This document shows, piece by piece, positions 1 to 64,000 of a stretch of DNA of 64,000 bases; positions within the stretch are counted from its first letter, which is position 1; each line of letters starts with the position of its first letter. This DNA comes from Flavobacterium lindanitolerans. GTDB lineage: Bacteria > Bacteroidota > Bacteroidia > Flavobacteriales > Flavobacteriaceae. Under the pieces are notes generated by a model. The model was not told the origin of the DNA. It saw only the letters and a program-made list of their open reading frames with translations, and searched no databases. The translations under genes and the position numbers were made by a program. Location of the stretch: positions 1,860,001-1,924,000 of the forward strand of contig NZ_PJND01000007.1 of NCBI RefSeq assembly GCF_002846575.1. Reading direction: 5' to 3'.

Positions 1-801
1 AAATTGTATAAAGAACTTTCAAATCTGGGATTCGGTTTTATTGAAATTGGAACGCTTACGCCAAAAGGACAGGAAGGAAACCCTAAAAAACGTCTTTTCC
101 GACTTAAAGAAGATTCGGCAATTATCAATAGGATGGGTTTTAACAACGGAGGTGTTTTTGAAGCCGTGGAACGATTGAAAAAAAATAACGGTGTTCTGAT
201 AGGAGGAAACATTGGAAAGAACAAACTGACTCCAAACGAAGATGCGGTTTCAGATTATGAAATCTGCTTTGATGCTTTGTATGATTACGTTGATTATTTT
301 GTCGTGAATGTAAGTTCGCCTAATACGCCAAACCTGCGTGCCTTGCAGGATAAAGAACCGTTGACCCAATTGTTGCAGACGTTGCAACAAAAAAATACGA
401 CAAAGCCAAAACAAAAACCAATTCTGCTGAAAATAGCTCCGGATTTGACAGACGAACAGCTTTTGGATATTGTAGATATTGTAAATGACACCAAGATTGC
501 AGGAGTAATTGCTACCAATACTACTATTTCACGTGAAGGTCTTATATCCGAAAACCAGAAAGAAACAGGTGGTTTGTCAGGCAAGCCGTTGACAAAACGT
601 TCTACAGAAGTTATCCGTTTCCTGTCTGAAAAAAGCAATAAATCGTTTCCTATTATTGGAGTAGGAGGTATTCATTCTGCAGAAGATGCTTTGGAGAAAT
701 TGGAAGCCGGTGCCAGTCTGGTACAATTGTATACCGGATTTATTTATGAAGGCCCGGCATTAATCAAAAAAATCAATAAAAAAATACTCAGTAAAAAGTA
801 A
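1..801 (+). CDS. pyrD: Dihydroorotate dehydrogenase (quinone), class 2, 5'-truncated by window edge
   Basis: Oxidises dihydroorotate to orotate with FMN, passing electrons to quinone, the fourth step of UMP synthesis. Roughly the last 266 residues are present, against about 340-345 for class 2 enzymes, so the N-terminal membrane-association segment and start lie upstream; the reading frame is open from base 1. Visible hallmarks are the catalytic-loop motif [11 protein letters not shown] (serine as base, typical of class 2; class 1 uses cysteine), [16 protein letters not shown] and the FMN-phosphate segment [20 protein letters not shown] followed by [12 protein letters not shown]. Not linked to other pyr genes here; a dihydroorotase-like gene lies 58 kb away. 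Class assignment is confident. Confidence 0.93.
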
Positions 802-866
802 GATTATTCCATAATCTGTTAGCATAAAATTAGGAAAAAACGATTTCGTAAAATAGAATTCTTTCC

Positions 867-874
867 TATCTTTG
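867..874 (+). promoter_or_regulatory. Candidate -7 box (TATCTTTG) for the HMG-CoA lyase-like gene
   Basis: TATCTTTG matches the Bacteroidota -7 consensus TAnnTTTG and lies 7 nt before the ATG at 882. If used, the transcript would be leaderless or nearly so. No clear TTG at -33 was found, so this is tentative. Confidence 0.35.
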
Positions 875-881
875 GATTTCT

Positions 882-1745
882 ATGGAACAAGTTAAAATTA
901 TAGAATGTCCGAGGGATGCAATGCAAGGAATTAAGGCATTTATCCCTACAGAAAAAAAAGTGGACTATATCCAATCCTTATTGCGTGTTGGTTTTGATAC
1001 CATAGATTTTGGAAGTTTTGTTTCTCCTAAAGCCATTCCTCAAATGGCTGATACCGCAGAGGTTTTGTCAAAGCTTGACCTTTCGCAAACCAACAGCAAA
1101 CTTTTGGCTATTATTGCCAATACGCAAGGAGCCGAAATGGCATCAAAACATAAGGAGATACAATATTTAGGCTATCCGTTTTCTATATCAGAGAATTTCC
1201 AGATGCGTAATACACATAAAACTATTGCGGAATCGCTGGTGACTTTGCAGGAAATTCTGGATATCGCCAACGCTACAGATAAAGAAGTGGTTGCCTATCT
1301 TTCTATGGGATTTGGAAATCCGTATGGCGACCCATGGAATGTGGAAATTGTAGGCGAATGGACAGAAAAATTATCCAATATGGGCGTTAAGATTCTTTCG
1401 CTTTCAGATACTGTTGGTTCTTCAACTCCTGAAGTAATCGATTATCTTTTCTCTAATCTGATTCCAAAATACAGGCATATTGAATTTGGAGCCCATCTTC
1501 ATACAACGCCGGACAAATGGTTTGAAAAAGTAGATGCAGCTTATAAATCAGGATGCCGAAGATTTGACGGTGCCATACAAGGTTTTGGCGGTTGTCCTAT
1601 GGCAAAAGATGATTTGACAGGCAATATGCCAACAGAAAAAATGCTTTCTTATTTTACGGCAGAAAAGGTGGCCACACACACTAGCCCGATGAGTTTTGAA
1701 AGCGCTTATAATGAGGCTACAAAGATTTTTACCGTATATCATTAA
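882..1745 (+). CDS. Hydroxymethylglutaryl-CoA lyase-like protein
   Basis: Belongs to the HMGL/DRE-TIM metallolyase family, which cleaves HMG-CoA to acetyl-CoA and acetoacetate in leucine and ketone-body metabolism. At 287 residues it is close to bacterial HMG-CoA lyases (about 300). The substrate/metal segment IECPRDAMQG near the N-terminus corresponds to the VGPRDGLQ motif of the family, with Arg-Asp retained; GAHLHT (about residue 205) carries the two metal-binding His, and GFGGCPMAKDDLTGNMPTE (about residues 236-254) carries the active-site Cys loop. It stands alone between pyrD and a sensor kinase, so no leucine-catabolism operon supports the substrate; a related aldol-type lyase is possible. 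Confidence 0.85.
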   Translation: MEQVKIIECPRDAMQGIKAFIPTEKKVDYIQSLLRVGFDTIDFGSFVSPKAIPQMADTAEVLSKLDLSQTNSKLLAIIANTQGAEMASKHKEIQYLGYPFSISENFQMRNTHKTIAESLVTLQEILDIANATDKEVVAYLSMGFGNPYGDPWNVEIVGEWTEKLSNMGVKILSLSDTVGSSTPEVIDYLFSNLIPKYRHIEFGAHLHTTPDKWFEKVDAAYKSGCRRFDGAIQGFGGCPMAKDDLTGNMPTEKMLSYFTAEKVATHTSPMSFESAYNEATKIFTVYH

Positions 1746-1801
1746 ATTACGGCTCGAAATTTGATACCTTTATAGCGAGGAATTTTCAAACTTAGAAATA
1801 G

Positions 1802-3694
1802 TTGCCCAGAACCGTTATAAGCTTTCTTATCGTATTCATTTTTCTGGTTTTACCCCAAACCAAAAGCTATTCTTTTAACCTGCAGAAAGATTCTGTTTCT
1901 TATTATTTAGCCGAATCAAAAAAAATTGTATACAGTGATTTTAAAGTTGCAGAAAAACTGCTTAAAAAAGCAGAAACTGTTGCTAAAAAATCAAATGACC
2001 CTATATTGTTGGCAGATGTGGCCCATAATTATGGCGCCAGCTATTATATGGTAGGTTCCTATGATGTCGCCCTAAAAAAGTTTATGGAGGCTCTTCTGCT
2101 GTATGAAGAGAACAATCATACGTTGGGAATTGCCAAATGTCTGATAGGACAAGGACTGATTCAGCAGGGAATTGGCAGAAACGAGGAAGCTATTAAGCTG
2201 TTTAGAGACGCCAATATCCTTATCAGCGATTTAAAAGATGCTGTATTGGAGAGCAAAGTGTACTTTAATATAGGAATATCCCAGATTGAGTTGAAAGATT
2301 ATGAAAGTTCCTATAAGAATTTCCATAAAGCGATGAAACTGGCTGTCAGAAATAAGGATGCAAATATGGAGCATCTTGTTTTTAACAGGCTGGGGAATAT
2401 CCATTATTTGAAGAATGATTTAGATTCTTCCGTATACTACTATCAAAAAGTAATAACCGATTCTTATCAACCTAATGAATGGGAAAAGTCATTTGCTCTT
2501 ACGGGGCTTTCGGAAGTTTATATTAAGGAAGGGAATTACAAAAAAGCACAGGAATACGGATTAAAAGGTTTTGAAGCCGCAAAAATAGTACAGGCCAAAT
2601 GGGATATTGCCCGGGCAGCTGAAATTTTGTCGATTGCCTACAAAAGTGAAAATAACTATGAGATGGCTTTCAAATATCTGGCTATCTGTAAATCATATAA
2701 CGATTCGTTATTCAACGATACGAAGCTGAAAGAGATTAATCTGCTGCAATTAAAAAGAAAAGAAGCCGAAAACGAAAAGCTGATAGCAAAAAACGAAGCG
2801 GCACAGCACAAGCTGAAAAATACGCGATTGTTTTCTGTTTCTGTAATATTATTTATGCTTTATCTCCTGACAATCATATACCAGTATACCAAAAACAGTA
2901 AGATTAAAGAAAAGCTGTACAACGAATTGGAGATTAAGAACCGCGATATTGAAAACCAAAAAGTACTTATAACGGCGCAAAACCATAATTTGAGTGAATT
3001 GAACCAGACAAAAAACAGGCTGTTTTCGATATTGTCTCATGATTTAAGGTCGCCAATTGCTTCAATCCAACAGGTTTTAGGATTATTGAAAGAAGGAGAA
3101 ATCAGCAATGAAGAACTAAAGGTTTTGGCTGAACACCTCATTACTCAGGTAGACAGTACTTCTATTATGCTCAATACTATTTTGCATTGGTCAATGACAC
3201 AGCTTGACGGTGCAAAGATTAATAAAGAAAACATTGATCTGGAAAGTGCCGTTAGGGATTCGATTGCCGCTTTGGAATTAACGGCAAAAGCAAAAGAAAT
3301 TAATATTGTCCATATCAATTCGCATGAAGATGTTATTATAGATGCAGATAAAGGGCATGTTCATATCATACTCAATAACCTCATATCCAACGCGATTAAG
3401 TTTACGCCGCTGGCAGGAACGATTGAAATCAGATATTCTGAGGATGATATTTTCCATAATGTACATATAACCGATTCCGGAGCGGGAATTTCTCAGGTCA
3501 AGATTGAAGAAATCCTGAATTTTGATAAAAGGATGGTATCTGAAAAAGGAACCGGATTTGAGGAAGGTACAGGTCTTGGATTGCTTCTCGTAAAGCAGTT
3601 CCTATCAGACAATAATGGTAAACTGGATATTGTGTACCATCAAAATCAGGGAACAGAATTTATTGCCGCTTTGCCAAAAGCTAAAAATTTCTAA
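1802..3694 (+). CDS. TPR-repeat transmembrane sensor histidine kinase (orphan)
   Basis: 630 residues. A signal-peptide-like N-terminus (ISFLIVFIFLVLP) is followed by tetratricopeptide repeats (about 35-320), presumably periplasmic, a transmembrane helix (about 345-362, SVILFMLYLLTIIYQY), a coiled coil, and a kinase core. The core shows H-box SILSHDLRSPIAS (phospho-accepting His near 413), N-box ILNNLISNAIKFTP (about 523-536), DSGAGI and GTGLGLLLVKQF. No receiver domain is fused and no response regulator is adjacent, so it is an orphan kinase. The start is TTG: an in-frame TAG sits immediately upstream and the signal peptide requires this codon. The layout resembles the TPR/HATPase kinases common in Bacteroidota; ligand and partner are unknown. 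Confidence 0.88.
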   Translation: MPRTVISFLIVFIFLVLPQTKSYSFNLQKDSVSYYLAESKKIVYSDFKVAEKLLKKAETVAKKSNDPILLADVAHNYGASYYMVGSYDVALKKFMEALLLYEENNHTLGIAKCLIGQGLIQQGIGRNEEAIKLFRDANILISDLKDAVLESKVYFNIGISQIELKDYESSYKNFHKAMKLAVRNKDANMEHLVFNRLGNIHYLKNDLDSSVYYYQKVITDSYQPNEWEKSFALTGLSEVYIKEGNYKKAQEYGLKGFEAAKIVQAKWDIARAAEILSIAYKSENNYEMAFKYLAICKSYNDSLFNDTKLKEINLLQLKRKEAENEKLIAKNEAAQHKLKNTRLFSVSVILFMLYLLTIIYQYTKNSKIKEKLYNELEIKNRDIENQKVLITAQNHNLSELNQTKNRLFSILSHDLRSPIASIQQVLGLLKEGEISNEELKVLAEHLITQVDSTSIMLNTILHWSMTQLDGAKINKENIDLESAVRDSIAALELTAKAKEINIVHINSHEDVIIDADKGHVHIILNNLISNAIKFTPLAGTIEIRYSEDDIFHNVHITDSGAGISQVKIEEILNFDKRMVSEKGTGFEEGTGLGLLLVKQFLSDNNGKLDIVYHQNQGTEFIAALPKAKNF

Positions 3695-3731
3695 ATAAAT
3701 ATTGAGATTTCCTTTTCTCCTGAAAATTAAC

Positions 3732-3739
3732 TATATTTG
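3732..3739 (+). promoter_or_regulatory. -7 box (TATATTTG) of guaB promoter
   Basis: TATATTTG followed by CACGCA lies 27 nt upstream of the guaB ATG and fits TAnnTTTG. The same TTTGCACGCA string follows the -7 box of the oxoamine synthase gene near 37391. No good -33 TTG was identified. Confidence 0.55.
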
Positions 3740-3766
3740 CACGCAATTTAACTACAAATTGCAACA

Positions 3767-5239
3767 ATGAAAGCACACTCAACTAAAGTTATTGGAGAAG
3801 GTCTTACCTACGATGATGTCCTCCTGATTCCTAATTATTCTGAAGTTTTACCCCGGGAAGTAAGCATTCAATCTAAATTTTCACGCAATATCACATTAAA
3901 CGTTCCTATTGTTTCCGCAGCAATGGATACGGTTACAGAAAGCGCTATGGCAATTGCAATGGCTCAGGAAGGCGGTATTGGCGTACTGCATAAAAATATG
4001 ACAATCGACCAGCAGGCTGCTGAGGTAAGAAAAGTAAAAAGAGCCGAGTCAGGAATGATTATCGACCCGGTCACTTTACCTCTGACAGCAACAGTTGGTG
4101 ATGCAAAACAGGTAATGAGAGAATACAGCATTGGAGGAATTCCTGTTGTAGATGAAAACCAGATACTGAAAGGAATCGTTACCAATCGCGACCTGCGTTT
4201 CGAAAAAAATAATTCCCGTTCTATTTTAGAGGTAATGACAACCGAAAAACTGGTTACGGCCGGTGAAGGAACGACGTTGGAGGTTGCAGAAGGAATATTG
4301 CAAAAAAATAAAATTGAAAAACTTCCGGTTGTTAATGCTGATTATAAGTTGGTGGGTCTTATTACTTTTAGGGACATTACCAAATTGACACAAAAACCAA
4401 TCGCTAATAAAGACCGGTTTGGCCGTCTGAGAGTGGCAGCAGCTATTGGTGTTACAGCAGATGCGGTACAAAGAGCGGGTGCTTTAGTAGCTGCCGGAGT
4501 TGATGCGGTTATTATCGATACGGCTCACGGACATACAAAAGGTGTGGTGGGAGTTTTGAAAGAGGTAAAGAAGAATTTTCCTGACCTGGATGTGGTTGTT
4601 GGTAATATTGCTACGCCGGAAGCTGCAAAATATTTAGTAGAAAATGGAGCGGATGGAATAAAAGTAGGAATTGGCCCAGGTTCTATCTGCACAACCCGTG
4701 TGGTAGCAGGTGTTGGATTTCCTCAGTTTTCTGCTGTATTGGAAGTTGCGGCAGCTGTTAAAGGTTCCGGAATTCCGGTAATTGCCGATGGAGGTATCCG
4801 CTATACGGGAGATATCCCAAAAGCCATTGCAGCCGGTGCTGATTGTGTAATGTTAGGTTCGCTTTTAGCAGGAACTAAAGAATCTCCGGGTGAAACCATC
4901 ATTTTTGAAGGAAGAAAATTCAAATCGTATAGAGGAATGGGGTCGGTTGAAGCGATGCAGGAAGGTTCTAAAGACCGTTATTTCCAGGATGTGGAAGACG
5001 ATATCAAAAAGCTTGTTCCGGAAGGAATTGTTGGACGTGTTCCATATAAAGGTGAATTGTTGGAAAGTATGCTTCAGTTTGTGGGCGGACTTAGAGCAGG
5101 AATGGGCTATTGTGGTTCAAAAGACATTCAAACTCTACAGGAAACAGGCCGTTTCGTAAGAATTACTGCCAGCGGTATTGGTGAAAGCCATCCGCATAAT
5201 GTGACCATTACAAAAGAAGCGCCAAATTATTCAAGATAA
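3767..5239 (+). CDS. guaB: Inosine-5'-monophosphate dehydrogenase
   Basis: Converts IMP to XMP with NAD+, the committed step of GMP synthesis, in the cytosol. Its 490 residues match the usual 485-490. Visible are the N-terminal [19 protein letters not shown], a CBS-domain pair inserted at about residues 95-205, the catalytic loop [11 protein letters not shown] (Cys near 304), the [18 protein letters not shown] phosphate-binding region and the flap region [15 protein letters not shown] at 3767 is 28 nt after a good -7 box. It is monocistronic, followed by a hairpin terminator shared with the convergent antiporter gene. Confidence 0.98.
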
Positions 5240-5258
5240 TTTTTCATAATGCTATATA

Positions 5259-5294
5259 AAAAACCGGGGTTCATTTTGTTCTCCGGTTTTTTAT
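5259..5294. terminator. Bidirectional hairpin terminator between guaB and antiporter gene
   Basis: AAACCGG (5261-5267) pairs with CCGGTTT (5283-5289), with an A-run before and a T-run after, so it can end transcription from both convergent genes. Confidence 0.75.
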
Positions 5295-5298
5295 TAGG

Positions 5299-7167
5299 CT
5301 AAGTGTCTTTTTTCAGGTTTTCGCTATCCCATGCATGGTCATCAGGCCCCATTGGATTGAGCAGGTCGCTTTTGAAAAGCTGTTCCTGCATTTCTATTTC
5401 TTCCATAGCCGAAATCATAAAAGCCTTTTTGTCATGGCGTTTTTTGGCCAGCCTGAAAATTGCATCTTCATCATATTTGATAAACCTTTGCCCTTGCCGC
5501 GTTGCGGAATAACGACGGTGTCCCAGATAAACTAAGGCATCTATGCCCAGGTGTACGGCACTATAAAGATTTTCGCGGTAAATATTTTCAATTCCCATAT
5601 CAATAATTTCGAAAGCATCATTCCTGTTTCGGGCCCTTGCCAGAATTTTTAAATGCGGGAAATGTTTTTTAAGCATTTCAATTACGATGAGGTTTACGGT
5701 TGGGTTGTCAATGGCTGCAATAAAAAGTTCCGCATTTTCACAACCAGCAGCTTTGAGCAGTTCCAGTCGGGTAGCATCGCCATAATATACCTTAAAACCC
5801 ATTTTTCGAAGCGAATCAACACGGTCAGAATCGAGGTCGAGAATGGTTGCCGGAATCTTATTGGTTTTTAAAAGACGACCTATTGTACTTCCAAAATTTC
5901 CAAAACCGGCAATAATCACCTTGTTATTTTCATTGATTTCATCATAGGTGTTGGATTCTTTTTCTTTTACGCCAAAATAGGGGTCAATTAATCTTTCATT
6001 TATCAGCAAAAGGAACGGTGTAGCAATCATACTGATGGCAATAATAGCCATAATCTGGTTTGCGAGCATATTCGGGATGATATTCAACTGCATGGAAAAG
6101 CTCATGATTACGAACCCGAATTCTCCTGCCTGACTCAAGCCAATCGAAAAGATAAAGTTCTGGTCGATTTTTTTATTGTATAGTTTTCCGATTCCTAAAA
6201 AGACAAAGAATTTTATCATAGTCAGTATAAACCCGAAAATCAGGATAAAAGCCGGATTGTCAATAATCAACCTGAAATTTATGGAAGCGCCAACGCCAAT
6301 AAAAAACAATCCTAAAAACAATCCTTTAAAAGGAGCAATATCGCCTTCCAGTTCATGACGGAATTCAGAATTGGCCAAAACGACTCCCGCCATAAAAGCA
6401 CCTAAAGCAGGGCTTAGCCCGACAATTTGCATCAGGTAGGAAACGCCCAATACAAGGAGTAAGGCCGAAGCAGTGAATAGTTCCTGCAGCCTGGTTTTAG
6501 CAATAATATGGAGCAAAGGCACAATAATATATTTTCCACCAAAATAAATGGTCGCAATAACTCCTGTTACAATTAAAGTCTGTAACCAGCCGTCCAGATT
6601 TGAAATCAGGGAATGATGCAGGTCTTCTTCAGGAATTATGTGGGAACTGGAAGCCAGTAAAGGAATGAGAGCAAGTATAGGAATAACAGCTATATCCTGA
6701 AAGAGCAAAACAGCAAAGGAAGAGCGTCCAACCGATGTCTGTAGCATTCCTTTTTCTTTAAGTGTCTGTAATACGATAGCGGTTGAAGACAGCGATAATG
6801 CGAGTGAAATAGTTAATGCCGTCTGCCAGCTCCAGTCAAAAATAATGGAAGAACAGGTAAAAAGTACCAAAGAGGTAAGACCCACCTGAAGCGATCCCAT
6901 GCCTAAGATGAAGCGCCTCATTTTCCAGAATTTGTAGGGGTCTAATTCCAATCCGATTAAAAAAAGCATCATGACTACGCCAAATTCTGCAAAATGCATC
7001 AGGTCTTGTCCTTCAGAACCTATAAAGCCCATGACGAATGGACCAATAATTATTCCAGAAAACAGATAGCCCAGAATTGAACTCAATCCAATTTTTTTAG
7101 CTATTGGGACGCAGATTACGGCTGCTGCCAGATAGATTATTGCCTGAAGAAAAAAACTATTTTCCAT
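5299..7167 (-). CDS. CPA2-family monovalent cation:proton antiporter with TrkA-N domain (KefB/KefC type)
   Basis: 622 residues: an N-terminal Na+/H+-exchanger domain of about a dozen membrane helices (about 1-385) and a cytosolic RCK/TrkA-N domain starting with KVIIAGFGNFGSTIGRLL (GxGxxG nucleotide-binding fold, about 415-530). Family members are glutathione-gated K+ efflux systems or K+(Na+)/H+ antiporters of the inner membrane, protecting against electrophiles and alkaline stress. The gene immediately upstream encodes a KefF-like flavoprotein with a 1-base gap, which is the arrangement of ancillary subunit plus channel in enterobacterial Kef systems. That supports a Kef-type role, though glutathione gating is not proven and many Bacteroidota lack glutathione. 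Confidence 0.9.
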   Translation of the reverse strand: MENSFFLQAIIYLAAAVICVPIAKKIGLSSILGYLFSGIIIGPFVMGFIGSEGQDLMHFAEFGVVMMLFLIGLELDPYKFWKMRRFILGMGSLQVGLTSLVLFTCSSIIFDWSWQTALTISLALSLSSTAIVLQTLKEKGMLQTSVGRSSFAVLLFQDIAVIPILALIPLLASSSHIIPEEDLHHSLISNLDGWLQTLIVTGVIATIYFGGKYIIVPLLHIIAKTRLQELFTASALLLVLGVSYLMQIVGLSPALGAFMAGVVLANSEFRHELEGDIAPFKGLFLGLFFIGVGASINFRLIIDNPAFILIFGFILTMIKFFVFLGIGKLYNKKIDQNFIFSIGLSQAGEFGFVIMSFSMQLNIIPNMLANQIMAIIAISMIATPFLLLINERLIDPYFGVKEKESNTYDEINENNKVIIAGFGNFGSTIGRLLKTNKIPATILDLDSDRVDSLRKMGFKVYYGDATRLELLKAAGCENAELFIAAIDNPTVNLIVIEMLKKHFPHLKILARARNRNDAFEIIDMGIENIYRENLYSAVHLGIDALVYLGHRRYSATRQGQRFIKYDEDAIFRLAKKRHDKKAFMISAMEEIEMQEQLFKSDLLNPMGPDDHAWDSENLKKDT

Positions 7168-7168
7168 G

Positions 7169-7774
7169 TCAAATGTTTTTAGATTGCATCCAATCGTTCA
7201 TATAAGGAAACTCCTGTATCTTTCGAATATCAACTTCGTTATTTGTTAAATACATAAGCAGTTGTGCATAGGAGGCTGCTTTTTCGTGGCAGGTCTGTTC
7301 GTCCATTTTATGGGTGCCGTGAATTACAAATGGAGGTAAATATTCCATACGACATACTTTGGCGGTTTGGCTAAAAGGCCGCAACAGTTCTGGTATTGTA
7401 AACAGATGTAATCCTTCTGCCGAATAGTTTTCCGCATTGGCACCTGTGGTTATGGCTTGGAAAATAACTTTGTCCTGTAATGCCAATCCATACTTTCCAT
7501 AGGCCCAGCCATATTCCAAAACCATATCTATCCATTGTTTTAATAAAGGCGGACAGCTATACCAATACATTGGGTGTTGCCAGATAATGATGTCGTGCTG
7601 TTTTAAGAGTTCCTGCTCGTGTTTTACATCAATATCAAATTCGGGATAGGTTTCGTATAAATCGTGAAAAGTGATGCTGTGTGAGTCGGGGATATGTTCC
7701 GTCAGGATTTTGTTCGCAAAAGATTTTTCGAATAGAGGGTGAGCAAACAATATTAGAATTTTGTTCTTCGACAT
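7169..7774 (-). CDS. NAD(P)H quinone oxidoreductase, KefF/KefG-like ancillary subunit
   Basis: 201-residue flavodoxin-fold protein. KILILFAHPLFEKSFANK is the N-terminal FMN-phosphate loop of the NQO1/MdaB/KefF group, and WQHPMYWYSCPPLLKQWIDM with GYGLAL-like KYGLALQDK are group signatures. In E. coli, KefF and KefG are soluble quinone reductases that bind and activate the KefC/KefB channels. Here the gene is cotranscribed with the antiporter (1 nt between stop and ATG), so the same partnership is inferred. Length is slightly above KefF (176 residues). Start ATG at 7774; the next in-frame Met would cut the FMN loop. Confidence 0.88.
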   Translation of the reverse strand: MSKNKILILFAHPLFEKSFANKILTEHIPDSHSITFHDLYETYPEFDIDVKHEQELLKQHDIIIWQHPMYWYSCPPLLKQWIDMVLEYGWAYGKYGLALQDKVIFQAITTGANAENYSAEGLHLFTIPELLRPFSQTAKVCRMEYLPPFVIHGTHKMDEQTCHEKAASYAQLLMYLTNNEVDIRKIQEFPYMNDWMQSKNI

Positions 7775-7785
7775 CGGATTTAGTT

Positions 7786-7816
7786 GACAGTTGGTAGTGG
7801 ATAGTGTATAGTTGGG
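7786..7816. repeat. Short copy of intergenic repeat family A (GGTAGTGGATAGTG type)
   Basis: Just upstream of the KefF-like start, the plus strand reads TTGACAGTTGGTAGTGGATA and continues with GTGTATAGTTGG, the same vocabulary as the arrays near 18925, 19163 and 45848. Orientation relative to the gene is opposite to those copies. Confidence 0.6.
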
Positions 7817-7861
7817 GTTGTATTTCAGTTATTTAAATGTCGGGAAAAAAAAGAAAATCAG

Positions 7862-7910
7862 CAAAAAAAAATCCCGGGCAGTATTGTATGATTTTGCCCG
7901 GGACTTTTTT
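7862..7910 (-). terminator. Intrinsic terminator of purB
   Basis: A perfect 9-bp stem, TCCCGGGCA (7872-7880) with TGCCCGGGA (7895-7903), is followed on the minus strand by an uninterrupted run of T (7863-7871). A T-run on the other side could serve the opposite direction too. Confidence 0.85.
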
Positions 7911-7932
7911 ATAGTGTTTGAATTTTGAAATT

Positions 7933-9279
7933 TTAGATTCCTAAGTAATTGCTTGGCGTAATTACCAGCAATTCTGCTTTCACGGCATCAGAAATATCCA
8001 GAGTTTTGATAAAATTATGGATGGATTCCTTATTCATTACTTCATTGGTTCTTGTAAGACCTTTTAAGGCTTCGTACGGATTTGGATAGCCCTCTCTTCG
8101 CAGGATGGTCTGGATAGCCTCGGCAACAACAGCCCAGTTTTTCTCCAAATCTTCTTCAAATTTAGCAGCGTTCAGTAACAGTTTGTTTAATCCTTTCAAG
8201 GTTGCTTCAAAACCGATAATCGTATGGCCCATAGGTACGCCTATGTTTCTCAATACTGTGCTATCCGTAAGGTCTCTCTGTAATCTTGATAAGGGTAGTT
8301 TGGCAGAAAGATGTTCAAAAATGGCATTTGCAATTCCAAGGTTTCCTTCCGAGTTTTCAAAATCAATAGGATTTACTTTGTGTGGCATGGCAGAAGAACC
8401 TACTTCACCGGCTTTGATTTTTTGCTTGAAGTAATCCATCGATACATAAGTCCAGATGTCTCTGTCAAGGTCAATCAGGATAGTGTTGATTCGTTTCAAT
8501 GCATCAAAAAAAGCAGCAAAATGGTCGTAATGCTCAATTTGCGTTGTTGGAAACGAATGCTGTAATCCTAACGTTCCTTCAACGAAATCTTTTCCAAACT
8601 GTTTCCAGTCAATTTGTCTGTAAGCCACATGATGGGCATTGAAATTTCCGGTTGCACCACCAAATTTGGCAGCAAAAGGAACATTAAAAAGAAGGCGCAT
8701 CTGTTCTTCCAGCCTTTCTACAAACACAGCTATTTCTTTGCCTAATCGGGTAGGAGAGGCCGGTTGTCCGTGAGTTCTGGCCAGCATTGGCACATCTGCC
8801 CATTCGGTACTTAATTCTTTAAGTTTGGCAGTCAGCTCAATCAGCGATTTCAGATATACTTCCTGGAAAGCTTCTTTGGTCGATAACGGGATTGCCGTAT
8901 TGTTAATGTCTTGAGAAGTCAATCCAAAATGGATAAACTCTTTATATTCGGATAGTCCGAGCTTGTCAAATGCTTCCTTTATAAAATATTCAACAGCCTT
9001 GACATCGTGGTTAGTCGTTTTTTCAATTTCCTTTATAGCTTTAGCATCATCAGCGCTAAAATTTTTGTAGATGTTTCTCAAACTGTCAAATAGCGATGCG
9101 TCAACAGTTTTTAGCTGTGGCAACGGAATCTGGCAAAGTGAAATGAAATATTCTATTTCAACAAGCACGCGATAGCGAATCAGTGCTTCTTCTGAAAAAT
9201 AGTGTGATAAGGAATACGTTTTGCTTCTATATCGCCCGTCAATTGGAGATATAGCGTTTAGTTCAGTTAGAGTTGTCAT
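7933..9279 (-). CDS. purB: Adenylosuccinate lyase
   Basis: Cleaves SAICAR and adenylosuccinate to release fumarate in purine synthesis; cytosolic homotetramer. 448 residues, the E. coli-like long form (about 456). The N-terminus LTELNAISPIDGRYRSKT is the typical substrate-binding start; FGLTSQDINNTA, ARTHGQPASPT and the fumarase-superfamily signature GSSAMPHKVNPIDFENSEGN are intact, the last including the catalytic Ser loop. Expressed alone from a promoter with a -7 box at 9299-9306 and ended by a strong hairpin. Confidence 0.98.
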   Translation of the reverse strand: MTTLTELNAISPIDGRYRSKTYSLSHYFSEEALIRYRVLVEIEYFISLCQIPLPQLKTVDASLFDSLRNIYKNFSADDAKAIKEIEKTTNHDVKAVEYFIKEAFDKLGLSEYKEFIHFGLTSQDINNTAIPLSTKEAFQEVYLKSLIELTAKLKELSTEWADVPMLARTHGQPASPTRLGKEIAVFVERLEEQMRLLFNVPFAAKFGGATGNFNAHHVAYRQIDWKQFGKDFVEGTLGLQHSFPTTQIEHYDHFAAFFDALKRINTILIDLDRDIWTYVSMDYFKQKIKAGEVGSSAMPHKVNPIDFENSEGNLGIANAIFEHLSAKLPLSRLQRDLTDSTVLRNIGVPMGHTIIGFEATLKGLNKLLLNAAKFEEDLEKNWAVVAEAIQTILRREGYPNPYEALKGLTRTNEVMNKESIHNFIKTLDISDAVKAELLVITPSNYLGI

Positions 9280-9298
9280 TTTGTGTTGTTATTAAGCG

Positions 9299-9306
9299 CA
9301 AATATA
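9299..9306 (-). promoter_or_regulatory. -7 box (TATATTTG) of purB promoter
   Basis: On the minus strand TATATTTG stands 19 nt before the purB ATG. A TTG lies 25 nt further upstream, longer than the usual 19-21 spacing, so the -33 element is uncertain. Confidence 0.5.
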
Positions 9307-9344
9307 CTTTATCTGTCTGAAGTATAAAAGTCAAAAGAATGATA

Positions 9345-10037
9345 TTAGGCAAGCCGAAGCAGCTTTTCTTTTAAGATTTTCATGCCTTCGGAAGCTGTTT
9401 TGGGAATAATCTCCAATTCGTTACTCAGGTTTGTAATTCGGGCGGGATTTAAATCGACATAATATAAAGGTGTTCCCGGCTTTGCAAAATCAACGAGTCC
9501 TGCTGCCGGATAAACCTGTAATGAAGTTCCTACTACGGCAAAAAAATCAGCTTCGTGTGTGATTCTTACAGCTTCGTCCAAAGCAGGTACTGCTTCGCCA
9601 AACCATACAATATGCGGGCGGAGCTGATGCCCGTTAGTGTCCAGATTGCCTAAAAACAAATCGTCTTGCCACTCTATAATATGACGGTGGTTTTGGGTAC
9701 TGCGTGCTTTTAGCAATTCTCCGTGCAGGTGCAATACTTTCGTGCTTCCGGCTCTTTCATGTAAATCGTCTACATTTTGAGTAATGATATGTACATCGAA
9801 GTGTTGTTCCAATTCTGCCAGGATTATATGTGCGGCATTTGGCAGGACTTCTTTAAGTTGTTGGCGCCTTTTGTTGTAGAAATCCAAAACCAGGACAGGA
9901 TTTTTTTTCCAGCCTTCCGGAGATGCGACTTCCATAATGTCGTGGCCTTCCCATAATCCGTCTGAATCGCGAAAAGTTTTAATGCCGCTTTCAGCACTGA
10001 TTCCGGCTCCGGTAAGTACTACAAGTTTCTTTTTCAT
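9345..10037 (-). CDS. cobB: SIR2-family NAD-dependent protein deacylase
   Basis: Removes acyl groups from lysine using NAD+. Motifs: GAGISAESGIKTFRDSDGLW (NAD-binding), TQNVDDLHERAG, catalytic His in LHGEL, and VVGTSLQVYPAAGL. FYNKRR carries the Tyr-x-x-Arg pair of class III sirtuins (SIRT5/CobB type), which in characterised members binds succinyl/malonyl-lysine. No cysteines occur in the segment after LHGEL where the zinc ribbon normally sits, so structural zinc binding appears lost. The MKKKLVVLTG start at 10037 is preferred over an upstream in-frame Met that would extend 23 residues into the preceding gene. It overlaps the HxlR regulator stop by 4 bp (ATGA), implying cotranscription. Confidence 0.92.
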   Translation of the reverse strand: MKKKLVVLTGAGISAESGIKTFRDSDGLWEGHDIMEVASPEGWKKNPVLVLDFYNKRRQQLKEVLPNAAHIILAELEQHFDVHIITQNVDDLHERAGSTKVLHLHGELLKARSTQNHRHIIEWQDDLFLGNLDTNGHQLRPHIVWFGEAVPALDEAVRITHEADFFAVVGTSLQVYPAAGLVDFAKPGTPLYYVDLNPARITNLSNELEIIPKTASEGMKILKEKLLRLA

Positions 10038-10393
10038 ACTGTTTGTGTTTCTGTAGTGAGGGGTTCTTTTTCCAATAGTAATTTTCCCCAATCGTTTAAC
10101 TGCCATAAAACCAGAACCAGCTTTTCTCCCAATTCGGTTAAGGAATATTCTACACGAGGTGGCAGTTCATTAAAAGTTTCTTTGGTTAAGATACCGTCTT
10201 TTTCCATTTCTTTTAATTGCTGGTTCAATACACGGCGGTCTACCTTGGCAATGCCTCTTAGAAATTCGCTTGGACGTTTTTTACCTTCGTTCATTTGCCA
10301 CACAATAGGGATTTTCCATTTTCCGGATATGGAATTTACAGCAATTTCTAACGGACAGATTTTATTTTCGGTTGCTCTTTCCTTTGCTTTCAT
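10034..10393 (-). CDS. HxlR-family winged-helix transcriptional regulator
   Basis: 119 residues with the HxlR core: CPLEIAVNSISGKWKIPIVW, RPSEFLRGI, DRRVLNQQLKEMEKDGI and RVEYSLTELG, a winged helix in which a conserved Cys near the N-terminus (here residue 13) can sense thiol or electrophile stress in studied members (HypR, YodB). First gene of a two-gene operon with the sirtuin (4-bp overlap) and divergent from the AlkC-like gene (127 bp between starts), so it may control either. Target unknown. Confidence 0.9.
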   Translation of the reverse strand: MKAKERATENKICPLEIAVNSISGKWKIPIVWQMNEGKKRPSEFLRGIAKVDRRVLNQQLKEMEKDGILTKETFNELPPRVEYSLTELGEKLVLVLWQLNDWGKLLLEKEPLTTETQTV

Positions 10394-10520
10394 AAAATTG
10401 ACTTTTTGTTCACCAGGGGATAAAAATATGCGGTATTGCTTATCTGTTCCGGATTTAGGATTTTTACAAAAATAATCAAAGAAAGATTACACGGTGAATC
10501 ATTTCTGAACAATATAAGTT

Positions 10521-11330
10521 ATGGCAGAAATTAAAAGAAAAGGAGCCCGCTCCGCAAAAGATATTCCAGCAACTATTCTGGAACAGTTGAACAGGGGCAG
10601 GATAGAAACTGTAAATCTTACGGAATGGCTGGCAGTCGACCAAAGAATACTACTTGAAAATTTGTTGGAAGAAAAAGGAAGGACCTCTTATCTGGCTCCT
10701 GTTTTAGAAACTATTGAGCAGTTAAAAAAACAAACGGTCAATACCATCAATGAAGCTATAGGAAAGGGACTTTATCGTGTGGTATCACAAGCAGGAGACT
10801 CTCATTTTCTGGAGGAAATTGCCACGCATCCTTCTGATTTGGTTCGTTGTTGGGCAACCTATTATATTGCATCTGATAAGAATCATAGTGTAGAGGAGGT
10901 ATTAGAATTGATAAAGCCATTTGCGGCAGATAAACATTTTGGAGTAAGGGAGATTTCCTGGCTTTCGGTACGAAAATTAATTTCTGCGGATATTAGCGAA
11001 AGCATAAAAATCCTTTCAGAATGGACCAAAAGCAATGACGAAAATGTAAGGCGTTTTGCCAGTGAAGCAACCCGACCTCGCGGAGTCTGGTGCGAACATA
11101 TTGATGCGCTCAAACAGCAACCGGAACTGGGACTGCCAATTTTGGAACCCTTGCGTTCCGACAAGGCAAAATATGTACAGGACAGCGTTGGTAACTGGCT
11201 CAACGATGCCAGCAAATCACAGCCCAAATTTGTAATGGAACTCTGTGAAAGATGGCGCAAAGAATCTCCGTGCAGGGAAACAGATTATATCATTAAAAAA
11301 GCACTTCGTACAATCGAAAACAAAACTTAG
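10521..11330 (+). CDS. AlkC-like DNA alkylation repair / HEAT-repeat protein
   Basis: 269 residues made of helical HEAT-like repeats. The segments DLVRCWATYYIA, FGVREISWLSVR and ENVRRFASEATRPRGVWCEHI, then LPILEPLRSDKAKYVQDSVG with NWLNDASKSQP, follow the pattern of AlkC (COG4335) proteins, relatives of AlkD, which excise 3-methyladenine and other alkylated bases. I assign the family from motif spacing only; catalytic activity is inferred. Monocistronic, divergent from an HxlR/sirtuin operon. No hairpin follows; the 23-bp gap to the anti-sigma gene contains a CTTAG-type phrase. Confidence 0.8.
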   Translation: MAEIKRKGARSAKDIPATILEQLNRGRIETVNLTEWLAVDQRILLENLLEEKGRTSYLAPVLETIEQLKKQTVNTINEAIGKGLYRVVSQAGDSHFLEEIATHPSDLVRCWATYYIASDKNHSVEEVLELIKPFAADKHFGVREISWLSVRKLISADISESIKILSEWTKSNDENVRRFASEATRPRGVWCEHIDALKQQPELGLPILEPLRSDKAKYVQDSVGNWLNDASKSQPKFVMELCERWRKESPCRETDYIIKKALRTIENKT

Positions 11331-11353
11331 TAACTCAGAACCTTAGAGACTAA

Positions 11354-12139
11354 TTAAACTTTTCCCAGAGTATAAAGCTGTCCTAAAGTAGGCGATGGGC
11401 TTCCGCCAGCCGGTTCCAGTGTAATCCCGAAAGCCTCGGCTTCTTCTGCCTTTTCAATGGCAAAGAAACGTTTTGTGTTGTCTTTGAAATTATCAAGAAG
11501 GCCAATGCTTGTTGGCGTCAGCGGATTGAGCTTTAATGCCCATACCTGATACACCATTCCTTCTGGCGGTTCAGGTAATCCGGACGCATCAATATGTACG
11601 GCTTTAGTGGTTTTGTTCCAATAAACTTTTGCGTAAGATAGTGGTGAAACTTCCTGTCCTTCCATAGCTACAGCAGTGTTGCTGTTGTCCCGAATGACGG
11701 ATAAGGCAGCTTCGGTATTTTTGTTCTGTAAATTAAGGTCGGTTACAGATTGCTGCAATTTGCTTTTTTCTGTTTCTATAGTCTGGATTGTATCTTTTTT
11801 GTCTTCTAACTGTACGTATTGGTATCCTACACCAATCATAAGCAATATAGACGCTGCCCATCCCAAATACAAGGCAATGCCAGGTTTTGGTTTTTCTTCT
11901 GCTGTTATTCTGTGCTTGAGCATTAATGAGGTACGAATCTTTTCATAATTTTCTGATGAAAGAAAAGGAGCCATGCTCTCAGAGAAATTAATGATAGCTT
12001 TTTCGATGGAGATAATTTCATTGCGAATATCTTCATCATTTTTGGCCATTTCCGTGATTTTGCTGAATTCCGGTTCTTCCAATTGTCCAAAGACATATAA
12101 TTCTAAAATACCTGATTCTATGTATTCCTGTTTGTCCAT
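11354..12139 (-). CDS. Anti-sigma factor (RskA-type), membrane bound
   Basis: 261 residues. The cytosolic N-terminal part (about 1-90) would bind the sigma factor; a single transmembrane helix follows (about 92-108, YLGWAASILLMIGVGYQY), then a periplasmic coiled coil rich in Glu/Lys/Gln and an RskA C-terminal domain (GLPEPPEGMVYQVWALK ... TLEPAGGSPSPTLGQLYTLG). Its ATG overlaps the stop codon of the upstream ECF sigma gene by 1 bp, the usual sigma/anti-sigma pairing. It should hold the sigma factor at the inner membrane until a signal triggers release; no zinc-binding (ZAS) HxxxCxxC motif is seen. Confidence 0.88.
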   Translation of the reverse strand: MDKQEYIESGILELYVFGQLEEPEFSKITEMAKNDEDIRNEIISIEKAIINFSESMAPFLSSENYEKIRTSLMLKHRITAEEKPKPGIALYLGWAASILLMIGVGYQYVQLEDKKDTIQTIETEKSKLQQSVTDLNLQNKNTEAALSVIRDNSNTAVAMEGQEVSPLSYAKVYWNKTTKAVHIDASGLPEPPEGMVYQVWALKLNPLTPTSIGLLDNFKDNTKRFFAIEKAEEAEAFGITLEPAGGSPSPTLGQLYTLGKV

Positions 12140-12669
12140 TATACTTTTAAAAAGTTTCTTAAATCATTGATACAGTTTCTGTTTTGGGTTTTTATAGTTC
12201 CTAACGGAATCTGTAATTCTTCCGATGCTTCCTGCTGTGTATACCCTTTAAAAAATAACAGGTCGAGAATCTGGATGCATTTCGGCTTTAATTTTTTGAC
12301 AAATTCCCTGATTCCGATGGTGTCAATTTTATGGTTCATTTTATTGCTTTCGTCAAGAAGATGTACGAAATTATCAGACGAGAGGTTTTTTTGCCTGTTG
12401 TTAAAGCCTTTGGAACGAAGCCTGTCAATCGAGGCGTTTCGCGAAATATTGAGTATCCATGTGTAGAATCTTCCTTTGGATTCGTCATAGCTTTCGATAT
12501 TTTTCCATATTTTCACAAAAGTTTCCTGAAGTATATCTTCAGCTTCCTCATGGTCGCGTATCAGATTATAAATGACACTGAAAAGACTTTTAGAATACAT
12601 ATCATAGAGCAGTGTGAAGGCTCTATCGTCTTTTTTATAAATTTGCTGTAGCAATTCTTCCTGAGACAT
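12139..12669 (-). CDS. ECF RNA polymerase sigma factor (SigK-like)
   Basis: 176 residues. Region 2 is seen as FTLLYDMYSKSLFSVIYNLI through AEDILQETFVKIWKNIESYD and GRFYTWILNISRNASIDRLR; region 4 as LDLLFFKGYTQQEASEELQI and PLGTIKTQNRN. Promotes transcription of a stress regulon when freed from its partner anti-sigma factor encoded next (1-bp overlap). Most similar in layout to SigK/RskA-type pairs. Autoregulation is likely but the short 55-bp gap to the divergent methyltransferase gene shows no obvious ECF promoter. Confidence 0.93.
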   Translation of the reverse strand: MSQEELLQQIYKKDDRAFTLLYDMYSKSLFSVIYNLIRDHEEAEDILQETFVKIWKNIESYDESKGRFYTWILNISRNASIDRLRSKGFNNRQKNLSSDNFVHLLDESNKMNHKIDTIGIREFVKKLKPKCIQILDLLFFKGYTQQEASEELQIPLGTIKTQNRNCINDLRNFLKV

Positions 12670-12724
12670 GGCTAGATTTTAGGTAAGCCAATTTAAGGAA
12701 ACTATTTTATAAAACCATTCATTA

Positions 12725-13405
12725 ATGAAAGAAAAAGTCTGGGAACTTGATTATCTCGCTTATCTGGAAGGATTTCTTACGGAAAGCAGGAAAGAGAAGT
12801 TTTTAAAAATATTGGAACAACGCACCAATCATTTTACAATTGCATTGGAAGATGTTTATCAGCTTCATAATACGAGTGCGGTTATGCGAAGTTGTGAAGT
12901 ATTTGGTATTCAGAATCTTCACGTAGTTGAAGAAAAATACGGTAAGAAGATTGACAAGGAAATTGCTATGGGAGCCCAAAAATGGGTTGATGTAAACCGA
13001 TACAATTCCAATACAGAATGCCTAAAGACCTTAAAGGAAAAGGGCTACCAGATTATTGCCACTACGCCTCATAATGACTCCTGTTTATTGCATGAATTTG
13101 ATATTACAAAGCGTTCTGCTTTGTTTTTTGGTACTGAAAGAGGAGGTCTCTCTGAAGAAGTAATGGAAGAAGCGGATGGTTTTTTGAAAATCCCGATGGT
13201 TGGTTTTACAGAAAGTCTGAACATTTCAGTTTCAGCCGCAATAGTAATACAGGACATTACAAGCCGATTACGTCAGTCTGATGTAGATTGGAAACTGACT
13301 GAAGATGAAATACTTTCAAGAAGACTGGCCTGGGCAAAAAATTCAATCCGCGATATCAAAAGAATAGAGCAGCGGTATATGGAAATGAATAATATTTCCG
13401 GATAG
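12725..13405 (+). CDS. SpoU/TrmH-family RNA 2'-O-methyltransferase
   Basis: 226 residues with an alpha/beta-knot (SPOUT) domain. QLHNTSAVMRSCEVFGIQNLH is motif 1 with the Arg that contacts RNA, FGTERGGLSEEVME is motif 2 and PMVGFTESLNISVSAAI is motif 3 forming the SAM-binding knot. Closest by length and C-terminal helix to TrmH, which makes Gm18 in tRNA, but paralogues acting on rRNA share these motifs. Divergent from the sigma factor and convergent, with 8 bp between stops, with the next gene. Confidence 0.88.
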   Translation: MKEKVWELDYLAYLEGFLTESRKEKFLKILEQRTNHFTIALEDVYQLHNTSAVMRSCEVFGIQNLHVVEEKYGKKIDKEIAMGAQKWVDVNRYNSNTECLKTLKEKGYQIIATTPHNDSCLLHEFDITKRSALFFGTERGGLSEEVMEEADGFLKIPMVGFTESLNISVSAAIVIQDITSRLRQSDVDWKLTEDEILSRRLAWAKNSIRDIKRIEQRYMEMNNISG

Positions 13406-13413
13406 AAATAGGA

Positions 13414-14172
13414 TTATTTCTTGCCTTTCAGGATTTTATACTCTTCGTAGCACTCATTAATCGCATCCATGATTTGCAAATCATTAGCCGTTTTGATAAA
13501 TGCTTCAGAGTAGTTGCAACGTTCCAGAATTTCGGCAATTTCGTTAGGAGTAACGCCTAATAAGGCACCTAGAGTCTCCCTGTCGAATTTGGAAGCCAGC
13601 AGGTTTTTCACGGCATCATCTTTTTTCATTTCTTTCAGCCTTTTGAGTTCTGTAGGCTTTTTTCCGAAGAAATTGTAAAGCATGTCAGCCGGGTTGAAGA
13701 TAGAACCTACTACTTTCGAGAAAGCGCCTGGTGAGTATCTTCCCATTTCATAACCTTGTGACAGGCCTGAAATGCTGTATCTGAAATTTTCTTTTATTGG
13801 AATAATTTTATAATCGATTTCCAGATATCCGGTTAGGTTGTATTGGTTAATGACCACTTCTTCCAAAGCATAAGCCTTTTCGGTCATTTTAATTTTTGTG
13901 CTTTTAGTCTTGAACCAGTCGTTGGTAACTCTTACCTTGATAGATTTGTATCCCAGAGTTGAAATGTGAAGTGTATCGTTTACTTCGGCAACCAATTCAA
14001 AGTAACCGCTAGCATTTGTTGTTGTTCCTTTAACCTTGTTGAGGTTAATTACGCTAACATCTGCGAGGGGGAGCAAAGTATTGTCGTTTATTACTGTAGC
14101 CGAAATTTTTGTATCCTGTGCAAAAGCAAAAGAGGTTACGAAAAAGAAAAAGAAAACTGCAAAATATCTCAT
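13414..14172 (-). CDS. Secreted protein with carboxypeptidase-regulatory-like (CarboxypepD_reg) domain
   Basis: 252 residues: signal peptide ending at FAFAQ, then a beta-sandwich domain TKISATVINDNTLLPLADVS ... GYFELVAEVNDTLHISTLGYKSI (about 20-100) as at the N-terminus of SusC/TonB receptors, here without plug or barrel. The remaining 150 residues are helical and unrecognised. Such free-standing proteins are common in the Flavobacterium envelope and their role is unknown. Monocistronic; the terminal GKK tail is basic. Confidence 0.75.
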   Translation of the reverse strand: MRYFAVFFFFFVTSFAFAQDTKISATVINDNTLLPLADVSVINLNKVKGTTTNASGYFELVAEVNDTLHISTLGYKSIKVRVTNDWFKTKSTKIKMTEKAYALEEVVINQYNLTGYLEIDYKIIPIKENFRYSISGLSQGYEMGRYSPGAFSKVVGSIFNPADMLYNFFGKKPTELKRLKEMKKDDAVKNLLASKFDRETLGALLGVTPNEIAEILERCNYSEAFIKTANDLQIMDAINECYEEYKILKGKK

Positions 14173-14258
14173 AGCCTTGTTAGAAGCGTTAAAAGTAATA
14201 AAACTCTTTAAGATATTTTGCAGTCTGTTTATAATTATAAGAAAATTAACTAAAAGGT

Positions 14259-16157
14259 TTAGTCTCTTCTAGTCCTTCTTGCTTTCGGAAATTCCGATCT
14301 GTTTTCAGAACGTCTTGGAAAGCGTTCAGAAAATCCACCTTCTCTTCTTGGACGGTCAGAACGGTCTGAACGATCTGAAGAAAAGCCTTCGCTTCTGCGT
14401 CCGGGTCTGTCTGATGATCCGCCTCTGTCGCTTCTGAATCCGCCTTCTCTTCTTGGAGCAGAATTTCTGTCGCTTCTGAATCCACCGCCACCGCCAGATC
14501 TGTTTCCTCTGCCGTTGTGGTCTCTTCTGGAGCTGTTTCTGCCACCTCCGTCATTTTTAGAGATTTCAACATTGATTCTTCTTCCGTCCATTTCGATTCC
14601 GTTCAATACATCCATAACTTTGTCTGCATGTTCAGCATCGGTGTTGAAGAAAGAGAAACCTTCTTTTACGTCTACTTTGAAAACGTCGTCGCGTCCTAAT
14701 TCTAACGTTTCTTTCAGGAAGTCTTTTAATGACATCCAGTCGAAATTATCTCTGGAGCCAATATTCACGAAATAACGTACTGCACCGCCTTCTCTTGAAG
14801 CACCTTCACCTGAAGGACGTCTTTCTCCGGCTGATTGTGCAGAAATGTCTCTGTTTTTCTTGTAGTAGTTGATGAAACGGTTAAATTCTACCGAAACCAT
14901 TCTTTTGATAAGCTCTTCTTTTGTCAGGGCTTCAAAAACGTTGTTGATTGCCGGAAGATAATTGTCAATTTCATGATCTACTTCTGTATCCTTGATTTTG
15001 TTAGCTAAGTGCAACAACTGGATTTCACAGATTTCGATTCCGGAAGGAATTGGTTTTTCTTCAAATTTCTGCTTGATGATTTTTTCAATAGCAGAAATTT
15101 TACGCAATTCGCTTTTAGTTACAATTACGATAGAAGTTCCTAGTTTTCCCGCACGTCCGGTTCTTCCGGAACGGTGGTTATAGGTTTCTACTTCATCCGG
15201 AAGTTGGTAGTTGATTACGTGAGTCACGTTGTCAACATCAATTCCACGTGCCGCAACGTCTGTCGCTACAAGCATCTGGATTTGTCTTCCACGGAATGAT
15301 TTCATAACGCCATCACGCTGTGCCTGAGATAAATCTCCATGCAATGCAGCAGCACTGTATCCGTCTTCTATTAATTTTTCAGCAACTGCCTGTGTGTCTC
15401 GTTTCGTACGGCAAAACACCACAGAAAATATATCCGGATTAGCATCAGCCAATCTTTTCAATGCCTCGTAACGATCACGGGCATTTACCAAATAAAATTC
15501 GTGTGAAACTGTAGCAGAACCAGAGTTTTTGGTTCCAACAGTAATTTCCAATGGTTCGCTCATGAATTGTCTTGCAATTCTAGCTACTTCAGCCGGCATC
15601 GTAGCCGAGAATAACCATGTGTTTTTGTCGTCTGGTGAAGTTGAAAGGATGTTTACGATATCGTCATAAAATCCCATGTTCAACATTTCGTCTGCTTCGT
15701 CAAGTACGCAATAGCTGATTTGTGTAATGTTCACCAATCCTCTATTGATCATGTCCTGCATTCTTCCCGGGGTAGCTACAACAATTTGTGCTCCTCTCTT
15801 AATTTCCCTAGCCTGCTCTGTAATGCTGGCACCGCCATAAATCGCAACTACATTAATACCTTTTTCGTACTTAGAGTAGTTTTTGATTTCATTTGTAATC
15901 TGCAAACAAAGTTCGCGTGTTGGTGATAAAACCAACGCCTGAGTATTTCTATTGTCGGCATCAATCTTTTGGATAAGCGGAAAACCAAACGCTGCTGTTT
16001 TCCCTGTCCCTGTCTGAGCCAACGCAACCATGTCTGTGTCTTGTGCCAATAATAGGGGAATCGCTTTTTCCTGCACCTCTGTCGGATTTTCAAATCCTAG
16101 ATCTAAAATCGCCCTCTGCAGCGACTCACTCAATCCTAATTGTTCAAATTTGTTCAT
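14259..16157 (-). CDS. deaD: DEAD-box RNA helicase with DbpA-type RNA-binding domain and RGG-like tail
   Basis: 632 residues, ATP-dependent RNA remodelling in ribosome assembly and cold adaptation. Q motif (FEQLGLSESL ... NPTEVQEKAIP), motif I AQTGTGKT, Ia PTRELCLQI, II LDEADEM, III SAT, V ATDVAARGID and VI HRSGRTGRAG are all present. A DbpA RNA-binding-like domain covers about residues 455-540 (VRYFVNIGSRDNFDW ...), and the last 90 residues are a disordered Arg/Gly/Ser tail with repeated SDRSDRPRREGGF-type units. I place the start at MNKFEQLGL (16157) rather than 8 codons upstream because the Q motif follows directly and a -7 box lies 22 nt before it. Confidence 0.93.
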   Translation of the reverse strand: MNKFEQLGLSESLQRAILDLGFENPTEVQEKAIPLLLAQDTDMVALAQTGTGKTAAFGFPLIQKIDADNRNTQALVLSPTRELCLQITNEIKNYSKYEKGINVVAIYGGASITEQAREIKRGAQIVVATPGRMQDMINRGLVNITQISYCVLDEADEMLNMGFYDDIVNILSTSPDDKNTWLFSATMPAEVARIARQFMSEPLEITVGTKNSGSATVSHEFYLVNARDRYEALKRLADANPDIFSVVFCRTKRDTQAVAEKLIEDGYSAAALHGDLSQAQRDGVMKSFRGRQIQMLVATDVAARGIDVDNVTHVINYQLPDEVETYNHRSGRTGRAGKLGTSIVIVTKSELRKISAIEKIIKQKFEEKPIPSGIEICEIQLLHLANKIKDTEVDHEIDNYLPAINNVFEALTKEELIKRMVSVEFNRFINYYKKNRDISAQSAGERRPSGEGASREGGAVRYFVNIGSRDNFDWMSLKDFLKETLELGRDDVFKVDVKEGFSFFNTDAEHADKVMDVLNGIEMDGRRINVEISKNDGGGRNSSRRDHNGRGNRSGGGGGFRSDRNSAPRREGGFRSDRGGSSDRPGRRSEGFSSDRSDRSDRPRREGGFSERFPRRSENRSEFPKARRTRRD

Positions 16158-16178
16158 ATATTTATTTAAAATAGGGTG

Positions 16179-16186
16179 CAAAGGTA
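16179..16186 (-). promoter_or_regulatory. -7 box (TACCTTTG) of helicase promoter
   Basis: Minus strand TACCTTTG, 21 nt ahead of the helicase ATG at 16157, matches TAnnTTTG. The leader would be very short. This location also argues against the longer upstream start. Confidence 0.5.
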
Positions 16187-16249
16187 CGTTTAATATATCA
16201 TTAAAACTAATGCAAAAATGAAGTTTATTTTTTTATGAATAATTGAAAA

Positions 16250-16831
16250 TCAGAAAGTTATTTTTTTTAGATACTCTATAAGTTGTCTTACGGCTTGCGC
16301 ACGATGGCTTACAGCGCCCTTTTCTTCGAGTGAAAGTTGCGCAAAAGTGTAGGAAAAACCATCAGGAAGAAATACCGGGTCATAACCAAAACCATTCGTT
16401 CCTCGTCGTTCTGTGATGATAGTTCCAAATATTTTTCCTGTAAATAATGTCTGCTGACCCTTTAGGTTCAATGCAATAACGGTTTTAAAATTGGCTTTTC
16501 TATCGGTTTTATTCTCCAGTTCCAGTAACAGTTTGTCAATATTATTCTGGTCATTTTTCTGTTCGCCGGCATAACGGGCAGAGTAGACGCCGGGAGCGCC
16601 ATCCAAAGCGTTGACTTCCAATCCTGAATCATCAGCAAAGCAGTCGTAACCGTAGTTTTTGGTAACATAATCTGCTTTTAGGATAGCATTGCCCTCAATT
16701 GTGTCTGCGGTTTCAGGAATATCTTCATAACATCCAATATCTTCCAGGCTCAATATCTGTATGTCATCAGGAAGCAGGTTTTGTATTTCTTTAATTTTGT
16801 TTTTGTTGTTGGATGCGAAAACGAGCTTCAT
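16250..16831 (-). CDS. rdgB: XTP/dITP pyrophosphatase (RdgB/HAM1 family)
   Basis: Hydrolyses deaminated purine nucleoside triphosphates (ITP, dITP, XTP) to monophosphates, cleaning the nucleotide pool. 193 residues as usual. LVFASNNKNKIKEIQNLL is the N-terminal substrate loop, CFADDSGLEVNALDGAPGVY with SARYAGE the metal/catalytic segment and GFGYDPVFLPDG the base-recognition loop. The end SHRAQAVRQL is conserved. Its upstream spacer is a 490-bp repeat array, with a -7 box embedded at 16879-16886. Confidence 0.97.
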   Translation of the reverse strand: MKLVFASNNKNKIKEIQNLLPDDIQILSLEDIGCYEDIPETADTIEGNAILKADYVTKNYGYDCFADDSGLEVNALDGAPGVYSARYAGEQKNDQNNIDKLLLELENKTDRKANFKTVIALNLKGQQTLFTGKIFGTIITERRGTNGFGYDPVFLPDGFSYTFAQLSLEEKGAVSHRAQAVRQLIEYLKKITF

Positions 16832-16963
16832 GATTTAGGGTTTGTGATTTATGATTTGGGATTTATGATTTATGAATGCAAATGTACTTCAATAGAAAGT
16901 TTTGGGAACTATATTTAAGATTTGTGATTTAAGATTTATGAATGCAGATGCGTCTTAAAATTT
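16832..16963 (-). repeat. Family B repeat array upstream of rdgB
   Basis: Read on the coding (minus) strand this leader consists of AAATCATAAATCACAAATC-type phrases (plus strand: GATTTGTGATTTATGATTTG and similar). It abuts the rdgB start codon and continues into the 170-bp tandem duplication. No ORF of note. Confidence 0.75.
16879..16886 (-). promoter_or_regulatory. Candidate -7 box (TACATTTG) for rdgB inside repeat spacer
   Basis: Minus strand TACATTTG, about 48 nt before the rdgB ATG, is a full TAnnTTTG match. If active, family B repeats form the 5' untranslated leader. No TTG at the expected -33 distance. Confidence 0.4.
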
Positions 16964-17314
16964 ATTTTTGATTTGAGATTTATGATTTATGAGTATTATG
17001 AAATGTGTTTGAATCCAAAATCTTAATATCTGAAATCCATAAATGCGTTAGGTATATTTTTGATTTACGAACATCATGAAGTGGACTTCAATCCCAAATC
17101 TAAAATCTTATATCTGAAATCGATAGATGGCATATTTTTGATTTGAGATTTATAATTTATGAGTATTATGAAATGTGTTTGAATCCCAAATCTTAATATC
17201 TGAAATCCATAAATGCGTTAGATATATTTTTGATTTACGAACATCATGAAGTGGACTTCAATCCCAAATCTAAAATCTTATATCTGAAATCGATAGATGG
17301 CATATTTTTGATTT
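16964..17314. repeat. 170-bp tandem duplication (two copies plus a partial)
   Basis: GAGTATTATGAAATGTGTTT occurs at 16991 and 17161, GATGGCATATTTTTGATTT-type ends at 17126 and 17296, and all landmarks are displaced by exactly 170 bp with very few mismatches. Copies span about 16964-17133 and 17134-17303, with 11 further bases. Each unit itself looks like two diverged halves of about 85 bp, each ending in TCTGAAATC plus CATAAATGC or GATAGATGG. The content is related to family B repeats. Intergenic, between rdgB and a small hypothetical gene. Confidence 0.9.
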
Positions 17315-17317
17315 ATG

Positions 17318-17362
17318 ACTAACTACTAAACTATCTACTACCAACTATCCACTATAAACTAT
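17318..17362 (-). repeat. Family A repeat abutting a stop codon
   Basis: On the minus strand, directly at the TAA of the 101-residue gene, the sequence reads TATAGTTTATAGTGGATAGT followed by TGGTAGTAGATAGTTTAGTAG. The metallo-hydrolase gene at 18927 ends in almost the same way. Confidence 0.75.
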
Positions 17363-17664
17363 AATTCGTTGATTTCCTTCTTAAAAAAGTTTACATAAAA
17401 AAAGTCGTCCGGATCCAAACCCTGCTCCAGTATGGCAGCATTAATAAGTCCAATCTTTTCTTCATCGAGCTCTTCCGGATTGGAGAAGTTAAGAAAGGTG
17501 ACAAACTCATCACTGTTATGGAACTTAAAGCTGAGAGGCGTATTGAGAGAATATTGTGTAATCTTAAAATCGAGTTTGTTTCCCAGTTCCCGTATATGCT
17601 GTTCAGATTCTATGAAGCCGTTTTTAATCAGTGATTCTATGATGTTCTTGAAATTATCGTTCAT
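17359..17664 (-). CDS. Small acidic hypothetical protein
   Basis: 101 residues, no signal peptide or membrane helix, acidic (many Glu/Asp, e.g. FSNPEELDEEKIGLINAAI and EQGLDPDDFFYVNF). I do not recognise the family. It has a plausible globular composition and a start at MNDNFKNIIES; codon use is like its neighbours. Oriented with rdgB but separated from it by 527 bp of repeats, so probably expressed separately. Confidence 0.6.
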   Translation of the reverse strand: MNDNFKNIIESLIKNGFIESEQHIRELGNKLDFKITQYSLNTPLSFKFHNSDEFVTFLNFSNPEELDEEKIGLINAAILEQGLDPDDFFYVNFFKKEINEL

Positions 17665-17832
17665 GGTGGCTGATTTTATAAAATTGTCTTACTAATATAC
17701 GATTTAAAAATGAAATGACAGTTATGATAAATCCAACAGTTTTTTTGTTTTTGTTATATTATATTTAGCATAGCTTTTATTTTTTGAATCCAATTTATCG
17801 ATAGCTTTGGCATAGTTAAATCTCAAAATCAG

Positions 17833-18927
17833 ATGACTTTTATTTTTACTCTGTGTATACTGCTGGCAATTTCTGTCTTTTTCTTTTTTAACCATCCCAA
17901 ATTTGGAAGACGACCGTCAGGCAACCGAATGGAACGTATCAAAAAACTTTCAAATTATGGAAACGGGCAATTCCAAAATATTTCCAATACGCCAGATCTT
18001 ACTGATGGGGCGAATCTGTTTACAGTGTTAAAAGACTTTTTCTTCGGGAAAAGTAAGCGAAATATTCCATCAGGTGTTATTCCTTCACAAAAGACCGACC
18101 TGAAAAATCTGAATCCCGAAAAAGATGTATTGGTCTGGTTTGGTCACTCGTCTTATTTTATGCAGCTAAGCGGCAAGACTTTTTTGGTTGACCCGGTGTT
18201 TAGTAACCATGCTTCACCCTTATCGTTTACTGTAAATGCATTTAAAGGTTCTAATGTGTATAGTGCTGCCGATATGCCTGAGATTGATTTCTTGCTTATA
18301 TCACATGATCATTGGGACCATTTGGATTATGATACAATGCTCCAATTAAGACCAAAGGTAAAACGGATCATTACAGGATTAGGGACAGGTGAACATTTCG
18401 AACGATGGAATTTTAATATGAAAATGATTGACGAGCTTAATTGGCACGAGTCACTGGATTTGGGCTCAGGTTTTAAGATTCATACGGTTCCGGCACGCCA
18501 CTTCTCAGGCAGAGGTTTTAAGAGAAATCAGGCCATCTGGCTGACATTTGTGCTCGATACGCCACAGAAAAGAATATACGTTGGAGGTGATTCCGGCTAT
18601 GATACTTTTTTCAGACAAACAGGCGATGCATTTGGGCCTTTTGACCTTGCGATATTGGAATGCGGACAATACAACAAGAATTGGAAGTATATTCATATGA
18701 TGCCGGAACAAACGGTACAGGCCGCATTAGACCTAAATGCTAAGGTATTGTTTCCAGTGCATTGGGCCAAATTCCCGCTTGCGCTTCACGATTGGGACGA
18801 ACCTATTATAAGGGCAGTAGCTGCTGCCGAAAAGACCGGCCAACCTATTGTGCATCCTATGATTGGGGAAGTACTGGATTTAAATGTGCTGGATAGCAAA
18901 AATAAATGGTGGGAAGGAATTGATTAG
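17833..18927 (+). CDS. Metallo-beta-lactamase-fold hydrolase (UlaG/NAPE-PLD-like)
   Basis: 364 residues. An N-terminal hydrophobic helix (about 3-19, FTLCILLAISVFFFFN) suggests a membrane anchor. The hydrolase domain shows WFGHSSYFMQLSGKTFLVDP, the metal motif SHDHWDHLD (HxHxDH, about residues 157-165), PARHFSGRG and the later Asp in VGGDSGYDTFF and VHWAKF. The order matches NAPE-PLD/YtnP-like members of the L-ascorbate-6-phosphate lactonase (UlaG) superfamily; the substrate, possibly a phospholipid or lactone, cannot be told. Its stop codon is immediately followed by family A repeats. Confidence 0.85.
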   Translation: MTFIFTLCILLAISVFFFFNHPKFGRRPSGNRMERIKKLSNYGNGQFQNISNTPDLTDGANLFTVLKDFFFGKSKRNIPSGVIPSQKTDLKNLNPEKDVLVWFGHSSYFMQLSGKTFLVDPVFSNHASPLSFTVNAFKGSNVYSAADMPEIDFLLISHDHWDHLDYDTMLQLRPKVKRIITGLGTGEHFERWNFNMKMIDELNWHESLDLGSGFKIHTVPARHFSGRGFKRNQAIWLTFVLDTPQKRIYVGGDSGYDTFFRQTGDAFGPFDLAILECGQYNKNWKYIHMMPEQTVQAALDLNAKVLFPVHWAKFPLALHDWDEPIIRAVAAAEKTGQPIVHPMIGEVLDLNVLDSKNKWWEGID

Positions 18928-19040
18928 TTTATAGTGGATAGTTTATAGTGGATAGTTGATAGTGGTAAGTGGATAGTTTTTAGTTGATAATGGATAGTTA
19001 TTAGTCTATTCATCTATTCTCTATCATCTATTATCCAAAC
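18925..19040. repeat. Family A repeat array with potential long hairpin
   Basis: Starts within the TAG of the metallo-hydrolase gene: TTTATAGTGGATAG repeated about five times with small variations up to about 19000, followed by CTATTCATCTATTCTCTATC and ATCTATTATCC, which are roughly the reverse complement of the first half. The RNA could therefore fold into a long imperfect hairpin after the stop codon. Confidence 0.7.
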
Positions 19041-19049
19041 CCATACCTA

Positions 19050-19122
19050 TATAAAAATGCAAAAGCCGACCTGGAGCGATCGACTTTAGCGGTGAGAGCG
19101 TAACCCTGTTTCCAGGTCTCTC
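19050..19122 (-). ncRNA. Candidate structured small RNA (possible Flavo-1-type motif)
   Basis: In a repeat-filled spacer, this GC-richer block reads on the minus strand GAGAGACCTGGAAACAGGGT ... CGCTCTCACCGC ... GATCGCTCCAGGTCGGC followed by TTTTGCATTTTT. A perfect 8-bp stem joins GACCTGGA (plus 19111-19118 complement) and TCCAGGTC (plus 19068-19075 complement); GAGAG can alternatively pair with CTCTC. A full consensus promoter, TTG-N19-TACATTTG, stands just upstream on the same strand. No ORF fits. It does not match the SRP, 6S or tmRNA cores that I know. The Flavo-1 Rfam motif, described from Flavobacteria, is a possible identity that I cannot verify. Confidence 0.65.
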
Positions 19123-19126
19123 GGTG

Positions 19127-19156
19127 CAAATGTACTCTTATTTATTAGAACCGCAA
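19127..19156 (-). promoter_or_regulatory. Full Bacteroidota-type promoter for the small RNA
   Basis: Minus strand: TTG (plus 19154-19156), exactly 19 nt, then TACATTTG (plus 19127-19134). This is the cleanest match to the TTG/TAnnTTTG consensus in the window and predicts a start near 19120-19122, right at the structured block. Confidence 0.75.
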
Positions 19157-19162
19157 GCTTTT

Positions 19163-19320
19163 TTTAGTTTATAGTTAATATTATAGTGGATAATTGATAG
19201 TTTGTAGTGGATAGTTTTTAGTTGGCAGTTTGAAACATAAATCATAAATCTAAAACCATAAATCTAAAATCATAAATCCAAAATCTAAAATCATAAATCC
19301 AAAATCATAAATCCTTAAAA
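19163..19320. repeat. Family A then family B repeats
   Basis: From 19163 to about 19226 the A vocabulary recurs (GTGGATAATTGATAGTTTGTA and AGTGGATAGTTTTTAGTTGG), then from about 19232 to 19320 at least seven B units (AAACATAAATCATAAATCTA, AAACCATAAATCTAAAATC and so on). The remaining bases to 19465 hold AT-rich leader for the next small gene and nothing else recognisable. Confidence 0.8.
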
Positions 19321-19465
19321 AATCTCATTACACGTTTCTTCCTTTTTGTTACAAAATCCGAGGTTTTTGTATTAAAGTTATATTAAATCAACATTCGGAT
19401 TGCTTATTTTGTCGTATCTTCATGACGAATTAATAATTAATAACCCAAAATAATACGCACTGAAA

Positions 19466-19624
19466 ATGAAAACAAAAAGCCTTTTATTGATCGGAATTGT
19501 AGGTCTCTCTTTAGTGACCATTATCAAAACGGTATGGAACAGAATGGAAATCTTCGAAGAAGAGGAGGAAGACCAAGAGTTAGAAGGTCAAGATGAAGAA
19601 TATGGCTTTCCACTTTTCATCTAG
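19466..19624 (+). CDS. Small membrane protein, 52 residues
   Basis: ATG at 19466, TAG at 19622-19624. The N-terminus is one hydrophobic helix (LLLIGIVGLSLVTII, about residues 6-20) followed by a highly acidic tail with EIFEEEEEDQELEGQDEEYG. No family recognised. Support: coherent amphipathic design, preceding purine-rich GAAA, position 58 bp ahead of another small membrane-anchored gene on the same strand, and no competing ORF. Possibly a membrane-attached acidic micro-protein; function unknown. Confidence 0.55.
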   Translation: MKTKSLLLIGIVGLSLVTIIKTVWNRMEIFEEEEEDQELEGQDEEYGFPLFI

Positions 19625-19682
19625 GTAAAAAAAATTATTACAAGTTAGTTTACGAATCAAATTATTATATAAAAACAGCGCT

Positions 19683-19958
19683 ATGACAAATAAGAAACTA
19701 ATTTTAGGAATTGCGGCGGGAGTCGCAGCCTTAGCAGTAGTAGGAATAATTTGCAACAAAAAAGGATATATTAATTTCGGCTCGATGCTGGATAAGGCAG
19801 GCGATATGGCCGGAAAAGTAAAAGATACCTTAGGCAAGATAAAAGATTCGGCAGTAGCCGAAGCCGATTCTGTGATTCAGGAAAGTAAAAATATTGCCGG
19901 AAAAGCTATAAATGCTGCTACCGGAGTAAACGACAAAGCTTCAAACGCTGTTAGCTGA
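19683..19958 (+). CDS. Small membrane-anchored helical protein (YtxH-like)
   Basis: 91 residues: an N-terminal transmembrane helix (KLILGIAAGVAALAVVGIIC) then an amphipathic Ala/Lys/Asp-rich helix (MLDKAGDMAGKVKDTLGKIK ...) of the sort found in YtxH and other stress-induced envelope proteins. Assignment to YtxH is by composition only. Ends before a perfect 12-bp terminator stem. Confidence 0.65.
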   Translation: MTNKKLILGIAAGVAALAVVGIICNKKGYINFGSMLDKAGDMAGKVKDTLGKIKDSAVAEADSVIQESKNIAGKAINAATGVNDKASNAVS

Positions 19959-19980
19959 TTTGATTCATTGTTAGTTTGGA

Positions 19981-20016
19981 AACGGCTGAATGTTTAACAT
20001 TCAGCCGTTTTTTTAT
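19981..20016. terminator. Strong bidirectional hairpin terminator
   Basis: AACGGCTGAATG (19981-19992) pairs perfectly with CATTCAGCCGTT (19998-20009), followed by a run of T. It separates the YtxH-like gene from the convergent secreted protein gene. Confidence 0.9.
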
Positions 20017-20018
20017 CT

Positions 20019-20573
20019 CTAATCATTAGACAAGGCTTCCGAAATCTTTTCTCCCAAAATAATAAACTTGTCTACTGCATTATTGGAATTTAGTTCCTTA
20101 TTAACTGTACCTTTCAACCTTCCTTCTGACAAAACATAACTATAAGCCGCTTCGCCATCTTCAAGTCTTTTCCATGTATAGGTGTCACCCTTGCTGCTTA
20201 AATAGTCCTTTTCAAGATTATCCATCAAAATTTTTCGAATCTTTTCAGTCTTATAGTCATCAAAGCTTGCCCGTATCGAATACGTAAAATCCGAATTATT
20301 GACAGAAACAGAAGTAGAGCTGGAACTTGAACTAGAGCTGCTGCTTTTACTTTTTTTACTGCTGCTTTTGGCTTCTGCTTTTACAGGAGTAGATGAACTG
20401 CTGGAAACATACGTTTTTCCATTAATTGTTACTACTGAATTAACGTTAGCCGAAACCTTAACCGACGTTGCCGGAGTCGGTGGTGTTGGTGGCGTTGGCG
20501 GTGTAGGAGGAGTCTTCTGTGCGCTTGCCAAATAGCTACAAGCCATAAATGCGATGGTGATAATTAGTCTCAT
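20019..20573 (-). CDS. Secreted low-complexity protein (Pro-Thr and Ser/Lys repeats), third gene of kinase operon
   Basis: 184 residues from the preferred start MRLIITIAFMACSYLASAQ (20573), a clear signal peptide; an in-frame Met 9 codons upstream would overlap the response regulator gene. After the signal comes a five-fold PPT-type repeat (TPPTPPTPPTPPTP), a short beta-like region (VNSVVTINGKTYVSSSSS), a Lys/Ser tract (KSSSKKSKSSSSSSSSSS) and a C-terminal domain of about 95 residues (DFTYSIRASFDDYKTEKIRK ...) with an alpha/beta feel. No family recognised. Only 4 bp separate it from the response regulator, so it is cotranscribed with the two-component pair; it may be an output, an accessory sensor partner or a head-end stress protein. 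Confidence 0.7.
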   Translation of the reverse strand: MRLIITIAFMACSYLASAQKTPPTPPTPPTPPTPATSVKVSANVNSVVTINGKTYVSSSSSTPVKAEAKSSSKKSKSSSSSSSSSSTSVSVNNSDFTYSIRASFDDYKTEKIRKILMDNLEKDYLSSKGDTYTWKRLEDGEAAYSYVLSEGRLKGTVNKELNSNNAVDKFIILGEKISEALSND

Positions 20574-20577
20574 AATG

Positions 20578-21270
20578 TTATTCTTTAATGTTAAACTCAA
20601 AACCCAAGCCTCTCACGCTTGGAATAGATATGGCAGGATCTTCGCTGAAATACTTCCGTAATCGGCTGATAAAGACATCCATGCTCCTGCCGGAAAAGAA
20701 ATCGTCGTTGCCCCAGATTTCTTTTAGAATGTCTTCTCTTTTTACAAGCTTGTTTTTGCTGGCATATAAAAACTGGATCAGGTGTGCCTCCTTTTCCGTT
20801 ATTCGGTGTGTAATATTTTCATGTGTTAATAGATAGTTTTCACTGTCGAACAGATATTGCCCAATTTTGAATTTTTTATCTGCTGTGTGCTGTGGCGCCG
20901 TTTTTTGCACACGTTTCAATATATTCGTAATTCGCAATATCAATTCTTCTACTTCAAAAGGCTTGACGATATAATCATCAGCTCCAAGTCGTAAACCTTT
21001 TATCTTGTCTTCCTTCATGGATTTAGCTGTCAGGAAAATAAAAGGCGTTTCCGGATAGGTGTCAACAACTTTTTCAGCCAGCGTAAAGCCATCCATTTGC
21101 GGCATCATTACATCAAAGACACAAATGTCAGGTTGGGCGTCTGGAAATAGCTTAAGGGCTTCTTTGCCGTCTTTGGCCCAGGTGACGTCAAATCCGGAAA
21201 ATTCCAGATATTGCTTCAAAATGGAAGCATAGTCGAAATCGTCTTCTGCTAATAAGATGTGCTTTTTCAT
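20578..21270 (-). CDS. OmpR/PhoB-family response regulator
   Basis: 230 residues. Receiver domain: acidic pocket LAEDDFDYAS, phospho-acceptor Asp in CVFDVMMPQMDG (about residue 55), FLTAKS and GADDYIVKPFEVEELI with the conserved Lys. C-terminal winged helix (about 130-228) ends RSMDVFISRLRKYFSEDPAI then VRGLGFEF. Overlaps the upstream kinase gene by 4 bp. The 11-bp-phased TTAACCC repeats in the 319-bp gap beyond the kinase gene are the expected type of site for such a regulator. Confidence 0.95.
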   Translation of the reverse strand: MKKHILLAEDDFDYASILKQYLEFSGFDVTWAKDGKEALKLFPDAQPDICVFDVMMPQMDGFTLAEKVVDTYPETPFIFLTAKSMKEDKIKGLRLGADDYIVKPFEVEELILRITNILKRVQKTAPQHTADKKFKIGQYLFDSENYLLTHENITHRITEKEAHLIQFLYASKNKLVKREDILKEIWGNDDFFSGRSMDVFISRLRKYFSEDPAISIPSVRGLGFEFNIKE

Positions 21271-22628
21271 AATGGTAGTGTAATTAAAAATAGGGCTCCT
21301 TTGTCTTCTTCGCTTTCTACTTTGATTGTGCCTTTATAGGATTCGATGAGCTGCTTGACATAAAACAGTCCTAGTCCGAGCCCTTTTGTTTCGTGTATAT
21401 TTCCTTTTTCAATCCTGTAAAACTTATCAAAAATCGCGAACTGTTCCTTTGTAGCAATACCTTGTCCATTATCCTGAATGCTCATAACAAAGCTGTTTTT
21501 TTGAGATTTCATTTCAATGTCAATTTTTGTCGCACCATATTTTACCGCATTTTCCAGCAGGTTTACAATAATAGTGTTCAGATGGAACGGGTCAATCTTA
21601 GCGTGAAGGCTTTTCTGTTCCTGATGACAGTTAATAACAGTGTCCGGATGCGAAAGCTTAAAATCATCTATAATATCACGAATTTCACTGCAGCTGATTT
21701 CCTTAACGTTTTCTGAGCGTGTTGAAGGCAGCAATGAAGCATCAGTAACCTGACGGAATAACTTCTGTAGTCTTTCATTCTGTCTTTCAAGTAGTGACAA
21801 AGTATGCCTGTAATGCTCTTCAGTCATGTCCTTCTCTTTGCGTTGTAAGGTTTTGATGGCAATATCCATCGTAGCCAGTGGGGTTTGGAATTCGTGGGTA
21901 ATATTGTTTACAAAATCGGTCTTGATATCTGCAATACGTTTCTGACTAATCAAATTTTTAAGCGATAAATAATAGAGATAAACCACAAATGCCATAAGCA
22001 GTACAGAAAAAATCAACAGTCCGGCCATTTGACTGATTACTGTCATTTGCCAATTGGCGACACTATAATAGGTTTCGCTTTTGATAAGAAATTTAAGATC
22101 TTTTTTAATCGGATCCAGGAGGCTGTCTTCAACATTCAATTCCAAATCGCTTTCCCATCGGCCTGTAGAAGCAGATATCTCATCCTTGTTTCGAATACGG
22201 TTTCCACTTACAAACAGCTTACCTTTATATAAGTTTTCCATTTTTTTATTTTCAAGAATCGTAGCCGAGTTGATATAAACGGAATAACCTATGTCATAGT
22301 CGCCGGGCTTTTTCTTTTTGGCCATATAATCAGACATGAGGCTGCTTAGAGAGTCTGATTTTTTAGTCATAAAAGCGACAAACTCATCTTTTTTTACTCT
22401 TTTGTACGCATAATCTTTGATAAACTGGCCTGTAAGCCGCATCCAGGCATTATTAAGGTCATACCATTCGTCAGTATCTTCCATATCCACAAGCTGTTTC
22501 TTGATTTTGGCGCTGACTTCCTTTTCGGTCAGTTTATAGGTATTGTATATAAAATAGCCCTGTATTGTCGCAAGTGCGGCTACGGTAAAAATACAGGAAG
22601 CTATTAATAACATTATTTTTCGTTTCAT
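21267..22628 (-). CDS. Two-component sensor histidine kinase
   Basis: 453 residues. TM1 (about 5-28, MLLIASCIFTVAALATIQGY), a periplasmic sensor region to about 195 with no recognised fold, TM2 (about 203-225), then HisKA with FVNNITHEFQTPLATMDIA (H about residue 243), N-box IIVNLLENAVKYGATKI, QDNGQGI, FDKFYR and GLGLGLFYVKQL. First gene of the operon kinase / regulator / secreted protein. A -7 box (TAGCTTTG) lies at 22651-22658. Faces a TonB-receptor-like gene across shared repeat sites, suggesting that the pair controls it. Confidence 0.94.
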   Translation of the reverse strand: MKRKIMLLIASCIFTVAALATIQGYFIYNTYKLTEKEVSAKIKKQLVDMEDTDEWYDLNNAWMRLTGQFIKDYAYKRVKKDEFVAFMTKKSDSLSSLMSDYMAKKKKPGDYDIGYSVYINSATILENKKMENLYKGKLFVSGNRIRNKDEISASTGRWESDLELNVEDSLLDPIKKDLKFLIKSETYYSVANWQMTVISQMAGLLIFSVLLMAFVVYLYYLSLKNLISQKRIADIKTDFVNNITHEFQTPLATMDIAIKTLQRKEKDMTEEHYRHTLSLLERQNERLQKLFRQVTDASLLPSTRSENVKEISCSEIRDIIDDFKLSHPDTVINCHQEQKSLHAKIDPFHLNTIIVNLLENAVKYGATKIDIEMKSQKNSFVMSIQDNGQGIATKEQFAIFDKFYRIEKGNIHETKGLGLGLFYVKQLIESYKGTIKVESEEDKGALFLITLPL

Positions 22629-22650
22629 GACAAATGCTGGTTTGTTGGGA

Positions 22651-22658
22651 CAAAGCTA
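22651..22658 (-). promoter_or_regulatory. -7 box (TAGCTTTG) for the kinase operon
   Basis: Minus-strand TAGCTTTG matches TAnnTTTG and lies 22 nt ahead of the kinase ATG. The first pair of TTAACCC repeats starts 37 nt upstream of it, a position suited to autoregulation. Confidence 0.5.
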
Positions 22659-22694
22659 GGTGTTTCTTGGTTTCGGAGTACTAAAAAACAAACC

Positions 22695-22712
22695 GTTAAC
22701 CCTTCTTTAACC
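22695..22712. promoter_or_regulatory. Direct-repeat site 1 (two TTAACC units, 11-bp period)
   Basis: GTTAACCCTTCTTTAACC: TTAACC begins at 22696 and 22707, 11 bp apart. Identical phasing to site 2. Direct repeats about one helical turn apart are how OmpR/PhoB-type regulators bind as tandem dimers. Confidence 0.6.
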
Positions 22713-22812
22713 AAAACAAACAGGACTTGATGTTAAGTTTGCAGGCTGGTCGTGGGCTACAAAATAGCAAGGGACTCTTTTGTTAAATATAGTGCATAGT
22801 GCCGTTTTGTGT

Positions 22813-22841
22813 TTAACCCTTCGTTAACCCTTCGTTAACCC
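22813..22841. promoter_or_regulatory. Direct-repeat site 2 (three TTAACCC units, 11-bp period)
   Basis: TTAACCC begins at 22813, 22824 and 22835, with spacer TTCG between units. It lies 107 bp before the receptor ATG and about 20 bp before a weak -7-like GAGATTTG (22862-22869). Best read as a binding array for the neighbouring response regulator. Confidence 0.65.
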
Positions 22842-22869
22842 ATTTCCAGAAAGCGTTTGCTGAGATTTG

Positions 22870-22947
22870 CATCATCAATCATCGGGTTTCAATCATCATC
22901 AATCAATTAATCATCTGAATCCAATCGATTCAATCATCAATCAAATC
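22870..22947 (+). repeat. AATCATC-rich leader of the receptor gene
   Basis: The stretch directly ahead of the ATG is built from ATCATCAATC-type units (at about 22870, 22892 and 22932) and CAATCAAT variants, with no G-rich ribosome-binding sequence. It could be the untranslated leader of the receptor mRNA; the in-frame reading back to 22867 gives only His/Gln/Asn-rich sequence and is not thought to be translated. Confidence 0.55.
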
Positions 22948-25338
22948 ATGAAACAGTTAGTTATTTTTTTGCTGCTGCTACCTTTGTGGAGCAGCGCACA
23001 GCACAGCCTCTCCGGTTCCGTAACAGAAACCGGAGGCAAGGCGGTGCCTTTCACGGATGTGGCTTTATTAAAAGCACAAGATTCTACCGCTTATAGAAAC
23101 GTACTTGCCGATGAGGAAGGACGTTTTACAATAGGGTCAGTTGATAACGGACAATATATACTGAAAGCAAGCGCGATTGGAATGTCAAGCGCCTATAGAA
23201 ATATAAATGTAACAGGCGATTTACAGTTGGAGCCTCTTGTATTGTCACAAACAGCAGAAATGCTAGAAGGTGTTGAAATAGTTTCAAAACGCCCAATTGT
23301 AAAAAGACTGGTAGACCGTATGGAATTTAATGTAGAAAACTCTTCCTTATCTTCTAACAATGCATGGGAAATCCTTTCCAAAACACCGGGTGTGACCGCC
23401 ACCGGTAGCGGCAGCATTTCCGTACGCGGCAGTCAGAGTATTCTGGTAACCATCAACGACAAAAAAATATACATGTCGGGCGATGAGCTGAAACAATATC
23501 TGGAAAATACCAGCGGAGATGACGTAAAATCGATTGAAGTGATTACTAATCCACCGGCTAAATATGATGCTCAGGGAGCTGCTGTAATCAATATCAAGCT
23601 TAAAAAAGTAGTAGCATTGGGCTACAAAGGCTCTGTCAATACGGCCTATGTGCAGTCCATATATCCAAAAGCAGTAACATCTACAGGGCATTTTTATAAA
23701 GGCAAAAAGCTTTCTTTAATGGGACGCTATACTTTTGGAATGGGAGAATATGTAAACGAAAGCCGTGACAAAACACGTTATTATGATGAAAATGGAGGAA
23801 CGGCTTCAGAATGGGATAGTTTTTTGCGTCGCAAGAGCAAATCGTTGGAACAGCATTCTTACCGATTACAGGCAAGCTATGAACTGGATTCACTCAATAC
23901 GTTTTCAATAGGAACCACAGGTTTTCAGGCCCCGGAGCAGCGAGGCAGGTATAGTGCGCCAACGTCTATTTACGGTAGTGACGGGCTACTCGATTCATTA
24001 TATGTGACAACAAATAACAGAAAAAACCCGGCTCGTAATGCGGCTTATAATTTTCTATACGAACGCCTGTTGTCTGACAAGGCCAAACTGGTATTCAATA
24101 CAGACTTTACAAACTATCTTTCCAAGGACTATCAGGACATTATGACGGCCTTTTCATTGCCGGACGGTACACCTTATCGCGACAATCGTTTTATAAATAA
24201 CAGCCGACAAGCCATCAAGCTCTTTTCGATGCAGGCCGATTACAGCAATGAAACAAATGGTACGTTTGAAGCCGGATTAAAATACGGGAACGTTTCTGCT
24301 GACAGTAATCTCGATTACAGAGATGATATTGATGGAATATTGGTACCTAATCCCGGCCGAATCAGTAAGTTCCTGTATGACGAATCTATCTTTGCAGGGT
24401 ATATGAGCTATAGTAAGGAATTTGGTAAATGGAGCGTAAAGGCTGGACTACGAGGCGAATATACTTCGCTTGAAGGTAATTCGGTTACAACTTCCGAAGT
24501 CAACGACCAAAACTATTTCAAACTGTTTCCTACCTTTTATACGATGTACAAGCCCAACGGGAATCATGAAATAGGCTTTTCTTATGGCAAACGTATCAGC
24601 AGGCCGCGTTACAGTGAACTTAATCCGTTCCGAATCTATAACAATAATTATTCTTATGGCATGGGAGACCCGAAGTTATTGCCAACCATTGTGCACAACC
24701 TGAATTTCTTATATACGCTAAAAGGGAAATATAATTTTGACCTGTATTACCGATTGGAAAAAGACCCATCGATGGAAATTGTCTATCAGGATTATGAAAC
24801 AAATACGGTTGTTTACCAATTTACCAACATCGATAAAAATTATGCATTTGGATTGGAATTCAATACCAATCTGACATTTTTTGACTGGTGGGATGCCGGT
24901 ATACAGGGAGCCCTTAGTTATGTAGAAGACCGTTTTCAGGGAGTAGACGGGAAATTGTATAGCAACGGACGACCTACCTATAACTTCAATGTCAACAATC
25001 GTTTTGCTTTGAATAAGAAAAAAGATTTTAACGGGGAGATTAATTTCGATTATAACTCCTCTTCGGTGCAGGGTACGTTTGTTTTTACACCTACAAGTAA
25101 CCTGACTCTGGCATTACGGAAGAAAGTATTGAAAGGAAACGGAGAAGTATATGGCATTTTTTCCGATGTTTATCGGGGCGAGACATTAGGTTTGAGAACA
25201 GACTATGGCAACCAGTACAATAAGTCACGCTTTTATGCCGATTCACAAAACTTCAGGTTGGGATTCCGATATAATTTTGGAAACCAGAAATTAAAGGAAA
25301 AAACAAGAGAGCAGACGGAAGAGCAGAGGAGGATTTAA
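22948..25338 (+). CDS. TonB-receptor-like outer membrane beta-barrel protein (OMP_b-brl_3 type)
   Basis: 796 residues from MKQLVIFLLLLPLWSSAQ (signal peptide). Then a CarboxypepD_reg-like domain (about 19-105), a plug-like domain (about 110-220: EILSKTPGVTATGSGSISVR ... DDVKSIEVITNPPAKYDAQG) and a C-terminal beta-barrel ending NFRLGFRYNFGN. This layout is typical of the Bacteroidota outer membrane beta-barrel family related to TonB-dependent receptors. The start at 22948 is chosen because the signal peptide begins there; 27 upstream codons lie in a repeat-like leader. No SusD partner is adjacent. It faces the kinase operon across TTAACCC sites and is probably its target. Substrate unknown. 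Confidence 0.9.
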   Translation: MKQLVIFLLLLPLWSSAQHSLSGSVTETGGKAVPFTDVALLKAQDSTAYRNVLADEEGRFTIGSVDNGQYILKASAIGMSSAYRNINVTGDLQLEPLVLSQTAEMLEGVEIVSKRPIVKRLVDRMEFNVENSSLSSNNAWEILSKTPGVTATGSGSISVRGSQSILVTINDKKIYMSGDELKQYLENTSGDDVKSIEVITNPPAKYDAQGAAVINIKLKKVVALGYKGSVNTAYVQSIYPKAVTSTGHFYKGKKLSLMGRYTFGMGEYVNESRDKTRYYDENGGTASEWDSFLRRKSKSLEQHSYRLQASYELDSLNTFSIGTTGFQAPEQRGRYSAPTSIYGSDGLLDSLYVTTNNRKNPARNAAYNFLYERLLSDKAKLVFNTDFTNYLSKDYQDIMTAFSLPDGTPYRDNRFINNSRQAIKLFSMQADYSNETNGTFEAGLKYGNVSADSNLDYRDDIDGILVPNPGRISKFLYDESIFAGYMSYSKEFGKWSVKAGLRGEYTSLEGNSVTTSEVNDQNYFKLFPTFYTMYKPNGNHEIGFSYGKRISRPRYSELNPFRIYNNNYSYGMGDPKLLPTIVHNLNFLYTLKGKYNFDLYYRLEKDPSMEIVYQDYETNTVVYQFTNIDKNYAFGLEFNTNLTFFDWWDAGIQGALSYVEDRFQGVDGKLYSNGRPTYNFNVNNRFALNKKKDFNGEINFDYNSSSVQGTFVFTPTSNLTLALRKKVLKGNGEVYGIFSDVYRGETLGLRTDYGNQYNKSRFYADSQNFRLGFRYNFGNQKLKEKTREQTEEQRRI

Positions 25339-25344
25339 AGAATT

Positions 25345-25400
25345 GGGAATTTTTGAATTACGAATTATGAATTACGGATTGAGATTTTGGATTTTGGAGT
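25345..25400 (+). repeat. Short intergenic repeat phrases after the receptor gene
   Basis: GAATTACGAATTATGAATTA and GATTTTGGATTTTGG-type phrases follow the stop codon, another AT-rich tandem-like spacer resembling, but not identical to, family B. Confidence 0.5.
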
Positions 25401-25434
25401 GCAATGTGCCTGTACTTTAGGATTTTTATAGAGG

Positions 25435-25464
25435 AACCTGCTTTATGGCAGGTTTTTTTTTTTT
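25435..25464 (+). terminator. Terminator upstream of the NACHT/RelA island
   Basis: AACCTGC, loop TTTATG, GCAGGTT then twelve T residues. It ends transcription from the receptor gene and insulates the following AT-rich island. Confidence 0.85.
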
Positions 25465-25535
25465 GATAAAAAAATTAAGGGAAAGGTTTTTTTCAAAATT
25501 ACGAGAAACCGTATGAAAGAAGTGTTTAATTGGAT

Positions 25536-25543
25536 TACGTTTG
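25536..25543 (+). promoter_or_regulatory. Candidate -7 box (TACGTTTG) for NACHT/RelA operon
   Basis: TACGTTTG matches TAnnTTTG and lies 93 nt before the ATG at 25637, in the 170-bp gap after the terminator. The -33 position lacks TTG, so this is tentative. Nothing else recognisable lies in the gap. Confidence 0.35.
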
Positions 25544-25636
25544 AAATGGCTTTTCTTACAGTTTGTCGAAAAGTTCGCAGGATGTGAAGCTATTTAAAAT
25601 GTTTTTTGTAGTCTTGGTTAATTGTTAATAAAATAT

Positions 25637-27796
25637 ATGACTGAAGATAAAATAAGAAAAATAGATCAATTATTTAAATCATACAATTACTCAGTATCTG
25701 AAAAATCTAATCATAAAGTAAGGATATACACTTTAAGATATGGAATGTATCATGCTGCAGAGATAATTTTGTTTGATAAAGAATATAATATAACAGAAAT
25801 AAAGAATGAATATTCAAATGCGGGGTATGCAACAGATGTAAAAACTTTAGATAATGAAAACCATCTCGAAGAATATCTTTTTGAAGGATTCTTTATAAAA
25901 ACTCCTTTAGGGAATGAATTAAGAAATAGGTATAAGCATTTTGTCAATAGACAATTACAAAATCTGCCAGAAAATAGTAAATACGAATATATAAACGGAG
26001 CATATGATCTAATTTTCCAAAATGAAGATGGTAATATTGTTGAAAACCAATCATATAATGGCACCGAAGATAAGTTAATAGATAAAATTAATCATTATTT
26101 AAGTAGAACAGAAGGTGCAATTTTTATGATTATTGAAGCGCCTGCTGGTTTTGGGAAAACATGTACTGCAAATGAAATTTTAAATACGTTTTCTCCTTCT
26201 GATTGTAAAAAACTTCCTTTTTTTACTGAGTTATCAAGAAATAGAGAAGCACGAGTATTTAAACATATTCTTCTTAACGAAATTGATGAACAGTTTCCTA
26301 ATGGAATAAAACAAAACATTGTCTTAGATCAAATCTATAAAGGGAGAATTCCTTTAATTATAGATGGTTTTGATGAGCTGATTTCTAAAGATAGTAATAA
26401 AGATGAGGTAGAAAGTATGTTAACTACAATTATTGAATTACTAAAAGGTGATTCTAAAATTGTTATAACTTCAAGAAAAACAGCAATATTTAACAGCGAT
26501 GAATTTTTAAATTCGATATATGATTCGACAAATAGATTTTCTCTAGCAAGATTTGAAATAAAAGAACCTACAATAGCAAATTGGTTAGATAAAGATAAAA
26601 TTGAGGTTATAACAAAGGCTTCATTTCCTATTGAACAGATAGCTAATCCAGTTTTGCTCTCATATTTAAGAAACATACCAATAGAAAAACTAAAAGGATA
26701 TATTGAAATATCTGACGATGGGGCTTTGATTGATAAATATTTAGAGTATTTGTTGAAAAGAGAAATACAAAGACAAAATTTAAAATTAACTGATGATACC
26801 CAAATGAGAATTTTTCGAAAGTTAATGAGATTTATGTCTGAATTTAATATTACAGCAGAATCAAAAGAAACAATAAAGGAATTAATCAAGGATTATAATC
26901 TTAAGATTTTACAAGAAAGCCTAAAGTTATATCAAGCAGAAGAGAGACCATCAATTGAAGATTTGGTCGACACGCTTTCGAATCATGTATTTTTAGATAG
27001 AAAGCCTAACGGAAGTGTAGGATTTGTGAATGACTTCATATTTGGAAACCTTGTGGGTGAAAATTTAATTTATAACAAATTTCAAGAACATTATAAGGAA
27101 AAATTTACAGAAGTTATACCGCAAGATTTTGCATTAAAATCAATAGATTCATTTAAAATTCAAAGTAAGGATAAGAAAAAATCTTTATGGTCTATTTATT
27201 CAGAGTCATCTTTCAAATATGATGTGAGTTTTTATTTTGAGTTAGATTATAGTTTACTGAAAAAGTTCGATAGAATTTATAAAAACCTTTTTTTGACAGA
27301 CAAAACAATATCAAATGTCGAATTTAATAATGATTGCTATTTTGAAGAATGTATTTTTTCAAGTGTAACTTTTGAAAATTGCATATTTAATTTATCAAAA
27401 TTTAAAACATCATCTTTTCAAAATTGTAATTTCTATGATTGCACCTTGATTATTCAGTCTAGTGATATTGAATACCATGATTTTATTATATATGCTTCGT
27501 ATTCCAATAATACTTTTCTTAATGATATTGCAGATCATTTCAGCCAAGATTATTCAATTGGAGATAGTGATAAAAAATTGGAAGAAGAAGAAGTTTTAAG
27601 ACATTTTTTTCAGATTGATGGAGTAAAACCAAGAGCCAGAAAGTTTTCATATATAAAAAAGTCATTAAGTGATTATTCAGATAGGGAAGTTAGCAAAGTA
27701 ATTGAAGGCCTAAAAAGGAAAGAATATTTACATTTTAAAGATGATGTAGGTTTTATTACTAGAGAAGCTATAAATTATTTAAATCATAATAGATAA
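25637..27796 (+). CDS. NACHT-type STAND NTPase with pentapeptide-like repeats and C-terminal winged helix
   Basis: 719 residues from ATG 25637 (an in-frame TTG 5 codons earlier is less likely). N-terminal domain (about 1-95, RIYTLRYGMYHAAEIILFDK and EYNITEIKNEYSNAGYATDV) recurs, to my memory, at the front of other bacterial NTPases; its EIK could be part of a nuclease-like fold but that is weak. NTPase: P-loop EAPAGFGKT (about 166-174), Walker B IPLIIDGFDELI (about 238-249) with the DGFDE signature of NACHT proteins, and KIVITSRKTAIF (about 275). A helical region follows, then degenerate pentapeptide repeats (about 560-608: VEFNNDCYFEECIFSSVTFE ...) that could act as the sensor or scaffold, and a possible winged helix at the end. 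Strikingly AT-rich (one sampled 60-base line has 14 G/C). One base from the next gene. Likely an antiphage-type sensor ATPase. Confidence 0.85.
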   Translation: MTEDKIRKIDQLFKSYNYSVSEKSNHKVRIYTLRYGMYHAAEIILFDKEYNITEIKNEYSNAGYATDVKTLDNENHLEEYLFEGFFIKTPLGNELRNRYKHFVNRQLQNLPENSKYEYINGAYDLIFQNEDGNIVENQSYNGTEDKLIDKINHYLSRTEGAIFMIIEAPAGFGKTCTANEILNTFSPSDCKKLPFFTELSRNREARVFKHILLNEIDEQFPNGIKQNIVLDQIYKGRIPLIIDGFDELISKDSNKDEVESMLTTIIELLKGDSKIVITSRKTAIFNSDEFLNSIYDSTNRFSLARFEIKEPTIANWLDKDKIEVITKASFPIEQIANPVLLSYLRNIPIEKLKGYIEISDDGALIDKYLEYLLKREIQRQNLKLTDDTQMRIFRKLMRFMSEFNITAESKETIKELIKDYNLKILQESLKLYQAEERPSIEDLVDTLSNHVFLDRKPNGSVGFVNDFIFGNLVGENLIYNKFQEHYKEKFTEVIPQDFALKSIDSFKIQSKDKKKSLWSIYSESSFKYDVSFYFELDYSLLKKFDRIYKNLFLTDKTISNVEFNNDCYFEECIFSSVTFENCIFNLSKFKTSSFQNCNFYDCTLIIQSSDIEYHDFIIYASYSNNTFLNDIADHFSQDYSIGDSDKKLEEEEVLRHFFQIDGVKPRARKFSYIKKSLSDYSDREVSKVIEGLKRKEYLHFKDDVGFITREAINYLNHNR

Positions 27797-27797
27797 T

Positions 27798-28694
27798 ATG
27801 AATGCAGGATTTAAAATTATTGAACGAGAAATTTTAGAAAAAATTAAAGATGAACTAGATAAGATAGGAATGTTTTATAGATTATTTGGTAGAATTAAAG
27901 ATGATAAATCAATTAAAGAGAAAATTTCTAGAAAGTTTGAAGAAGGACAAGAATATAAAATTGAAGGTAAAAAGATACAAGATTTGTTAGGTATAAGAGT
28001 AGTTACATACTTTAAAGATGATATAATTTTGGTAAAAGAAATTTTAAGTAAAAAATTTGATTTTATTGATGAAGAAATAGATGAATTAGATCTAACAGTT
28101 TTTAAACCTAAACGAACAAATATTATATGCGAATTCAGTAATGATCAAAAAGAAGTGATGCAAGAAGTCAAAAAGGCGACACAAAATATTGATTATGAAC
28201 TGATAGATGATACTTTTGAATTGCAATTAAGAACAGTTCTCTCTGAAGGATGGCACGAAATCGATCACGGATTAAGATATAAATGTAAATTGGACTGGCA
28301 AGGACGTACTGAAGAAGAGAGAATGTTAAATGGTATTTATGCCACTTTGGAGACAAATGATATAGTATTAAAAAATTTATTTAATGAATTAGCATATAAG
28401 CATTTTAAAAATAATAACTGGGAAGCACTGATGAGAACGAAATTCCGGTTAAAATTTCAGATGGGATCTTTAAACTCTGAAATAATAGATATTTTGGATA
28501 AAAAAATGGTAATAGGGAAAAAGATTTTAAAACTTGATAGAATTGAAGTGTTAAAAAAAATCGCTAAGTCTGATTTTTCTTTGCCAGTCAATTTAAATAA
28601 TTTATTTTACTTAATTAATGGTTTTGAAATTAAAGACGAAGATGTGTTTGCTATAACACCCGAACTTATTATAAGTTTTTTTAAAAAGCAGTGA
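27798..28694 (+). CDS. RelA/SpoT-fold nucleotidyltransferase-like protein, partner of NACHT NTPase
   Basis: 298 residues, no hydrolase, TGS or ACT domain, so it is a small-alarmone-synthetase-like protein. RIKDDKSIKEKI (about 32-43) corresponds to the ATP-binding R-x-K-x-x-S segment, QDLLGIRVVTYF (about 61-72) to the D-x-x-G-x-R strand with the metal Asp, and FELQLRTVLSEGWHEIDHGL (about 140-159) to the E-x-Q-I-R-T catalytic-Glu strand and following helix. The usual Y-R-S-x-H acceptor-stacking motif between them is not visible; that place reads KRTNIICEFSND. It could make (p)ppGpp, or like toxSAS enzymes pyrophosphorylate another acceptor such as tRNA or adenosine nucleotides. The C-terminal 110 residues are unrecognised. 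Same AT-rich composition as the NACHT gene and 1 nt downstream, so one operon; inferred toxic effector of an abortive-infection system. Confidence 0.82.
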   Translation: MNAGFKIIEREILEKIKDELDKIGMFYRLFGRIKDDKSIKEKISRKFEEGQEYKIEGKKIQDLLGIRVVTYFKDDIILVKEILSKKFDFIDEEIDELDLTVFKPKRTNIICEFSNDQKEVMQEVKKATQNIDYELIDDTFELQLRTVLSEGWHEIDHGLRYKCKLDWQGRTEEERMLNGIYATLETNDIVLKNLFNELAYKHFKNNNWEALMRTKFRLKFQMGSLNSEIIDILDKKMVIGKKILKLDRIEVLKKIAKSDFSLPVNLNNLFYLINGFEIKDEDVFAITPELIISFFKKQ

Positions 28695-28774
28695 TAGTTA
28701 TGCATTATAGATTCAACTAATTTTTGAAAATCTCTATTATATAGATCAGTTGTAATTTATAATTGCTTCAAAAA

Positions 28775-29614
28775 ATGATATTACCTATACTCAACATCGA
28801 AAAGTTCCGTGCGGGGCAACTAGCCGGTAAGGATGAACTTTTGTTTAATGAGCTTCATGGAGAAAGGCATATTGACGAACCGCATAAACATGACTTTTTT
28901 TCGATATTACTTTTTGAAAAAGGAGAAGGGAATCATACGATTGATTCGGTTGAATACGAAATAAAAAATAGCCAGGTTCATTTGCTTTTTCCGGGACAGT
29001 TGCATAAATGGAATATCAAATCAGGTACAATTGGTTATCAGTTAATGGCGGAGCGGACATTTTTTGAACAGTTTGCACCCTATTTCCGATTTTCGATTAC
29101 TGACTATCAGAATCATCCTGTGTTTGAGTTGGAAAATTCTACGTTTAACAGTTTGCTATATGAATTCAAGGCTGTTAAAGAAGAATTACAAAAAACCGAT
29201 TCCCAAAATCATATCATTTACCTGCGTGCTGCTATCATTGCCAGCTTAGTTAGCAATGAAGCCGAAAAGTTGTTGTCAACACTTAAAGCTTATGAGTCTA
29301 ATCCAAGATTGGCAAAATTCAATACGCTAGTTGACCAATTTTTTAAAGAACAGAAGCAGGTAGCCTTTTATGCAAATGAATTACATGTTTCTGCCAATTA
29401 CCTAAACATTCTTTGCAGAAAGCATTTAAAGGCTTCTGCTACACAACTGATTCAACAGCGAGTCAGTACAGAATCCAAACGTTTGTTGAGCAATACCAAT
29501 CTTTCTATCAAAGAAATAGCCTTTGAATTGGGTTTTGCTGACCATGCTTATTTTTCTAATTTTTTTAAAAGCCAGACAGGAATGACTCCCAGTGCATTTA
29601 GAGAAAAGAGATAA
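28775..29614 (+). CDS. AraC-family transcriptional regulator
   Basis: 279 residues from ATG 28775 (a TTG four codons earlier is possible). N-terminal cupin-like effector domain with EPHKHDFFSILLFEKGEG (His pair of the cupin) and a C-terminal double helix-turn-helix: QVAFYANELHVSANYLNILC and SIKEIAFELGFADHAYFSNF then FKSQTGMTPSAFRE. Base composition returns to the genome norm, marking the right edge of the AT-rich island. Target unknown; the next gene on the strand is an ankyrin lipoprotein 146 bp away. Confidence 0.92.
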   Translation: MILPILNIEKFRAGQLAGKDELLFNELHGERHIDEPHKHDFFSILLFEKGEGNHTIDSVEYEIKNSQVHLLFPGQLHKWNIKSGTIGYQLMAERTFFEQFAPYFRFSITDYQNHPVFELENSTFNSLLYEFKAVKEELQKTDSQNHIIYLRAAIIASLVSNEAEKLLSTLKAYESNPRLAKFNTLVDQFFKEQKQVAFYANELHVSANYLNILCRKHLKASATQLIQQRVSTESKRLLSNTNLSIKEIAFELGFADHAYFSNFFKSQTGMTPSAFREKR

Positions 29615-29760
29615 ATTTTACAAGCAATGGCAGAAATCGTCCTACTTGTTTGAGAACAAGCCGCTTTATCTTTGCAGTATCATCTTTTATATAGATTTTA
29701 AAGAAAGATTGCAATCCATAATTTACCGGTAAAAGAGTATAAATATTTAATAAAGCTATT

Positions 29761-30414
29761 ATGAAAGGTATACTTTTAATGGCAATGATAGCAGTAACTG
29801 CTTCTTGCCCTTCTTTAACTCAAACAACTCAAGAAATGAATCAGAATGTTTTAGAATTAGTGCAGAAAAATGATGTAAATGGAATGACAAAAGCACTAGA
29901 AAATGGAGCTAATGCAAATACAGCCGATACTAATAAAAATTCGTTGTTATTAATTGCAACCAGAAACGGACAGACAGAAATGGCAAAGTTGCTGATAAAA
30001 CACGGAGCTGATGTCAACCAGCAGTCGGATAATTTGGATAGCGCTTTTTTATATGCAGGTGCAAGCGGACAAACAGAATTGGTACAGCTGTATTTAGACA
30101 ATGGAGCACGCTTTGATCTTTTTAACCAATATAATGGAACGGCACTTATTCCGGCTTGCGAACGCGGACATGTGGAAACCGTCAGATTATTAGCAAATAC
30201 TAAAAATTTTCCAATAGACCATGTCAACCGTTTAGGCTGGACAGCTTTGATGGAAGCAATTGTGTTAGGAAATGGCAGCAAAAAATACCAGGAAATTATT
30301 CAAATTTTAAAAGATGCCGGATCCCGTTTGGATATTCCGGATAGTGATGGCGTAAGTCCTTTGCAGCATGCCAAGAATAGAGGCTTTAAAGAGATTGTAG
30401 CCATATTGCAGTAA
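29761..30414 (+). CDS. Ankyrin-repeat lipoprotein
   Basis: 217 residues. The N-terminus MKGILLMAMIAVTASC has a lipobox-like end with Cys at residue 16, so it is probably exported and lipidated. Five ankyrin repeats follow (for example NSLLLIATRNGQTEMAKLLI with KHGADVN, and GVSPLQHAKNRGFKEIVAIL). Ankyrin repeats mediate protein binding. It may be regulated by the AraC gene upstream, an inference from position only. Ended by a long hairpin at 30463-30500. Confidence 0.85.
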   Translation: MKGILLMAMIAVTASCPSLTQTTQEMNQNVLELVQKNDVNGMTKALENGANANTADTNKNSLLLIATRNGQTEMAKLLIKHGADVNQQSDNLDSAFLYAGASGQTELVQLYLDNGARFDLFNQYNGTALIPACERGHVETVRLLANTKNFPIDHVNRLGWTALMEAIVLGNGSKKYQEIIQILKDAGSRLDIPDSDGVSPLQHAKNRGFKEIVAILQ

Positions 30415-30462
30415 AGCTATTATTTCGGAAAATTATAGCCGGTTGTAGTATTGGCTTATAGA

Positions 30463-30500
30463 AACAGAGGAGCACTATTTTAGTACTCCTCTGTTTTTTA
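30463..30500. terminator. Hairpin terminator between convergent genes
   Basis: AACAGAGGAG (30463-30472) pairs with CTCCTCTGTT (30486-30495) followed by TTTTTT; the inner bases CACT/AGTA extend the stem imperfectly. Confidence 0.85.
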
Positions 30501-30519
30501 TCGGACTAAACTTCTGATT

Positions 30520-32841
30520 TTATTTTTTGATAATAGTTTTTGAAGTAGTAGAAAGGCTGATGATTTTTACAAAGTAAGTTCCGCTTTCCAGTGTGCTAAT
30601 ATCTACGGAATTCTCGGTTATTTTATTGGTCAGGTTTTGTATGAACTTTCCATTAGTGTCATATAGTTCTACAGCTTTTAAAGAATCACCTTCTTTAATA
30701 TCAAAAGTAATTTTGTCCTTAACCGGATTTGGGTACGTTTTTATTTCATTGTTTACAATGATGCGTTGTATTTCTTCAGTAGTTTCATCTTCTGTTTCAT
30801 CGCTTTTTAAATCTTTCCCTTCTTCTTCCTTTTCTTTTTGTTTTGCAGAAGATACCGGTGGAACAGCTTCTAATATCATTTCTCTAATTTCTTTTGTGGA
30901 ATTTCGTGCTGCAATCGAAATATAATAGATTTTGCTAGGATCGAAATAATCTGCTGGTACCTGATTAGAAGCTGCATTTGAAAAAGGATAAGGAATAGTA
31001 ACACTTAAAGTTGAGAAGTTATCTCCGTCAGGAATTTCAATATTGGTCCAATACAACGGAAGAGGCATTTCTACAGTACTGGTTTTGATACTGAAATAAA
31101 GATCGTTGTTATTGGTGTCAAGCGGATCCTGGGCTGTTTTTCTATAATTGCGAACCTTGATTTTAAAATTTAATTTTTTTGGCAAACTTCCAAAAGAAAG
31201 ATTAGTACTGTCTTTTTGGTTAATTTGTACAAAAATAGCCTGGTCTTTCTGTAGCATAAGTCCTCTGGAATTAAATCTTTGCATTTCATACTGACCCTGT
31301 ACGATCGTGTGAGAAAAGTTTTTTGGAGAAATTAGGAGATCTCCATTGGAAGCATCTGCGAAATATCGTGAAGACGAAAAGTTTTCCCAACCTTTAAAGG
31401 ATTCGCTTTGTATGTTAATGACCTTATCCCATCGGTTAATATTGTCCATCTGTAAGAGAATATGGGATACAGGATTGCTTGTTTCATATGTACAGAAGGT
31501 AGAGCCTAACGTATAAGCAGATATGTTAGGTGATTCGACCAAATTCAAGCTCTTGAATTTTTCATCTATAAAGTAGATATAGTTAGTGCAGGTATTATTT
31601 TCAACATCACTTCTATTTCCGGTAATATCGATAATTTTTGTGAATTCACCAGGATAGTAATCTGTGCCAGGAGTCAAGTTGCGTTTAGAGCAGTCAATAT
31701 AGGAATAAATTCTACTGTTAGGATGTTGAGGATTTTGAGTAGAAGGTTGGTTTTCAAGATAATTGTCACGGATAATGATGTGTCGGGAAGTTGATTTTAT
31801 AAAAGCTCCTTTGTTTTGGTCGCCTTTATAACCTAATAAATCATTGTGTATGATAGTGTTTTGAGAGCCAAAAGTACCGAAAGCCAAATCGCAGATGGCA
31901 TAGTGATAAAAATTCATAACCCTGTTATCATGGATTGTATTAATATCGGAACCCTGAAACTTGATTCCGGTTCCGAACCCGATAATGTAATTATTTGAAA
32001 TTTCCGAATCAAATACTTTTCTAAAAGAAATAGCAACATTGTTGTTGCTTATAACACTGGGATTACTATTACTGATTTGTTGATAAAAACGACAATTATT
32101 GATCTTTACATTTTGGATAGGTGAGCTTTCATCCATCGAACCAAAACCTCCCGGTGATTCGATAGCGATTGCATTGTAGCAATAAAAGTTCAGGTTTTCA
32201 AATTTAAGTCCGCCAAGATACCCTGTAGCAGGTATATTGACGCATTTAAAAATAAATTCAGGTGTCTGGGATGTATAGTTGCTGAAAGCTGAACTGCGTC
32301 CGACACCTGTCAGTATATAACCTGCTTGGTCGTTTCTGCTAAGATCGAGAGCAATAGATTTTGATATTTCATAAGGAGTGCTTTTGCTGGAAAAGAAAAC
32401 TTTTGGATAAAAATCGACAGCGCTTTGAATGGCTTCTGTCCAATAAAAATCGTTTGGCTTATGCCACCATTCCGGATAAGCTTGTTCTATTAAAGGATAA
32501 CCATTTGTTTTTCCACTGACAGATGTATCAAAAATTTGAAAAATACCTGCATCTATTGGACAGTTTAGTGTTAAGATAGTTCCATTCGGAATTGTTACTT
32601 TAAAACCATTTTGAAATTTTAAAGAAATCTTTTCGGTTATCGTAAGGTCTGACGTTAGGCCAATATTGGCATTCATTATTAATGTAGATGGAGTTGATTG
32701 TGAATTCAAATAATTAATAGCGTCATTTAGATTTGTAAAATTATGCGGTGAAGTCAGCAAGTTGCTCAGGTAATAAGTGCCGTTTTGCGCTGATAAATTA
32801 AAAAAACAGAGTAAGAAGAATAAGAGGTAATTTTTTTTCAT
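30520..32841 (-). CDS. T9SS-secreted right-handed beta-helix protein
   Basis: 773 residues: signal peptide ending FNLSAQ, a pectate-lyase-like parallel beta-helix (about 60-460, with many short NxxxIxxN turns such as IQNVKINNCRF and NIIGFGTGIKFQGSDINTI-like segments), a beta-rich region, an acidic low-complexity linker (KQKEKEEEGKDLKSDETEDE, about 675-700) and a C-terminal type A sorting domain starting TYPNPVKDKITFDI and ending LESGTYFVKI ... KTIIKK. The sorting domain directs export by the type IX system and surface attachment. No catalytic residues identified, so it could be a polysaccharide-binding or degrading protein. Monocistronic. Confidence 0.88.
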   Translation of the reverse strand: MKKNYLLFFLLCFFNLSAQNGTYYLSNLLTSPHNFTNLNDAINYLNSQSTPSTLIMNANIGLTSDLTITEKISLKFQNGFKVTIPNGTILTLNCPIDAGIFQIFDTSVSGKTNGYPLIEQAYPEWWHKPNDFYWTEAIQSAVDFYPKVFFSSKSTPYEISKSIALDLSRNDQAGYILTGVGRSSAFSNYTSQTPEFIFKCVNIPATGYLGGLKFENLNFYCYNAIAIESPGGFGSMDESSPIQNVKINNCRFYQQISNSNPSVISNNNVAISFRKVFDSEISNNYIIGFGTGIKFQGSDINTIHDNRVMNFYHYAICDLAFGTFGSQNTIIHNDLLGYKGDQNKGAFIKSTSRHIIIRDNYLENQPSTQNPQHPNSRIYSYIDCSKRNLTPGTDYYPGEFTKIIDITGNRSDVENNTCTNYIYFIDEKFKSLNLVESPNISAYTLGSTFCTYETSNPVSHILLQMDNINRWDKVINIQSESFKGWENFSSSRYFADASNGDLLISPKNFSHTIVQGQYEMQRFNSRGLMLQKDQAIFVQINQKDSTNLSFGSLPKKLNFKIKVRNYRKTAQDPLDTNNNDLYFSIKTSTVEMPLPLYWTNIEIPDGDNFSTLSVTIPYPFSNAASNQVPADYFDPSKIYYISIAARNSTKEIREMILEAVPPVSSAKQKEKEEEGKDLKSDETEDETTEEIQRIIVNNEIKTYPNPVKDKITFDIKEGDSLKAVELYDTNGKFIQNLTNKITENSVDISTLESGTYFVKIISLSTTSKTIIKK

Positions 32842-32959
32842 AAAAATGTTAATTTAAGGATTGTTTGTAAGTGATTTTAAATCTTATGTGTATAAAGATA
32901 TATAAATAGAGATTAATCAGATAAAACGTACTTTTCAATTTGCTTTAGATGAAAATATT

Positions 32960-32967
32960 TATCTTAG
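32960..32967 (+). promoter_or_regulatory. Promoter-like element TATCTTAG shared with 34571
   Basis: TATCTTAG begins 23 nt before the ATG of the first lipoprotein. The whole interval (TAYCTTAGYAAAAACA then ATG-adjacent GNTATGAAAAA) is nearly identical in sequence and spacing to that before the gene at 34594. TTAG replaces the usual TTTG. Confidence 0.5.
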
Positions 32968-32982
32968 TAAAAACATTTTGTT

Positions 32983-33474
32983 ATGAAAAAACTATTCTTT
33001 TTAATGACTCTTGTCTTCTTAAGTTCTTGTGTGAAAAATGAACGGAAGGAAGATTTTTCTACTATTATAATTAACCTGGGCCATTCACAGTATCCTACAC
33101 AGATTATCATTGATATCCAAAAAAGTCAGATTGGGTATCAGAATCTGAATGTGGTATTGGCTGCTTCGGCTGATGCTGACAAAACCATACCCCATAATCA
33201 AATAGTATCTCTTGATAAAACGTCGCTAAGTAAAATTATGGACCTCTTTTATGCCATACACATGACACCGCAGGAACGGAATAAGTCTGCCGAAGGCATG
33301 TATTCTTCTATTGAAGCGCATTCAGATAATGGAAAGGTCTTAAATATAGACCAGCTAAATGACAGACATGCGGATGAAATTGCTTTTTTTGAAGCGGTTT
33401 TGAAAACCATTGCTAAAAAATCAAAAGATCCTAATGTACAGCGTGAAATGGACGATTTGATTAAAGGATTATAA
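32983..33474 (+). CDS. Lipoprotein, paralogue 1 of a local family
   Basis: 163 residues. Signal peptide with lipobox VFLSSC (Cys about residue 16). Shares with the next two genes the C-terminal pattern LDKTSLSKIMDLFYAI ... KKSKDPNVQREMDDLIKGL. No domain recognised; predicted periplasmic or outer-membrane lipoprotein. Starts a run of four lipoprotein genes on one strand. Confidence 0.75.
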   Translation: MKKLFFLMTLVFLSSCVKNERKEDFSTIIINLGHSQYPTQIIIDIQKSQIGYQNLNVVLAASADADKTIPHNQIVSLDKTSLSKIMDLFYAIHMTPQERNKSAEGMYSSIEAHSDNGKVLNIDQLNDRHADEIAFFEAVLKTIAKKSKDPNVQREMDDLIKGL

Positions 33475-33521
33475 TAGTTTCTGATTTCAGTCTTTAGATT
33501 TGTAAAACCATTATCCTTCCC

Positions 33522-33992
33522 ATGAAAAAATGTTTTGTTTTATTTATCGTTACAATTTTTACTTGTTGTTCTCCAAAAGGAATTAAAAAGGATATTACAA
33601 TAATCGAAATGCAGATTTCACCCTCATTTTGGTTTCAGAAAAAAATTGTATTTAATGTAAAAGAAAAATATTTGTTATATAAAAATCTAAGCGCTTTTGT
33701 TGATGAAGAAAGATGGGTTTTACGTAATGAAGCAAGTGAAAATACTTTAATTTCTCTAACAGATAGCGAAGTAGACTCGCTTGTAATGCTCTATGATAAA
33801 ATCATTATTTCTGAGGAAGAAGTATTAACACCTCCGGATGGAGAAACCATCCTTATTCAGGCAATAGAAAATAACAAACTTGTCAGCATTCATAATGGTG
33901 AAGGAATTTACGAGCTGCGCAAGGCTTTAATAGGGATTGTAAAAGAAAAATCTAATGATCCAAAGATTAAAAAAGAAATGTTGCGATTATGA
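33522..33992 (+). CDS. Lipoprotein, paralogue 2 of a local family
   Basis: 156 residues with signal peptide and lipobox (TIFTCC, Cys 16 or 17). Family pattern LTDSEVDSLVMLYDKI and KEKSNDPKIKKEML near the end. It lies 47 bp after paralogue 1 and overlaps paralogue 3 by 4 bp (ATGA), so the last two at least are translationally coupled. Function unknown. Confidence 0.75.
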   Translation: MKKCFVLFIVTIFTCCSPKGIKKDITIIEMQISPSFWFQKKIVFNVKEKYLLYKNLSAFVDEERWVLRNEASENTLISLTDSEVDSLVMLYDKIIISEEEVLTPPDGETILIQAIENNKLVSIHNGEGIYELRKALIGIVKEKSNDPKIKKEMLRL

Positions 33993-34480
33993 GTAGTTCT
34001 CATTTTTTTAAAGTTATAGTGGTTGTATTATTTGGTTTGTCATTTTTGTCTTGTAAGGAGAAGGCTTCAATTTCATTACTATCAGTAGAGTTTGTGAAAG
34101 ATGGTTATTTTGATATGGACGTAATTATTAACCTGAAAGAAAGTTATTTGCTGCATAACAGATATTCTGTTATGCCAGTTGGAAATCACTCCTTATCTCC
34201 TGACGTCTTCAAATTGTCAAAAGAAGAGACGGATTCTCTCTCAGTTCTTTATAAAGCAATCAAACTTACGAGAGAAAAACAACAATATATTGATAAAAAC
34301 ATGCTATTAACATATATAGAAGCTGTTGAAGGAAATGAAATTATAGCTCAAAGGAAACAAAATTCAAAGAGGACAGAAGAGGAAAAAATCTTTCTTAAAA
34401 AGATTCTTCACCTGATAGCTAAAAAATCAAAAGCCCCAAATGCACAGCATCGAATGGACAAGTTAATTAAAGAATTATAA
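33989..34480 (+). CDS. Lipoprotein, paralogue 3 of a local family
   Basis: 163 residues; signal peptide with lipobox LSFLSC (Cys about 22). Family pattern LSKEETDSLSVLYKAI and KKSKAPNAQHRMDKLIKEL, the latter closest to paralogue 1, pointing to tandem duplication followed by divergence. Function unknown. Confidence 0.75.
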   Translation: MSSSHFFKVIVVVLFGLSFLSCKEKASISLLSVEFVKDGYFDMDVIINLKESYLLHNRYSVMPVGNHSLSPDVFKLSKEETDSLSVLYKAIKLTREKQQYIDKNMLLTYIEAVEGNEIIAQRKQNSKRTEEEKIFLKKILHLIAKKSKAPNAQHRMDKLIKEL

Positions 34481-34570
34481 TGGAAAGTCTGCTCCTTAGT
34501 GTTAAATATTGCTTTAATACAAAATAAATTTAAGGTTTTCGAAACAAGAAAATATTTTGACAAATACTCG

Positions 34571-34578
34571 TACCTTAG
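34571..34578 (+). promoter_or_regulatory. Promoter-like element TACCTTAG shared with 32960
   Basis: TACCTTAG, 23 nt before ATG 34594, the same distance and flanks as the element ahead of paralogue 1. A TTTTGAC lies 14-20 nt upstream. Confidence 0.5.
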
Positions 34579-34593
34579 CAAAAACAATTGGCT

Positions 34594-35139
34594 ATGAAAA
34601 ACTATATTTTGCTCAGTTTTGTCATTGTGTTCTTTGTCTCATGCAAGACTGGGAAATTATCAACCCAAGACACGCTATCTCAATCAGAAACTGTCATTAT
34701 TGGAGAAATCAGAATTATGAATGGGGATAAAGAAGTAACCAAAAATTCCAAAATCTATTTTGACGAAAATACAAAAGGTGTATTGTTTTACAAACTTGCA
34801 GCCGACGGACTCGTTATGATGAAGCTTCCTAAAGGAAATCATTTTATCAAATACATATACACACCCTATGGTTCTGTCAATCTGCCAATAGGCTATGCAA
34901 ATTTTTCGGTACCCGAAACAGGAAAAGTTTATTATATAGGTACAATTGTAATAGATACTGAAAAAAAGCTTCGCAAAAAATCAAGAGGCATCATATATGA
35001 CACAGACCCGAAAGGATTAAAAGAAGAAAAGGTGCAGATTACAATATCGGATACTCCACAAAAAGTTTCCAAAGCCTACCATGATGCATTCGGAACCGAT
35101 AAAAAAATAGAAAATGCTCTTCTGACGGTAGCGCCCTAA
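34594..35139 (+). CDS. Lipoprotein with beta-sandwich-like domain
   Basis: 181 residues from MKNYILLSFVIVFFVSC (lipobox FFVSC, Cys 17). I chose this ATG over an in-frame TTG two codons before since the promoter spacing then equals that of paralogue 1. The body (SETVIIGEIRIMNGDKEVTK, MMKLPKGNHFIKYIY, GKVYYIGTIVID) looks like a carboxypeptidase-regulatory-type beta-domain of a surface lipoprotein. Not related to the three preceding proteins apart from its promoter. Function unknown. Confidence 0.72.
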   Translation: MKNYILLSFVIVFFVSCKTGKLSTQDTLSQSETVIIGEIRIMNGDKEVTKNSKIYFDENTKGVLFYKLAADGLVMMKLPKGNHFIKYIYTPYGSVNLPIGYANFSVPETGKVYYIGTIVIDTEKKLRKKSRGIIYDTDPKGLKEEKVQITISDTPQKVSKAYHDAFGTDKKIENALLTVAP

Positions 35140-35172
35140 AACATCGAACAACTTAATTTAAAAATAACAAAA

Positions 35173-35553
35173 ATGGGATTATTTTCGGCATTATTAGGCA
35201 ACGCAGGTGCGGTAAGCCAGGACGAACTTCAAAAAAAATACGGGCAGCTTCTAACAGAAGGTGAGTCAATAGAATTGGGCTTTAAGCTGCTTCGTGATAC
35301 ATTTATATTTACTAATAAAAGATTAATCCTGATTGACGTGCAGGGACTTACCGGGAGTAAGACCGAATACAAGTCTATTGCCTATAAAGCCATCAGCCGC
35401 TTTAGCATAGAAACAGCAGGAACTTTTGAATTGGATGCCGAATTAAAAATTTGGGTGTCCAGCGAAGCCAATCCAAGTATTAAAAAACAGTTTAATAAAT
35501 CGGTTAATGTCTATGAAGTGCAGAAAGTATTGGCACATCATGTGTTAAAATAA
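35173..35553 (+). CDS. PH domain-containing protein (bacterial PH, YvbH-like)
   Basis: 126 residues, almost all one bacterial pleckstrin-homology domain: ESIELGFKLLRDTFIFTNKR then LILIDVQGLTGSKTEYKSIA and YKAISRFSIETAGTF, the hallmark strands of the bPH family. Cytosolic, no membrane helix. Function of such single-domain proteins is poorly known, possibly stress-related. Thirty-three bp after the lipoprotein gene and followed by a hairpin terminator, so probably the last gene of that unit. Confidence 0.88.
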   Translation: MGLFSALLGNAGAVSQDELQKKYGQLLTEGESIELGFKLLRDTFIFTNKRLILIDVQGLTGSKTEYKSIAYKAISRFSIETAGTFELDAELKIWVSSEANPSIKKQFNKSVNVYEVQKVLAHHVLK

Positions 35554-35586
35554 GAAAAAAATAATTACTATTTTAATAAAAATTAT

Positions 35587-35617
35587 GACCCGTGGCATTG
35601 CTTCGGGTTTTTTTATT
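35587..35617 (+). terminator. Intrinsic terminator after PH gene
   Basis: ACCCG (35588-35592) and CGGGT with a run of seven T form a short hairpin. Confidence 0.6.
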
Positions 35618-35655
35618 TGCTAATTTGTAACAGAAATACAAAAAATAATAAGTTT

Positions 35656-35700
35656 TACGGGAATCCGTAAGGCAATTGTTTTATCGGAGCCTATTTTTGG
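35656..35700 (+). promoter_or_regulatory. Palindromic operator 1 plus -7 box (TATTTTTG)
   Basis: TTACGGGAATCCGTAA (35656-35671) centred at 35663.5, then TATTTTTG at 35693-35700; centre-to-box distance is 29.5 nt, the same in all three copies. Precedes the first GYF_2 gene by 43 nt. The constant spacing puts the palindrome where a CRP/FNR-type activator would sit (about -41.5). Confidence 0.75.
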
Positions 35701-35743
35701 CAATATGTAACAAAAGCGACATAAGGTGTATAAAATGTAAACC

Positions 35744-36073
35744 ATGAAAAAGTATTATTTGAACAGGGGAGACGAAAATCTGGGCCCTTTTAGTCTGGAA
35801 GATTTGAGAGAACATAGGATATCCCCTGAAACAATGGTATGGTTTATAGGGCTTGAGGGCTGGACACCTGCTAGAAACGTTAGGGAACTGCGTCCTCTGT
35901 TTGAGAGTATTCCCGGTCATGAGCTCACAAGTAGCCAGGGCGTTGAAAAATATTATATTTCTAAAATGGAAAAAGAATCCTTTTTCCTCAAGCATATCGA
36001 TAAATTTTTGTTGCTCTTCCTTTTTGCCCTTGCTGTGGGTATCATCATGTTTTTACTGGAATTAAATCTGTAA
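35744..36073 (+). CDS. GYF_2 (DUF4339) domain membrane protein
   Basis: 109 residues. GYF_2 domain (about 1-55): MKKYYLNRGDENLGPFSLED then LREHRISPETMVWFIGLEGW and TPARNV, the fold that binds proline-rich partners. A single C-terminal transmembrane helix (about 88-108, LFLFALAVGIIMFLLELNL) anchors it. Paralogue of the gene at 36526 and under the same palindromic operator. Role unknown; GYF_2 domains often precede membrane segments in bacterial stress-induced proteins. Confidence 0.85.
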   Translation: MKKYYLNRGDENLGPFSLEDLREHRISPETMVWFIGLEGWTPARNVRELRPLFESIPGHELTSSQGVEKYYISKMEKESFFLKHIDKFLLLFLFALAVGIIMFLLELNL

Positions 36074-36147
36074 ATGAAAGTTTTTACAAACAATTAAGGG
36101 TTTTAAATTCTCGTAATGTGAATATTTTTTTTAAGAAAAGCATTGTT

Positions 36148-36192
36148 TTACGGATAGCCGTAAGGAAATAATTCTCAATACATATAAATTTG
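36148..36192 (+). promoter_or_regulatory. Palindromic operator 2 plus -7 box (TAAATTTG)
   Basis: TTACGGATAGCCGTAA (36148-36163, centre 36155.5), then TAAATTTG at 36185-36192; 29.5 nt again. No gene follows before the terminator at 36263-36289, so this promoter seems to drive a short RNA. Confidence 0.72.
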
Positions 36193-36196
36193 GAGT

Positions 36197-36290
36197 TAAG
36201 TATATTTTGATTAACAGTTGGGACACGCGGATCTAGCCATAATAGTGATGCAATCCGGACTAAACCGCCTTCGGGCGGTTTTTGTTTTTC
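36197..36290 (+). ncRNA. Candidate small regulatory RNA under operator 2
   Basis: Between the predicted start (about 36197) and a UUCG-capped terminator there are about 95 nt. The body includes CAGTTGGGACACGCGGATCT and TGCAATCCGGACTAAACC, much more GC-rich than its surroundings. The only ATG inside (36248) opens a 24-codon frame that runs through the terminator, so coding is unlikely. Sequence, promoter and terminator together suggest a co-regulated sRNA. It has no match among RNA families that I know. Confidence 0.55.
36263..36290 (+). terminator. UUCG-loop terminator of the candidate sRNA
   Basis: AACCGCC, TTCG tetraloop, GGCGGTT, then TTTGTTTTT. A textbook Rho-independent terminator with no gene upstream on the strand within 190 nt. 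Confidence 0.88.
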
Positions 36291-36432
36291 TGACATATTT
36301 GTTTTTAAGAAGATGGAATTAAAATTTAATATACGTCAAAAACGAAAAAATGATAGTTGATAGAATGATAACCGACACGATTTATGAGTATTACGAGAAT
36401 TTAATATTATTTTTTCTGAAAAAAGAATGCTT

Positions 36433-36477
36433 TTACGGAAATCCGTAAGGAAATTGGTTTTTGTAGAATTACATTTG
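36433..36477 (+). promoter_or_regulatory. Palindromic operator 3 plus -7 box (TACATTTG)
   Basis: TTACGGAAATCCGTAA (36433-36448, centre 36440.5), then TACATTTG at 36470-36477; 29.5 nt. The second GYF_2 gene begins 48 nt after the box. Confidence 0.75.
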
Positions 36478-36525
36478 ATATTAATTGTTTGTCTCAGGTC
36501 TATCTATTTTGAATTCACTGTTTTT

Positions 36526-37227
36526 ATGAAAAAGTATTACATAAATAGTGGGGAACAAAATCTGGGTCCTTTTGATTTGAATGATTTGAAATCAAAAGGA
36601 ATTGGCAGAGATACGCTGATTTGGTTCTTTGGTATAAGTCGTGGCTCCAGGGTCAGAAACATGTCGGAATTAAAAGAGCTTTTTCGGGCAAACCGGGATA
36701 AAAGGAAAGAAGGGTTCCGCAAATCTATGAATGACGAAACAGCTTCTTTTTTAAAGGACCGGCTGTTGCTTTTTGTAGCATTGGGACTGATTCTTGGATT
36801 TGGGATCTTGTTTTATAGTTTTTATATTACAAGTAGCATTTCTAAAGACGAACAGCGAAGTTATAATGAATTGCAGTTATCCAGAGAGTTATTCTGGAGA
36901 GAGCGTTCAGCCGATAATGATGAGGCAATAGGGATTGCCTTGTCCGGACAGGAAAGTTTATTAACGTCAGATGAAAACGGAGCTGCGGCCAAAAGGATGA
37001 CGCAAATAGAAATCGAACTGGATATGGCAACACAAAATCTGGAGGCAGCAAAACAAGAGCTTTTAGGAGCCAAATCTTTCCAGTTTTTAAGGATGACTGA
37101 TGACAGGAAAGAAGAGATTGAAGAAGCAAACAAAAAAATACAGGTCTGGAAGGAAGAAATCCGAACCTTAGAGGTAGAGATGGAGCAATTGCAAAAAGTT
37201 CCTCATCTGGCCAGCTTAGCAGAATGA
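36526..37227 (+). CDS. GYF_2 (DUF4339) domain membrane protein with coiled coil
   Basis: 233 residues from MKKYYINSGEQNLGPF; an upstream in-frame Met (36427) lies within the operator and promoter, so I reject it. GYF_2 domain (about 1-58), linker, transmembrane helix (about 79-102, LLLFVALGLILGFGILFYSF), and a long C-terminal helix with heptads (RMTQIEIELDMATQNLEAAK ... KKIQVWKEEIRTLEVEMEQL). Paralogue of the gene at 35744 with an added coiled-coil part. Shares operator type with it and with the candidate sRNA. Role unknown. Confidence 0.83.
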   Translation: MKKYYINSGEQNLGPFDLNDLKSKGIGRDTLIWFFGISRGSRVRNMSELKELFRANRDKRKEGFRKSMNDETASFLKDRLLLFVALGLILGFGILFYSFYITSSISKDEQRSYNELQLSRELFWRERSADNDEAIGIALSGQESLLTSDENGAAAKRMTQIEIELDMATQNLEAAKQELLGAKSFQFLRMTDDRKEEIEEANKKIQVWKEEIRTLEVEMEQLQKVPHLASLAE

Positions 37228-37275
37228 ATTTCTAAATTTATCCACTATACACTACAAATTTTTTCCCAACCCTTT

Positions 37276-37312
37276 AACCGCTCCCCTGCACAGGAGCGGT
37301 TTCGCTTTTTGG
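37276..37312 (+). terminator. Hairpin after second GYF_2 gene
   Basis: AACCGCTCC (37276-37284) pairs with GGAGCGGTT (37293-37301), followed by TCGCTTTTT; the tail is imperfect but likely functional. Confidence 0.65.
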
Positions 37313-37390
37313 TGCTGTGCCATTGCAAAAAAGTATCTGTTTCTACTTAAAATAAATGCCTATTCAGAAGCATAATAACTTATAAATAAT

Positions 37391-37398
37391 TATTTTTG
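37391..37398 (+). promoter_or_regulatory. -7 box (TATTTTTG) of oxoamine synthase gene
   Basis: TATTTTTG followed by CACGCA, 53 nt before the ATG; the same flank as guaB. No TTG at -33. Confidence 0.5.
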
Positions 37399-37450
37399 CA
37401 CGCAGGTTAAAAAGATGCAATTCATAAAAGAAAATTAACTATATCATATT

Positions 37451-38719
37451 ATGGTAAAAGATTTATTCGAAAGAATACAGCAAAATAAAGGTCCTCTTGG
37501 AAAATGGGCTTCACAGGCAGAAGGATATTATGTATTTCCTAAGTTGGAAGGTGATTTGGGACCGAGAATGAAATTTCATGGGAAGGATATTTTGAACTGG
37601 AGTCTTAACGATTATTTAGGGTTGGCAAACCATCCTGAAGTACGCAAAGTAGATACTGAAGCGGCGGCGCAATTTGGAGCAGCCTATCCGATGGGAGCGC
37701 GTATGATGAGTGGCCACACCAAATATCACGAGCAGTTAGAAAATGAATTGGCAGCTTTCGTAATGAAAGAGGCCGCATATCTTTTAAATTTTGGCTACCA
37801 GGGAATGGTGTCTATTATTGACGCATTGGTAACCAAAAACGATATCATTGTGTATGACGTAGATTCACATGCCTGTATTATTGACGGTGTTCGTCTTCAC
37901 ATGGGTAAGCGTTTTACTTATAAGCACAATGATTTGGAAAGCATGGAGAAAAACCTGCAACGTGCTACAAAAATGGCTATGGAAACAGGAGGAGGCATTC
38001 TTTTCATTACGGAAGGTGTTTTTGGAATGAGAGGACAGCAAGGAAAACTGAAAGAAATTGTAGCAATGAAAGAAAAATACAATTTCCGTCTTTTGGTTGA
38101 TGATGCACATGGTTTTGGTACGCTTGGAAAAACAGGAGCCGGAGCAGGAGAAGAGCAGGGCTGTCAAGATGGAATAGATGTGTATTTCTCTACATTCGCA
38201 AAATCAATGGCAAATATTGGGGCATTTGTTGCGGCAGATAAAGATATTATTGACTATTTGAAATACAACCTGCGTTCGCAGATGTTTGCTAAGGCACTGC
38301 CAATGATTCAGACTATTGGTTCCTTAAAGCGTCTGGAATTGCTTCGTAATTCATCTGAAATTAAAGACAAGCTTTGGGAAAATGTGAATGCCCTTCAAAA
38401 CGGCTTGAAAAACAGAGGATTTAATATTGGCGATACCAACACTTGTATTACTCCGGTGTATTTGGAAGGAAGCATTCCGGAAGCAATGGTAATGGTAAAC
38501 GATTTGAGAGAAAACTACGGTATTTTCTTGTCAATTGTTGTATATCCTGTAATTCCAAAAGGTATCATCCTGTTGAGAATGATTCCTACGGCTTCCCATA
38601 CTATGGAAGATATAGAGGAAACATTAGCTGCATTTGAAGCTATACGCGAAAAACTGGTTAACGGTACATATAAAGAAATCGCAGCCAGAACTACGGTCGA
38701 TGTAAGCGACGAAAGATAA
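37451..38719 (+). CDS. PLP-dependent alpha-oxoamine synthase (serine palmitoyltransferase-like)
   Basis: 422 residues, fold-type I PLP enzyme. NWSLNDYLGLANHPEVR, GARMMSGHTKYHEQLE, DSHACIIDGVRL, LLVDDAHGFGTLGKTG and FSTFAKSMANIGAF (Lys forms the PLP Schiff base, about residue 257) mark the alpha-oxoamine synthase family (KBL, BioF, SPT). No biotin or threonine-degradation genes are nearby, and Bacteroidota commonly make sphingolipids or sulfonolipids, so serine palmitoyltransferase or cysteate acyltransferase is the best guess; the two cannot be told apart here. A GNAT-like acyltransferase gene 670 bp downstream (opposite strand) may act in the same pathway. Confidence 0.8.
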   Translation: MVKDLFERIQQNKGPLGKWASQAEGYYVFPKLEGDLGPRMKFHGKDILNWSLNDYLGLANHPEVRKVDTEAAAQFGAAYPMGARMMSGHTKYHEQLENELAAFVMKEAAYLLNFGYQGMVSIIDALVTKNDIIVYDVDSHACIIDGVRLHMGKRFTYKHNDLESMEKNLQRATKMAMETGGGILFITEGVFGMRGQQGKLKEIVAMKEKYNFRLLVDDAHGFGTLGKTGAGAGEEQGCQDGIDVYFSTFAKSMANIGAFVAADKDIIDYLKYNLRSQMFAKALPMIQTIGSLKRLELLRNSSEIKDKLWENVNALQNGLKNRGFNIGDTNTCITPVYLEGSIPEAMVMVNDLRENYGIFLSIVVYPVIPKGIILLRMIPTASHTMEDIEETLAAFEAIREKLVNGTYKEIAARTTVDVSDER

Positions 38720-38724
38720 TTTAA

Positions 38725-38754
38725 AAAGCCATTCTGAAAAGAATGGCTTTTTTA
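38725..38754 (+). terminator. Terminator after oxoamine synthase gene
   Basis: AAAGCCATTC (38725-38734) pairs with GAATGGCTTT (38741-38750) followed by a T-run. Downstream comes the phrase CACCTTAGAACCTTAGAAAC (38774-38793), a CTTAG repeat also seen near 11326. Confidence 0.9.
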
Positions 38755-38855
38755 TTGAGATTTCAGATTTTCACACCTTAGAACCTTAGAAACTTAATTT
38801 CCAATTCCCATCTAAAAACTGTATCTTTAATACTACTAATCAAAAAAACAAGCAC

Positions 38856-39320
38856 ATGAAAATCAGATTTTTAGTTATGGGGTTGGTCATCAGTCTGACA
38901 GCCTGCAATAAGAAAGAAGATACAAAAGTAGTCACGGAACCGGAAATGGAGCAGCCTGAAATGACAGCACCAGCCAAAGAATGTTACGAATATACGAACG
39001 GAAAAGACACCATACATTTGTCAATGGCAACAACTAATGGCAATAATGTAGCAGGTGATTTGAAATATGCCTGGTTTGAAAAAGACAGTAATACCGGTAT
39101 GTTTTCAGGAATGTTTAAAGGTGATACTTTATATGCTGACTATACATTCCAATCTGAAGGCATGACTTCAATCCGGGAAATTGTTTTGATACGCAAAGGT
39201 GACAACCTGCTGCAAGGATATGGTGATATAACCGAAAAAGGAAACAAACAACTTTTCAAAGACAGAAAATCGATAAAGTTTGATGAAAAAATGATGTTGA
39301 AAAAAGTAGCATGTAAGTAG
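38856..39320 (+). CDS. Small lipoprotein of unknown function
   Basis: 154 residues; signal peptide with lipobox SLTAC (Cys about 17), a Pro/Glu/Met linker (EPEMEQPEMTAPAKE), then a beta-rich domain with CYEYTNGKDTIHLSM and GDLKYAWFEKDSNTGMFSGM. The pattern resembles copper-resistance NlpE-like or uncharacterised Bacteroidota lipoproteins, but I cannot assign it. Flanked by terminators on both sides, so monocistronic. Confidence 0.75.
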   Translation: MKIRFLVMGLVISLTACNKKEDTKVVTEPEMEQPEMTAPAKECYEYTNGKDTIHLSMATTNGNNVAGDLKYAWFEKDSNTGMFSGMFKGDTLYADYTFQSEGMTSIREIVLIRKGDNLLQGYGDITEKGNKQLFKDRKSIKFDEKMMLKKVACK

Positions 39321-39340
39321 TGAATCCACAGAAAATAAAA

Positions 39341-39368
39341 AAGTTCCGAAATCAATCGGAACTTTTTT
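39341..39368. terminator. Terminator between lipoprotein and GNAT genes
   Basis: AAGTTCCGA (39341-39349) pairs with TCGGAACTT (39356-39364), T-run after and A-run before; bidirectional. Confidence 0.88.
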
Positions 39369-39386
39369 ATTTGTAATTATTTTACG

Positions 39387-40505
39387 CTATAGGTTTTGTA
39401 CATAAGTACATCTTCTTTTGTGAATAATCGGATCAAAATGTTTCCAGATATTATGAATGGCAACATTGTCAACTAATTCAGGAGTTCTGTAACACGTCTG
39501 TACATTCTTTTCTTTAAAGGTTTTGTAATATTCGTTAAAAACAATAGCCGTTACACCTTTGTTCTGGTATTCCGGATCAATCCCTATCAGGTAAAAAATC
39601 ATGTCTTTGCTGTGCTTCCGGGCTTTAAGCAGATGAAAAATACCAAAAGGGAAAATCTTTCCTTTCGCTTTTTGTAGTGCTTCAGAAAAAGAAGGCATTA
39701 CAATGCTAAAGGCAATTATATTATCGTCTTTGTCAACAATAAATTTAATCAGTTCAGGATTGATAAAACTGATGTATTTTTTTTTGAAATATTCTTTCTG
39801 AATATCAGTTATTGCCACAAATGAAGACAGGTTTGCATAAGACTTGTTAAACAGGTCAAACATCTTGTCAACATAGGGCATGATGTCTTTGGTTTTGGTA
39901 AAGTTTAAAGGTTTAAGCTGGTATCGCTGCTTGATTAGTTCGTTTGCTTTTATAAAAGTTTCAGGGTTGATGTTAGTGAAAGAGAATTTGCTCTCAACAT
40001 ATTCTTTTTCAACTTTCATTCCTAACTTTTCAAAATGTTCTTTATAATAAGGCAGGTTATACCAGGTAATCATTGTGCTGATTTGGTCAAAACCTTCGGT
40101 CAGTACGCCTACCTTATCCAGATTGGAAAAACCTACAGGGCCTTCAACATATTCGAGTTGGTGTTCGCGTCCAAATTCATAAACTTTTTCCATTAATGCT
40201 TTGGTCACTTCGATATCGTCAATTACGTCAAACCAGCCGAAACGCACTTTTTTCTTATCCTGGTCGTTTACTTCATTCCAGTTGATAATGGCTGCAATTC
40301 TGCCAACGATTGTATTGTTTCTATAAGCAAGATAAAACTTGGCCTCGGCACTTGCAAAAGCCGGGTTTTTATCTTTGTCAAAAGTTTCGAGCTCATCGTT
40401 TATGATAGGCGGAACCCAGTATTTGTTGCCTTTGTATAAGGAAAATGGAAATTTTACATAGTCCAAAAGCAGGGCTTTGGTATTAGCTTCTTTAATTGTT
40501 ATCAT
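39387..40505 (-). CDS. GNAT-like acyltransferase, conserved in Bacteroidota
   Basis: 372 residues. N-terminal conserved block KFPFSLYKGNKYWVPPIIND, then KNPAFASAEAKFYLAYRNNT with IVGRIAAIIN (acyl-CoA-binding strand pattern of GNAT), VRFGWFDVIDD and EGPVGFSNLDKVGVLTEGF; a second GNAT-like region near the C-terminus (IGIDPEYQNKGVTAIVFNEY). The protein is frequently labelled hypothetical or, wrongly I believe, GTP cyclohydrolase. Homologues occur near serine palmitoyltransferase genes in some Bacteroidota, which with the oxoamine synthase 700 bp away suggests a lipid N-acyltransferase (bacterial ceramide-synthase-like) role; this is an inference. First position of the 3' gene in a two-gene operon with an outer-membrane protein (6 bp gap). 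Confidence 0.68.
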   Translation of the reverse strand: MITIKEANTKALLLDYVKFPFSLYKGNKYWVPPIINDELETFDKDKNPAFASAEAKFYLAYRNNTIVGRIAAIINWNEVNDQDKKKVRFGWFDVIDDIEVTKALMEKVYEFGREHQLEYVEGPVGFSNLDKVGVLTEGFDQISTMITWYNLPYYKEHFEKLGMKVEKEYVESKFSFTNINPETFIKANELIKQRYQLKPLNFTKTKDIMPYVDKMFDLFNKSYANLSSFVAITDIQKEYFKKKYISFINPELIKFIVDKDDNIIAFSIVMPSFSEALQKAKGKIFPFGIFHLLKARKHSKDMIFYLIGIDPEYQNKGVTAIVFNEYYKTFKEKNVQTCYRTPELVDNVAIHNIWKHFDPIIHKRRCTYVQNL

Positions 40506-40511
40506 TACAGG

Positions 40512-41477
40512 CTATTCTTTTTCTCCACCGACTTCGTCGATTCGTTTTTTCTCGTCTTCTTTTTTCTTGTCTTTCTTTTTGTCTTTTTTGTCACTCTTGT
40601 CTGGTCCCTGAATCATAATGTCCTTGTAAAAACCGTCAAATCTCCAGGAAACACCAACACCTCCATAAAAAATAGAAGGAGTGTCTTTTATATTTTTGCT
40701 GATGGAGGCATCAACCTGAAGGTTGGGTTGAAGAAGGTAAGCGGCACCTATACGACCAATAGCGTCAGAATAAAAATCACTCTGATAGCCTTGCAATTCG
40801 ATAAACCCGGACCATTTTTCATTAAAGCCTCTGGTTAGTGTTGCAATAATGCCATAGCTAGGATAGTCGGTCGTGATTCTGTCAGCAATAATGTTCATCA
40901 CATATACATAGCGGCTTCCAAAGTGGTTTTGTGTAATAACCATCAGCTTTGGACTGATTTTTGGGTCGGTTGGAAAAGTATATGGATTATTCGAGAAATT
41001 GATATTGGCTCCGGCATAAACACCCACGGCAGGAATAAATTGTCTCCATTTGAATCGATGGTTGGCTTTCCAGCTGTAAATGTTTACTTTCTCTTCATAA
41101 TTTTTGAATGGGTCATAAATCAGGTATTTGGCTCCAAGTGTCAGTTTTTTGATAGCATTTCTGTTTTCAGAACCCAATGCCGTTTCGTATTGGTCTGTCT
41201 GATATTGCAGGTTCATAATGAATTCCAACTGTTCTAAAAAAGCTCCGTAGCGCAATGCCAAATCCAGTCCAAATCCTTTGGCTTTAGTATTCAGAATATC
41301 ATGGTCTTCGGCTAAGGCATAAATTCCGGCTTCAGTTTGAAAGACGGTCTTTCCAACAGAAAATCCCGACATGGATTCGCCTGGACGGTTGGAATTGATA
41401 ACGTCTGTAAATTGTGCGTAGCTGGCTGAAGAACAGAAGGCGAACAACAGTAATGAAGCAAATCTTGATTTTGACAT
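40512..41477 (-). CDS. Outer-membrane beta-barrel protein (phenol MetA/transporter-like)
   Basis: 321 residues: signal peptide ending SSASYAQ, then INSNRPGESMSGFSVGKTVF typical of the Phenol_MetA_deg/transporter family of putative outer-membrane barrels, many alternating beta strands, and a highly charged Lys/Asp/Glu tail (DKSDKKDKKKDKKKEDEKKR). Cotranscribed with the GNAT-like gene downstream. Substrate unknown. The lysine-rich tail is unusual for a barrel protein, which generally ends in a strand with a terminal aromatic residue. Confidence 0.75.
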   Translation of the reverse strand: MSKSRFASLLLFAFCSSASYAQFTDVINSNRPGESMSGFSVGKTVFQTEAGIYALAEDHDILNTKAKGFGLDLALRYGAFLEQLEFIMNLQYQTDQYETALGSENRNAIKKLTLGAKYLIYDPFKNYEEKVNIYSWKANHRFKWRQFIPAVGVYAGANINFSNNPYTFPTDPKISPKLMVITQNHFGSRYVYVMNIIADRITTDYPSYGIIATLTRGFNEKWSGFIELQGYQSDFYSDAIGRIGAAYLLQPNLQVDASISKNIKDTPSIFYGGVGVSWRFDGFYKDIMIQGPDKSDKKDKKKDKKKEDEKKRIDEVGGEKE

Positions 41478-41605
41478 AGTCTCTGAGTTTTCATTAGCAA
41501 TGGTTAGTATAACCCAAAAGTAGTATAATTTATTATTTATTTAAGAAGGATATTTTAAATTTAAGCGTTCTATTTGCTAATTTTACGCTTTAAAAAATTT
41601 AGATT

Positions 41606-41884
41606 ATGCAATTTGCTTCATTTAACGGAGTCTTGAGAACGTTGTTTATCCTGGTCTGCATTTATTATGCTGTCAGACTGCTTGCAAGGATATTTTTCCC
41701 GATCATGGTGAGAACCGTAGTGCAAAAAGCGGAACAGAGTTTTCAGCAGCAACAGCAAAACTATCAGAGACAAAATAGCCAGGATGATTTTGTTAATATC
41801 AATACAAATGCCAACAGAAGATCTGACCGACCTCGTGAGACTAAAAAAGTAGGCGAATACATCGATTACGAAGAAATAGACTAA
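41606..41884 (+). CDS. DUF4834 family small membrane protein
   Basis: 92 residues. One N-terminal transmembrane helix (TLFILVCIYYAVRLLARIFF), a Gln-rich linker (FQQQQQNYQRQNSQ) and the conserved terminal KKVGEYIDYEEID. Matches the DUF4834 pattern seen in many Bacteroidota. Lies 71 bp before the YfhO-like gene, as in related genomes to my memory. Function unknown. Confidence 0.85.
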   Translation: MQFASFNGVLRTLFILVCIYYAVRLLARIFFPIMVRTVVQKAEQSFQQQQQNYQRQNSQDDFVNINTNANRRSDRPRETKKVGEYIDYEEID

Positions 41885-41955
41885 CTTTCTTTGAATATAT
41901 TTGCGGTAAAGCGTATCTTCACGCCTTTATTTATTTTGTTTTCAATTAACACCTT

Positions 41956-44415
41956 ATGAAAATAATCAGCAAGTATTATCCTCACTTACTGGCCATTTTA
42001 GGCTTTGTTTTGGTTTCCCTAATTTATTTTTATCCTGTTATGCAGGGCAAGCAGATTTATCAGTCTGATATTGCGCAATATACAGGTATGGCAAAAGAGC
42101 AGAACGATTTCCGTGCAAAGGAAAAAGAAGAGCCATTCTGGACAAATTCTGCCTTTGGAGGAATGCCAACCTATCAGTTGGGGGCCAAATATCCTAATGA
42201 TTTTGTAGGTGATTTAGATGATGTATTGCGTTTTCTGCCTCGACCGGCTGACTACCTTTTCTTGTATTTTCTCGGATTTTACGGATTATTGCTCGCCTTG
42301 AGGATTGACCCGCTGAAAGCCTTCTTCGGAGCTTTGGCTTTCGGTTTTTCAACTTATCTGATTATTATTCTGGGTGTTGGGCATAATGCCAAAGCCCATG
42401 CTATAGCCTATATGCCATTGGTGGTTGCCGGTGTAATTCTCGTATTCAGACGGAAATTTGTCCTGGGAGGCTTGCTGACTATGATTGCCGGGGCATTAGA
42501 AATTAATGCCAATCACTTTCAGATGACTTACTATCTGTTGTTTTTACTGCTGATTATTGGCATCTATTTTCTTTATAAATACATCAAACAGAAAGATTAT
42601 AAAGGCATTTTGTATGCAGTTGGAGTATTTGCTGTAGCCGGAATTTTGGCTGTTGGAGCCAATGCAACCAGCCTGATGGCTACTTCTGAATATACTGATT
42701 TCAGTATGCGTGGAAAAAGTGAACTGACCTATAATCCGGATGGTTCTAAAAATACGACTACCTCTTCAATGTCATATGACTATATCACAGAATACAGCTA
42801 CGGAATTGCGGAAAGTCTGAACCTGTTTGCTCCAAGATTGTTTGGAGGTTCCAACTCAGAACATTTGGGAAACAAATCTAAAGTATATGAATTTATTTCC
42901 GCTCAGGGTGCAAATCCAGAAGAGGCACAAGGTTTTACTGAAGCCTATGCTAAAACATACTGGGGCGACCAGCCAATCGTAGCCGCTCCGGCCTATATTG
43001 GAGCTGTTGTTTTCTTTTTATGCATATTGGCCTTATTCAATGACAAGCGAAAAATCAAATATGCCTTTTTAGGAGGAGCCATCTTTTCATTATTGCTTTC
43101 ATGGGGTAAGAACTTCCCGTTAATGACTGACTTTTTCATTAACTATGTGCCAATGTATGACAAATTCAGGGCGGTATCTTCTATTCAGGTTGTTCTTGAG
43201 CTATGCATTCCGGTACTGGCAATAATGGGACTTCAAAGTTTTTTCAAATCAGAGAAAGAAGAACAATGGAAATCATTAAAACTGGCAGGAGGCGTAAGTT
43301 TGGGAATAATTGTACTGCTTTTCTTTGCCAAAGGAATGTTTGATTTTACAGGGCCTTATGATGCCCAAATGCAGCAGATGTTTAGCCAGGCACAAGGAAG
43401 CCACTCTTTTGGTCTAGAATTTATCGAAGCGTTACGTGAGGATAGAAAAAACATGTATAATGCAGACCTGTTGCGTTCCGGATTCCTTATTTTAGTGACA
43501 GCAGGACTTTTATGGCTGCATATCAAAAATAAGCTTTCACATACTTTTGCTGTCGTATTGGTAGGACTGTTCATGATTGGAGATTTGTTCTTCATCGACA
43601 AGAATTATGTTGACAGTACAGGCTTTGTAAGTGCAAGAGAAGTTAACGAACCTTTCCAGCCAACGGTTTCAGACCAGCAGATTTTAAGAGACACGACACA
43701 ATACCGTGTTTATGAAATCGAAGGAAGATTACAGGCAAGAACTTCCTACTTCCACAAATCGCTGTCAGGTTACAGCGCTGTACGTCCAAGAAGGATTGAG
43801 CAGTTATTTGATTACCAGATTGCGAAAAACAATCTGAACGTACTCAATATGCTGAACACCAAATACGTCATCCAGGTAGATGAAAAAGGGCAGGAGTACC
43901 CAATCATAAACCCTGATGCCAACGGAAATGCATGGTTTGTAAGTGAAGTCAAATTTGTCAATACGCCAGATGAAGAAATGAAGGCATTGGACAAATTAGA
44001 CACAAAGAATCAGGCCGTCTTTAACCAGAAAGAATTTAAAAATGCTATTTCAAAAACCTACCAGAAAGACAGTACAGCAACTATTGTTTTAAATAGCTAT
44101 AAGCCAAACCATCTGAAATATACTTCCAATAATTCGCAAAAAGGATTGGCAGTCTTTTCGGAAATCTATTATCCAAAAGGATGGAAGGCAACTATTGACG
44201 GAAAACCAGCCGACCATTTCAGGGTAGATTACACATTAAGAGCAATGGAAATCCCGGCAGGAAAACATACAATTGAATTTAAATTTGAACCGCAGGTTGT
44301 CAAGACAGGTAGCACGATTGCTTTAATCAGCTCAATTGTAATGATATTGTTATTAATAGGCGGGATTTATTGGGAAAATAGAAGAAACAAAAAAGAAAAC
44401 TCATTAGAGAAATAA
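41956..44415 (+). CDS. YfhO-family integral membrane protein
   Basis: 819 residues with at least 12 predicted membrane helices in the first 560 residues, then a beta-rich domain (about 700-785: LKYTSNNSQKGLAVFSEIYY with PKGWKATIDG and GKHTIEFKFEP) and a final membrane helix. This layout is the YfhO/GT-C-like family; B. subtilis YfhO and Listeria GtlA-type proteins take part in glycosylating lipoteichoic acid or other surface polymers. Here probably a polyprenyl-phosphate-sugar-dependent glycosyltransferase at the envelope. Upstream of a GT4 glycosyltransferase and flippase in the same direction. Confidence 0.85.
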   Translation: MKIISKYYPHLLAILGFVLVSLIYFYPVMQGKQIYQSDIAQYTGMAKEQNDFRAKEKEEPFWTNSAFGGMPTYQLGAKYPNDFVGDLDDVLRFLPRPADYLFLYFLGFYGLLLALRIDPLKAFFGALAFGFSTYLIIILGVGHNAKAHAIAYMPLVVAGVILVFRRKFVLGGLLTMIAGALEINANHFQMTYYLLFLLLIIGIYFLYKYIKQKDYKGILYAVGVFAVAGILAVGANATSLMATSEYTDFSMRGKSELTYNPDGSKNTTTSSMSYDYITEYSYGIAESLNLFAPRLFGGSNSEHLGNKSKVYEFISAQGANPEEAQGFTEAYAKTYWGDQPIVAAPAYIGAVVFFLCILALFNDKRKIKYAFLGGAIFSLLLSWGKNFPLMTDFFINYVPMYDKFRAVSSIQVVLELCIPVLAIMGLQSFFKSEKEEQWKSLKLAGGVSLGIIVLLFFAKGMFDFTGPYDAQMQQMFSQAQGSHSFGLEFIEALREDRKNMYNADLLRSGFLILVTAGLLWLHIKNKLSHTFAVVLVGLFMIGDLFFIDKNYVDSTGFVSAREVNEPFQPTVSDQQILRDTTQYRVYEIEGRLQARTSYFHKSLSGYSAVRPRRIEQLFDYQIAKNNLNVLNMLNTKYVIQVDEKGQEYPIINPDANGNAWFVSEVKFVNTPDEEMKALDKLDTKNQAVFNQKEFKNAISKTYQKDSTATIVLNSYKPNHLKYTSNNSQKGLAVFSEIYYPKGWKATIDGKPADHFRVDYTLRAMEIPAGKHTIEFKFEPQVVKTGSTIALISSIVMILLLIGGIYWENRRNKKENSLEK

Positions 44416-44420
44416 GACTT

Positions 44421-44556
44421 CAGATAGCAGGTAGCAGTTTTCTGGCGGCAGGTAACAGGTTTTTAGTGTAATGTATAAGCGCAAATCCAAAATCTTAAAT
44501 CTTAAATCTTCAATCTAAAATCTAAAAACCGCCATCTAAAATCACAAATTTATAAT
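44421..44556 (+). repeat. A-like then B repeats between YfhO-like and GT4 genes
   Basis: CAGATAGCAGGTAGCAG and GGCGGCAGGTAACAGG (an A-like variant) precede AATCCAAAATCTTAAATCTT and CAATCTAAAATCTAAAA (family B). Fills the whole 142-bp gap, ending right before the GT4 start codon. Confidence 0.7.
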
Positions 44557-44557
44557 T

Positions 44558-45838
44558 TTGAAAAAGGTACTCATCATAACTTATTATTGGCCACCGGCAG
44601 GAGGACCCGGAGTGCAGCGCTGGTTAAAGTTTGTAAAGTACCTCCCTGATTTTGGTATTCAGCCAATTGTTTATATTCCCGAAAACCCAACCTATCCGAT
44701 TCTGGATGAGGAGTTGGTTTCTGAAGTTTCCGATAAGGCCATTATATTGAAGAAGAAAATTTTCGAGCCATATGGGTTTGCCTCCATTTTTTCCAGGAAA
44801 AAGACCAAAAAAATCAGTTCGGGAATTATTCCAAATCAAAAAAAGCAATCCCTTCTGGAAAAACTTTTTCTTTGGATTCGGGGTAATGTTTTTATTCCGG
44901 ATGCCAGGGTGTTTTGGGTAAAACCGTCGGTATTGTTTCTGGAGAAATACATTCGTGAAAACGAAATCGATACAATAATAACTTCCGGCCCTCCACACAG
45001 TCTCCATCTTATAGGATTGGCTTTAAAAGAAAGAACAAAAGCACACTGGATAGCAGATTTCAGAGACCCGTGGACAACCATAGGCTATCATAATAAACTG
45101 AAATTATCCGCATCGGCTGCAAAGAAACATAAAGAACTGGAATCTATTGTATTGAATGAAGCCGATCAGATTTTAGTAACCAGCCAAACGACCAAAAAAG
45201 AGTTTGAGGTGCTGACTACAAAACCGATAGAAATCATTACAAATGGTTTTGATGTAGAAAAAGTAGCCCGGCAGCCTTTGGACGAAAAATTCAGCATAGC
45301 GCATATTGGTTCCTTTTTATCTGAAAGGAATCCGAGAATATTATGGAAATGCCTTAAAGAAATCATTAAAGAAAACCCTGATTTCAAAAAAGATTTTGAA
45401 TTGAAACTGATAGGAGCTGTAAGTCAGGAAGTGCTGGATGCCCTTGCAGAATTCAGGCTGAACTCTTATGTAAACAATCTGGGTTATGTTTCGCACAAGA
45501 CAGCAGTTGAACACCAGAAAAAATCACAGGTGCTGCTTTTGGTCGAAATCAATTCTGAGGACACAAAAAGTATCATACCGGGAAAATTATTTGAATACAT
45601 GGCCTCAGAACGTCCCATACTGGCAATAGGTCCTGAAGGTTCAGATTTCGCTTCTATCATAAAAGAAACAAATACAGGTGCCTTTTTCCATTATGATGAA
45701 TTCGATGCCCTGAAAGAACGTATTCTGGCTTATTATGCCGCTTATAAAGAAGATAACCTTAAAACATATGCCGTCGGTTTACAACAGTACAGTCGAAAAA
45801 GCCTTACTGAAAAGCTGTCGAAAATTATACGAAAGTGA
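44558..45838 (+). CDS. Glycosyltransferase family 4 (GT-B) protein
   Basis: 426 residues. N-terminal KKVLIITYYWPPAGGPGVQR is the start of many GT4 proteins (Gly-rich donor loop), with ADFRDPWT (acceptor side) and a C-terminal Rossmann half with IAHIGSFLSERNPR, LGYVSHKTAVEHQKKS and IPGKLFEYMASERPILAIGP (E-x7-E-like nucleotide-sugar motif). Cytosolic or peripheral membrane. The start is TTG at 44558: no in-frame ATG exists after the TAA at 44537-44539. Probably adds a sugar in surface-polysaccharide assembly with the flippase that follows. Confidence 0.9.
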   Translation: MKKVLIITYYWPPAGGPGVQRWLKFVKYLPDFGIQPIVYIPENPTYPILDEELVSEVSDKAIILKKKIFEPYGFASIFSRKKTKKISSGIIPNQKKQSLLEKLFLWIRGNVFIPDARVFWVKPSVLFLEKYIRENEIDTIITSGPPHSLHLIGLALKERTKAHWIADFRDPWTTIGYHNKLKLSASAAKKHKELESIVLNEADQILVTSQTTKKEFEVLTTKPIEIITNGFDVEKVARQPLDEKFSIAHIGSFLSERNPRILWKCLKEIIKENPDFKKDFELKLIGAVSQEVLDALAEFRLNSYVNNLGYVSHKTAVEHQKKSQVLLLVEINSEDTKSIIPGKLFEYMASERPILAIGPEGSDFASIIKETNTGAFFHYDEFDALKERILAYYAAYKEDNLKTYAVGLQQYSRKSLTEKLSKIIRK

Positions 45839-45844
45839 ATTTAG

Positions 45845-46027
45845 AATTAAGATGATAGAGAATAGTTGATAGTGGATAGTTATTAGTGGATAGTTGATAG
45901 TGGATAGTCGGTAGAGGATAGACAGTTTAGGTAAAGAAATCACAAATCAAAAATCATAAATCAAAAATCAGAGTTCATGAATCACAAATCTAAAATCATA
46001 AATCAAAAAACATAAATCCAAATCGCC
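45845..46027 (+). repeat. Family A then family B repeats between GT4 and flippase genes
   Basis: After the GT4 stop, ATAGTTGATAGTGGATAGTT and variants recur five times to about 45922, then AATCACAAATCAAAAATCAT, AAATCAAAAATCAGAG, and similar B units recur to the ATG at 46029. About 190 bp without any ORF. Matches the composite spacer plan described in the findings. Confidence 0.8.
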
Positions 46028-46028
46028 C

Positions 46029-47504
46029 ATGGGAATTGTATTAAACCAGTCTGCCAAAAATATTGCCGTAACCTATTTTGGTTTTGGTATTGGCGCTGTT
46101 AATGCACTTTTCCTCTATACCAGCTTTTTAGGAAAAACACATTACGGTATTGTTTCGTTTTTGCTTTCTGCTGCGAATATCATGATGCCGCTTATGGCGT
46201 TTGGCGTTCATAGTACACTGATACGGTTTTATGCAAAGTATAAGGACGAAGACAAACGCGAACGGTTTCTGAGTTTTATGCTGTTGATGCCTTTTCTGCT
46301 GATAATACCTATTACTATCATTACTGTTTTTGGATATGAGCAGATTGCGTCATGGATAATTAAAGACAATCCTACGGTTGAGCCTTATTTATGGCTGATA
46401 CCGGTTGTAGGACTTTTTATGGGCTATTTTGAGATTTTCTATGCCTGGGTTAAAGTGCATATGAAATCTGTTTTCGGGAATTTTATCAGCGAAGTCCTGG
46501 TTCGGATTGTGACTACAATTCTGCTGTGTTCTATTTATATGGGATGGATTGATAAAGATACTTTTATTTATTGCATAGCAGGAGCTTACGGATTACAGAT
46601 GCTCGCCATGATGGTATATGCGATGTATGTCAGAATGCCTAAATTGCATGTCAGGCTTCCTGAAAATACCAGGGATATTTTTGGCTATTCGTTTTTTATC
46701 ATCTTGTCAGGAAGTGTAGCCGTATTATTACTGGATTTTGATAAGGTAATGATTCCGGCTTATGAAGAAATCAGCAAAAATGCAGTCTATTCTGTAGCGA
46801 TTTATATTGCTACGGTTATTGCGGTTCCGAGTCGGGCCATGTTACAGATTATCTACCCGATAACAGCCCGCTTAATGAGCGAAGAAAAGATGGAAGAACT
46901 GAACGACCTCTATAAAAAAAGCGCCATCAGTCTGCAGGTTTTTGGTGGATTGGTAATGTTGGGTATTTTTCTAAATATCAAACAACTGTATCTGGTAATA
47001 CCCGGAAATTATGAGGCGGGGCTGTGGAGTGTTTTTCTAATCGGACTCGGTAAGTTTTATGATGTCATTTTAGGAAACAACAATGCCATTATCCTGAATA
47101 CAAAATACTACCGCATGGTTTTGATTTTCGGATTGCTGCTGGTTGTAATGATGATTGGGCTAAATATGCTTTTTATTCCAATGTATGGCATAACAGGTTC
47201 TGCTTTGGCTACCTTTATCTCCATATTTGTCTATAATACGATAAAACTGCTGTTTGTGGTTAGAAAAATGGATTTATATCCGTTTACTGCCAATACCCTA
47301 AAATCATTTGGAATCATAGCTCTTGTGTTTATCACATTTTATTTTTGGGATTTTCCTTTCAATCCTTTTGTAAATATCATCTTGAAATCAATATTGATTA
47401 CAATAGTTTATGTGTATCTGAATTATCTTTTCAAGATTTCTGCCGATATCAATCAGGTTTTAGAGAAAATGGTTCCTATAATCAAAAACTCGCTTAAGAA
47501 GTAG
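46029..47504 (+). CDS. Polysaccharide flippase (Wzx/MATE-like)
   Basis: 491 residues with about 12-14 predicted membrane helices, no signal peptide. N-terminal KNIAVTYFGFGIGAVNALFL and VHSTLIRFYAKYKD are typical of O-antigen/polysaccharide translocases (MOP superfamily) that flip lipid-linked oligosaccharide across the inner membrane. Together with the YfhO-like and GT4 genes it forms a surface-polymer unit. The LysR gene starts 22 bp after its stop. Confidence 0.9.
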   Translation: MGIVLNQSAKNIAVTYFGFGIGAVNALFLYTSFLGKTHYGIVSFLLSAANIMMPLMAFGVHSTLIRFYAKYKDEDKRERFLSFMLLMPFLLIIPITIITVFGYEQIASWIIKDNPTVEPYLWLIPVVGLFMGYFEIFYAWVKVHMKSVFGNFISEVLVRIVTTILLCSIYMGWIDKDTFIYCIAGAYGLQMLAMMVYAMYVRMPKLHVRLPENTRDIFGYSFFIILSGSVAVLLLDFDKVMIPAYEEISKNAVYSVAIYIATVIAVPSRAMLQIIYPITARLMSEEKMEELNDLYKKSAISLQVFGGLVMLGIFLNIKQLYLVIPGNYEAGLWSVFLIGLGKFYDVILGNNNAIILNTKYYRMVLIFGLLLVVMMIGLNMLFIPMYGITGSALATFISIFVYNTIKLLFVVRKMDLYPFTANTLKSFGIIALVFITFYFWDFPFNPFVNIILKSILITIVYVYLNYLFKISADINQVLEKMVPIIKNSLKK

Positions 47505-47526
47505 CAGTTTTTTAATTTTTGACAGG

Positions 47527-48423
47527 ATGTTGGACTTTAGGCTAAAAGTTTTTTACATAGTGGCGAAGCGGCTTAATTTTACAAAAGCTGCAGAAGAGCT
47601 TTTTATTACCCAGCCCGCCGTCAGCAAGCATATCCATGAGATTGAATCTTTCTATCAGAGCAAGCTTTTTGAAAGAAATGGTACAAGAATAAAACTAACT
47701 CCGGCCGGAGAAATACTTTTGGGCTATGCCGAAGAAATTCTAACCATACACAGAAACATAGAATTTGACCTTGCAGCACTGACGAAAGACATTAGGGGAG
47801 TGCTTAAAATAGGAGCCAGTACAACCGTAGCACAATACTTTTTACCAAAATATCTGGCTTCTTTCAAGCGGAAGTTCCCTGATTTGAAAATAACCCTTTT
47901 TGTGAATAATACAGAGCAGGTAGAGAACCTGTTGTTGGAAAATAAGGTCAATTTGGGTATTGTGGAAGGACAAACCAAACGCAAAGACATAAAATATACT
48001 CCTCTGGTTAAAGATGAAATAGTTTTGTGTACAAGCGCAGCAAACCCATCTTCAAAAAAGGCAACATTTGCTTTAAAAGATTTACAGCAACTACCTTTAG
48101 TAATGAGGGAAAGTGGTTCTGGAACCCGTGAAGTTATTATTGCGGCATTAAAAAAAGCAGGCCTGCCGTTTTCGGCCCTAAATATTGATATGGAATTTGA
48201 AAGTACAGAAAGCATCAAGTCTTATCTGTTGAATTCCAATTCGTATGCTTTCCTGTCTGTAGCTTCTATATTCAAAGAATTGAAAAGCGGAGAATTAAAA
48301 ATTGTCGATATCAAAGAGTTGGAAATTGAGCGCTATTTCTATTGTGTTGTACAACAGGGTGATACGCATTTTTTAAATGAGGTTTTTTTCAAACACCTGT
48401 CCTTACATAACTTAAAGTTATAA
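47527..48423 (+). CDS. LysR-family transcriptional regulator (YeiE-like)
   Basis: 298 residues. N-terminal winged helix (LNFTKAAEELFITQPAVSKH then IHEIESFYQSKLFERNGTRI) and a substrate-binding domain from about residue 90 (GVLKIGASTTVAQYFLPKYL ... VNLGIVEG). A LysR gene next to a YeiH-family exporter is the yeiE-yeiH order of enterobacteria, where YeiE responds to sulfite stress. It is 69 bp upstream of the YeiH gene and co-oriented, unlike the divergent layout more usual for LysR targets. Ligand unknown. Confidence 0.92.
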   Translation: MLDFRLKVFYIVAKRLNFTKAAEELFITQPAVSKHIHEIESFYQSKLFERNGTRIKLTPAGEILLGYAEEILTIHRNIEFDLAALTKDIRGVLKIGASTTVAQYFLPKYLASFKRKFPDLKITLFVNNTEQVENLLLENKVNLGIVEGQTKRKDIKYTPLVKDEIVLCTSAANPSSKKATFALKDLQQLPLVMRESGSGTREVIIAALKKAGLPFSALNIDMEFESTESIKSYLLNSNSYAFLSVASIFKELKSGELKIVDIKELEIERYFYCVVQQGDTHFLNEVFFKHLSLHNLKL

Positions 48424-48492
48424 CACATTCAAAATAGTAATTTCTCTCTTGCTTCCAGACTTGTCACTTTTGCATTGTAATTTAATCATACA

Positions 48493-49464
48493 ATGGAAAA
48501 AAACAATCATCTCTTAGAGCAGAAGCGGAACTTTTTCGGAAAGAATATTACGGTTAGGCAGCTACTTTTTGTATTGCTAATCCTGTTTTGCTCATCAACT
48601 TATATTTCGCCACCTTTTGCCTTATTTTTAGGAATTTTGACTGCCCGGACAATTGGACATCCATATTTGCAATTCAATCATAAAATAACGCATTATTTGC
48701 TGCAAATTTCTGTAGTAGGTTTAGGATTTGGTATGAATGTGCATACGGCACTTCAGGCAGGGAAAAGTGGTTTTTTATTTACGGTATTTTCTATTTTTGG
48801 TGTTCTTACAGCCGGATATATAGTCGGGAAAATCCTAAAGATTAATAAAGAAATATCCTTCCTGATTTCTGTTGGAACAGCCATTTGCGGAGGAAGTGCC
48901 ATTGCTGCTGTTTCACCGGTTATCAACGCAAAAGAAAAACAAATAAGCGTAGCATTAGGAACAATTTTCATATTAAACTCAATAGCACTCCTGTTGTTCC
49001 CGGTTATAGGCCACATGCTGCATCTTTCCCAGTCTCAATTTGGATTGTGGTGTGCCATAGCAATACAAGATACCAGTTCTGTTGTAGGAGCTGCAAGCAA
49101 ATATGGAAATGAAGCCTTGCAGATGGCTACTACGGTAAAGCTCACAAGGGCATTGTGGATAATTCCGATTGCTTTTATTAGTTCGGTTATTTTTAAGTCG
49201 AAAGAATCAAAAATAAAAATCCCTTATTTCATAGGCTTGTTTGTGGTGACCATCATCCTTAATACCTATAATCCTTTTTTCCATAAAATAGGAGGTAGCC
49301 TTGTAAGCCTGTCAAAAATCGGGATGACCGTTACGCTTTTTTTAATTGGAGCAGGTTTGTCGAAAACGGTATTGGCTTCGGTTGGATTCAAGCCTATACT
49401 GCAAGGAATTATCCTTTGGATACTTATAGCGGTTCCTACAGTTTTGATTGTATTTTATCTGTAA
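48493..49464 (+). CDS. YeiH-family putative sulfate exporter
   Basis: 323 residues with about ten membrane helices. ARTIGHPYLQFNHKITHYLL, SVVGLGFGMNVHTALQAGKS, TAICGGSAIAAVSPVI and GLWCAIAIQDTSSVVGAASK are the conserved blocks of the UPF0324/YeiH family. Annotated widely as putative sulfate exporter; transport of sulfite or a similar anion is inferred from its partner regulator. Cytosol to periplasm, inner membrane. Confidence 0.92.
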   Translation: MEKNNHLLEQKRNFFGKNITVRQLLFVLLILFCSSTYISPPFALFLGILTARTIGHPYLQFNHKITHYLLQISVVGLGFGMNVHTALQAGKSGFLFTVFSIFGVLTAGYIVGKILKINKEISFLISVGTAICGGSAIAAVSPVINAKEKQISVALGTIFILNSIALLLFPVIGHMLHLSQSQFGLWCAIAIQDTSSVVGAASKYGNEALQMATTVKLTRALWIIPIAFISSVIFKSKESKIKIPYFIGLFVVTIILNTYNPFFHKIGGSLVSLSKIGMTVTLFLIGAGLSKTVLASVGFKPILQGIILWILIAVPTVLIVFYL

Positions 49465-49478
49465 CCGTATAAAATAAT

Positions 49479-49514
49479 AAATCCCGCCTACTTTGCAGTA
49501 TAACGGGATTTATA
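49479..49514 (+). terminator. Weak hairpin after yeiH-like gene
   Basis: AAATCCCG (49479-49486) pairs with CGGGATTT (49504-49511) but only a short T-tail follows. The following 165 bp to the uvrA stop show AT-rich sequence and no feature I can name. Confidence 0.5.
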
Positions 49515-49677
49515 ACAAACCTAACCAACCAATTTTAATAATCAACCAAATTATTAAACTCTTAAATATTTTATCAGTTTGTCTAACCAACTAACTTTTA
49601 CGATTTACTATATTCAAGTTCCATGCCAAAGTTAAAATGTCATGCTCCCCGGAATGATAAATTAGTGTTAAACAGTA

Positions 49678-52464
49678 CTATAGTTTTTCTTTGAGATATT
49701 TTCCGGTAACAGAATTTTTATTTTGTACAATTTCTTCCGGTGTTCCCGAAGCAACTAGCTGTCCTCCGTTTTCACCGCCTTCAGGACCAATATCGATAAT
49801 ATAATCAGCACACTTGATAAGGTCAAGATTATGCTCAATAACAATGATGGAATGTCCTTTGTCGATTAAGGCATCAAATGAAGCCAACAGTTTTTTAATA
49901 TCGTGAAAATGCAATCCGGTAGTTGGTTCGTCAAAAACAAACAGAGCTTTATCTTTTGTTGCTCCTTTTACAAGGAAAGAAGCTAGTTTGATTCGCTGTG
50001 CCTCACCACCCGAAAGTGTCGATGAGGACTGCCCAAGTTGTACGTAACCTAAACCAACATCCTGTAAGGGTTGCAGTTTCTGGGTGATTTTTGTCTGCTT
50101 GTGTTCGGAAAAGAAAGCTACAGCATCATCAATTGTCTGCGTCAGAATATCGTCTATGTTTTTTCCTTCATAGGTAACTTCCAGAATTTCTTTTTTGAAA
50201 CGCTTTCCGTTGCAGGTATCGCATACCAATTGGACATCCGCCATAAAAACCATTTCTACATTGATAGTACCTTCACCTTTGCAGGTTTCACAACGACCGC
50301 CATCAACGTTGAATGAGAAATGCTTTGGCTGGTAATTTCGGATTTGCGATAGTTTTTGCTTCGCAAACAGGTCACGAATATCGTCATACGCCTTGATATA
50401 GGTCACCGGATTGGAACGTGAACTACGGCCAATAGGATTCTGGTCGACATATTCGATATGTTTGATAAGCTGATAACTTCCGGTCATTTCGCTAAATTGC
50501 CCGGCTTTTTCACCAACACCTTCCAGCGCTTTCTGCATGGCCGGAAAAAGTATTTTTTTGACAAGCGTACTTTTTCCACTTCCGGAAACTCCGGTGATTA
50601 CTGTAAGCACTTCCAAAGGAAAACGAACATCAATATTTTTAAGGTTGTTTTCACGTGCCCCAATAATATCAATAAAGTTTTTATGTTTTCTGCGTATTCT
50701 CGGCGTTTTTATTTCTTCCTGTCCGTTCAGGTATTGGGCTGTAAGCGATGATGATTTTAGTATTTCCTCAAAAGTTCCCTGTGCCACCAGTTCTCCTCCA
50801 AATGTTCCTGCTTCCGGGCCTATGTCGATAATCATATCGGCCGCTTTCATAATATCTTCATCGTGTTCAACCACGATAACCGTATTTCCTAAATCGCGAA
50901 GCGAAAGCAACACTTTTATCAATCGTTCCGTATCTTTAGGATGAAGCCCGATACTTGGCTCATCCAAAATATACATCGAGCCCACCAAACTGCTTCCTAA
51001 GGATGTAGCCAGATTAATTCGCTGGGATTCACCTCCGGATAATGTGGCAGAATTTCGGTTTAGGGTAAGATAATCAAGCCCCACCTCCGATAGGAAAGCC
51101 AGGCGGTTATTGATTTCCAGTAATAAACGTTTGGCAACTTTGAAATCGTATTCCGAAAGTTCCAGTTCTTTGAAAAAAGTAACCAATCTTTTGATTGGCA
51201 AATCAACCAAATCAGAAATCGTTTTGCCGCCAACTTTTACATAATTGGCTTCTTCACGCAGACGTTTTCCTCTGCAATCCGGGCATTTGGTCTTACCCCT
51301 GTAGCGGGAAAGCATCACACGATTTTGTATTTTATAATTTTTTACTTCCAGTTCTTTAAAGAAATCGTTCAATCCGACAAATTCCTTATTGCCTTTCCAT
51401 ACCAAAGCTTTCTGTTCCTCAGTAAGTTCGTAATAGGGCTTGTGGATGGGAAAATCAAATTTATAACCGTTTTTGACCAGTTCATCCCTATACCAGCTCA
51501 TGCTTTCGCCACGCCACGGATAAATAGCATTTTCGAAAATAGATAGTGCCGTGTTCGGGATAACCAAATCTTCATCAATTCCTATCACATTCCCATATCC
51601 CTGACAGGTAGGGCAGGCTCCATAAGGATTATTAAAGCTGAAAAGGTGTACGTTGGGTTCAAAAAACTGTATTCCGTCCAGTTCAAAATTATTACTGTAC
51701 GTAAAACGCTTATCCGTATTTAATTCCTGCAGATAACAAACACCTTTGCCTTCATAAAAAGCGGTCTGGATAGCATCGGCAAGTCGGTTGAAAAATTCTT
51801 CTTCTTCCTTGACAACAATCCTGTCAATAATCAATAATATATCTTTATTGTCTAACGAATGGCCGTCTATTTCATCAAGTCTTACCATTTCATTACCCAC
51901 CAGTATACGGGCAAACCCCTGTTGCAGCAATACTTTTAGTTTGTCTTCAAGTGCACGTCCGTCTTCCAGATGAATAGGGGCGAGGAGCAACCACCGGCTA
52001 TCCAAATCAAATGATTTTACGTCATTAATAACATCCGTAACACTGTCCTTTCTGACTTCCTGCCCGGATATAGGAGAGAAAGTTTTCCCGATTCTGGCAA
52101 AAAGCAATTTCAGGTAATCGTATATTTCTGTAGAAGTACCAACCGTTGAGCGGGCATTGGTCGTATTCACTTTTTGCTCGATAGCTATTGCCGGAGCAAT
52201 TCCTTTGATATATTCTACTTTTGGCTTGTCTAATCGTCCAAGAAACTGCCTGGCATAAGAAGAAAGACTTTCAACATATCTTCTTTGTCCTTCAGCATAA
52301 AGTGTATCAAAAGCCAGACTTGATTTTCCGGAGCCGGAAAGCCCTGTAATGACTACAAATTTATTTCTGGGAATTACTACATCAAGATTCTTAAGATTGT
52401 GAATTTGAGCACCTTTGATGATAATATTTGATTTTGGTTCAATCTTTGTTATATCAGTTATCAT
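49678..52464 (-). CDS. uvrA: Excinuclease ABC subunit A
   Basis: 928 residues (usual 930-960), damage-recognition ATPase of nucleotide excision repair. Two ABC ATPase units: Walker [10 protein letters not shown] (about residue 33) and [11 protein letters not shown]; signature [17 protein letters not shown] and [15 protein letters not shown]; both Walker B ([20 protein letters not shown]). Zinc modules [16 protein letters not shown] and CETCKGEG with CDTCNGKR are complete. The start MITDITKIE at 52464 is preferred to an upstream in-frame Met since a -7 box lies just before. Monocistronic, away from uvrB. Confidence 0.98.
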
Positions 52465-52482
52465 AGCTAATTTTGAGAAGTA

Positions 52483-52490
52483 CAAAGATA
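52483..52490 (-). promoter_or_regulatory. -7 box (TATCTTTG) of uvrA
   Basis: Minus strand TATCTTTG, 18 nt before the uvrA start at 52464. Very short leader; supports the shorter start. Confidence 0.5.
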
Positions 52491-52654
52491 ATTAATTTTA
52501 GTGATGCAACCCGATACTATAAGATTGAGATATAGTCAGGGATAGCAATGTTAACGGAGTCGTAAATCTATTGAAATATGCCATTTTTTGACGGGGAAAC
52601 ATTGTTAAAAATTATTTTATCATAAGGTTTTATGTTAAAATTCGATATTTTGTT

Positions 52655-52685
52655 TTGTACTATAAAAAAAATAATGCTACATTTG
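52655..52685 (+). promoter_or_regulatory. Full promoter of ECF sigma gene
   Basis: TTG (52655-52657), 20 nt, TACATTTG (52678-52685): good match to the Bacteroidota consensus, start predicted near 52691, giving a 93-nt leader. The remaining part of the 319-bp gap back to uvrA shows nothing recognisable. Confidence 0.65.
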
Positions 52686-52783
52686 GTTCATTATTAATCT
52701 TAATTTAACACTTGCCTATACAAAAAATTACTTTTTAGAATATCTATTTTTCATTACACAACCAAAAACTAAAAGGTAATACT

Positions 52784-53368
52784 ATGGCAAATGTTCAAAC
52801 CCCAGACGCTTTGTTGGTAAAAAGATATGTGGCAGGTGACGAAGTCGCTCTTGCTTCACTTATCGACAGACACCAGTCAAAAATCTATGGATTTATCTAC
52901 TCCAAGGTTTCTGACAGAGATATTACTGATGATATTTTTCAGGACACCTTTATTAAAGTCATTAAAACCTTGAAATCAGGTTCGTATAATGAAGAAGGGA
53001 AATTTCTTCCCTGGGTAATGAGAATTGCCCATAACCTTATTGTGGACCATTTCAGGAGAGGCAAAAAAATGCCTATGTCAAGAGAAACAGAAGAGTTTTC
53101 TATATTCTCTGTTATTTCAGACTCATGCCCGAATATCGAAAGCAGAATGATTACGGCTCAGGTAGAAAAAGACCTGAAAAAATTGATAGAAGAACTTCCG
53201 GATGACCAGAAAGAAGTGCTGTTAATGCGAATTTATCAGGACCTTAGTTTTAAAGAAATCTCTGAATTGACGGGAGTTAGCATCAATACCGCTTTGGGTA
53301 GAATGCGTTATGCTCTCATGAACTTAAGAAAAGTTATTGACAAGCATCAAATTATCTTGACAAACTAA
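52784..53368 (+). CDS. ECF-type RNA polymerase sigma factor
   Basis: 194 residues. Region 2: LIDRHQSKIYGFIYSKVSDR, DITDDIFQDTFIKVIKTL, FLPWVMRIAHNLIVDHFRRG; region 4: DDQKEVLLMRIYQDLSFKEI then TGVSINTALGRMRYAL. No anti-sigma gene is adjacent. It resembles the constitutive-looking sigma factors of Flavobacterium that are followed by a short basic peptide. Its own promoter is of the housekeeping TTG/TAnnTTTG type. Confidence 0.93.
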   Translation: MANVQTPDALLVKRYVAGDEVALASLIDRHQSKIYGFIYSKVSDRDITDDIFQDTFIKVIKTLKSGSYNEEGKFLPWVMRIAHNLIVDHFRRGKKMPMSRETEEFSIFSVISDSCPNIESRMITAQVEKDLKKLIEELPDDQKEVLLMRIYQDLSFKEISELTGVSINTALGRMRYALMNLRKVIDKHQIILTN

Positions 53369-53422
53369 CAATATTCCCTGCATTGTTGCGTTGTAGTAGA
53401 AATAACCTAGTAAAATTATTAT

Positions 53423-53566
53423 ATGGCAAAAATCTACTCTAAAAAATCATTAGCAACAAAACCAATGCAACCTAAAAAAGAGACAATATCATTTCTATTG
53501 AATTACTCTAAAGCCTTGAGCTATATCAAAGTAAAAGGGCTTAAATTTGAGTCGATTGCTAACTGA
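53423..53566 (+). CDS. Small basic protein of 47 residues downstream of sigma factor
   Basis: ATG 53423, TGA 53564-53566. MAKIYSKKSLATKPMQPKKE is Lys-rich and unstructured, then ETISFLLNYSKALSYIKVKG may form a helix. Lies 54 bp after the sigma gene and ahead of the shared hairpin terminator, so probably cotranscribed. No family known to me; conserved position would decide it. Could modulate the sigma factor or bind nucleic acid. Confidence 0.55.
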   Translation: MAKIYSKKSLATKPMQPKKETISFLLNYSKALSYIKVKGLKFESIAN

Positions 53567-53568
53567 TA

Positions 53569-53606
53569 AAATATCCCGGTAATTTATTATCGGGATATTT
53601 TTTTTA
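53569..53606. terminator. Hairpin between sigma unit and nth
   Basis: ATATCCCG (53571-53578) pairs with CGGGATAT (53591-53598), followed by an eight-T run; bidirectional between convergent genes. Confidence 0.88.
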
Positions 53607-54254
53607 TTTCCCGGCCAGTTCAGCCAGTACTTTTTTACTGCCGATAGTGCGGGTAATAATATCCTTTTCTAAATTCCAGCCCCTTGCAGGAGAATATTCC
53701 CTTCCATACCAGATTATCTGAAGATGGAGGTCATTCCATAATTCTCTGGGGAAAATAGCTTTGGCATCTTTTTCCGTCTGTACCACATTTTTTCCGTTTG
53801 AAAGTCCCCAGCGATACATCAATCGGTGGATATGCGTGTCTACCGGGAAAGCAGGAACTCCAAAAGCCTGTGACATAACAACGCTGGCTGTTTTGTGTCC
53901 TACTGCCGGAAGCGCTTCCAATGCTTCAAAGCTTTGGGGAACTTCGCCATTGTATTTTTCAATAAGTATTTGTGACAAGCCGTAGATTCCTTTGGATTTC
54001 ATAGGCGAAAGGCCACACGGACGGATGATGTCCTGAATTTCTTCAACAGACATTTTTACCATATCATATGGATTGTCAGCCCTGGCAAAGAGCAAGGGCG
54101 TAATCTGATTGACACGAACGTCTGTGCATTGTGCCGATAACAAAACAGCAATTAGCAAAGTATAAGCGTCTTTATGGTCTAACGGAACAGGAACGGTAGG
54201 GTATAACTCTTTTAACGTATTAATAACAAATGTAGCGCGCTCTTTTTTGGTCAT
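53604..54254 (-). CDS. nth: Endonuclease III
   Basis: 216 residues, base-excision-repair glycosylase/AP-lyase for oxidised pyrimidines. YTLLIAVLLSAQCTDVRVNQ and the helix-hairpin-helix EALPAVGHKTASVVMSQAFG are followed by VDTHIHRLMYRWGL, with the catalytic Lys (GHKTAS) and Asp (VDTH) in place. The C-terminal iron-sulfur cluster Cys-x6-Cys-x2-Cys-x5-Cys loop is absent: the sequence ends at SPARGWNLEKDIITRTIGSK without such cysteines, so this is a cluster-less variant. Convergent with the sigma unit and divergent from bcp. Confidence 0.93.
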   Translation of the reverse strand: MTKKERATFVINTLKELYPTVPVPLDHKDAYTLLIAVLLSAQCTDVRVNQITPLLFARADNPYDMVKMSVEEIQDIIRPCGLSPMKSKGIYGLSQILIEKYNGEVPQSFEALEALPAVGHKTASVVMSQAFGVPAFPVDTHIHRLMYRWGLSNGKNVVQTEKDAKAIFPRELWNDLHLQIIWYGREYSPARGWNLEKDIITRTIGSKKVLAELAGK

Positions 54255-54338
54255 TTTTAGCTATTTTTATAAATGTAAAAGTAGGATAAATATTTAGTTT
54301 TTCCTTTTTACAATTTTCTGAAACCCAATACCAAAAAC

Positions 54339-54791
54339 ATGACAACATTAAAAGCAGGAGACAAAGCGCCTGATTTTTCAGGCTTTGACCAAGACGGAAA
54401 ATTTCACCAGTTAGCAGATTATAAAGGAAAAAAGTTAGTAGTTTTCTTTTATCCTAAAGCGAATACGCCGGGTTGTACCGCCGAAGCTTGCGACTTGCGT
54501 GATAATTTTGAACGCTTTAAAGCGAATAATTACGAGCTTTTGGGAGTTAGCGCAGATTCTCAAAAAGCACAGGGAAGATTCAGGGATAAATTCAAGTTTC
54601 CTTTCCCGTTAATGGCAGATGAAGATAAGAGTATTATTGAAGCTTTTGGCGTCTGGGGACCTAAAAAGTTTATGGGAAGAACTTATGACGGAATCCACAG
54701 GACAACATTTGTAATTGATGAGAAGGGGATTATCGAAGAAGTGATTACCGACGTAAAAACCAAAGCGCACGCCAATCAGATATTAAAATAG
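54339..54791 (+). CDS. bcp: Peroxiredoxin, thioredoxin-dependent thiol peroxidase (BCP)
   Basis: 150 residues. Reduces hydrogen and organic peroxides with thioredoxin. YPKANTPGCTAEACDLRDN carries the peroxidatic Cys and, five residues on, the resolving Cys of BCP enzymes; GVSADSQKAQGRFRDKFKFP and FGVWGPKKFMGRTYDGIHRT (Arg in the active site) follow. Divergent from nth with 84 bp between starts, so the two DNA/oxidative-stress genes may share regulation. Ends at a hairpin terminator. Confidence 0.95.
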   Translation: MTTLKAGDKAPDFSGFDQDGKFHQLADYKGKKLVVFFYPKANTPGCTAEACDLRDNFERFKANNYELLGVSADSQKAQGRFRDKFKFPFPLMADEDKSIIEAFGVWGPKKFMGRTYDGIHRTTFVIDEKGIIEEVITDVKTKAHANQILK

Positions 54792-54800
54792 GATAAATAA

Positions 54801-54832
54801 AAAAGCAGTATCTGACAAATACTGCTTTTTTA
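54801..54832. terminator. Terminator after bcp
   Basis: AAAGCAGTA (54802-54810) pairs with TACTGCTTT (54820-54828) with T-run, bidirectional toward the next, convergent gene. Confidence 0.88.
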
Positions 54833-54863
54833 TAAAATATCTAAACTTAGCACCTCTTTTAAA

Positions 54864-56336
54864 CTAATTTGTGCTTTCTTCCATCAGTTTTTTAGGGTCG
54901 TAACCAAAAAGATTATCTCTTTTAATCATTTCTGCAATACCTTTTGGCAGCATGCTTTCCCAGCCCGGTTTTCCTTTGCTAATCATTTTCAGAACTTCAC
55001 GGGAGAAAATTTCCAAATCATGCTCATCAAAGTCGGTTATATCGACTACCTTTCCGTTGAACTTGAAGAATTTATACAATTCTTTCATTCTAGGATGTAC
55101 TTTGAGGTTTTCTGAATTGATGACTACTCCGTGTTCGTCCTTCATAGGATACAGGAATACCTTCAGGTCACGATAAAATAATTTACCGAAAGCTTCCAGT
55201 ATACCACCGCTTAAATGGCGGTAATATTTTTCATCAAAAACATCCACAAGGTTGCTTACTCCCATGGCAAGTCCCATACGGGCTTTGGTGTAGTTAGAGA
55301 AATATTCCACTACTTTATAATACTCCTGGAAATTAGAAATCATTACAGTCTGTCCTAAAGAACAAAGCAATTCAGCCCTGTCCATAAAATCTCTTTCGTC
55401 AATTTCACCATCCGAACGCAGGTTGGAAAGCGTAATTTCAAAAACGACCAGCGTATTTTCTTTTTCTACTTTATTTTCTTCGAGAAACATCTGTAATGAT
55501 TTCTCATACATATCCATGTTTACACGGGTTACCGGACGGAAACTTCCTCTTAGTGCCAGAATGTTTTTTTTGTAAAGTACAGCAGCTGGCAAAACGTTAT
55601 TTCCTTCTGGGTCAAACATTACGGCATCTGTCATCCCGTTTTTAACCAGCTGAAGGCTCATCAAACGGTTATCGACATCGGCAAAGCGCGGACCGGAAAA
55701 ATTTATCGTATCGATTTCCAATTGGTCCTTGTCAAGGTGGTCATAAAGATAACGCAGTAACTTTTTTGGGTCGTTGTATTTGTAAAAAGCACCGTAAATC
55801 AGATTAACACCAAGAATACCAAGGGTTTCCTGTTGTAATCGGGCATCGGTTTCTTTAAAACGGATATGGAGTATAATTTCATTATAATCCTCGTCCGGTT
55901 CAATCTGGTATTTGATACCTACCCAACCATGTCCTTTGAATTGTTTTGCAAAATCGATAGTGGCTACCGTGTTGGCGTAGCTAAAAAACATTTTGCTGGG
56001 ATGTTTGTCTCGTTTAAGACGCTGTTCCACAAGCTTTACTTCGTGTGAAAGCATTTTTTTTAATCGGGCCTCTGTAACATATCTTCCATCAGCTTCAGCA
56101 CCATAGATGGCGTCGCTAAAATCCTTGTCATAGGCAGACATCGCCTTAGCAATCGTTCCGGATGAACCACCTGTTCTAAAGAAATGCCTTACAGTTTCCT
56201 GACCGGCACCAATCTCGGCAAAAGTACCATATATATTTTCATTCAAGTTGATACGGAGCGCTTTATCCTTTATGGAAGGAATCTGCTCAATGACCTTATC
56301 TCCTTTGAGTTTAATCTCGTTTTCGTCGTTTCTCAT
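54864..56336 (-). CDS. Conserved protein of unknown function (490 residues)
   Basis: Starts MRNDENEIKLKGDKVIEQIP (56336); an in-frame Met 10 codons upstream is judged unlikely. No signal peptide or membrane helix, so cytosolic, despite this family often being labelled TonB-dependent receptor or nicotinate-nucleotide adenylyltransferase in databases, labels I do not believe. Notable conserved-looking runs: LNENIYGTFAEIGAGQETVR, HFFRTGGSSGTIAKAMSAYD, HPSKMFFSYANTVATIDFAK, TINFSGPRFADVDNRLMSLQ, YRHLSGGILEAFGKLFYRDL. The GAGQETV and HPSKMF segments suggest an enzyme that binds nucleotide or phosphate, but no known fold is recognised. Monocistronic; likely an uncharacterised enzyme. Confidence 0.7.
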   Translation of the reverse strand: MRNDENEIKLKGDKVIEQIPSIKDKALRINLNENIYGTFAEIGAGQETVRHFFRTGGSSGTIAKAMSAYDKDFSDAIYGAEADGRYVTEARLKKMLSHEVKLVEQRLKRDKHPSKMFFSYANTVATIDFAKQFKGHGWVGIKYQIEPDEDYNEIILHIRFKETDARLQQETLGILGVNLIYGAFYKYNDPKKLLRYLYDHLDKDQLEIDTINFSGPRFADVDNRLMSLQLVKNGMTDAVMFDPEGNNVLPAAVLYKKNILALRGSFRPVTRVNMDMYEKSLQMFLEENKVEKENTLVVFEITLSNLRSDGEIDERDFMDRAELLCSLGQTVMISNFQEYYKVVEYFSNYTKARMGLAMGVSNLVDVFDEKYYRHLSGGILEAFGKLFYRDLKVFLYPMKDEHGVVINSENLKVHPRMKELYKFFKFNGKVVDITDFDEHDLEIFSREVLKMISKGKPGWESMLPKGIAEMIKRDNLFGYDPKKLMEESTN

Positions 56337-56421
56337 AATAGTGATAATACTTTGCAAAGTTAACAAAATAGGGCTTTTATTAAAGGGAATTAATCCTATT
56401 TTTGTAAAAAATTAACGTCAA

Positions 56422-57186
56422 TTGAAAGTCTATTTTTTAGGTACGGGTACTTCACAGGGCATTCCGGTAATAGGAAGCGAGCATCCCGTATGTAAAAGTA
56501 CCAACGCAAAAGATAAGCGTCTTCGTGTGTCTGTTTGGATTTCCTGGGAAAATCATTCTTTTGTTATTGATTGCGGACCGGATTTCAGACAGCAAATGCT
56601 GGTATCGCAATGCCCTAAAATTGATGGTATCCTCTTTACACACGAACATTCAGACCATACTGCAGGTTTGGATGATATCCGTCCGTTCAATTTCAGGCAG
56701 GGCAATATTCCAATCTATCTGCACAAAAGGGTTTTAGAATCGCTTAAACGGAGGTTTGATTATGTTTTTGAAACGGTCGACAAATATCCGGGTGCTCCGT
56801 CTGTTGAACCAATAGAGGTAGTTAACGGGCAGAGTTTCGATATTGGGAATAAAAAGGCGATTCCAATTAATGTGATGCACGGTAATCTTCAGGTTTTTGG
56901 TTACAGGATAGACGATTTTGCCTATCTGACGGATGTTAAGACTATTGAACCGTCTGAAGTTGAAAAGCTAAAAGGATTAAAAGTACTTGTAGTTAATGCT
57001 TTACGGGAAGAACCGCACCATTCTCATTTCAATCTGGAAGAAGCTCTGGAATTTATTAATACGGTTCGCCCTGAAAAGGCTTACCTGACTCATATCAGTC
57101 ACAGGATGGGTTTTCACGATGAAGTAGAGAAGATACTTCCTGAAAATGTATATCTGGCGTATGACAATTTGCAAATAACTATCTAA
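56422..57186 (+). CDS. Metallo-beta-lactamase-fold phosphodiesterase (PhnP-like)
   Basis: 254 residues. Begins KVYFLGTGTSQGIPVIGSEH, then FVIDCGPDFRQQML and the metal motif FTHEHSDHTAGLDDIRPF, MHGNLQVFGYRIDDFAYLTD and TYLTHISHRMGFHDE-like YLTHISHRMGFH: all hallmarks of the PhnP/RNase Z-like branch of hydrolases, which act on cyclic phosphodiesters. The start codon is TTG at 56422; the glycine-rich first strand starts right after it, so no longer start is needed. First of three co-oriented genes, with a small envelope protein 12 bp downstream. Confidence 0.85.
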   Translation: MKVYFLGTGTSQGIPVIGSEHPVCKSTNAKDKRLRVSVWISWENHSFVIDCGPDFRQQMLVSQCPKIDGILFTHEHSDHTAGLDDIRPFNFRQGNIPIYLHKRVLESLKRRFDYVFETVDKYPGAPSVEPIEVVNGQSFDIGNKKAIPINVMHGNLQVFGYRIDDFAYLTDVKTIEPSEVEKLKGLKVLVVNALREEPHHSHFNLEEALEFINTVRPEKAYLTHISHRMGFHDEVEKILPENVYLAYDNLQITI

Positions 57187-57198
57187 AATCAAAAAACA

Positions 57199-57696
57199 AT
57201 GAAAAAACCACTGTTATATCTTTTCATTTTGTCTGTACTGTTGAACATCTTTACTTATATGTATTTTACAAAAAAAGTAAAATTTGAAGAAGACAGAATA
57301 GCTAACTTCCAGAAGGAATCCAAGGCAAAAAAAGATTCCATAGCGGCCTTAAACAATCAGGTTATGGAGGCAAATTATTTTTCTTTGGAATATAATGATA
57401 ACGCTATGGATTATTTTGAACAATTTGATATCAATCAGTTATCAGCTGAAATTCGTGATGAAATCAATTCCTTGAATGAAAAACCTGAAGGGAATCCACT
57501 TACAAAATATGACAAGATTAATGGTGACAAGGCAATTATCAATAAGATAAAAATTTTGAACAACCGTTGGATTATAGCCGATTTTAGTATTGGAAAAGCC
57601 TGGGGCGAAGTCATGATAAAATATTACAAACAGGAAGGTAAGCCTACGGAATATGAAACGATGGATACTTTTATCTATCCTGCCACATTAAAATAG
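57199..57696 (+). CDS. Membrane-anchored small protein of unknown function
   Basis: 165 residues with one N-terminal transmembrane helix (LLYLFILSVLLNIFTYMYF) then a coiled coil (FEEDRIANFQKESKAKKDSI) and an alpha/beta domain ending in GEVMIKYYKQEGKPTEYETM. Unrecognised. It is 12 bp after the PhnP-like gene, suggesting cotranscription. Predicted to face the periplasm. Confidence 0.65.
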   Translation: MKKPLLYLFILSVLLNIFTYMYFTKKVKFEEDRIANFQKESKAKKDSIAALNNQVMEANYFSLEYNDNAMDYFEQFDINQLSAEIRDEINSLNEKPEGNPLTKYDKINGDKAIINKIKILNNRWIIADFSIGKAWGEVMIKYYKQEGKPTEYETMDTFIYPATLK

Positions 57697-57745
57697 AAGT
57701 TTTTTTATAATTTTATAGGCTATCAAGACTAACCCCAAAACAATT

Positions 57746-58231
57746 ATGAAAAAAGTATTTATGTTGGCCTTTATTACTGTTTCAGCTTTTTCCTGTAAAG
57801 ACCTGGGTAGGAATTCTGATCTGTCAATCCAGAAAGACAGTCTGGGAACAGTAGTAGGAAACGATAAAGACGATAAAGGATGTGTCGCTTCAGCAGGTTA
57901 TACCTGGTCTGAATTGAAAAGAACCTGTGTTCGTCCGTTTGAGGTTGGTATCCGTTTGAACCCCGCTGCAGAAATAAAACAGGGAGAAGCAATTTATAGC
58001 GCTTTTGCTATTTTGGAAGAGAATGGAGGAAATAAAGCAGAGCTTTTTATGCCTAATGAAAAAACATCCATGATACTGGAAAGAGAGGCGGAAGGAAAGC
58101 CTTATGTGAAAGACGATTGGAAATTGCAAACTACAAATGGCTATCAATTGATGAAAGGCGACTCGCTGATGTATGCAGGAGCGCTGATTAATGAGGAAGT
58201 GATAACCGGAAGCGATAAGGCAGAAGATTAA
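57746..58231 (+). CDS. Small lipoprotein with CVASAGYTWSELKRTC motif
   Basis: 161 residues; signal peptide with lipobox TVSAFSC (Cys about 17). After a Ser/Asp linker, CVASAGYTWSELKRTCVRPF carries two Cys that could form a disulfide, a motif I associate with uncharacterised Bacteroidota lipoproteins. The C-terminal domain (FMPNEKTSMILEREAEGKPY ...) is short and beta-rich. Function unknown; last gene before a hairpin. Confidence 0.7.
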   Translation: MKKVFMLAFITVSAFSCKDLGRNSDLSIQKDSLGTVVGNDKDDKGCVASAGYTWSELKRTCVRPFEVGIRLNPAAEIKQGEAIYSAFAILEENGGNKAELFMPNEKTSMILEREAEGKPYVKDDWKLQTTNGYQLMKGDSLMYAGALINEEVITGSDKAED

Positions 58232-58240
58232 AACATACTA

Positions 58241-58270
58241 AAAAGGATTCCAAATCGGAATCCTTTTTTA
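58241..58270. terminator. Terminator between lipoprotein and esterase genes
   Basis: GGATTCC (58245-58251) pairs with GGAATCC (58257-58263) then a T-run; A-run on the other side, so bidirectional. Confidence 0.85.
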
Positions 58271-58918
58271 TTTGTGATTTTCTAACCAGTTTCTAAAATC
58301 GTAAAAATTTTGTGGCGATACGCCGTGTCCAATCGGATATTCTTTATAGGTTGCTTCTATTCCTAATTTTTTAAGTAAATCAGGCGCTTTTCGTGCCCAT
58401 TCTACCGGAATTACCTGGTCAACAGTTCCGTGGGAAATAAACAGGTTCAGATGCCTGAAATCATTTTTTTCATAGCCCGGAACTAATAAATCAGTATTGA
58501 TATGACCGCTTAAAGCAATAACATTTTTAACTTTTTCAGGATAGCTTAAAGCAACGGCATAGCTCAGGATTGTTCCCTGGCTGAATCCAATCAATGTTAC
58601 ATTCTGGAAGTCAATAGGAAGTTCAGAAATCAGTTCGTTGATGAGCTTTGCAATAAGGTCTCTTGATTCCTTAGCCTGGTCAATATCCGAAAATTTATTT
58701 TCATCCGCATCAAAATTGATGGCATACCAGGCGTGTCCATATGGCTGCAGATTATAAGGTGCGCGGGCCGAAACCACATAATATTCATCAGGAAGTTCAG
58801 AAGCAAAAGAAAAGAGGTCTTCTTCGTTACTTCCATAACCATGAAGCAATAACAGCAGCGGATTCTTTTCTTTTTTTATTTTAGGTTCCCGAATAAGATA
58901 TTCTATATTTGATTTCAT
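58268..58918 (-). CDS. Carboxylesterase/phospholipase-family serine hydrolase
   Basis: 216 residues, alpha/beta hydrolase. LLLLHGYGSNEEDLFSFASE (oxyanion side), nucleophile elbow GFSQGTILS (Ser about 118), SHGTVDQVIPVEWARK (Asp) and YPIGHGVSPQNF (His) give a complete triad of the phospholipase/carboxylesterase (EstB/YpfH) family. Small cytosolic esterase for acyl-esters or lysophospholipids. Last gene of a four-gene minus-strand operon after the BatA-like, dihydroorotase-like and DUF4870-like genes. Confidence 0.88.
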   Translation of the reverse strand: MKSNIEYLIREPKIKKEKNPLLLLLHGYGSNEEDLFSFASELPDEYYVVSARAPYNLQPYGHAWYAINFDADENKFSDIDQAKESRDLIAKLINELISELPIDFQNVTLIGFSQGTILSYAVALSYPEKVKNVIALSGHINTDLLVPGYEKNDFRHLNLFISHGTVDQVIPVEWARKAPDLLKKLGIEATYKEYPIGHGVSPQNFYDFRNWLENHK

Positions 58919-58923
58919 TAGTT

Positions 58924-59250
58924 TTAAGTAAGGTTTTTAAATGCTTTTTGGAAGAAACCTCCCAAGAGAGGAATTTTGTTCATCTGTCCCTGAAGTGCGC
59001 TCACAAAACTATAGGCCCATAAAATAAAAATAAAGATATACAGGGCTGATGAAATCATCCAGCTGTCAAACAATCCAACAGGATAGCCTAAAGCAAAGAA
59101 CAGAAGGAATATTCCTAAAGTCTGTCGGATATAAAAGCCTGCAAAAGCATTTTTTTTATCGCCATTTAATACCGCAGCGATTATTGTTCCTATGATGGTA
59201 AGGTGGGTTATAATAGCAATGTTTTTTCCTTCGTTAACTGTATTTTCCAT
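58924..59250 (-). CDS. DUF4870-like small membrane protein
   Basis: 108 residues with three predicted membrane helices (IAIITHLTIIGTIIAAVLN, FYIRQTLGIFLLFFALGYPV, WMISSALYIFIFILWAYSFV). NGDKKNAFAGFYIRQTLG resembles the Tic20/DUF4870 family, small inner-membrane proteins sometimes linked to import or lipid processes. Role unknown. Sits 3 bp after the dihydroorotase-like gene and 5 bp before the esterase gene, so part of one operon. Confidence 0.75.
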   Translation of the reverse strand: MENTVNEGKNIAIITHLTIIGTIIAAVLNGDKKNAFAGFYIRQTLGIFLLFFALGYPVGLFDSWMISSALYIFIFILWAYSFVSALQGQMNKIPLLGGFFQKAFKNLT

Positions 59251-59253
59251 AAT

Positions 59254-60510
59254 CTATTCGTTTAAAACCAATTGTTGGTTATTGTATATTCCATAGGCTT
59301 TTCCTTTCATGGATTCTCCCAGAAAAGCTGAATTTTTTGATTTTGACAAGATGCTTTCTTTACCAAATGTCCATTTCTCTTCAGGATTAAACAGGGTCAG
59401 ATTTGCTTTATTTCCTTCTTTGATAACACTTTCGTCAATACTGAAAATTTCTTTTCCCTGAGTCAGTTTTTCAATTACTGTTTCCAGAGGAAGAACAGTC
59501 AGTAATGCTCCAAAAGCGCTTTCCAATCCAATAGTTCCGTTTTTGGCCATATCAAACTCCATTTTTTTGTGTTCGATATCCATCGGATTATGGTCGGAGG
59601 TAATCATATCGATGATTCCGTCTTTTACAGCTTTTACCAAGGCCTTTCTGTCTGTTTCACTTCTTAACGGAGGAGTTACTTTATATCGGGTATCAAAACC
59701 ATCCAATTTTTCATCGGTCAATACCAGATTATGAATGGCCACACTACAGGTCACATCCAAACCTTTCGCTTTCGCTTCTTTGATAAGCTGTACCGATTTT
59801 GCGGTTGAAATAGTTGGGATGTGTAATTTTCCTCCGGTATATTCTAAGATAAACAAATTCCTTGAAACCTGCAATTCTTCTGCCAGAGAAGGAATACCTT
59901 TCAGGCCAAGGCGGGTGCTGGCTATACCTTCATTGGCAACACCTGCTCCCTTAATATCCGAATCCTGAGAATAGGCGATAACCAATCCATTAAAATCCTG
60001 TACATATTGCAGCGCAATTTTTAGCAGGTTGGCATTTGACAAGCTTTTGTTATAATCACCAAAAGCCACGGCGCCAGAATTTTTCATATCAAACAGCTCG
60101 GCAAGGTCTTTACCTTCGCTTCCTTTAGTCAGTGCCCCAATAGGGAACAGTTCTGTGGCAAAACCTTCTGCTTTTCTTTTTGAAAAACTGATTCCCGATT
60201 GGCTGTCTGGAATCGGAAAAGCATTGGGTTGCAAGGCGATGGCCGTAAAACCACTTTTTCCGGCTGTATTCAGTCCGTTAGAAAGAGTTTCCCTGTCTTC
60301 AAAACCCGGTTCGCCTAAGCTAACACTGGAATCAAACCAGCCTTGTGATATATGAAGACCTTGAAAAGTAACTTCTTTAAGTTTATCAGGATTCTGGAGC
60401 TTTTTTCCAATTTTAGTAATGACGCCACCCTCAATTTTCAAATCGGCAATCTCATTGTGATAAGGGCTTTTAGGGTCAATAACCTTAGCTTGTCTGATAA
60501 TTAGGTTCAT
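59254..60510 (-). CDS. Dihydroorotase homologue lacking metal-binding residues (pseudo-dihydroorotase)
   Basis: 418 residues, amidohydrolase fold of the multifunctional-complex dihydroorotase type. The HxH motif expected as D-x-H-x-H-L-R is replaced by FDSSVSLGEPGFEDRE (about 58-73), the histidine of HAED by YSQDSD, and the metal His of HVST by HIPTIST; SDHNPMDIEHK keeps only part of the last motif. Flanks such as KVTPPLRSETDRKALV and GIIDMITSD remain like active enzymes. By family knowledge this looks like the non-catalytic PyrC' proteins that scaffold aspartate transcarbamoylase; no pyrB is near. It overlaps the BatA-like gene by 4 bp (ATGA). Another, active pyrC is expected elsewhere. Confidence 0.82.
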   Translation of the reverse strand: MNLIIRQAKVIDPKSPYHNEIADLKIEGGVITKIGKKLQNPDKLKEVTFQGLHISQGWFDSSVSLGEPGFEDRETLSNGLNTAGKSGFTAIALQPNAFPIPDSQSGISFSKRKAEGFATELFPIGALTKGSEGKDLAELFDMKNSGAVAFGDYNKSLSNANLLKIALQYVQDFNGLVIAYSQDSDIKGAGVANEGIASTRLGLKGIPSLAEELQVSRNLFILEYTGGKLHIPTISTAKSVQLIKEAKAKGLDVTCSVAIHNLVLTDEKLDGFDTRYKVTPPLRSETDRKALVKAVKDGIIDMITSDHNPMDIEHKKMEFDMAKNGTIGLESAFGALLTVLPLETVIEKLTQGKEIFSIDESVIKEGNKANLTLFNPEEKWTFGKESILSKSKNSAFLGESMKGKAYGIYNNQQLVLNE

Positions 60511-62447
60511 TTTACGAATTTTTGTATCAATATTTCAGTGACTAAAAAGAGTAGCGTTAAAAACACAAACCATTTCCATATTTCATTGTCTGTCCTGTTG
60601 GTTTGTAAAGTATCAAAAACTTCATCAATGCTTCCAATAACATTATAATCTGATAATACGGATTCATTGGAAGTAGCGATATTGCTTTCTGTTCGGGCAT
60701 AATTAAAGCTGATTTCCTTTAAAAGATTATCTTGCTTGTAGATGCCATAATTTCCGGCTTCCTGTGGAAAATCGTTGAACGTAAGTTTGACTTTATTATT
60801 CAATATCTGCTGCATTGGAATGAATTTCTCATTCGTTTCTTCCGAAAGACTTTTGATCTCAACAATTTCATCTTTGGAGAGGGAAGCGTCAATAAGGAAA
60901 GGGCTATTTTCACCAATAGTCAAGGCGCTGATTCCAGTTTTCTGACTGCTTAATGCCATATTGTAAAAAGTAGGCACAATCAAAGGTGAATTCTGGAAAT
61001 TGGAGTTGTTTTTATTTAGCGGAGCCGAAAATACATAAACCGAACTGACCGGATTTTGTATTGCCGTAAGAAAAGCATTCTGGTCTTCAAAACTCAATAT
61101 TGATGGATAAGCACTTGAAATGCTGTAAGCACTGCTAACATTCGGATATTGGAAATTGTCAATCTTTTTCTCAAAAACGGTACTGTAGAGCGGATGATTA
61201 AAGGCAATTTTGGTAACCAGTTTCTCTCCGTTTTCTAAAGATTTGAATTGTATTTTTCCGAAATTTCCCATCAGGCTATTCAGGTTGGAAATACTGCTTT
61301 CAGAAGACGGAATAACAATCAGATTGCCACCTTTTTCTACAAAAGTTTTTAAGGTGGTCTGCAAAGCTTGAGGAACTTCAGGAACCTCGTTTAAGATAAT
61401 AGCATCTTGTTTTTCCAGTATATTGTAATCCAGTGTTTTTAAGTCGAAGTTGCTGAAAATAAATTCATTATCAGAATAGATTTTTTTCAGGAAGCTGCTT
61501 TTTTCAGGCTGTCCAATGCTAACAATGTTCATCTTTTGCGGCTTTGAAATACTGAAAAATAATTGGTTATCATATTGCAGAGCATTGTCATCTATGGCGG
61601 CATAACCATTGAAATCTCCTTTTGGAATAGTAAAATTGATTGACTTTTCTTTGCCTTCAAAATTGACTATGGTTTTGGCAACCAGTTTTTTGTTATTATA
61701 AAGAGAAATAGGAATATCCTTTTCATTGTCACCGTAGAAAGAAAGCGTGATGCCTATTTCGTAAAAATTGTCCAAAGCCTGTTGGATGAAAACGCTGTCA
61801 ATAGCTACATTGTTCTTTTGTTCTGCTTTTGGAATGATAAAATAGGCATTTGAAGTGCTATCAATGTTTTTAAGCTGTTTTGGCTGTAAACCCACTGCGT
61901 CTGTAATAATTACTATGTCTTTGTTATAAGGCGATTTTCTGGATTTTATTTTGGCCATCAAATTATCCAAAACAAAGGGAGAAGCACTGTATTTTAGGTT
62001 TTGCAATTCTCTTTGGATGGATTTTATGTCGGTATTCCAAAAAGTTTCAGAGTTTGTAATTAGTGAAAAAGTCTGGTTTTCAGGAACGTTTTCCAATAAT
62101 TCCTGAACTGCCCGTTTCATCAATTCGCCTTGTTTTCCTTTGGCCTGCATTGAAAAGGAATTGTCGAGAACGATAAACATTTCGTTCGTGATTCCTTTAC
62201 TGTCTTTAGCCTGGAAAAAAGGCTGGGCAAATGCAATAATCAAACAAGCCAGAAGAAATAACCGGGTAAGTAATAAAAGCCATTTTTTTAACCTCGAACT
62301 TTTTCGGGTTTGTATGGCAAGCTCTTTTAGAAAATGTACGTTGGTAAAATATTCTTTCTTGAAACGACGCAGTTGAAATAAATGAACCAGAATTGGAATG
62401 ACCAATAAGAAAAGGAAGTAAAGAATTTCAGGGTGTTTGAACTGCAT
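60507..62447 (-). CDS. BatA-domain/VWA membrane protein
   Basis: 646 residues. N-terminal BatA (aerotolerance regulator) block HPEILYFLFLLVIPILVHLF and RLKKWLLLLTRLFLLACLII gives two membrane helices (about 6-24 and 54-76); a VWA domain follows with MIDAS FIVLDNSFSMQAKGKQ (about 90-105, DxSxS), then a large periplasmic region with beta-sandwich segments, and a final helix (WKWFVFLTLLFLVTEILIQK). In Bacteroidota, such proteins occur in Bat operons but also alone, always in envelope context. First gene of a four-gene operon, overlapping the next by 4 bp. Function in stress or cell surface maintenance is inferred only. Confidence 0.85.
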   Translation of the reverse strand: MQFKHPEILYFLFLLVIPILVHLFQLRRFKKEYFTNVHFLKELAIQTRKSSRLKKWLLLLTRLFLLACLIIAFAQPFFQAKDSKGITNEMFIVLDNSFSMQAKGKQGELMKRAVQELLENVPENQTFSLITNSETFWNTDIKSIQRELQNLKYSASPFVLDNLMAKIKSRKSPYNKDIVIITDAVGLQPKQLKNIDSTSNAYFIIPKAEQKNNVAIDSVFIQQALDNFYEIGITLSFYGDNEKDIPISLYNNKKLVAKTIVNFEGKEKSINFTIPKGDFNGYAAIDDNALQYDNQLFFSISKPQKMNIVSIGQPEKSSFLKKIYSDNEFIFSNFDLKTLDYNILEKQDAIILNEVPEVPQALQTTLKTFVEKGGNLIVIPSSESSISNLNSLMGNFGKIQFKSLENGEKLVTKIAFNHPLYSTVFEKKIDNFQYPNVSSAYSISSAYPSILSFEDQNAFLTAIQNPVSSVYVFSAPLNKNNSNFQNSPLIVPTFYNMALSSQKTGISALTIGENSPFLIDASLSKDEIVEIKSLSEETNEKFIPMQQILNNKVKLTFNDFPQEAGNYGIYKQDNLLKEISFNYARTESNIATSNESVLSDYNVIGSIDEVFDTLQTNRTDNEIWKWFVFLTLLFLVTEILIQKFVK

Positions 62448-62531
62448 TTATTGAAAGTTTGTCAAAAATACAAATTAGTTGGCAGTTGTCGTAGCTAGTT
62501 TGGAGATTTTTTTGGAATATTAAATTGGCAG

Positions 62532-62712
62532 GTTAAAAAGCCACAGATTGAAGGATTAAAAAGATTTGATGCCTAAAATCCGCGTAAATCTGCATAATCC
62601 ATGTAATCCGCGACTAAAAACGAATCTTTTGATATTTATAAAAAGCCACAGATTAAAGGATTAAAATGATTCAATGTCTAAAACTGTGTAAATTGGTTTA
62701 ATCTGAGGCAAA
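62532..62712. repeat. Family C intergenic repeat (CCACAGATT...GGATTAAAA)
   Basis: AAAAGCCACAGATTGAAGGA followed by TTAAAAAGATT (from about 62536) recurs as AAAAGCCACAGATTAAAGGA with TTAAAATGATT (from about 62641), 105 bp apart. Between lie ATCCGCGTAAATCTGC, TAATCCATGTAATCCGCG. This is a different vocabulary from families A and B; such phrases are common in Bacteroidota genomes. The rest of the 355-bp gap holds only the lactonase promoter. Confidence 0.7.
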
Positions 62713-62776
62713 AATCTATCGCCTCAACATAAGTGAAATTAACATTTCGTGATGATGCTTTTGCTTTCCGAAGCCT

Positions 62777-62784
62777 TATTTTTG
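62777..62784 (+). promoter_or_regulatory. -7 box (TATTTTTG) of lactonase gene
   Basis: TATTTTTG, 18 nt before the ATG at 62803. A TTG lies 13 nt upstream, shorter than usual. Confidence 0.45.
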
Positions 62785-62802
62785 TTCTAAACAATTTTCA
62801 AA

Positions 62803-63912
62803 ATGAAAAAAATCAATTTCTTTCTTCTTGTTTTTTTATTTGTTATGAATGCAAAAGCCCAGGATAAAATTTATAATCTGATTGTAGGAACCTACACGAA
62901 TTCCTGTGAAAGTAAAGGAATATATGTTTATGATTTTAGTCCGGACACCGGTGATTTTTCTTTAAAAAAGACACAGAAAACAGACAATCCGAGTTATCTC
63001 ACGGTTTCGGAAGATGTCAAATATGTCTACAGCGTTAATGAAAATGGAGCAGACAGTAAAATAAGTTCTTTCCGTTTTGATTCAAAAAGCGGCCAATTGC
63101 AACTGTTAAACTCTCAGGATTCGAAAGGTGCCGACCCGTGTTATATTATTAATGATGACAAAAATGTAATTGTAGCAAATTATTCAGGAGGAAGTATCGT
63201 TGTTTTTGAAAAGAAGGCAGATGGAAGTCTGCAAGAAGCCAAACAGGTTATACAACATACCGGAAAAGGAATCAATAAAAGCCGACAGGAAAGTGCCCAT
63301 GTTCATATGGTATATTTTTCACCGGATAAAAAATATATTTTGGCAAATGATTTAGGAATGGATATGATTTACGTTTACAAATACAATAAGAATGCTCCGG
63401 AAAAAATATTGGAATTAAAAGATAAAATAGCTGTAAAACCAGGAAGCGGTCCTCGTCATCTTACGTTTAGTAAAGATGGGAAGTTTGTCTACTTGCTTCA
63501 GGAACTGGATGGAACACTTACTGTTTTTAAATACAAAAATGGTTCTTTAAAACAGCTTCAGGAAACTACTGTTGTAGCTAAAGATTTTAAAGGAGAAAAT
63601 AGTGCGGCAGACATTCATATTTCGCCCGACGGACATTTTTTATATGCCACAAACAGGGGAGATGCCAACACCATCAACGTCTTTGCTATTAATAAAAAAG
63701 GAACGTTGGATTTAGTCAATCAGGTAAGCACTAAGGGAAAAGGTCCGAGGAATTTTGCCATTGACCCAAGCGGTAAATTTTTACTGGTCGCACACCAATA
63801 TACAAACGATGTTGTGATATTCAGGATAGATAAAACTACAGGAAAGCTTTCCGATACCGGAAAAAGAATTGAGCTTTGTTCTCCCGTTTGTTTGGTTTTT
63901 ACCAAATTCTAA
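62803..63912 (+). CDS. Secreted lactonase-family beta-propeller protein
   Basis: 369 residues: signal peptide ending NAKAQ, then a seven-bladed propeller of the lactonase/6-phosphogluconolactonase (Pgl-like, PF10282) family: NLIVGTYTNSCESKGIYVYD, SYLTVSEDVKYVYSVNENGA, AHVHMVYFSPDKKYILANDL, GSGPRHLTFSKDGKFVYLLQ, AADIHISPDGHFLYATNRGD, KGPRNFAIDPSGKFLLVAHQ. E. coli Pgl is cytosolic; this one is exported, so it probably acts on extracellular or periplasmic lactones rather than in the pentose phosphate pathway. Monocistronic. Confidence 0.9.
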   Translation: MKKINFFLLVFLFVMNAKAQDKIYNLIVGTYTNSCESKGIYVYDFSPDTGDFSLKKTQKTDNPSYLTVSEDVKYVYSVNENGADSKISSFRFDSKSGQLQLLNSQDSKGADPCYIINDDKNVIVANYSGGSIVVFEKKADGSLQEAKQVIQHTGKGINKSRQESAHVHMVYFSPDKKYILANDLGMDMIYVYKYNKNAPEKILELKDKIAVKPGSGPRHLTFSKDGKFVYLLQELDGTLTVFKYKNGSLKQLQETTVVAKDFKGENSAADIHISPDGHFLYATNRGDANTINVFAINKKGTLDLVNQVSTKGKGPRNFAIDPSGKFLLVAHQYTNDVVIFRIDKTTGKLSDTGKRIELCSPVCLVFTKF

Positions 63913-63915
63913 ATT

Positions 63916-64000
63916 CTATTTGCCTTTATCTTTTCTCTTTTTGTCTCGGTTTCTTTCCACAGCACGGTTTCTTGGCTTTGTCTTTCTTGGTTTAGTTTTG
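63916..64000 (-). CDS. C-terminal end of a gene with Lys/Arg-rich tail, cut by window edge
   Basis: The minus strand is open from the window end to a TAG at 63916-63918 and encodes KTKPRKTKPRNRAVERNRDK followed by KRKDKGK. Strongly basic tails like this occur on Bacteroidota helicases, pseudouridine synthases and ribonucleases; identity cannot be told from 27 residues. It would converge with the lactonase gene, 3 bp between stops. Confidence 0.6.
   Translation of the reverse strand, partial: KTKPRKTKPRNRAVERNRDKKRKDKGK

What the first reader, a model, noticed from the sequence alone, without database searches (positions are those of the whole stretch)
25465..28762. AT-rich NACHT-NTPase plus RelA/SpoT-fold operon: candidate undescribed defence system
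Two genes, 1 nt apart, encode a NACHT-type STAND NTPase (P-loop, DGFDE, pentapeptide-like repeats, C-terminal winged helix) and a stand-alone RelA/SpoT-fold protein. Both are far more AT-rich than their neighbours, and composition normalises at the receptor gene on the left and the AraC gene on the right, which points to a transferred island. Bacterial NACHT proteins are known antiphage sensors and RelA/SpoT-fold toxins (toxSAS, CapRel) are known growth inhibitors, so a sensor-plus-alarmone/tRNA-modifying-effector model is natural. I do not know of a described system with exactly this pair as separate genes.
Basis: partly seen in the sequence, partly recalled or inferred. Interest (0 to 1): 0.87.

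Follow-up and report, generated by a model that had tools for sequence, protein, structure and literature searches.

The report
NACHT sensor with alarmone-synthetase-fold partner
Two neighbouring genes that travel together between very different bacteria look like an undescribed virus-defence system: an immune-receptor-like sensor beside an enzyme of the stress-signal family whose substrate pocket has been rebuilt, so it probably acts on a different target.

Summary
Window 25637-27796 encodes a 719-aa NA-iREase2/NACHT/pentapeptide STAND ATPase and 27798-28694 a 298-aa RelA/SpoT-fold protein, 1 nt apart, in an AT-rich insert absent from a congeneric genome. The pairing recurs: in 27 of 28 family loci read, the enzyme gene directly follows this NACHT gene, in Bacteroidota and Enterobacterales (plasmids; an E. 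coli integrative element, at least 80% of the pair present in 54 of 5426 genomes). The exception, Lachnospira eligens, fuses the enzyme to another candidate defence region. The two proteins co-diverge (r = 0.96). The enzyme keeps the donor and catalytic residues of RelQ-type synthetases, but the acceptor loop GYxSxH is replaced by (A/P)x(R/K)xN in 48 of 48 distinct rows. So it lacks the guanine-recognising loop and the tyrosine needed in CapRel and FaRel2. Best reading: a two-gene bacterial-NLR abortive-infection system whose effector works in trans, probably pyrophosphorylating an adenine-type acceptor (tRNA CCA end or adenosine nucleotide). Defence, toxicity and substrate are inferred. I found no name for it in PADLOC v2.0.0, NCBIfam 20.0 or the papers searched; DefenseFinder and subscription papers could not be checked.

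The parts
25413..28748 (.). Inserted segment holding only the two-gene cassette
   Evidence: Congeneric genome L049 has 141 bp here between orthologous flanks; 26.2% G+C against 37.4%
25430..25459 (+). Intrinsic-terminator-like hairpin with T run at the left edge of the insert
   Evidence: 1 found, 0.7 expected in shuffles: consensus match only
25637..27796 (+). NACHT STAND ATPase gene, 719 aa (proposed sensor/switch)
   Evidence: best fold matches NOD2, NLRP3, other NLRs
25658..26008 (+). NA-iREase2 domain (residues 8-124)
   Evidence: PF22723 E 1.9e-31
26135..26161 (+). Walker A EAPAGFGKT (residues 167-175)
   Evidence: E167 A168 A170 G171 G173 K174 T175 invariant in 55 aligned sequences
26354..26377 (+). 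Walker B LIIDGFDE (residues 240-247)
   Evidence: DGFDE in 23 of 23 pairs
27275..27448 (+). Pentapeptide-like beta stack (residues 547-604), candidate sensor region
27584..27793 (+). C-terminal segment consistent with a winged helix (residues 650-719)
   Evidence: secondary structure of the model; not tested by a domain search
27794..27800 (+). Gene junction: NACHT stop, 1 nt, RSH start; translational coupling likely
   Evidence: in 23 pairs the spacing is -8 to +2 nt
27798..28694 (+). RelA/SpoT-fold gene, 298 aa (proposed effector)
27888..28289 (+). RelA_SpoT synthetase domain (residues 31-164) with donor/catalytic residues R32 K34 D62 R67 E141
   Evidence: invariant in 48 of 48 distinct rows
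28101..28121 (+). Replaced acceptor loop FKPKRTN (residues 102-108) where canonical enzymes have FGYxSLH
   Evidence: Tyr to A (30) or P (18), Ser to R (46) or K (2), His to N (48), of 48 distinct rows
28308..28691 (+). C-terminal helical domain (residues 171-298), pI 8.75, conserved basic residues R213 K215 R217 K241 R248
22948..25338 (+). Left flank: outer-membrane beta-barrel/TonB-type receptor gene, not part of the system
   Evidence: 90% identical in G785
28775..29614 (+). Right flank: AraC-family regulator, not part of the system
   Evidence: 92% identical in G785

Best explanation
A mobile two-gene defence cassette. The NACHT protein is a bacterial NLR-like switch. It senses an infection cue (probably through its iREase-like N-terminus and/or pentapeptide/winged-helix C-terminus), binds ATP and oligomerises. 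It carries no recognised active effector of its own, so it switches on the co-translated RelA/SpoT-fold enzyme in trans. That enzyme takes pyrophosphate from ATP and puts it on an acceptor that is not GTP/GDP. An adenine 3'-OH is most likely: the CCA end of tRNA, or adenosine nucleotides giving (pp)pApp and ATP loss. Translation or energy metabolism stops and the infection aborts. Shown by computation: the pair, its conservation, mobility and co-divergence, the intact donor/catalytic site and the replaced acceptor loop. Inferred: sensing, oligomerisation, activation in trans, acceptor identity and defence.
For: Adjacency: 17 of 17 readable Bacteroidota orthologues, plus L029, L031, L050, L054-L057, L061 and L069. 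Mirror-tree r 0.958 over 23 pairs and 0.915 over the 17 closest, 0 of 10000 permutations each (not corrected for species history, so it shows co-inheritance, not contact). Spacing -8 to +2 nt in 23 of 23 pairs. Mobility: empty site, plasmids, integrative element at ssrA in the E. coli record inspected, a second E. coli site. NLR-type fold; RelQ-type fold. Donor/catalytic residues 48 of 48; acceptor loop replaced 48 of 48 distinct rows. The His-to-Asn change matches the GxN (instead of SxH) signature reported for the (p)ppApp synthetase Apk2 (PMC12226406, section 16 read). Activator rather than antitoxin: four E. coli strains carry interrupted or truncated NACHT genes with a full-length RSH gene, as does a Yersinia hibernica plasmid. 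Surroundings: 22 PADLOC models (13 names) among 144 neighbour ORFs against 4 among 144 control ORFs. The same effector family is fused to a HEC-07-like region in L. eligens, as expected of a portable effector.
Confidence: 0.68

Rival explanations
1. Toxin-antitoxin module: RSH is a constitutively toxic toxSAS-like enzyme and the NACHT ATPase is its antitoxin; release upon phage attack kills the cell.
For: toxSAS enzymes are known toxins of two-gene loci (PMC11559606, passages); tight coupling of the two genes.
Against: Full-length RSH genes persist beside interrupted or truncated NACHT genes in 4 of 4 such E. coli loci opened and in Y. hibernica. The converse, intact NACHT with a broken RSH gene, also exists. 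Caveat: expression unknown.
Confidence: 0.12
2. Stress or developmental module, not defence: NACHT gates ordinary alarmone synthesis to adjust growth.
For: Sequence-nearest solved relatives are small alarmone synthetases.
Against: Canonical guanine-recognising loop absent in 48 of 48 distinct rows; four of four genomes checked carry a second RelA_SpoT gene in a 556-753 aa frame; sporadic, plasmid- and island-borne distribution.
Confidence: 0.1
3. The NACHT protein is itself the effector and the RSH-fold protein is a catalytically dead regulator or nucleotide sensor.
For: Loss of the acceptor-loop tyrosine; N-terminus of a restriction-endonuclease-like family.
Against: Donor and catalytic residues of RSH are invariant, unlikely in a dead enzyme; Pfam names the N-terminal family inactive and only one acidic residue (E78) is invariant in it over 55 sequences, with D10, E42 and E79 nearly so.
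Confidence: 0.07
4. Chance neighbours inside a generic transferred segment.
For: None beyond short intergenic distances being common in bacteria.
Against: 27 of 28 family loci read are paired; r 0.958 co-divergence.
Confidence: 0.01

Closest known systems
Bacterial NLR-related NACHT defence proteins (bNACHT, e.g. bNACHT25; PMC12169576, passages read)
   Same: Central NACHT ATPase with Walker A/B and NLR-type fold; mobile distribution
   Different: bNACHT25 carries a PD-(D/E)XK DNase effector in the same chain; here the N-terminus is an NA-iREase2 domain that Pfam calls inactive, and the candidate effector is a separate RSH-fold protein
toxSAS toxins and CapRel (FaRel2, PhRel2, CapRelSJ46; PMC11559606, PMC9712102, PMC11782079, passages read)
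   Different: CapRel fuses sensor/antitoxin to the enzyme; CapRel and FaRel2 use an acceptor-loop tyrosine that is absent here; no NACHT partner; no CapRel hit by sequence at E 1
Canonical small alarmone synthetases RelQ/SAS1, RelP/SAS2
   Same: Nearest by sequence and fold; same donor/catalytic residues
   Different: Acceptor loop GYxSxH replaced; extra ~125-aa C-terminal helical domain; far below the NCBIfam YjbM cut-off (37 against 320 bits)
Adenosine 3'-pyrophosphokinases (Apk2 of MuF polymorphic toxins; PMC12226406, passages and section 16 read)
   Same: Asn in place of His at the syn3 site
   Different: Apk2 has GxN and is a toxin domain with immunity proteins; here (A/P)x(R/K)xN and a NACHT partner
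NTP-dependent conflict systems of Kaur et al. 2020 (PMC7159879, passages read)
   Same: That paper reports RelA nucleotidyltransferase domains, less frequently, as effectors and NACHT ATPases sporadically in its multi-component systems
   Different: The passages seen do not describe a NACHT-RSH gene pair, nor a changed acceptor loop

Membership tests
Bacterial NACHT / STAND NLR-like ATPases | NACHT P-loop domain with Walker A and B | tested here: met
   PF05729 32.3 bits over cut-off 26.7; motifs kept in 23 of 23 pairs
Bacterial NACHT / STAND NLR-like ATPases | NLR-type fold | tested here: met
Bacterial NACHT / STAND NLR-like ATPases | Active effector domain in the same polypeptide | tested here: inconclusive
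   N-terminal NA-iREase2, called inactive by Pfam; only one acidic residue invariant there; activity not assayed
Bacterial NACHT / STAND NLR-like ATPases | Protects against phage | not testable with these tools
   needs phage challenge
toxSAS / CapRel | RelA/SpoT synthetase fold with ATP-donor site | tested here: met
toxSAS / CapRel | Acceptor-loop (G-loop) tyrosine | tested here: not met
   0 of 48 distinct rows; A in 30, P in 18; named as critical in PMC9712102 and PMC11782079 (passages)
toxSAS / CapRel | Adjacent or fused neutralising antitoxin | tested here: inconclusive
   Only NACHT is regularly adjacent; strains with broken NACHT keep RSH
toxSAS / CapRel | tRNA pyrophosphorylation or (pp)pApp synthesis | not testable with these tools
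   biochemistry needed
Canonical small alarmone synthetase (RelQ/RelP) | GYxSxH guanine-recognising loop | tested here: not met
   (A/P)x(R/K)xN in 48 of 48 distinct rows; the three canonical rows have GYRSLH, GYLSLH, QYSSVH
Canonical small alarmone synthetase (RelQ/RelP) | Reaches the curated NCBIfam cut-off for YjbM | tested here: not met
   37.2 bits against 320
Systems in PADLOC-DB v2.0.0 | Both proteins match models of one named system | tested here: not met
   no match for the window pair at E 0.1; of the E. coli pair only the RSH matches, weakly, PDC-S33 at 8.4e-5

The most novel reading that the evidence does not exclude
An NLR-type immune receptor of bacteria that acts through an alarmone-synthetase-fold enzyme in trans, with a rebuilt, tyrosine-free acceptor site, hence a pyrophosphokinase of new specificity: a new tRNA or nucleotide modification used as an immune effector, spread across Bacteroidota and Gammaproteobacteria.
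Probability: 0.45. Interest if true: 0.86.

Novelty: new variant of a known kind. Interest (0 to 1): 0.76.

Why it matters
It would join two known arms of bacterial immunity, NLR-like switches and RelA/SpoT-fold growth inhibitors, in one two-gene system that PADLOC and NCBIfam do not name although 54 of 5426 complete E. coli genomes hold most of it. The changed acceptor loop gives a direct biochemical question (what receives the pyrophosphate?), and naturally intact and broken copies in E. coli make it testable in laboratory strains.

Tried and rejected
Chance adjacency: rejected by 27 of 28 paired loci and co-divergence. A conserved third gene: among 144 neighbour ORFs no Pfam family occurs in more than 3 at E 1e-6. 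Those 144 were 142 of the 144 selected plus two I added; I dropped two long ones (L009:13323-16319 and L013:10719-14129), and the selection had already left out ORFs over 1200 aa, locus L014 and ORFs overlapping the pair. Phage-borne copies: none in 50,697 phage records; a viral-contig scan with a Vibrio relative found nothing. Non-coding RNA or tRNA at the insertion: no Rfam hit above gathering score and no tRNA in the window. L020-L022 came up with the RSH query but keep the canonical loop tyrosine and have no such NACHT gene, so I excluded them from the family. NACHT-RSH fusions: none among the 120 listed of 1389 NACHT homologues (Pfam column). Adjacency in Vibrio and Pseudomonas, whose homologues are listed, could not be tested: genome scans of 58 and 398 genomes gave no match, which shows nothing because no positive genome was in them. 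NACHT homologues P0121 and P0123 (74%) have no RSH listed on a contig of the same length, but only 120 of 430 RSH homologues were listed; I could not inspect those genomes, so a NACHT-only state is possible there. The fold of the RSH C-terminal domain alone was not searched (prediction cap); cyclin and SATB1 hits at E 0.2-0.8 taken as chance. Foldseek's global TM-scores for the RSH model are low (0.27-0.38 by query length); the known structures lack that C-terminal domain and the global superposition is poor. Structure of the complex: not available here. Literature: ten searches answered and one rejected; no listing describes the pair. Kibby et al. 2023 and a toxSAS survey (identifier of the latter recalled) were looked up and are not held, so they were not read.
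Full report
OBSERVATION. The NACHT gene runs 25637-27796 (719 aa from the ATG; the longer TTG start is 25622) and the RSH gene 27798-28694 (298 aa), one base apart on the same strand. Pfam finds NA-iREase2 (E 1.9e-31), NACHT (1e-7) and sub-cut-off pentapeptide repeats in the first, and RelA_SpoT (2.7e-15) in the second. The insert has 26.2% G+C against 37.4% elsewhere, and third-position G+C of 0.17/0.19 against 0.41/0.33 in the flanking genes.

INSERTION. A congeneric genome (G785) holds the flanking receptor and AraC genes at 90% and 92% protein identity. Aligning it shows window 25413-28748 replaced by 141 bp, so the cassette is a clean two-gene insertion with no recombinase of its own. Across 299 genomes of the family (own included), four carry each gene, the same four genomes at the same places. 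The NACHT gene is in 3 of 199 genus genomes and in 1 of 395 of a phylum draw, the own genome. One of the three in the genus is a divergent type (40% over the matched stretch) that still has its RSH gene overlapping it. Its RSH is slightly closer to the enterobacterial one (42.9%) than to the window's (37.8%); for the NACHT protein the difference is small (36.1% and 34.9%). That fits horizontal spread but does not prove it.

PAIRING. Of 21 loci found in species genomes with the RSH profile, 17 have the NACHT orthologue directly upstream, one is cut by a contig end, and three are canonical RSH proteins outside the family. Further loci also have it: L029, L031, the E. coli element (L050; L051-L053 and L065-L068 are further copies, not counted), a second viral-collection contig (L069), Pantoea and Klebsiella plasmids (L055-L057), a Yersinia plasmid whose NACHT gene is truncated next to an IS1 (L054), and a second E. 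coli variant between rcnR and thiM (L061). With the window that is 27 loci. The 28th family locus read, Lachnospira eligens, is the exception: a 609-aa protein joins the RSH domain to a HEC-07-like region and has no NACHT neighbour. Spacing in 23 pairs is -8 to +2 nt, with -4 in 10. The distance matrices of the two proteins correlate at r = 0.958 (23 pairs) and 0.915 (17 closest), with 0 of 10000 permutations as high; this is not corrected for species history.

DISTRIBUTION IN E. COLI. A matching stretch occurs in 67 of 5426 complete genomes, 66 at 99% identity or more, 54 with at least 80% of the query. In the one record viewed at full width it lies on an integrative element beside ssrA with integrase, recombinase, ParB-like and relaxase genes. 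Of 30 records listed by even steps, the feature names show 14 as two whole genes, 8 with the NACHT gene split or interrupted, 3 with it truncated, 2 with intact NACHT and a split RSH, 2 remnants of the RSH end only (one opened), and 1 the second variant. I opened four of the broken-NACHT records, and all four keep a full-length RSH gene. One RSH-broken record was opened and keeps a full-length NACHT gene. Neither gene therefore appears lethal without the other. This speaks against NACHT as an antitoxin, with the caveat that expression is unknown.

THE SENSOR. The NACHT model (pLDDT 83.7) resembles NOD2 and NLRP3 best, with other AAA+ proteins about two Z units lower. Walker motifs are conserved. 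Pfam calls the N-terminal domain inactive, and E78 is its only invariant acidic residue over 55 sequences, so an effector in trans is the natural reading. The regions that sense and dock are not identified.

DEFENCE CONTEXT. Scanning 144 neighbour ORFs against PADLOC at 1e-8 gave 22 models under 13 names. The same scan of 144 ORFs drawn from 157 in 20 arbitrary regions of five of these genomes gave 4 models. The tally does not give distinct proteins and some models are generic, so the difference is suggestive only. The window's own surroundings show one candidate, an ankyrin protein.

NOVELTY. The window pair matches no PADLOC model and no NCBIfam model above cut-off (relatives). Searches of the open-licence library for NACHT with RelA/SpoT, toxSAS, CapRel or alarmone terms listed no description of the pair. 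The nearest prior statement I saw is that RelA domains and NACHT ATPases each occur in the conflict systems of Kaur et al. 2020 (PMC7159879, passages). DefenseFinder and subscription papers were not available, so a prior description cannot be excluded. I call it a new variant of a known kind: a bacterial NLR with a new class of effector in trans.

Noticed in passing
L058:5794-7623: Lachnospira eligens megaplasmid: 609-aa protein with the same RSH subfamily domain fused to a HEC-07-like region (PADLOC 2.2e-12), directly downstream of an adenosine deaminase gene.
   Followed up: partly
window 29761-30414: Ankyrin-repeat protein matching PADLOC candidate PDC-M72A (3.4e-27), the next gene downstream of the AraC regulator.
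   Followed up: no
L059:10073-23920: E. coli integrative element at ssrA with two recombinase/integrase genes, twin ParB-like genes, a relaxase, an ankyrin protein and a DUF4928 remnant around the pair.
   Followed up: partly
L049:7276-7446 and window around 16800-19300, 44480-46020: Short related intergenic repeats recur at the empty insertion site and elsewhere in the window.
   Followed up: no
L031:296-3303: A congeneric genome carries a divergent version of the pair whose RSH is somewhat closer to the enterobacterial type than to the window's.
   Followed up: partly
one search list: 2808 homologues of the E. coli RSH, with Vibrio, Photobacterium, Pseudomonas and Aeromonas among the 120 listed; their neighbours were not examined.
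   Followed up: no
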